From the IMG/VR virus record IMGVR_UViG_3300020190_000445, positions 1-20,094 of that record: DNA of 20,094 bases; one strand, written 5' to 3'. The DNA comes from a virus. How positions within the stretch are numbered: the stretch's first letter is position 1; each line of letters starts with the position of its first letter. The notes below the pieces were generated by a model, which had not been told where the DNA came from, searched no databases, and was given only the letters and a program-made list of their open reading frames with translations. Shown here piece by piece: positions 1-20,094 of this stretch. The translations under genes were made by a program, and so were the position numbers.

Positions 1-1218
1 GCGCAGCTCGGGCAGCTCACCTGCCATTTCGCGGATGACGCGCGATTGGATCGGTGCGCAGGCCGCGCCACATACTGGGCAGATGGGTGCTGGCTTGAAC
101 GCGGCATAGCACTCAGGGCATGTCCGCACTGACGGCGCTGCAGTGCTGGTGGTTCGCCTGACGCCATCAGCTAGCGACCAGTCGCGGTCATCATCTGGGA
201 AGCCATGGCGGGTGACATTGCCAACGTGATCGAGCACCAGCGCGTGGAGCTTGCCCGGCGCAGGCCGCAAAACGCGACCTACCTGCTGGAGGTAGAGCCC
301 TAGGGACTGCGTTGGCCGAAGCAAGATGGCGCAGCTAGCGGCTGGGATGTCGAAGCCTTCGGAGACCACATCAACAGTCACCAAAATCTGCAGCGTGCCG
401 GCACCAAATGCTGCAACGACTTGATCGCGATTTGGGGTGTTGCCGAGCAGGGTGGCGGCGTTGATGCCGGCGGCGGTGAATGCAGCGCAGACAGAGTTGG
501 CGTGATCGATGGAGCAGCAGAACGCGATCGCCTGCTGCCCTGCTGCTAGGCGCTGGTAATGAGCGATCGCATCGCCGGTGACCGTTGGGCGGTTCATGGC
601 ATCAGCGGCCTGGTCGGCGGCGTAATCACCAGCGCGCTTACGGATGCCCGATAGATCGGCCATCACCGGCGGAGCGTAAATGCGAGCGCCGGTGAGGTAG
701 GCGGCATTGATCAGGCTGGCGACGGATGGACCGAGCACAAGGTGATCGAAAGCCTGCGCTAGGCCGCGGCCATCGAGGCGGCATGGTGTGGCGGTGACGC
801 CCAGGCGGAAGGCATCAGGCCAGTGGCGAAGCACGCGATCCCATGAGCCTGCTGCGGCGTGATGGGCCTCATCGATAATGATTAGCGACGGCTGCCAAGT
901 CATTGTTGGGAGCCTGCGCACAAGGGTTTGCACTGAGGCCACCTGAACTGGTTGGTCACTGGTTGAAATGCCCGCAGCGATCAGGCCATGGTCAACGCCG
1001 ATCGCGGTGAGCTTGCGGCTGGCCTGATGGAGCAACTCGCGACGATGCACCAAGATCAGCACGTTGCGGCCACGCGCTACGGCGGACTGAGCGATGGCGG
1101 AGAAGATGATGGTCTTGCCGCCGCCGGTTGGTAGGCATAGCAGAGGAGCACGGCTACCAGCGCGGTAGGCATTGCGGAGGTCATCGATGGCCTGCTGCTG
1201 ATAACCGCGGAGCTGCAT
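1..1218 (-). CDS. SF2 DEAD/DEAH-box helicase with zinc ribbon (3' end outside window)
   Basis: An ATP-dependent superfamily 2 helicase or translocase, probably acting in phage DNA replication or recombination. Visible motifs: Walker A PTGGGKT at residues 30-36, DEAH box at 116-119, motif III-like VTATP near 141, a motif V-like stretch SEGFDIP near 285, and arginine-finger motif QQVGRVLRP at 311-319. A zinc ribbon follows, with CPEC at 367-370 and CPVC at 380-383. The frame stays open to base 1, so 406 codons are seen and the C-terminus is missing. The ATG at 1218 is the only in-frame start before a TAG at 1243-1245. The gene diverges from the exonuclease operon across 53 bp. The fold call is firm; the role in replication rather than restriction is inferred from the neighbours. 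Confidence 0.92.
   Translation of the reverse strand, partial: MQLRGYQQQAIDDLRNAYRAGSRAPLLCLPTGGGKTIIFSAIAQSAVARGRNVLILVHRRELLHQASRKLTAIGVDHGLIAAGISTSDQPVQVASVQTLVRRLPTMTWQPSLIIIDEAHHAAAGSWDRVLRHWPDAFRLGVTATPCRLDGRGLAQAFDHLVLGPSVASLINAAYLTGARIYAPPVMADLSGIRKRAGDYAADQAADAMNRPTVTGDAIAHYQRLAAGQQAIAFCCSIDHANSVCAAFTAAGINAATLLGNTPNRDQVVAAFGAGTLQILVTVDVVSEGFDIPAASCAILLRPTQSLGLYLQQVGRVLRPAPGKLHALVLDHVGNVTRHGFPDDDRDWSLADGVRRTTSTAAPSVRTCPECYAAFKPAPICPVCGAACAPIQSRVIREMAGELPELR
524..531. repeat. HIP1 octamer GCGATCGC
   Basis: An exact copy of the highly iterated palindrome of cyanobacterial genomes. Further exact copies are at 563-570 and 2714-2721. Three copies in 20 kb exceed the chance expectation of under one and support a cyanobacterial host. 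Confidence 0.7.
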
Positions 1219-1271
1219 GAGGTTGCATCTGATTGCATCAGGCTATAGGGTGGCGCAAGTCGCCACAACCC
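1219..1271. promoter_or_regulatory. Divergent control region with two palindromes
   Basis: This 53-bp gap lies between the divergently transcribed helicase and exonuclease genes. It contains TTGCATC twice, at 1223-1229 and 1233-1239, exactly 10 bp apart. A perfect inverted repeat CTGAT-TGC-ATCAG is at 1229-1241. A -10-like TATAGG is at 1244-1249 on the plus strand. A perfect 6-bp inverted repeat GTGGCG-CAAGT-CGCCAC is at 1250-1266 and ends 5 nt before the exonuclease ATG. The arrangement suggests an operator-controlled promoter for the recombination operon, possibly with a leader hairpin over the start site. No clear Shine-Dalgarno sequence is seen. The function is inference. Confidence 0.55.
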
Positions 1272-2108
1272 ATGGAGAACGCCGACTATCACGCGCACCC
1301 TGCGATCAGCAAAAGCCATCTCGACCTGATCGCTCGCAGCCCGTTGCACTACTGGGCGCGGTTCATCGATGAGAAGCGCATCATCCCTGAGCCTTCAGCC
1401 GCTCACAGGCTCGGCAGTGCGCTCCACACCCATGTGCTTGAGCTGCACAAATGGGACCGCGACTATGCGGTGGCACCTGATGGCATCGACCGGCGCACCA
1501 AGGCCGGTAAGGAGGCATGGGCAGCATTCGAGGCCGATGCTGCTGGCAAGACGATGCTGAGCCGCGATGAGGCTGACCATGTGATGCACATGGGCAGAGC
1601 GATCCTGAGCCATCCCGCCGCGGCCATGCTGCTCAACCTGCCAGGCAAAGCTGAGACCACCCACATGTGGACGGATGCCACCACCGGCCTGGAGTGCAAA
1701 TGCCGCCCGGATTGGTTGACCAGCGACGGCGCGATTGTGGTGGACCTGAAGACCACCGAGGACGCTTCCCCGACCGGGTTCCGCAAGTCGATTGCCCAAT
1801 GGCGCTACGGAGTGCAAGCAGCTTGGTATACCCACTCGCTGGAGCAGGCCACCGGCACCAGGCCGATGCAGTTCATCTTCATTGCTGTGGAGAAGAAGCC
1901 GCCTTATGCGGTGGCGGTCTACGCAGCCGATGATCAAATGATTGAACACGGCATGAAGACCGCCATGCGCGACCTAGCCAAGCTGGCGGAATGTAAGGCC
2001 GCCGGTAATTGGCCTGGCTACAGCGACCAGATCGAGATGATCAGCCTGCCGGCGTGGATGACAGACAGCAAGACCACGCAACCCATCGAGGAAATCCAGG
2101 AGTTCTGA
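1272..2108 (+). CDS. RecE/exonuclease VIII-like PD-(D/E)XK nuclease
   Basis: A 278-aa nuclease of the phage PD-(D/E)XK exonuclease group (putative exodeoxyribonuclease 8). It is expected to resect double-stranded DNA ends to give single strands for its annealing partner. Active-site pattern: ECKCRPDW supplies Asp147, VVDLKTT supplies Asp158 and Lys160, and YGVQAAWY downstream matches the QxxxY motif of RecB-family nucleases. The N-terminus (HPAISKSHLDLIARSP, then RLGSALHTHVLE) is typical of this family. The ATG at 1272 was chosen; a TTG at 1233 would add 13 unlikely residues and run through the control region. Its TGA overlaps the next ATG by one base, so it is translationally coupled to the RecT-like gene, as in Rac recE-recT. 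Confidence 0.88.
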   Translation: MENADYHAHPAISKSHLDLIARSPLHYWARFIDEKRIIPEPSAAHRLGSALHTHVLELHKWDRDYAVAPDGIDRRTKAGKEAWAAFEADAAGKTMLSRDEADHVMHMGRAILSHPAAAMLLNLPGKAETTHMWTDATTGLECKCRPDWLTSDGAIVVDLKTTEDASPTGFRKSIAQWRYGVQAAWYTHSLEQATGTRPMQFIFIAVEKKPPYAVAVYAADDQMIEHGMKTAMRDLAKLAECKAAGNWPGYSDQIEMISLPAWMTDSKTTQPIEEIQEF

Positions 2109-2785
2109 TGACCGACAGCACAGCAATCACAACAACCACCGGCTCAGTGTTCAGCGGCATCGCCGCGTTCGAGGACGCCCAGCGCATCGCCAAGGCCCTG
2201 GCCAGCAGCACATTGATCCCGCCGCAGTTTCAAGGCCAGCAGGGTTTTGCCAACTGCTTGGTGGCGCTTGAGATCGCCAACCGGATGCGGATGAGTCCGT
2301 TCCAGGTGATGCAGAACCTGCACATCATCCACGGCCGCCCGAGCTGGAGCAGCCAGTTCATCATTGCTCTAGTCAACGGCTGCGGCCGCTTTGAGCCACT
2401 GCAGTATGAATTGGCCGGCAAGGGCGATGAGATGGCCTGCAGGTGCTCTGCGGTGGACAAAGCCACAGGCAAGACCGTCACCGGCCCGGCAGTGAGCATG
2501 GCGATGGCCCGCGCGGAAGGCTGGTCAACCAAGGCCGGCAGCAAGTGGAAGACCATGCCCGAGCTGATGCTGAGGTACAGGGCAGCGGCGATGTTCGGGC
2601 GTCTGTATGTGCCCGACCTGCTTGTTGGCATCCAGAGCCAAGAGGAAGTGGTGGACATCCAGCCGGTGAGCGTGAGCGAGAGCCCGGCGGCGAGCGTGGC
2701 GGATCTCAATGCTGCGATCGCTCAGCCTGTCCCGCCCGCACAGCCGGAGCCACAGCCCCAGGCCGAGAGCGATGAACTCTTCTGA
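2108..2785 (+). CDS. RecT-like single-strand annealing protein
   Basis: A 225-aa protein directly after the exonuclease, starting at the ATG that overlaps its stop codon. The core contains MRMSPFQVMQNLHIIHGRPSW and, further on, KWKTMPELMLRYRAAAMFGR, patterns I associate with RecT-type phage recombinases. The usual role is annealing complementary single strands produced by the exonuclease. The C-terminal 40 or so residues are low-complexity, rich in Pro, Gln and Ala, and end in the acidic tip ESDELF, which recalls the disordered linker and tip of bacterial SSB. Gene order strongly supports the call. Assignment to RecT rather than another annealase family rests on remembered motifs and needs a profile search. 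Confidence 0.7.
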   Translation: MTDSTAITTTTGSVFSGIAAFEDAQRIAKALASSTLIPPQFQGQQGFANCLVALEIANRMRMSPFQVMQNLHIIHGRPSWSSQFIIALVNGCGRFEPLQYELAGKGDEMACRCSAVDKATGKTVTGPAVSMAMARAEGWSTKAGSKWKTMPELMLRYRAAAMFGRLYVPDLLVGIQSQEEVVDIQPVSVSESPAASVADLNAAIAQPVPPAQPEPQPQAESDELF

Positions 2786-2963
2786 TTACCTGACCGCTAA
2801 CCAGCTTGCTGAGCGTTGGGGAGTCCACCGCGACACCCTGATGCGCTGGCGTAAGGCTGGCAAGGGCCCAGCGTATTTCCGCACGCCGGGTTTCGTGCTC
2901 TACCCATTGGCCGGGGTGGAGCAATACGAACAGGCCAACACCATTACCAACGAGGACCAATGA
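2772..2963 (+). CDS. Small helix-turn-helix DNA-binding protein
   Basis: A 63-aa protein overlapping the end of the RecT-like gene by 14 bp. The segment LTANQLAERWGVHRDTLMRW near residues 7-26 is a clear helix-turn-helix of the AlpA/excisionase/MerR-like type, followed by a short wing (YFRTPGFVLYP). It could be an excisionase-like architectural protein or a transcriptional regulator of this operon. A longer reading from 2709 adds an Arg/Ser-rich segment that is only the shadow of the RecT-like C-terminus, so the ATG at 2772 was preferred. Its stop overlaps the next start as ATGA. The palindromes at 1229-1266 and the TGTGA boxes at 3739 and 6139 are possible targets, by inference only. Confidence 0.8.
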   Translation: MNSSDYLTANQLAERWGVHRDTLMRWRKAGKGPAYFRTPGFVLYPLAGVEQYEQANTITNEDQ

Positions 2964-3277
2964 GCTTCAAGCTGAACCTGAGCATCTTCAAATCGACCAA
3001 GCCCGAGATCAAGGTGGACTTCAACGGGATGATGAACATTAAGGTGGAGGAGCTGGATGCCCTCTGCCGGTACATCATGAGCCAGACGCCGGATCAGTAC
3101 GGCAGCGTCCAGGTGCCGGTGACTGGCTGGAAGAAGACCAGCAGCAAGGGATTGAACTACATCAGCGCAGTGGCTCAGCCGCCGCGCGATTGGGTGGATC
3201 CTGGCAATGCTGCGCAGAGCCTCACTGCTGCCACCGATGGCGTGGTGCTGAACATCCAGGATGCTGACCTGTTCTAA
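2960..3277 (+). CDS. Unidentified recombination-operon protein, possibly SSB-like
   Basis: A 105-aa protein and the last gene of the exonuclease operon, overlapping the HTH gene by 4 bp. No family is recognised with confidence. The middle segment VPVTGWKKTSSKGLNYIS looks like the beta-strand and basic-loop pattern of small OB-fold single-strand binding proteins. The protein ends in the acidic-hydrophobic tip QDADLF, which resembles the SSB C-terminal tip and the ESDELF end of the RecT-like protein two genes upstream. Position next to an exonuclease and an annealase fits a single-strand DNA binding role. This is inference from local sequence and context. Confidence 0.5.
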   Translation: MSFKLNLSIFKSTKPEIKVDFNGMMNIKVEELDALCRYIMSQTPDQYGSVQVPVTGWKKTSSKGLNYISAVAQPPRDWVDPGNAAQSLTAATDGVVLNIQDADLF

Positions 3278-3477
3278 AAGCCCATCAGCTCACATTCGAG
3301 GCGAGCGATTTCGTTGACGGCCTGCTGGAGCAGTTGCTGCTGGTAGCAGGTTTGTTTGTAGAGCGCGACGGCCATGGCGCCCGCGTCCGGGCTTGAGAGC
3401 AGGGCGCGGGCTTTCTTTTCAATGTCAAATTGCTGTTCGGCTGTCAGGCTGACGGCCATCCACTCACCGAACTGCAT
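3274..3477 (-). CDS. NblA-like small protein (candidate)
   Basis: A 67-aa protein on the strand opposite its neighbours, meeting the preceding gene tail to tail with a 4-bp overlap. An internal ATG at 3459 would give 61 aa, the usual NblA length. The order SLTAEQQF, a gap, then ALYKQTCYQQQLLQQ resembles NblA proteins, which carry an L-x-x-E-Q-E-F segment followed by L-Y-K/R-Q and a helical end. NblA directs the Clp protease to phycobilisomes, and some freshwater cyanophages (Ma-LMM01, PaV-LD) carry it. The match is by eye and could be chance similarity of a short helical protein. Its separate strand implies its own promoter, but none is clear upstream. Confidence 0.45.
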   Translation of the reverse strand: MQFGEWMAVSLTAEQQFDIEKKARALLSSPDAGAMAVALYKQTCYQQQLLQQAVNEIARLECELMGF

Positions 3478-3512
3478 TGTGCTAGACCAGTGGGGTACGT
3501 CTCAAGATAGCG

Positions 3513-3743
3513 ATGCAATGCCCGCGATGCTCCAGCAGTGACATCAAGGCGATGGCGACGAACAACCGGGATGCCGAGGTGACAGTGCGCAAGCGTGCTT
3601 GCCTTGACTGCGGCCATGCGTGGTTCACGGTTGAGGTACTGGTCAGCCCTGCGGTGGTGGGGTGGAGCCGGAAAACAAAGGGTCAGAGCAAGCCAGAACT
3701 GCGGGTGCCAGTTGAGATCGCGGTTGGCGAGGGTGCCGTGTGA
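3513..3743 (+). CDS. NrdR-like zinc ribbon protein
   Basis: A 76-aa protein with two zinc knuckles: CPRC at residues 3-6 and CLDC at 30-33, the second set in RKRACLDCGHAWFTVEV. This matches the N-terminal zinc ribbon of the ribonucleotide reductase repressor NrdR (RRRECLxCGxRFTT pattern) without its ATP-cone domain. Such free-standing ribbons are common in phages and probably bind nucleic acid or modify transcription. It opens the plus-strand small-gene block. Its TGA stop is itself part of a TGTGA half-site of the next regulatory region. Target unknown. Confidence 0.72.
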   Translation: MQCPRCSSSDIKAMATNNRDAEVTVRKRACLDCGHAWFTVEVLVSPAVVGWSRKTKGQSKPELRVPVEIAVGEGAV

Positions 3744-3792
3744 AAAACTGTCACAAGCCTGTGGCAAGTGCCCCGTCGGTGGGGCATACTTA
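3739..3792 (+). promoter_or_regulatory. Regulatory element, copy A
   Basis: Directly after the zinc ribbon gene there is a TGTGA-N7-TCACA inverted repeat at 3739-3755. It is followed by GTGCCCC-N6-GGGGCAT at 3768-3787, running into CATACT, a weak -10-like box, at 3785-3790. The 25-bp segment 3768-3792 matches 22 of 25 bases of copy B at 6177-6201. A further GCCC-GAAG-GGGC inverted repeat follows at 3799-3810. The palindrome sits in the -35/-10 spacer position, as expected for an operator. The first gene downstream starts at 3827. Confidence 0.65.
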
Positions 3793-3826
3793 GGTCACGC
3801 CCGAAGGGGCACCGCATCTCTGACTC

Positions 3827-3988
3827 ATGACCCTCCACATCGAAGGCATCACCTACGAGATTCTGAAGGCTGAAAACTACGTCTACAACGGCAACGCCCG
3901 GATTCAGTACACGGTCAAGCGTCCGCGCGGTCGCCGCTCCTATCTCGTAGTCAAGTACGAGAACGGCCAATTCAGCTCGGTGGTGTGA
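3827..3988 (+). CDS. Small basic hypothetical protein
   Basis: A 53-aa protein, the first gene after regulatory copy A. The sequence suggests alternating beta strands with a basic turn (TVKRPRGRRSYLVVKYENGQ). No family is recognised. It has no evident Shine-Dalgarno sequence, which is common in cyanobacteria. Its TGA overlaps the next ATG by one base, so the two are probably co-translated. Confidence 0.65.
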   Translation: MTLHIEGITYEILKAENYVYNGNARIQYTVKRPRGRRSYLVVKYENGQFSSVV

Positions 3989-4158
3989 TGCCCATCCGCT
4001 TCCGCACCGTCAAGCTGATCACCTATGCCGTCCGCAAACTGGGCGGCACGATCAGCTCAGAGCATTGCCTGCACACCGTCTACCTGCCCGAGCAGCTGCC
4101 TGCCGGGCCCTTTACACGCTCTCAACTCATCAACTGGGCTAATCGCCACCTGTCATGA
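3988..4158 (+). CDS. Small hypothetical protein, paralogue of the 6463 gene
   Basis: A 56-aa protein. It begins with RTVKLITYAVRKLGG and ends with SQLINWANRHLS. The protein at 6463-6648 begins with KTIKSVRLELHRRGG and ends with DELLDWANEYLN, with a similar proline-containing middle (LPEQLP against LPEYAP). The two look like diverged copies. Each is the second gene after one copy of the shared regulatory element. No known family is recognised. Overlaps of 1 bp upstream and 4 bp downstream place it in an operon. Confidence 0.68.
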   Translation: MPIRFRTVKLITYAVRKLGGTISSEHCLHTVYLPEQLPAGPFTRSQLINWANRHLS

Positions 4159-4289
4159 CTGATCGAATCAACAACGCCATCTGCCTGCTGATCGTCGCGG
4201 CTGTGTTTGCCATGATCGGCCTTGAAGCCGGCAACCAGCCCGGCATGACCCACAGCGGCACGCAGCCAGTGGTGGAGGTGCGCAAGTGA
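4155..4289 (+). CDS. Single-span membrane peptide
   Basis: A 44-aa protein starting at an ATG that overlaps the previous stop (ATGA). Residues about 7-25 (NAICLLIVAAVFAMIGLEA) form one hydrophobic membrane segment. The rest is a short polar tail. No family is recognised. A role in the host membrane, such as a superinfection or takeover factor, is possible but unproven. It is supported mainly by tight 4-bp overlaps at both ends. Confidence 0.55.
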   Translation: MTDRINNAICLLIVAAVFAMIGLEAGNQPGMTHSGTQPVVEVRK

Positions 4290-4558
4290 GGGTTCCCGGC
4301 AACTGTCTCGCTATCGCAAATCTCTTAGAAAGAACCATTCGCTATACGACGACTAGAAAGACTTTTTCTATCGACGTTTTACAGACCGATTTTGGAAACA
4401 AAGCAAAGGCTAACAAGCTCATTACCCTGCATTGTGTTTATGGCAGGGCTCTTAAAGCATCCCTTGACGAGTTTGAAACTTTTGTAGACGATGGCTACTT
4501 CGAGGGATTTGTGTATTTGTTCACTCCTTGGACCGGCTGGTCCCTTCTTCAGTCATGA
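4286..4558 (+). CDS. AT-rich hypothetical protein, likely acquired gene
   Basis: A 90-aa protein with a GTG start overlapping the previous TGA. No family is recognised. Unlike its GC-rich neighbours it uses AT-rich codons such as TTA, AGA, TTT and CTT, and the DNA is visibly lower in GC over its whole length. The C-terminal half contains an acidic-aromatic patch (DEFETFVDDGYFEGFVYLF). The different composition inside an overlapped operon suggests a recent insertion, a so-called moron. Its stop overlaps the next ATG. Confidence 0.65.
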   Translation: MRVPGNCLAIANLLERTIRYTTTRKTFSIDVLQTDFGNKAKANKLITLHCVYGRALKASLDEFETFVDDGYFEGFVYLFTPWTGWSLLQS

Positions 4559-4725
4559 CCCCCCGCCGCTTCTACTTCACGATCAAGGATGCGAACGTCT
4601 GTGAATGCGTGATGGCGCACAGCCTGACCGAGGCCAAGCTGATCGCTGCTGATACCTGGCTGCCCTTCTGGTCTCAACTGGAGTGGCTCAACCCTGAAAC
4701 CGTTACCGACATCCCCAGTGATTAA
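4555..4725 (+). CDS. Small hypothetical protein
   Basis: A 56-aa protein starting at the ATG that overlaps the stop of the AT-rich gene; a start 27 bp upstream would add nine residues and is not favoured. The sequence reads as a beta strand (RRFYFTIKD), then an Ala-rich helix (SLTEAKLIAADTW) and a tryptophan-containing tail. No family is recognised. GC-rich codon use returns here, marking the right boundary of the AT-rich insert. Confidence 0.6.
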   Translation: MTPRRFYFTIKDANVCECVMAHSLTEAKLIAADTWLPFWSQLEWLNPETVTDIPSD

Positions 4726-4924
4726 CTCTGCAGCAGCACGCGCCCGGCTCTATAGCCTGCTGGAGGGCAGCAACACCTTCAAGGCTGGGCAACGATCAGA
4801 ACGCGATCGGCTACGCCTGCTGATCGACATCCGCATCGATCAACTGCGCGGCACCATGGGCATCCGCAACCGCGAACAGCTTTGCCAGGAGCTGCAACAC
4901 ATCCGTAAGTATTTCGACGAATGA
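4718..4924 (+). CDS. Small helical hypothetical protein
   Basis: A 68-aa, strongly charged, helix-forming protein with a GTG start inside the end of the previous gene (8-bp overlap). It is rich in Arg, Leu and Gln (SERDRLRLLIDIRIDQLRG) and probably forms a coiled coil. No family is recognised. Its stop overlaps the next ATG by 4 bp. Confidence 0.62.
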   Translation: MINSAAARARLYSLLEGSNTFKAGQRSERDRLRLLIDIRIDQLRGTMGIRNREQLCQELQHIRKYFDE

Positions 4925-5202
4925 GAATCGATCAGCAACGTGCCGACATGATGGAGGCGCTGTACCAACGCAGTGGCCGTGAGCAGTTGCCGTATGGGCA
5001 TCCACTGCGCGGCACGCTGACTGGCCTGTGGGCAGAGTTCAGCCGCGACATAGCCGCCAACTTCCGCGACACCTACTACCCCGATCTCTTCGCTCGTGTG
5101 GTGAAGGCAATGGACGCCACCGAATCGGTGATGACCGAGAAGCAAGCGCAACAGGCCATCGAAGTTTGCCGCCAGGTGTTGCTAGGCGATAAGTGGCGTT
5201 GA
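4921..5202 (+). CDS. Hypothetical protein
   Basis: A 93-aa, mainly helical protein, coupled to the preceding gene by an ATGA overlap. It has a basic N-terminal half, an aromatic patch (NFRDTYYPDLF) and a Gln/Ala-rich C-terminal helix (EKQAQQAIEVCRQVLL). No family is recognised. It ends 15 bp before the next gene. Confidence 0.65.
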   Translation: MRIDQQRADMMEALYQRSGREQLPYGHPLRGTLTGLWAEFSRDIAANFRDTYYPDLFARVVKAMDATESVMTEKQAQQAIEVCRQVLLGDKWR

Positions 5203-5217
5203 CGGCATGATGTTGCT

Positions 5218-5436
5218 ATGCGCGAACATCTCCAGTTGACATGGCTTGAGTGGGCAGCGGTCCGTCTGCTGGCTAAATCACGCCGCGTTGGCCTGCTGGT
5301 GCTCAAGCCATATGGCTCGCGGCTGGTATTCGTCGCCAAGGATGTCACCGATCCGATCGACCTGGTGGACGATGAGCCGATCACCATGCAGCTGGAGCGG
5401 TTGTATCACCAACCGAGTTTTGGCGAGACGGAATGA
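5218..5436 (+). CDS. Small hypothetical protein
   Basis: A 72-aa protein. The N-terminal helix (TWLEWAAVRLLAKSRRVG) is followed by hydrophobic strands (LLVLKPYGSRLVFVAKD) and an acidic segment (DPIDLVDDEP). No family is recognised. It overlaps the next gene by 4 bp. Confidence 0.62.
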   Translation: MREHLQLTWLEWAAVRLLAKSRRVGLLVLKPYGSRLVFVAKDVTDPIDLVDDEPITMQLERLYHQPSFGETE

Positions 5437-5771
5437 TTCGCCTGAAGTCTGGCCGCCTGTTGCTTGTCTGCGATCGTGCTGATCGGACTTGGCACGCTCG
5501 GATCATCCTTGGCCCGAAGCCTGAACAACAGCTGGACATTGACACAGGCACTATCCAGCTTCATCAGGCGATGCTGCGGGCGCAGACCTTGTTTCAGGCC
5601 GCAGTCGGCAGCATCCGCCCTAAGACGGCGAGCGTGATGTGTTGGGATTGCTTGCAGTGGGATATGACCCATCAGCATTGTGACTTGGAGATACCAGAGG
5701 CAAAGCGTACGGGTGGCCGCTGCGCTGTGACCTGCGAATGGTTTCAGCGGGCATTAGTGGCCCCTGACTGA
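5433..5771 (+). CDS. Cysteine-rich hypothetical protein, possible zinc binder
   Basis: A 112-aa protein whose C-terminal third holds five cysteines: Cys70 and Cys73 (CWDC), Cys83, Cys97 and Cys101, with nearby His80 and His82. The spacing suggests a small zinc-binding or disulfide-bonded module. The N-terminal part appears to be beta strands (GRLLLVCDR, WHARIILGPKPEQ) followed by a helix. I do not recognise the family. It is the largest product of the small-gene block and starts within a 4-bp overlap. Confidence 0.66.
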   Translation: MIRLKSGRLLLVCDRADRTWHARIILGPKPEQQLDIDTGTIQLHQAMLRAQTLFQAAVGSIRPKTASVMCWDCLQWDMTHQHCDLEIPEAKRTGGRCAVTCEWFQRALVAPD

Positions 5772-5773
5772 AA

Positions 5774-5968
5774 GTGCCCGAGCGTGACTTCAACACGCCA
5801 GTGCGTGAGCCATGGAACGCAATCATCTACCAATCGCTCAAGGCGATTGACCAACACAACCAGCTTGGGTTCAGGACTGGCGACCGATGGCATTTTGAGC
5901 AGGCCAAGGCGCTGCGTGCTTATGTTTCAAGGTTGAAGGATTGGATTCATCAGCAAGAAGGGCAATGA
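5774..5968 (+). CDS. Small hypothetical protein
   Basis: A 64-aa protein with a GTG start two bases after the preceding stop. It is polar and helical, rich in His, Gln and Trp (EPWNAIIYQSLKAIDQHNQ). No family is recognised. It overlaps the next ATG by 4 bp. Confidence 0.6.
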   Translation: MPERDFNTPVREPWNAIIYQSLKAIDQHNQLGFRTGDRWHFEQAKALRAYVSRLKDWIHQQEGQ

Positions 5969-6135
5969 CTGAGCCTGTGGTGTTGGCACGGTTTGAGCGT
6001 GATGGCGGCAGCATTGAGACGTTGTTCCGCGAAGGGATGGAGATCTACTACCGGAGTTGTGTGGGCGGCATCTGCCGGTATAGCTCGGACTTGTTTCAAG
6101 CTGAGCTGTACCTTGAGCAGCTGCTGAGCCCATGA
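5965..6135 (+). CDS. Small hypothetical protein
   Basis: A 56-aa protein. The ATG at 5965, overlapping the previous TGA, was preferred to a start 24 bp upstream in the same frame. A beta strand (VVLARFERDGG) is followed by a helical end. Cys residues lie in SCVGGICRYSS. No family is recognised. It is the last gene before regulatory copy B. Confidence 0.58.
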   Translation: MTEPVVLARFERDGGSIETLFREGMEIYYRSCVGGICRYSSDLFQAELYLEQLLSP

Positions 6136-6138
6136 GAG

Positions 6139-6201
6139 TGTGACAGTTTGTGAAGGTGCCCTGCATCCGGGGCATTGTGCCCCGTCGGCGGGGTATAGTT
6201 A
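6139..6201 (+). promoter_or_regulatory. Regulatory element, copy B
   Basis: Immediately after the previous stop there are direct TGTGA boxes at 6139-6143 and 6149-6153. The 11-bp TGTGACAGTTT at 6139-6149 also occurs in copy A in opposite orientation (3745-3755). Two tandem imperfect palindromes follow: GTGCCC-N8-GGGCAT at 6156-6175, and GTGCCCC-N5-CGGGGTAT at 6177-6196. The second ends in TATAGT, a good -10 box at 6194-6199. The next gene starts at 6223. The duplicated palindromes make this a stronger operator candidate than copy A. Confidence 0.68.
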
Positions 6202-6222
6202 CTTCAGTTCAGACAACCACTC

Positions 6223-6420
6223 ATGGCCACCACCTACATCACCAAGGCTCGCCGTCAAGATCTGATCGAGCAGTACATAGACTGCTTTATGGACACCCAC
6301 AGCTACAGCACCGAAGAAGCAGCTGAGCAGGAAGCTGCCGAGTGGCGCCAGGCACTGGAATCCATGAACAACAGTCAGTTGATCGCTGAATTCCATGCCA
6401 ATGGCTGGAGCTTTGTCTGA
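6223..6420 (+). CDS. Small acidic helical hypothetical protein
   Basis: A 65-aa protein, first gene after regulatory copy B. It is Glu/Ala-rich and helical (STEEAAEQEAAEWRQALESM). No family is recognised. Phages often encode acidic small proteins that bind host enzymes or mimic DNA, but nothing here proves such a role. It is followed by a strong hairpin at 6430-6447. Confidence 0.62.
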   Translation: MATTYITKARRQDLIEQYIDCFMDTHSYSTEEAAEQEAAEWRQALESMNNSQLIAEFHANGWSFV

Positions 6421-6429
6421 CCTTCTTCC

Positions 6430-6447
6430 AGGGCCCTTCGGGGCCCT
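6430..6447 (+). terminator. UUCG hairpin, terminator or attenuator
   Basis: A perfect 7-bp stem AGGGCCC / GGGCCCT closes a TTCG tetraloop, a very stable RNA hairpin. It lies 9 bp after a stop and 15 bp before the next ATG. Downstream bases (CGTATTCTC) are only modestly T-rich, so it may attenuate or stabilise RNA rather than terminate fully. Confidence 0.6.
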
Positions 6448-6462
6448 CGTATTCTCACAACC

Positions 6463-6648
6463 ATGAAATACAAAACCATCAAATCCGTCAGGCTTGAGTT
6501 GCACCGTCGCGGCGGCTATCTTGAAACCATTCGCGACACAGAGCTGCCAGAGTATGCGCCGCATCTGAACTGGGGCGAACCCGGTTGGACGCACGGCGTC
6601 TGGATCAAGGACGAACTGCTCGATTGGGCGAACGAATATTTGAACTGA
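6463..6648 (+). CDS. Small hypothetical protein, paralogue of the 3988 gene
   Basis: A 61-aa protein sharing the N-terminal [RK]T[VI]K pattern, a central GG, an LPE segment and the C-terminal WAN-x-x-L ending with the protein at 3988-4158. It carries an extra Trp/Gly-rich insert (NWGEPGWTHGVW) in the middle. No named family is recognised. It lies just after the UUCG hairpin, so its expression may be separated from the gene at 6223. Confidence 0.65.
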   Translation: MKYKTIKSVRLELHRRGGYLETIRDTELPEYAPHLNWGEPGWTHGVWIKDELLDWANEYLN

Positions 6649-6676
6649 CTTTCAGCTGCTGCCCTAGCCTGAATCA

Positions 6677-6880
6677 ATGCAATACATCCTGCGCATCGGC
6701 CCGTGGCATGTCGGGCCGTTTGATACCCACATCGCTGCAACAGTCTTTGCCGAGCGCCATGCCTGCGATGACTACACCCTGATCCCCCTGGACGATCCAG
6801 CCGAAGCGCCTGGCATGATCCACCGGCAACGGCACCCCATGAAAAGCCCTAGCCGTCCCGCTAGGGCTTGTTGCTGGTGA
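6677..6880 (+). CDS. Small hypothetical protein
   Basis: A 67-aa protein ending the plus-strand block. Its N-terminal 45 residues look like a compact alpha-beta unit (QYILRIGPWHVGPF, then AATVFAERHACDD). The last 15 or so residues are coded by the terminator stem-loop itself and are Arg/Pro/Cys-rich, so they may be a readthrough extension with no structural role. No family is recognised. It converges on the endolysin gene with 8 bp between the ends. Confidence 0.52.
   Translation: MQYILRIGPWHVGPFDTHIAATVFAERHACDDYTLIPLDDPAEAPGMIHRQRHPMKSPSRPARACCW
6844..6869. terminator. Bidirectional intrinsic terminator
   Basis: A perfect 10-bp stem AAGCCCTAGC / GCTAGGGCTT with a 6-nt loop. On the minus strand the stem ends in TTTTC, giving a good terminator for the late operon just after the endolysin stop. 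On the plus strand it is followed by GTTGCT, a weaker tail for the small-gene block. Confidence 0.82.
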
Positions 6881-6888
6881 CACTCAAA

Positions 6889-7971
6889 TCAGGTGTAGTC
6901 CCAGCGGCGGCGCTTGCCATCAGCACGGCGGCCGAGATGAATGAAGGCCGGTGCAGCGTAGCCGAGGCTGAATGGCCACTCCTTATCGCACCAGGCCTGC
7001 ACCGCCATCATGTCGGCATTGCTGACCACGAAATCGACAGCACCGACACCCGGCGCAGAGTAGAGGTGCTCGCTGTTGGTGGCGCCGCCAACCAAAGCAT
7101 TGATGGCACCAGGCCTGAATCCTGAGGTGATGATGATGCCCTTGCCGCCGAACCGTTGCCGTACGCACTCAAGGAATGCCGCCAGCTCCGCTGCAGTGTT
7201 CACCTGATACTGGTGCACAAACCGTCTGGCCTCCTGATCTAGCGCAAACTCACCCAGCCGGATGTGTGGCGTGATGCGGGCGATGAATGATGAATCCGGC
7301 GTGAGCTTGGCGGGCTCCTGTTGCTGCTTTGGCCGATGGTCACCCCATAGCTCGCCCTCGGCTTTACGGCGACGGAGCAGGCCAAATTCGACATTACTGC
7401 CAGGGTTCCTGTACAACTCCATGGCCTTCGGCACCTGGTCCCAGGCCTGGTTGCGCAGCACCTTGGTGATAGTCTCGAAGCCGGCGGTGCCATAGAAGCC
7501 CTCGCCCAGGTTGTAGGCGAAGCTCACCAACGCCGATCGCTGATTGTCATCCATCACCTTCCAGTTGGGGATGGTGGTGGCCAACTTCTTGGCGATCCGA
7601 TCGACCTCAAGCCGCAGCAGCATGTCGGCCTCGATCATGTTGATCTTGTCGCCGCGTTTGACCGGCACGCCGCCGCTGTAGCGCGTGGTGCCATAGCCGA
7701 TAGTCCAGGGTTCGCCACCGCTTAGCGGATCGGGATATGCAGTGAGATGGACGCCCTCGAACTGTTTGATTAGGTTGATGCCAGCCGATAGGTCGATCTG
7801 CTTGCCATCTTGACTCCAGGCCTCGAACCACGGCCGATCACGCCGCATCGTTGCTTGGTATCCGTTGGCGGCTAGGTCCTGCTCCAGCAAACTGATCGCT
7901 GCGGTCTGATGGGGAAGGCCTTTGTAATACCGAAACAGTGCCTGCAGGGTGATCGGTGCCGTGTTGGCCAT
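6889..7971 (-). CDS. Two-domain endolysin: GH24 lysozyme fused to M15 peptidase
   Basis: A 360-aa lysis enzyme that degrades peptidoglycan. An unassigned N-terminal segment (residues 1-58) precedes a T4-type lysozyme domain (about 60-210) with the catalytic pattern Glu72 (KQFEG), Asp81 (YPD) and Thr95/96 (GYGTT). A linker rich in Lys and Gln (about 213-225) leads to an M15 D-Ala-D-Ala peptidase-like domain (about 230-360). That domain has SGFRPG at 283-288, SEH with His302, Asp313 in AVDF, and His345 in FIHL as the zinc ligands. One domain would cut glycan and the other peptide. It is the last gene of the late operon, 3 bp after a small membrane-protein gene, and the terminator follows. Both active sites look intact. 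Confidence 0.93.
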   Translation of the reverse strand: MANTAPITLQALFRYYKGLPHQTAAISLLEQDLAANGYQATMRRDRPWFEAWSQDGKQIDLSAGINLIKQFEGVHLTAYPDPLSGGEPWTIGYGTTRYSGGVPVKRGDKINMIEADMLLRLEVDRIAKKLATTIPNWKVMDDNQRSALVSFAYNLGEGFYGTAGFETITKVLRNQAWDQVPKAMELYRNPGSNVEFGLLRRRKAEGELWGDHRPKQQQEPAKLTPDSSFIARITPHIRLGEFALDQEARRFVHQYQVNTAAELAAFLECVRQRFGGKGIIITSGFRPGAINALVGGATNSEHLYSAPGVGAVDFVVSNADMMAVQAWCDKEWPFSLGYAAPAFIHLGRRADGKRRRWDYT

Positions 7972-7974
7972 TGT

Positions 7975-8115
7975 TCAGCGGCGCTTTGGAAACATGATCT
8001 TCAGTGCCTGCAGCAAAAGCTGGACCCAGCTATTTGACCTGAGGCTGCTCATGGCGATGAGTTCAGAACCAGCGGCGACGATGATCGCGATGATCGCTAG
8101 AGTTTCGGCGGACAT
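7975..8115 (-). CDS. Small membrane protein, holin candidate
   Basis: A 46-aa protein ending 3 bp before the endolysin start. The N-terminal segment SAETLAIIAIIVAAGSELIAM is hydrophobic enough for one membrane span. The C-terminus is basic (KIMFPKRR), as in many small holins. Position and topology suggest a holin or lysis regulator. With one span and no activity evidence the call stays tentative. Confidence 0.6.
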   Translation of the reverse strand: MSAETLAIIAIIVAAGSELIAMSSLRSNSWVQLLLQALKIMFPKRR

Positions 8116-8138
8116 TGCTAGATGGTCTGGCTATCTGA

Positions 8139-8381
8139 TTATGGGCGCATTTCAAGGTCACGCACACGCTGATCCAGCTCGGTGAGCTGCGCCCGTGCAT
8201 CCATCTTCAACTCATCCAGCGACTTAGCCATCTGCACGATCGTGGCCTCGATCCTGGCCGACTGCACCTGCATCGAGATCAACAGGCCGGCAATAGCTAC
8301 CATCCCAGCAGCCAGGGCGGCCGGCAGCGACTGGGTGAGCACAGTGCCCACGTTCTTAGAATCATCGCTCACCGGCAGCAC
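8139..8381 (-). CDS. Membrane protein with coiled coil, holin or antiholin candidate
   Basis: An 80-aa protein with a GTG start. Residues about 13-37 form one transmembrane segment (LPAALAAGMVAIAGLLISM). Residues 38-80 form an amphipathic charged helix with heptad-like spacing (AKSLDELKMDARAQLTELDQ). Lysis-cassette context suggests holin, antiholin or spanin function. It overlaps the preceding gene by 20 bp. Confidence 0.66.
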   Translation of the reverse strand: MLPVSDDSKNVGTVLTQSLPAALAAGMVAIAGLLISMQVQSARIEATIVQMAKSLDELKMDARAQLTELDQRVRDLEMRP

Positions 8382-8592
8382 TTGGCTTAACTCCAGAATA
8401 GCGATCGAATGGGTCTGACCTGCCCTGCAGGATTGCCACCGCGCGGCGGTAGTAGTGGTTATCCGTCTTCCCGACAGTCTTGAGGTGATCGCGAATCTTG
8501 CGCCAGTTCTCGCGGGTGTCAGGATCCATATCAGTGACCTTGGCCTCTGAGTGGCTTGCGACCACGCCGGCGAGGCCTGGACTGCTGCCCAT
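8362..8592 (-). CDS. Small hypothetical protein in the lysis cassette
   Basis: A 76-aa soluble protein by the ATG at 8592. A second ATG at 8529, with AAGG 8 nt upstream, would give 55 aa, and a TTG at 8634 is also open. The core DTRENWRKIRDHLKTVGKTD followed by YYRRAVAI is helical and basic. No family is recognised. It sits between two small membrane-protein genes and overlaps the downstream one. Start choice is uncertain. Confidence 0.6.
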   Translation of the reverse strand: MGSSPGLAGVVASHSEAKVTDMDPDTRENWRKIRDHLKTVGKTDNHYYRRAVAILQGRSDPFDRYSGVKPSAAGER

Positions 8593-8651
8593 AGCCCTGC
8601 CGGGTGGTCTTAGGCGGACCAGGCTGATGCTCAACCCGTGCCGTGCCGACC

Positions 8652-8897
8652 TTACTTTTGACAGCCATCTCTCAATTGCTGTTGCAAGTATTCTCGCAGT
8701 GCTTTATCGCTTGGAGATTGCTGCGGTTTCAAATCTAGTTCAAAGATTCGATCACGAAGCTGCTGTTTGCGTGCTTGGCAGAACTGGTCCTGTACCTCTT
8801 GGCTTTTGGCATACCGTGAATCAATGGCAAGAGTCGTGCCGATCACCGTGGTAAGCAGCGCCAAGATGGCACCAACAATCGACAGACGCTTGTCCAT
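8652..8897 (-). CDS. Membrane-anchored coiled-coil protein, spanin-like candidate
   Basis: An 81-aa protein with an N-terminal membrane anchor (about residues 5-25, IVGAILALLTTVIGTTLAI) and a long charged helical domain (ARKQQLRDRIFELD). Two cysteines, Cys40 and Cys79, lie in the part expected outside the membrane. This topology matches lambda Rz-type inner spanins. No partner outer-membrane lipoprotein was found. The ATG at 8897 overlaps the preceding stop by one base; a longer reading from 9011 is only a shadow of the upstream gene. Confidence 0.62.
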   Translation of the reverse strand: MDKRLSIVGAILALLTTVIGTTLAIDSRYAKSQEVQDQFCQARKQQLRDRIFELDLKPQQSPSDKALREYLQQQLRDGCQK

Positions 8898-9223
8898 CAC
8901 CAAGGCACCCCAGCGGCTTTGGTGGGGTTGTGCTGCTGATCCAGTTGTGCCTGGAGGGCGGTTTGGATTTCGGTGACTTTTTCGTCGCCGCCAAGGGCTT
9001 CCTGCACCCACTGCACTACCAGATCTTCGGTCAGATCGGCGAAGGGAATCAGGTTCTCAGGGCGCTCAAAACCGATGCTGCCGTATGCGCCGGCGTTGTA
9101 GGTGCCGTCGTTCATGTCAATCGTGTAATGGGCAGTGAACACGAAGCCATCGGCGGTTTCCCGTTCCAGATTGGCAATGTGCCAAGTGACTACAGGAGCA
9201 GAAGCCTCGGGAGTTTTAGCCAT
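8897..9223 (-). CDS. Conserved cyanophage-type hypothetical protein
   Basis: A 108-aa protein. The N-terminal half reads as beta strands (VTWHIANLERE, GFVFTAHYTID) ending in a Gly/Tyr-rich turn (YNAGAYGSIGF). The C-terminal half is a helix with VVQWVQEALGGDEKV. I recall similar proteins near tail genes of cyanophages, but I cannot name the family or its function with confidence. It could be a tail or fibre assembly factor, since it follows the fibre gene in the same operon. Confidence 0.72.
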   Translation of the reverse strand: MAKTPEASAPVVTWHIANLERETADGFVFTAHYTIDMNDGTYNAGAYGSIGFERPENLIPFADLTEDLVVQWVQEALGGDEKVTEIQTALQAQLDQQHNPTKAAGVPW

Positions 9224-9291
9224 GATCAGTTGGGTTGTACGGCAAGTTTAATTGCAGTGCCAAGTATCAGCATGGCTAGTGAAAGGAACTA

Positions 9292-10884
9292 CTAGCTCAG
9301 GCGGTAGCTGATAAACGTGTTGGAAGCAGTGCGGCGTGCGGCAAATCGACCGGAAGCACCAGAGGCAATGGTGGCAGCACCAACAATGGTGTGATTAGTA
9401 CCAGCGCCAATGGTGCAAGTACCAGAGCCGGTATTGATCACGGAATATTCAAAGGTCATGTTGGTGTAGATGCCAGAGAAACCACCTTCCGTCAGTGTTC
9501 CTGTGGGAAGTGTCAAAGTGGCAGCGGATCCGGTGTACTGAATAATGCCAGTCTTCAGTTCAGCAACGGTGAGTGTTGCGGCTGCAGATTTGGAAGTTGG
9601 TGAAGGTTGGTTATAGCAAATAACTCCGTCGTTTGTAATGCGTAAGGCTTCAGTGCCGCCTGTTTCAAATACATGGCCACCCGCATTTGTGCCGGTTGAG
9701 TCGTAGATGACAAGATCATTTGCAGCATTTGCTTGGATCTCAAGACGAGCACCATCAGTATTTGCGGCATTAAACTGTTCGAGGCGAAGCAAAACTGCAG
9801 GTGTGTCGCTATCTGCAGCCCTAACATGAAGCCTTGCAACAATGCCGCTAATTGCACCGATGCCCACATTCCCAGAGCTATTAATCCTCACCCGCTCGAT
9901 CGGAGAACTGGCCCCGTCCGAGGTCGTGCTCAGTACGAGCCTGCCTGGCATGTCATTAGCGCCAGGAGTGCCGTCTACCTCCGCCTGGATAAGGGCTGCT
10001 GTAATAAAATTTGTGCCGTCAGAAGCATTAAAGTTTATACGCCCGATGTCCTCTCCACTTGAAAGTGCGCCAGAAGTGTGTGTACCGATAGTTCCGCTTT
10101 TGCAGCGGCTAAGCATCATTATTGTTCCGCCTGAGTTATTGTGACTAGCGTTGTTTGTCCAGTTAGAAACGTGAAAAGTTGAGTTATAGCGATTATCGGC
10201 TACATAACACAGACCAGTCCAACCGCTCGAATCTGGTCCGTTAAATTCACTAAAAGCAGAAGACGTGCCAAGTAACAGGCGTGAGCTGGAGTCGATGCGC
10301 AATGCCTCGTTGCCGCCTTTGCTAAATGCGATGGTGTCAGCAGAGGGGCTGAAGATGCCGGTGTTTAGATCGCCAGTAAAGGTAAGACTTGGTGTGGCAG
10401 CAGCTCCAAGTGGATGAACTACAGGAGCGCCGAAGTCCGGGCTGATCTTGGTGCCGGCAATCGCAGCGGAGGCATTGACATCGGCATTGACGATGGTGCC
10501 ATCAGCAATCATCGTGCTGGTGACGGTGCCGGTATCACCTGTCGTGACAACGGTGCCGGTGATGTTAGGCAGCGTGATCGTACGGTCTGCTGTTGGATTA
10601 ACCACCGCCAGCGTTGTCTCAAACGCATCAGCCGTGCTGCCCTCAAACGTCAGTGTGCCCGTGGTGCCGATCTCCAGGTTGCCGAGCACCGTGCCGCCAG
10701 TCACAATCGACGGGAAATAAGCCAGGCTCGCCCAGGCGGTCGTGCCATCTCCTAGCTTCAGCTTCTTGGTGTCTGTCTCGATGCCGATCTCATTGAGCAA
10801 CAGCGTAGGGTTTGCTGCCGTCCAGTTTGCTGCAGTATCAGCACGGACTTGGAACCTGGCCTGAACGGTCGTTGGCGTCGGCAT
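9292..10884 (-). CDS. Tail fibre or receptor-binding protein
   Basis: A 530-aa fibre protein. Residues 5-55 (RFQVRADTAANW, then LLNEIGIETDTKKLKLGDG) match the N-terminal attachment domain seen in Mtd-like tropism determinants and many fibres. The body is Gly/Ser/Thr/Asn-rich beta sequence with several strand-turn repeats such as GNEALRIDSSSRLLLG, ERVRINSSGNVGIG and GTEALRITNDG. The end, GRFAARRTASNTFISYRLS, forms a small C-terminal domain. It would bind the host surface at the tail tip. The central gene (about 9600-10300) is lower in GC than the flanks, in line with frequent exchange of fibre modules. Confidence 0.85.
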   Translation of the reverse strand: MPTPTTVQARFQVRADTAANWTAANPTLLLNEIGIETDTKKLKLGDGTTAWASLAYFPSIVTGGTVLGNLEIGTTGTLTFEGSTADAFETTLAVVNPTADRTITLPNITGTVVTTGDTGTVTSTMIADGTIVNADVNASAAIAGTKISPDFGAPVVHPLGAAATPSLTFTGDLNTGIFSPSADTIAFSKGGNEALRIDSSSRLLLGTSSAFSEFNGPDSSGWTGLCYVADNRYNSTFHVSNWTNNASHNNSGGTIMMLSRCKSGTIGTHTSGALSSGEDIGRINFNASDGTNFITAALIQAEVDGTPGANDMPGRLVLSTTSDGASSPIERVRINSSGNVGIGAISGIVARLHVRAADSDTPAVLLRLEQFNAANTDGARLEIQANAANDLVIYDSTGTNAGGHVFETGGTEALRITNDGVICYNQPSPTSKSAAATLTVAELKTGIIQYTGSAATLTLPTGTLTEGGFSGIYTNMTFEYSVINTGSGTCTIGAGTNHTIVGAATIASGASGRFAARRTASNTFISYRLS

Positions 10885-10887
10885 GGA

Positions 10888-11409
10888 TTAAGCCCCTTGT
10901 CCGTTGAAAATGTGAGTGACGGTGATGCTTGAAAGGTTAGCCCCGTTCCCATTCAGGATAAAGGGCTGATAACCAGTCAACGCAAATGATGTGAATGCCG
11001 TCTCGGTCGGCACGGTGGCATCGCCACCATCCAGGATGTAGAGCAGCAGGTTGCCATGGGTGACGCGCAACTCAACAGTAACATCGAAATAAACGCTGCG
11101 CTGCACTTCTTGGGGCGGTGAGACGTAACGGTAGAGCGAATCAGTCGGCACGATCGACGCAGTGCCCCAGATCAGGGCGGGCACCTCGAAGTAGTCGTGA
11201 ATAGTTGCTGAGGCAAAGTAGTGATCACGGATCAACTGAATCTCAGTTGCGGTGAGGTTGGTGTATTCAAGGGTCAGGTTGTAGTTGTTGATGTAGAGCG
11301 AATGGCGGAACCTGATCGGCCCGCTGCCTGTCATTGACAGCTCGCTGATGTTGGGCTGGCCAAAGTCATAGTTGATTTGATTCGGCTTGAGCGACGGGAA
11401 ATCAGACAT
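10888..11409 (-). CDS. Minor tail protein, paralogue of the next upstream gene
   Basis: A 173-aa beta-rich protein. The start, DFPSLKPNQINYDFG, and the following NG/G turn, RFRHSL and LTATEIQLIRDHY segments align by eye with the 122-aa protein at 11412-11780, which begins TFPALTPSTRSYVPG and has SDHFSLLSHY. The pair looks like a tandem duplication, this one longer at the C-terminus. The place between tail-tip and fibre genes suggests a tail-tip or fibre-attachment part. Confidence 0.72.
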   Translation of the reverse strand: MSDFPSLKPNQINYDFGQPNISELSMTGSGPIRFRHSLYINNYNLTLEYTNLTATEIQLIRDHYFASATIHDYFEVPALIWGTASIVPTDSLYRYVSPPQEVQRSVYFDVTVELRVTHGNLLLYILDGGDATVPTETAFTSFALTGYQPFILNGNGANLSSITVTHIFNGQGA

Positions 11410-11411
11410 GG

Positions 11412-11780
11412 CTATATCGTGTAAGACGGGATCAGTTGAAGTTCAACCGTTGCAGTGATCTGTCCGCAGATCTCCTCCGTTTCTGGAGTGTCTGCATAGA
11501 TGAATAGGTATGTTGCTGGGAAGGTCAAGCCGGATCCAGTTAGCGTTGTTGCATCCAGGTCGAACGGCACAAATCGGCCGTGCAGTGCATAGTGAGACAG
11601 AAGGCTGAAATGATCACTGCGAGTCAGCAGGTTGAATCCAAGCCTGAGTCGGTAGCCATTGGCTGTATTGCCATTCCGCACGCTCATTTCATCACCATTG
11701 AGCGTATTGATTGAAGTGCTAGGCTGCACGCCAGGCACATAGCTGCGGGTGGATGGAGTTAGCGCGGGGAAGGTGGCCAT
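11412..11780 (-). CDS. Minor tail protein
   Basis: A 122-aa beta-rich protein, related to its downstream neighbour. Its ATG overlaps the stop of the tail-tip gene (TAATG). The opening FPALTPSTRSYVPGVQP is a motif I associate with small siphovirus tail proteins. It is probably a tail-tip component. Confidence 0.72.
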   Translation of the reverse strand: MATFPALTPSTRSYVPGVQPSTSINTLNGDEMSVRNGNTANGYRLRLGFNLLTRSDHFSLLSHYALHGRFVPFDLDATTLTGSGLTFPATYLFIYADTPETEEICGQITATVELQLIPSYTI

Positions 11781-14020
11781 TAAACAAGCTGAACAGTGAG
11801 TGTATGTGTATATGTGACAGAAAAACTTACTTGGTTGTTAATCTGTGCAAAATTTTGGATGCTTGTAATTCCCTGTCCATCTATCGTTCCAGCAGGAACT
11901 CCAGGAGAAGGCTCGTATTCATACTCTACGAAATAAAAGTAATTCGTATAATTACCACTCGAATCACCGCAAGTAGTTGAAAGGGTTTCACTGCTACCTC
12001 CTATGAATCTATAGCGTAAGATTTTTCGACCTAGAAAGGGACCAATACTGATTTGTTCAGTAGTTGAAGATCCTGGATTAGCTTGACCCGTATTGCCACT
12101 TTGAGGGCACCACGTTGAAGCTGTAGTCGAGATGTTTCGAGTCCCTGTTATGTAAAGCAATTTACCAACACCACCTGGCACCTCAGTCCATGCCCCACCA
12201 ATCGCTTCCCCCGCAGACCTGCGGCATGTATATCCGCTAGGTGTGCCAGCATCGACGCAGCAAGCCTCGACGTAGACCATCTTGCCTAACAATCCAGAAT
12301 TGGTCGAATCGATATAATACGTCGCGGAATTTGCTGAGACCAATTCCTCCTCACCAGTATTTGCATCTATCAAATACCAATTCGTAATTTGATTGGCGCA
12401 AACAGTATCTACGGTCAATGTATTACCAAGATTCGGCGTCCCGGTCCATGTAATTGGCGGGATCGTATCCAGCGGATCGTCTGGATTAGGCACGTCTGGC
12501 GGATCACCGTCATCTTCGGGAGGAGGAATTGTTGGCAAATCAGGGTAGGGGATCGGGTCCCCAGGATCGTCTGGCAATGGGTTAGGGTCATTGGGATCAT
12601 TCACGTCACAGGTAAAGCTGCCCGCACCTGTCGAATAGTCATAGCCGCTTGGTGTTGCGCCATCCACTAGAAGGGCAAGCAAACTGCGGCCTTGGCTATC
12701 AACCGGAAAATGGACAAGATCTAACTGGACAACACCCGAAACACTCTTCCCGATTCGCTCTACCTCGTAAAAGTAATCATGCCATTCGATCGCCGCTACA
12801 TTGGTCTCTCGCCGCAATTTCACGCGAACAATGCTGCCCGTGCTCAGTGAACTGCTATATGCACCAGGGCGTGCCTTGATTCTGAGCGTGTGCTTGACTA
12901 ACCGCCGCTTGCCAACAACATACGCACCAACTTTGACGGCATGAGCCTCGGTCACACAATATTGGCTCAGGTCATATTGCTCAAACGGCCCATCAGCTGC
13001 AGTGCCTGGCAACCTCACAACAGTATTGCGAATCAGCTCGATGCTGTTGTCAGGTTGCTGTCGCCACAACATCAATGCAGCAATCGATTTGCGTTCACTT
13101 AATGGGATATATTCAATCTCAAAGCCATTCGGGATGATGTGCTCCTCGCTGAAGGTGAACTCAGGAGTGATTGCGGTGGTCTTGATCGTGCCATTGGCAT
13201 TGGTCGGCAGTAATGGACGGAACCCTTTTTTGCCGTTGTTGTCGCTAATCTTCAACAGGAAACCGAATCCTGTTTCAGTCATCCAGTCTTCTAGGTTAGA
13301 TGACTTGGAATAGATGCCGTTATATCTGAAATTATTGGCATTGAGGAATGTCGCGGCTGCCAGCATCGCAGTGTTGTCGATCATGCTGGCCGGCAGCCTT
13401 GCCGTTTGCGTGATCAGATACTTCGCAAAATCAATGAAATTATCGCTTGAACCGACCACGCTATCCATGATGCGAGTGACGATCAAACCCTGACGCACAA
13501 ATACATGCAGCTGCTTATTCCAGTTGGTTGAACCGTCGGCGTAGGTGTAGGTGAAACGCAGCGTCGTGAGATTGTCATAGCTGCCGCCAGTGCCGCAGAA
13601 GGTCGGACAATTCCACGGGGTCTTACCTGCAACCACAGTGGTCACATTGCCTGGCGTGAACGTACCGGCCCGCGTGTCATACGATTGCGTCCAGGTGCCT
13701 ACCCTGCACGCGCCCTGCCAGCAATCGTTCTTCTGCAGCTGGGGCATGTCACCTTCGCTGAGTACCAGCTCGTAGTCAACGGTCAGCAGGTTGGTGCTTG
13801 CGTTATTGGCAAACCTACCCTCCGTAGCAGCAGGGCTGACAAAGACTCCGCCGATGCTGTCCCGGCGGCGGCAAAAGATGATCGGGATCGGCTCACCAAT
13901 CACCACCGATCGCTGCTGTGTATCGAGTGTGCGGTTGCCCTGTGCGGCGCTCTCGGTCAGAGGCGTGACAACGACACCAGCCTGCAGGGGCAGCAGTGAT
14001 AGCGGCTGGCTGTAGGTCAT
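11780..14020 (-). CDS. Tail tip / baseplate hub protein with Pro-Asp linker
   Basis: A 746-aa protein in the position of the lambda J-type tip or hub gene. Residues 1-465 appear to be structured tail-tip core, with SVVIGEPIPIIFCRRRDSIGG near the start. Residues about 470-530 are a low-complexity linker dominated by Pro and Asp. Residues 530-746 are beta-rich and Cys/Thr-rich, starting with an Ig-like WTGTPNLGNTLTVD segment, and probably form an exposed host-contact domain. The DNA for this last part (about 11780-12400) is clearly AT-richer than the core, suggesting module exchange at the linker. It overlaps the preceding gene by 4 bp. Confidence 0.78.
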   Translation of the reverse strand: MTYSQPLSLLPLQAGVVVTPLTESAAQGNRTLDTQQRSVVIGEPIPIIFCRRRDSIGGVFVSPAATEGRFANNASTNLLTVDYELVLSEGDMPQLQKNDCWQGACRVGTWTQSYDTRAGTFTPGNVTTVVAGKTPWNCPTFCGTGGSYDNLTTLRFTYTYADGSTNWNKQLHVFVRQGLIVTRIMDSVVGSSDNFIDFAKYLITQTARLPASMIDNTAMLAAATFLNANNFRYNGIYSKSSNLEDWMTETGFGFLLKISDNNGKKGFRPLLPTNANGTIKTTAITPEFTFSEEHIIPNGFEIEYIPLSERKSIAALMLWRQQPDNSIELIRNTVVRLPGTAADGPFEQYDLSQYCVTEAHAVKVGAYVVGKRRLVKHTLRIKARPGAYSSSLSTGSIVRVKLRRETNVAAIEWHDYFYEVERIGKSVSGVVQLDLVHFPVDSQGRSLLALLVDGATPSGYDYSTGAGSFTCDVNDPNDPNPLPDDPGDPIPYPDLPTIPPPEDDGDPPDVPNPDDPLDTIPPITWTGTPNLGNTLTVDTVCANQITNWYLIDANTGEEELVSANSATYYIDSTNSGLLGKMVYVEACCVDAGTPSGYTCRRSAGEAIGGAWTEVPGGVGKLLYITGTRNISTTASTWCPQSGNTGQANPGSSTTEQISIGPFLGRKILRYRFIGGSSETLSTTCGDSSGNYTNYFYFVEYEYEPSPGVPAGTIDGQGITSIQNFAQINNQVSFSVTYTHTLTVQLV

Positions 14021-14487
14021 AGCCGGATCGGTGCGCCCACCAATGCCCCAGTGTATTTCCTAGGTGGCACCTGGGCACCAACTGGGGAGAGGCTAGAGCC
14101 GAGCTTGATCTGCAACTCGATGAATGATCCACTGATGCCGATCACTTCACCCACGAACGTACCGATCAGGATCTGACTGAGTTGCGGCGCGATTTGATTG
14201 AGTGCAGAGTAGAACTGATACATCTTGATCTCGCACAGGTAGTTATTGCTCAACGCCGCCTCAAATGCTGTGACTGCCACGCTGGTTGCAGGCACCCCAA
14301 TACTGAGCAGCGAATCACCACCAGTGGTGCCTGATGTCAGACCGTTGCAGTCGAATGGATGGTATGACCAGCTGGCACTATCAAGCGTGATGGTCTGCCC
14401 GACGTAGTAGTTCTGCCACCGATAGAACGTGGACGAATCGTTAAAAATCCTCAGGTATTGCGACTGTGCGCGATTCTCTGCCGTCAT
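14017..14487 (-). CDS. Minor tail / tail-tip assembly protein
   Basis: A 156-aa protein between tape measure and tip genes, overlapping both by 4 bp. It has aromatic-rich N-terminal strands (STFYRWQNYYVGQTITLD) and a C-terminal PPRKYTGALVGAPIRL. The position matches the small tip proteins (lambda M/L/K region) that link tape measure and hub. Family membership is not certain. Confidence 0.68.
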   Translation of the reverse strand: MTAENRAQSQYLRIFNDSSTFYRWQNYYVGQTITLDSASWSYHPFDCNGLTSGTTGGDSLLSIGVPATSVAVTAFEAALSNNYLCEIKMYQFYSALNQIAPQLSQILIGTFVGEVIGISGSFIELQIKLGSSLSPVGAQVPPRKYTGALVGAPIRL

Positions 14488-16211
14488 GCGCCAACACCAA
14501 CAAAGCGACGGCCTGCGTTGGTGCGGCTGTTGTTGAGCACACTGGATGCCACAGTCTGCATCGCCTTCTCAAGGTCCTGCATCGTCACGTAGTTTTTGCC
14601 ATCTTGTTGCATCACAGGGCCGGTCTGAATGTTGATTGCAGGTGCGTTCACCATGCCGCCCTCAGCAAAACGAGGGATTGCAGCTGGACCGCGCACACCA
14701 GATAGCCAGTTGTTAGCGAATTGCGTTGCCTTCGATTGCGGCACAATGTATTCTGGCTCGCCACCTTCACCCACCATTGCCATGGTCGGCCTGTTGACCA
14801 TGCCGCCCTCAGCAAAACGAGGGAGGGAAACCATGGGTATTGTCGGGATACTTGGCAAATTGAGCCGACTCAATGCTGCGTTGGCGCCTTGAATCAAGCG
14901 ATTAAGCGCACTGATTGCGCCATTCACAGCTCGTTCAATGCCGCCAATCATGCTGTTAACCACATTCCGAACAACACCAACAGCAGCCTGAAATGGTGCG
15001 CTCAGCGCCTGACCAAGACGGCCAAACACCTGCACAATGTTTTGAAATAATCCAGCCATAAACTGTTTTACAGGGTTCACAAAATTAGTCATGAATCCTT
15101 GTGCTGCTGCTCTCAGCACCTGCCCAATCGCTTGAAATGCGGCGCCAATCTTGTCTCGGAATGCAAAGATCGCCACACCAGCAGCAACCAATAAGGTGAT
15201 CCAACCAACGGGGCCGGTGAAGATGCCAATCAAGACTGGGGCCAATCCAGCCAGTGCACCACCAACTGCAGTGATTGCAGGCACCACAGCGCCAAGCGTG
15301 CCGGCAATTTTTGCAAAAATTGCACCACCTGCAAGTGCTGCAGAAAGCGCACCCCAGACAGTGATCACGGCACTGATCGCTGGAGCAAGGGCCAAGATGC
15401 CGACAACCAATGCAGCGAAACCAGCGATGATCGCCTGCACTGGGCCGGGCAATGCGCTGAATGCTTGCAGGGCTCCGGCGATACCTTGGGCCAGGCTTGT
15501 GATCACCGGAAGTAGTGCAGTGATCGCCTGATTGAATGGTCCGGCTACTGCATTGCCGACTGCATTCAACGAATCATTGAACTGATCCGCCGCCTGCGCT
15601 CCTTCAGTTGTGATCGTTGCTGAATACTGCTCAAGCGCCTCACGGCCTTGGTTGAGCATTGGGATCAGGTTTGTTCCAGCCTTGCCAAATAGATCAAAGG
15701 CCAGTTGTGCTTTCTTTGCTGGATCTGATATGCCAGAGAACTTTCCGGCAACATCCAACATGATTTGATCCATGCTGCGGATTTTGCCGCTTGCATCTGT
15801 TGCATTTATACCAATCGACTTAAGTGCTTCGTTCGCTCTAGAGGAAGGATCCACAACGCTTCGCGCTAGTTTCCCCATTGCCTTGGCCACCTCATCAACA
15901 TTGCTTCCCGAATCCCTCGCCGCATTACCAAAGCGACTCAGGCTTTCAACCGCGACCCCAGTGCGTTGGCTGAGATCATTCAAATTGTCAGCAGCATCAA
16001 CTGATTGCTTGCCTAATGCCACCAATCCAGCCACACCAGCAGCCGGCAACAATGCACCTAATGCCCCACGCATCCGCCCGAATGCGCCCTGCAATCCGGT
16101 TGCTTGCTTATCCGCATTGCCCAAACTTCGCTGCAATGCGTCAATCTGAGCAATGCCATCAACGCTGGCCTTGATCTTGACTGCAGCCGTCATGTCCAGG
16201 GCCATGCTCAA
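14484..16211 (-). CDS. Tail tape measure protein
   Basis: A 575-aa protein that sets tail length and helps DNA pass into the host. The N-terminal 210 residues are helical, with typical tape measure phrases (DAADNLNDLSQRTGVAVESL, DLFGKAGTNLIPML). Residues about 230-352 are strongly hydrophobic with several possible membrane spans. The C-terminal third has two copies of RFAEGGMVN-x-P, one per 49 residues. At 575 aa it predicts a fairly short tail, using the known rough proportionality of about 0.15 nm per residue. It follows chaperone GT with a 4-bp overlap, the classic order. Confidence 0.92.
   Translation of the reverse strand: MSMALDMTAAVKIKASVDGIAQIDALQRSLGNADKQATGLQGAFGRMRGALGALLPAAGVAGLVALGKQSVDAADNLNDLSQRTGVAVESLSRFGNAARDSGSNVDEVAKAMGKLARSVVDPSSRANEALKSIGINATDASGKIRSMDQIMLDVAGKFSGISDPAKKAQLAFDLFGKAGTNLIPMLNQGREALEQYSATITTEGAQAADQFNDSLNAVGNAVAGPFNQAITALLPVITSLAQGIAGALQAFSALPGPVQAIIAGFAALVVGILALAPAISAVITVWGALSAALAGGAIFAKIAGTLGAVVPAITAVGGALAGLAPVLIGIFTGPVGWITLLVAAGVAIFAFRDKIGAAFQAIGQVLRAAAQGFMTNFVNPVKQFMAGLFQNIVQVFGRLGQALSAPFQAAVGVVRNVVNSMIGGIERAVNGAISALNRLIQGANAALSRLNLPSIPTIPMVSLPRFAEGGMVNRPTMAMVGEGGEPEYIVPQSKATQFANNWLSGVRGPAAIPRFAEGGMVNAPAINIQTGPVMQQDGKNYVTMQDLEKAMQTVASSVLNNSRTNAGRRFVGVGA
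14650..14824 (-). repeat. 28-bp direct repeats inside the tape measure gene
   Basis: An identical 28-bp segment lies at 14650-14677 and 14797-14824. The copies are 147 bp (49 codons) apart and in frame, each encoding RFAEGGMVN. Identity at silent positions points to recent duplication or gene conversion rather than protein-level constraint alone. Confidence 0.85.
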
Positions 16212-16495
16212 TTCTCCCGTTCATGCATTACCAGCAGGATCTCGCCTTCCATGATCTGCACGTCGGCAAGCAAAGCAGCTGGGTCGGTCACCTCATACAG
16301 TGTAAAGGTCCACGCCAGGGCTGCATAGTCCAGGCCAACGAGGCCGCCTGGGCCCGTGCGCCATTGCGTCTGACAGCGCAGGAATGCCTGCACTGCAGGC
16401 CAAGCATCAGGCTCAACCTCAAAGTGCTCATCGTCTGGTTCAATATCCAGCTCGATGCCAAACAGCTTGGCATCATCTGCTGTCTGATCAATCAC
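16208..16495 (-). CDS. Tail assembly chaperone GT portion (DUF1799-like)
   Basis: The second frame of the chaperone pair. The frame is open from 16531 (107 codons); an independent GTG start at 16495 would give 95 aa. The segment FLRCQTQWRTGPGGLVGLDY matches the DUF1799 phage family. It is most likely made as a fusion to the upstream protein by -1 frameshifting, giving about 233 aa in place of a separate product. The T domain would bind the tape measure protein during tail assembly. It overlaps the tape measure start by 4 bp. Confidence 0.83.
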   Translation of the reverse strand: MIDQTADDAKLFGIELDIEPDDEHFEVEPDAWPAVQAFLRCQTQWRTGPGGLVGLDYAALAWTFTLYEVTDPAALLADVQIMEGEILLVMHEREN

Positions 16496-16527
16496 GCCGC
16501 CCTTCGTCCAGTAGCGGGCGGCGTCTC

Positions 16528-16908
16528 TCAGTTTTTTGCTTTCGTCCCCGTCAGGCTCTCGAAGTAAGCCACGATGATGGCCGCGGCCACGGTTGGAATA
16601 TCGAGCAGCTGTTGCTTGGTCGCCTCGGAGAAGCGCACCTCATCGCCGTCTGCATCAACCACCCCAGCCCATCCGACCAGCAGTTCATCAGCAATGCTTT
16701 GATCGCTGATGCCGCCATCAGTGGATTCATTGCGCTCGGCTGCCTTGATGCGCACCTGCACCTCGGTTTGGATCTCGTTGATCCGCGCCTGAGGTAACCG
16801 CTTGAACTCTGCGTCGAAGGTTTGTTTCTCGAATTTGCCACCATCGGCCGGCAGCTTCACGCTTACCGGCCACTTGTAAGAGGTGGATTGTTTGAGGACA
16901 AATGCCAT
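16528..16908 (-). CDS. Tail assembly chaperone G-like protein
   Basis: A 126-aa protein between tail tube and tape measure genes, the place of lambda G. The N-terminal half is beta-rich (SYKWPVSVKLPADGGK), followed by a helix (LPQARINEIQTEVQVRIKAA) and a compact C-terminal part (LLVGWAGVVDADGDEV). It should coat the tape measure protein during tube building and is absent from the mature virion. It ends one codon after the slippery heptamer. Its ATG overlaps the tail tube stop by one base. Confidence 0.85.
   Translation of the reverse strand: MAFVLKQSTSYKWPVSVKLPADGGKFEKQTFDAEFKRLPQARINEIQTEVQVRIKAAERNESTDGGISDQSIADELLVGWAGVVDADGDEVRFSEATKQQLLDIPTVAAAIIVAYFESLTGTKAKN
16531..16537 (-). promoter_or_regulatory. 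Programmed -1 ribosomal frameshift site A AAA AAC
   Basis: On the minus strand the G-like gene ends GCA AAA AAC TGA. The heptamer A AAA AAC is in the exact X XXY YYZ phase, with the stop codon next. After a -1 slip, reading goes on as CTG AGA GAC and stays open through the GTG at 16495 into the DUF1799 frame. A GC-rich stretch follows (GACGCCGCCCGC, then GGGCGGCG) that could form a stimulating structure. Confidence 0.86.
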
Positions 16909-18071
16909 CAGGCGAAAGTCAGAACCACCTCATCATTGCCAACAGAGCTGGGAATTGCAATATATGGCAGGTTCAGCATCTGGATGCCGTCGCTGTCGTC
17001 ATAGGTAGGATTGCCCAGGTCAATCGTTGGGGCCACCATCGTCACGATGTTGCCGCCAGTGGTGCCGTGCTGGAAGCACAGCAGGCCGGTGGTCTCATCC
17101 GTTGCGGCGGTGAAGTAATCCTTAGCCGCAATGGTCGGCGCCTCAATCATCACCTCACCGGCAGGCGCACGGTTGGTGATCAGCACCTGCTTAGTGCAGC
17201 CAACCAGCTCGCGGTAGACGATCTCATTCGCCAGGTCCAGATTGATGGACTGGATGCAGGCATCGCTATAACCAAGCACATTCACAGCCAGAGTGTTGTC
17301 AGCCTTGAAGATCAGCGGAGTGGCCTGATCGCTATAGGTGGCAGTCGGTGCTGCGGTATCAGTCGGGGCGTTGTAGATGCCGGTCAGCTCAAAGTTGATC
17401 GTCGGAATTTCGTTAACTTCCATGGACAACTCAAACGTGCCGCGGCAGCCGGTGGCCTTGTGCAGCACGCCATCGTTGTTGAAGTAGATGGTGCTACTAG
17501 CGAAGCTGCTGCTGACTGGGCGATAGCCGACATTGGCGCTGATGCTGTAAGTGCTAGACGCTGCAGGGGTGAACGCTGCGGTGGACTTCTGAACGGTGGC
17601 AACCTTGCTGCTGCCGACATAACCGGTGATGATGCCCTTGCTGCCGCTACCAGTGCCGCCGGTGATACTGATCACCATGCCGATGTAGTACCCATCCACT
17701 GCGCTAGAACCAGCAGCCAGAGTGATGCTGCCAGCGGATCCGGCCTGAGCAGTACCAGTCACAGCCGAACCGGTAGTGGTAGCAGCAAAGCCGCAAGACC
17801 GCAGCAGGGAGTCAACCCGAGAAGCCGTGCCAGCAGTACCGGAACCGGCCAGCTCAACCTCGAACTTGATCATCACCCGTGTCTGGGCAAGGATCTGAGT
17901 GCTGTTGCCCAAATAAGGACGGATCAGATCTCGGCTGACGGTTTCAGCCTCAATCGGGGTCACATCCAAATTGCGCACCAATACTGCATCAGTACCTGCA
18001 GGACTGCTATCGGTCGAGTAGGTGGCCTCAATTTTGGTAAGGATCAGGCGCTTACGGCTGAGAAGCGGCAT
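16908..18071 (-). CDS. Major tail tube protein
   Basis: A 387-aa beta-rich protein that builds the tail tube. The order (connector genes before, chaperones after) and the beta-strand phrases (RVMIKFEVELAG near residue 70, GTFELSMEVNEIPTINFEL near 220) support this. Residues about 100-175 are Gly/Ser/Ala/Thr-rich (GSAVTGTAQAGSAGSITLAA) and appear to be an inserted, probably surface-exposed, domain, making the protein longer than the usual 200-250 aa tube subunit. No truncation is seen. A 398-codon open frame on the opposite strand is treated as a composition artefact. Confidence 0.87.
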   Translation of the reverse strand: MPLLSRKRLILTKIEATYSTDSSPAGTDAVLVRNLDVTPIEAETVSRDLIRPYLGNSTQILAQTRVMIKFEVELAGSGTAGTASRVDSLLRSCGFAATTTGSAVTGTAQAGSAGSITLAAGSSAVDGYYIGMVISITGGTGSGSKGIITGYVGSSKVATVQKSTAAFTPAASSTYSISANVGYRPVSSSFASSTIYFNNDGVLHKATGCRGTFELSMEVNEIPTINFELTGIYNAPTDTAAPTATYSDQATPLIFKADNTLAVNVLGYSDACIQSINLDLANEIVYRELVGCTKQVLITNRAPAGEVMIEAPTIAAKDYFTAATDETTGLLCFQHGTTGGNIVTMVAPTIDLGNPTYDDSDGIQMLNLPYIAIPSSVGNDEVVLTFA

Positions 18072-18094
18072 TGGTCGAGTCCTTTTTCTGCAGT

Positions 18095-18520
18095 CTAACT
18101 AGCCAGGTTGTTGACGCTTGTCCGGTATCGGATCAAGTAATCACAGGTGATCACGCCAGATGGCTGGTCAGCTTCTGACAGATCAAAGTTTACGCCCTGC
18201 GGTTGAATGTCGATTGCATAACCGCCAAGCGTCAAATCAGCCATCAGCTTGCTGTGTAGATCCTCCACAATCGGGTCGGCCACCTGGTCCGGAATGCTGC
18301 CACGCACAATCACGGCGACGCGCACCGTCAAGCTCCAATCAAGTCGCGGCAGGCTGGTGTTTTGCTCTGCGCTGTCGGATATAGGTTCAACCACAATCGC
18401 TGGGGTCTCCCCGCGTGCTAGTGGCTCCACCCTGCTGCGATAGATCCTGTTGCTCACGCCCGTGGTGCCGGTGAGTGCAGTCTTCACTGCAGCCAGAATC
18501 GTCTCGCGTTTGGTGGTCAT
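18095..18520 (-). CDS. Tail terminator / tail completion protein
   Basis: A 141-aa alpha-beta protein just before the tail tube gene, the usual place of the lambda U-type terminator that caps tube growth. The N-terminus KRETILAAVKTALTGTTGVS is a helix-loop. Strands follow (LTVRVAVIVRG, TCDYLIRYRT). It overlaps the preceding connector gene by 4 bp. Confidence 0.76.
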   Translation of the reverse strand: MTTKRETILAAVKTALTGTTGVSNRIYRSRVEPLARGETPAIVVEPISDSAEQNTSLPRLDWSLTVRVAVIVRGSIPDQVADPIVEDLHSKLMADLTLGGYAIDIQPQGVNFDLSEADQPSGVITCDYLIRYRTSVNNLAS

Positions 18521-18795
18521 GTCTTCTGCAAGGCTATTTGCACGAACGAGCCATCACCGATCAGCATGGTCTCTCTCACTGTGTAGGAGACACTATCCAC
18601 TGTGATCGCACTGCCACGGATCAGGCTGCCGAATTTTGACGTGCGGGCCGTGAGCGTGTAGTCAGTAGTCAAAACCATGCCATCACTGATCACCTGACTA
18701 GGCATATCAAGAATGCCCTTGGCAGTAGTCGCACCCGAGGTGCAGCTCACGCCAAAGTCCTCTAAGAAAATATCAAGATCCTCAGTTAGTGGCAT
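18517..18795 (-). CDS. Head-tail joining (stopper-like) protein
   Basis: A 92-aa small beta-barrel-like protein (DYTLTARTSKFGSL, then TVDSVSYTVRETMLIGDGSF). The pattern and position match lambda FII-type or related head-tail joining proteins. It would close the portal side of the filled head and offer the site for the tail. It overlaps the preceding gene by 14 bp. Confidence 0.73.
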   Translation of the reverse strand: MPLTEDLDIFLEDFGVSCTSGATTAKGILDMPSQVISDGMVLTTDYTLTARTSKFGSLIRGSAITVDSVSYTVRETMLIGDGSFVQIALQKT

Positions 18796-18964
18796 TTGCT
18801 TTGACCTTTCGAGTTGCTTTCGGCTTCTCTTCTACAGCCACCGCTTTGATAGCACGGCCCAGCTGGATCAATGTTTCAGCGAGTGCCGCTGGCAGTTCAT
18901 AATTTTCACCCGCCTCAAGGTGTTCGCCATCAGCAGCGCAGGAGGCAATGATTAAAACTTTCAT
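18782..18964 (-). CDS. Small capsid-adjacent protein
   Basis: A 60-aa protein right after the capsid gene. Residues 1-40 (MKVLIIASC, then AGENYELPAALAETLIQLG) fit the short beta-strand and helix pattern of small proteins often found between capsid and connector genes. The last 15 residues are Lys/Ala-rich and basic. Its function is not known. The start lies directly after a terminator-like hairpin and lacks a Shine-Dalgarno sequence. Confidence 0.7.
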   Translation of the reverse strand: MKVLIIASCAADGEHLEAGENYELPAALAETLIQLGRAIKAVAVEEKPKATRKVKANATN

Positions 18965-18965
18965 A

Positions 18966-18992
18966 GAAAGAAAGGGGCAGTTGCCTGCCCCT
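18966..18992 (-). terminator. Partial intrinsic terminator after the capsid gene
   Basis: On the minus strand an 8-bp perfect stem AGGGGCAG / CTGCCCCT with a 4-nt loop is followed by TTCTTTC just before the next ATG at 18964. It should lower transcription from the capsid gene into connector and tail genes, matching the high need for capsid protein. Confidence 0.72.
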
Positions 18993-19000
18993 CCTCCTTA

Positions 19001-20094
19001 TCAGGTGGTGGTGATGTCCAAGATGGCAGCGAAGCTCTTCGGATCGCGCACGGCTACGTCAAAGGAGACGATCCCACGAACGCTGGTCAGAGCCTTGCTG
19101 AAGTCATCCTGATCCTCGCCAACAGTGATTTCGAGACCACTGCCGTAGAAGCCGACAATCGCCTGGCTGAAATCACCCATCAGCAGGGCAGAACAGACGC
19201 CGCTGCTGCTGCCCTTCGTCAGAGTGCTAGGCACCTGATTGCTGGAAGCAAGTGGATAGCCGTTCAAGTTCAGCGGCGTGGGGCCGCGGCCGAGGGTTGC
19301 GCCCTCAGTGTTGAACAGGAACGGACCGTCATTAGCGGCAAAACCACCGGCGCGCAGTTTCTTCAGAGCAGCAACGACTTTGTGGTTTGTCAGGTATGCC
19401 ACAGTGTTCGGATTGACTGCGCCATTTACCTGCATAACAGCGGTTTCAAGATCAACCACTTTTTCAAGGGTGATTGCACCGCCATTAGCGCCCATCGCAA
19501 CCGAACCAATACCTGCAGTATTCAGGATGCCAGTCGGTTGACCAGAAGATCCAGAGCCATTGAGGATGCCCAGATCGATGGCAAGGTTGATGCCATCAGT
19601 CAGGTCACGCCGCACTAGCTCCTCAATGCCAGGAGTGGCTTGCAGAAGCGTTTGCCGGCTGTACTTAGACAGTGCCGCCAAGTTCTTTGGCGTCATTGTC
19701 ACCTGATCGAAGGTGCTCTCCGACTGAGTGATGGCGGTGGTTTGGGTGGAGAGGTAGTAGGTCGAAGCCACGCCAGAACGGCGGGGAATCGCCACGTTGC
19801 CAACCAAGCCGGTCATCGACCGCACGCCAAGCTGCAGCATCACAGCTTGGTTCCGCAGAAACTCGATGAACTCATCAGCCATCAGATCGGTGGCAACCAA
19901 ATTGCCGCCCGTTGACGCGCCCGATGTCACATAGGTGGCCCGCTTGTTCAGTGCAGAGAACGGAACAAAGAAGCTGCGCTCAGTCGATTTGCTGATGCCA
20001 CTCTTCTCAACTTCCTTGCTCAGCTCACGAACAAGACCAGCTTCATGAGAAGACCAGTCATTGCTCAGCAGAGCACGGATGCCGGCAGTGATGC
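19001..20094 (-). CDS. Major capsid protein, HK97 fold (5' end outside window)
   Basis: The visible 363 residues are a capsid subunit of the HK97 (Phage_capsid) family. The pattern NLVATDLMADEFIEFLRNQ, then IPRRSGVAS, then LSKYSRQTLLQATPGIEELV, and the nearby NGSGSSGQPTGILNT are hallmarks of this family. The end DVAVRDPKSFAAILDI is the usual C-terminal strand. The frame is open to the right edge, so the N-terminal delta domain is only partly seen and its start is missing. It heads the part of the late operon in view and is followed by a terminator-like hairpin. Confidence 0.94.
   Translation of the reverse strand, partial: ITAGIRALLSNDWSSHEAGLVRELSKEVEKSGISKSTERSFFVPFSALNKRATYVTSGASTGGNLVATDLMADEFIEFLRNQAVMLQLGVRSMTGLVGNVAIPRRSGVASTYYLSTQTTAITQSESTFDQVTMTPKNLAALSKYSRQTLLQATPGIEELVRRDLTDGINLAIDLGILNGSGSSGQPTGILNTAGIGSVAMGANGGAITLEKVVDLETAVMQVNGAVNPNTVAYLTNHKVVAALKKLRAGGFAANDGPFLFNTEGATLGRGPTPLNLNGYPLASSNQVPSTLTKGSSSGVCSALLMGDFSQAIVGFYGSGLEITVGEDQDDFSKALTSVRGIVSFDVAVRDPKSFAAILDITTT

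Follow-up and report, generated by a model that had tools for sequence, protein, structure and literature searches.

A highly probable -1 ribosomal frameshift signal between two tail chaperone genes of a putative cyanosiphovirus

The tail module described here is located on the minus strand of a 20,094-base virus record, the whole of which was analysed and is called the window. The order of its genes is tail tube, TAC_4 chaperone, DUF1799 ORF and tape measure, and two ORFs separate the gene of the major tail protein from that of the tape measure protein. The features of the locus are the following:

16908..18071, minus strand: tail tube protein, upstream neighbour (PF18906, E 4e-18)
16528..16908, minus strand: zero-frame ORF, G-type tail assembly chaperone of 126 aa, Phage_TAC_4 (PF08748, E 8e-6, full length; phrog_569, E 7e-22)
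16531..16537, minus strand: slippery heptamer A_AAA_AAC in zero-frame phase, read from the sequence
16528..16530, minus strand: zero-frame stop TGA abutting the heptamer, read from the sequence
16525..16530, minus strand: 6-nt spacer from heptamer to stem, from folding
16516..16524, minus strand: 5' arm of a predicted 9-bp downstream stem (ACGCCGCCC), from folding, synonymous recoding and pair counts
16494..16502, minus strand: 3' arm of the same stem (GGGCGGCGT), on the same evidence
16493..16495, minus strand: possible internal GTG start, the first start codon of the -1 frame, partly within the stem
16208..16531, minus strand: -1-frame T extension, 107 aa plus stop, predicted to be entered only via the slip (open frame; codon-position constraint after the slip)
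16235..16432, minus strand: DUF1799 domain, residues 34-99 of T (PF08809, E 7e-14; phrog_680, E 2e-27)
14484..16205, minus strand: tape measure protein, downstream neighbour (PF10145, E 2e-11; phrog_3981, E 7e-67)

The match of the G protein to Phage_TAC_4 scores 26.5 bits against a curated cut-off of 21.1, and that of the T extension to DUF1799 scores 52.3 bits against a cut-off of 26. No match to the lambda gpG/gpT-type chaperone family was found, nor to any other Pfam family at E 0.1, and no solved structure resembling the G protein by sequence was found. It is important to note that G-T systems usually share low sequence similarity (PMC5009743). The PHROG families 569 and 680, matched by G and T, carry the label tape measure protein. 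The host of the virus is most likely a picocyanobacterium. In a first scan of genome contigs no cellular genome encoding a close relative was found, and the host is therefore deduced solely from kinship with Synechococcus phages.

The zero-frame ORF (16908..16528) ends in the codons ACG AAA GCA AAA AAC TGA. These contain, in zero-frame phase and ahead of the stop of that frame, a heptamer of the X_XXY_YYZ form, A_AAA_AAC at 16537-16531, with TGA directly after it at 16530-16528, as the first-pass annotation of this DNA had read it. The -1 frame opens with CTG (16531-16529), reading CTG AGA GAC GCC..., and is unbroken until TGA 16210-16208, just before the tape-measure gene. The earlier claims that this frame is open from the slip into a DUF1799-like region, and that the fusion would have about 233 residues, both agree with the present data: the frame contains the PF08809 match and encodes the 107-residue peptide LRDAARYWTKGGVIDQ...HEREN, which together with the 126 residues of G gives a predicted G-T fusion of 233 residues. 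In-phase XXXYYYZ heptamers of any kind occur at 9 of 3387 codon positions in the 11 genes of the module. The heptamer at the G stop is the sole one among these nine with Y = A and the sole one adjoining a stop. Conservation is much stronger evidence for the heptamer than this chance count.

Two scans gave about 160 overlapping relative loci, from which 46 representatives with less than 92% identity were kept. These non-redundant cyanophage representatives, all chosen among loci in which a heptamer had been recognised, show no change in its seven bases (46/46). Among cyanophage-type loci (S-CBS1-like cyanosiphovirus) with a readable G end, none was found without the heptamer; the unassessed ones are cut by a contig end. 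The stop follows AAC directly in 44/46 representatives and is found one codon later in a small clade. The codon leading into the heptamer varies (GCA, ACA, AGA, CGA, CTA, GTA, ATA) and always ends in A, while A-ending codons make up 14% in the gene. The slip-site Lys is always encoded by AAA. The conserved Lys that precedes it by two codons has mixed codons, with counts of 24 for AAA and 18 for AAG. All readable junctions of the approximately 160 loci keep A_AAA_AAC in the same phase, with a single exception: contig L027 contains a further G/T module, and the site there is G_GGA_AAC. In that contig (L027 1-1400) the end of T is followed by a few residues from the start of a tape measure protein, fused to the C-terminus of a tail tube protein, and the second G/T pair, with G_GGA_AAC TGA, comes next. 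This arrangement could represent either a chimeric assembly or recombination of tail modules.

The G and T homologues in the Synechococcus phages S-CBS1, S-CBS3 and S-LBS1 have A_AAA_AAC TGA in 3/3 cases; the annotations show no frameshift and list the two as distinct genes, hypothetical or misnamed. The G homologue of S-LBS1 (L162 2501-2881) carries the mistaken label of a cobalamin/siderophore ABC transporter ATPase (FepC), and the paper on this phage mentions no frameshift (PMC6157547). These isolate genomes bear on the possibility that G and T are a single gene, broken in two by decay or by an error of sequencing or assembly. Sequencing errors are indeed common in homopolymer runs. However, the same A6C, in the same phase and with the same stop, is found in independently assembled contigs, in these three isolates and also in proteobacterial phages, and the probability of such an error is considered negligible.

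The codon-position constraint in the 46 representatives changes frame exactly at the heptamer. Upstream of it, the freest codon position is position 3 of the zero frame; in the 11 codons right after the slip it is position 3 of the -1 frame (0.50 versus 0.19 and 0.26). The -1 frame is open through the slip, and it is under protein-coding selection in the codons that follow at once. The change of frame occurs ahead of GTG 16495, the sole plausible internal start. This has a bearing on whether T could be a separate gene, started at this GTG behind an AAGG-like site, with the heptamer being incidental. The GTG occurs 36 nt into the -1 frame and is preceded by GAAGGGCGGC, and the annotations of S-CBS1, S-CBS3 and S-LBS1 call distinct downstream ORFs. 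However, the GTG is not conserved among the relatives, and both it and its ribosome site sit in the predicted stem. The 23 codons that follow the slip contain no start codon in 12/46 relatives; a separately started T would therefore leave the conserved peptide unexplained. The peptide ahead of the GTG is under -1-frame selection, and the invariant heptamer would also remain without an explanation. The internal GTG (16493..16495) is probably not the main route to T, and a separate gene with an incidental heptamer is considered very improbable.

The 9-bp stem located 6 nt after the heptamer is a feature absent from the first-pass annotation. The 62-nt segment containing it has a folding energy of -24.5 kcal/mol (z -3.9 versus dinucleotide shuffles). 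The arms of the stem overlap conserved Ala-Ala and Gly-Gly codons, so that the pairing is partly inherited from the protein. Since such codons could pair by accident, the T frame was recoded synonymously 100 times for each of 90 representatives of the whole family, which controls for this overlap. The excess stability in this test has a mean z of -1.07 at offset 0 and -1.29 at +6, with z = -3.0 and -2.5, respectively, for the sequence of the window; it fades by +18 and is near zero in the remaining T. The corresponding stems of the phages S-CBS1, S-CBS3 and S-LBS1 occupy this position too and differ in sequence. In 38 sequences, 83.9% of the cells of the stem are paired, compared with at most 54% when the arms are slid. 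Two stem pairs in these sequences have two-sided changes, no more than in shuffles, and the covariation score of the stem was reached by 1/500 shuffles. The pair-by-pair covariation is modest. One group of relatives (L007, L009, L021, L074, L120, L128 and similar), marked by the sequence GAGGCTGCGCG, has a weak stem or none there, and the stem is therefore common but not obligatory. A pseudoknot between the loop and downstream sequence was searched for, and no consistent partner was found. Upstream of the slip, an SD-like 4-mer is present 6-17 nt before it (16538-16554 of the window, minus strand) in 29/46 relatives versus a background of 16%, a count in which relatedness is not controlled. 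These 4-mers occur at varying places and are absent in the remaining representatives; they may represent a possible stimulator.

From further single-protein scans and from phage records, 381 loci matching DUF1799 were collected, and 374 of them were scored; these counts are redundant. A search with the RC1-type T gave one relative only. The loci include phages or prophages of Cronobacter, Escherichia, Pseudomonas, Rhodobacter, Vibrio and Aeromonas hosts. In this partly redundant set, A_AAA_AAC directly precedes the stop in 303/374 loci and G_GGA_AAC in 52/374, while 12/374 read AAC TTC TAG, with the stop one codon later. The latter form a clade (L102, L105, L106, L114, L115, L117, L118 and similar) in which the heptamer is kept as AAAAAAC TTC TAG. 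One of the two heptamers thus starts 7 or 10 nt ahead of the zero-frame stop in 367/374 loci, and the conservation in related phages that the first-pass annotation had proposed as a check is found both here and in the 46/46 cyanophage representatives. From these sequences, a heptamer adjoining the stop, A_AAA_AAC or G_GGA_AAC, is the rule in the DUF1799-type G/T pairs of proteobacterial phages.

Among the seven unmatched loci, the stop of one (L171) was mis-picked and its junction reads AAAAAAC TGA. The true departures are Webervirus KingDDD (GCA AAA GTC TAA), Rogunavirus AKS96 (GCA AAG GTC TAA), ST22 (CAA AAG CCC TGA) and Fuzzy_ER39 (CAA AAG CAC TAA). All four keep the -1 alignment, and an A_AAA or A_AAG tetramer could serve as their slip site. 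Relatives with both frames and no heptamer, which the first-pass annotation had named as evidence against the site, are therefore limited to a few distant proteobacterial phages, and these keep the -1 alignment together with A_AAA or A_AAG. The loci L169, L387, L168 and L389, from T1-like or related phages, have no heptamer; their tetramer, A_AAA or A_AAG, lies two codons ahead of the stop, and their -1 T frame is aligned as in the other loci. The site reads A_AAA_AAC TAA in most of the other sampled T1-like phages. In Citrobacter phage HCF1 (L385 480-510) the site is one A shorter, with five, and the annotated stop comes earlier, which could be due either to a sequencing error or to a changed site. 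In a Candidatus Nitrotoga genome (L190) the junction before T (about 1500) reads AAG GGG AAA ATC TAG, without a canonical heptamer, and the -1 T peptide follows.

The site in the window has six consecutive A, and the fusion might also arise by transcriptional slippage, with RNA polymerase stuttering on the run and the fusion being made from edited mRNA. However, six A is short for polymerase slippage, the homologous sites in 52 loci are G_GGA_AAC, without a long homopolymer, and the stem selected for lies at ribosome distance. This origin of the fusion is regarded as even less probable than a separate start of T. Separate initiation, transcriptional slippage and assembly error were all rejected on the evidence against each.

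The gene order, the conserved heptamer, the -1 coding right after the slip and the selected downstream stem support the earlier reading of the site, and allow us to propose with high confidence that it is a signal for programmed -1 ribosomal frameshifting as in lambda G/GT. The majority of ribosomes would read the chaperone gene to TGA and produce the 126-residue G-type protein, while a minority would slip back one base on A_AAA_AAC into the -1 frame and produce the 233-residue G-T fusion. The slip is expected to be a tandem one, in which tRNA-Lys and tRNA-Asn re-pair on AAA AAA, and the stem-loop 6 nt downstream may help it. The level of fusion could be a few per cent. In E. coli A_AAA_AAC is far less shift-prone than A_AAA_AAG (PMC5009743), and the frameshift level may therefore be low, which fits the choice of AAC. 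By analogy with the lambda model (PMC5009743), many copies of G would coat the tape measure and few copies of G-T would recruit the tail tube protein.

It is useful to compare this locus with systems already described. The G/GT system of phage lambda and the equivalent ones of other siphophages (Levin 1993; Xu 2004, 2013; reviewed in PMC5009743) share with it two ORFs between the tail tube and tape measure genes, the second ORF in the -1 frame, and infrequent -1 slipping at a heptamer close to the end of the zero frame, which is predicted here from sequence alone. However, the lambda heptamer is G_GGA_AAG, and the present locus differs from lambda in its Phage_TAC_4 and DUF1799 families, in the stop abutting the heptamer and in the conserved downstream stem. 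Closer in layout are the predicted sites of Acinetobacter phage Loki / IME_AB3, with AAAAAAC next to the gp12 stop (PMC5313236), and of Burkholderia phage KL1, with GGGAAAC next to TGA and a proposed downstream stem (PMC3483164). Likened by motif and position alone, they share the same heptamer class immediately ahead of the stop of the upstream chaperone ORF, but carry an extra gene between T and the tape measure gene that is not found here. The haloarchaeal siphovirus HCTV-2, as cited in PMC5009743, has A_AAA_AAC in the same tail genes (G-T); it has an archaeal host, and the likeness is in motif and genes alone. The same A_AAA_AAC is found in IS1 and related insertion sequences (PMC4066793) as a low-efficiency bacterial site giving little fusion, where the product is a transposase and the proteins are unrelated. 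AAAAAAC adjoining a chaperone stop has thus already been predicted in other siphophages, and the family-wide AAC-stop rule and the selected stem are modest additions.

The adjacency of the stop to the heptamer is nearly but not strictly conserved, one clade having AAC TTC TAG. The first-pass annotation had suggested that the stop may itself aid slipping. With HIV signals, release factor can reach a stop so placed before the slip occurs, and more release factor leads to less frameshifting (PMC4373837). The adjacent stop could therefore equally lower or tune the frameshift level rather than aid the slip. A more speculative proposal, which we regard as unlikely, is that the near-fixed AAC-stop layout of cyanobacterial and proteobacterial DUF1799 G/T pairs is functional: the slip would occur with the stop in the A site after translocation, and competition between slip and release factor would set the G to G-T ratio, which could then depend on how much termination the infected cell is able to perform.

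With the frameshift reading, the cyanosiphovirus tail module, for which annotators list two hypothetical genes or misname them, gains a correct gene model. A whole protein family retains a slip motif that works poorly in E. coli, adjoining a stop and with a selected stem, and the DUF1799-type G/T family offers a clean natural series for asking what sets the G to G-T ratio.

At 573 residues here and 584 in S-LBS1 (L162 3222-4976), the tape measure protein is short. The usual ratio for tape measure proteins is 0.15 nm per residue. A tail of about 88 nm would be expected at this ratio, compared with the 185-190 nm reported for S-LBS1 (PMC6157547).
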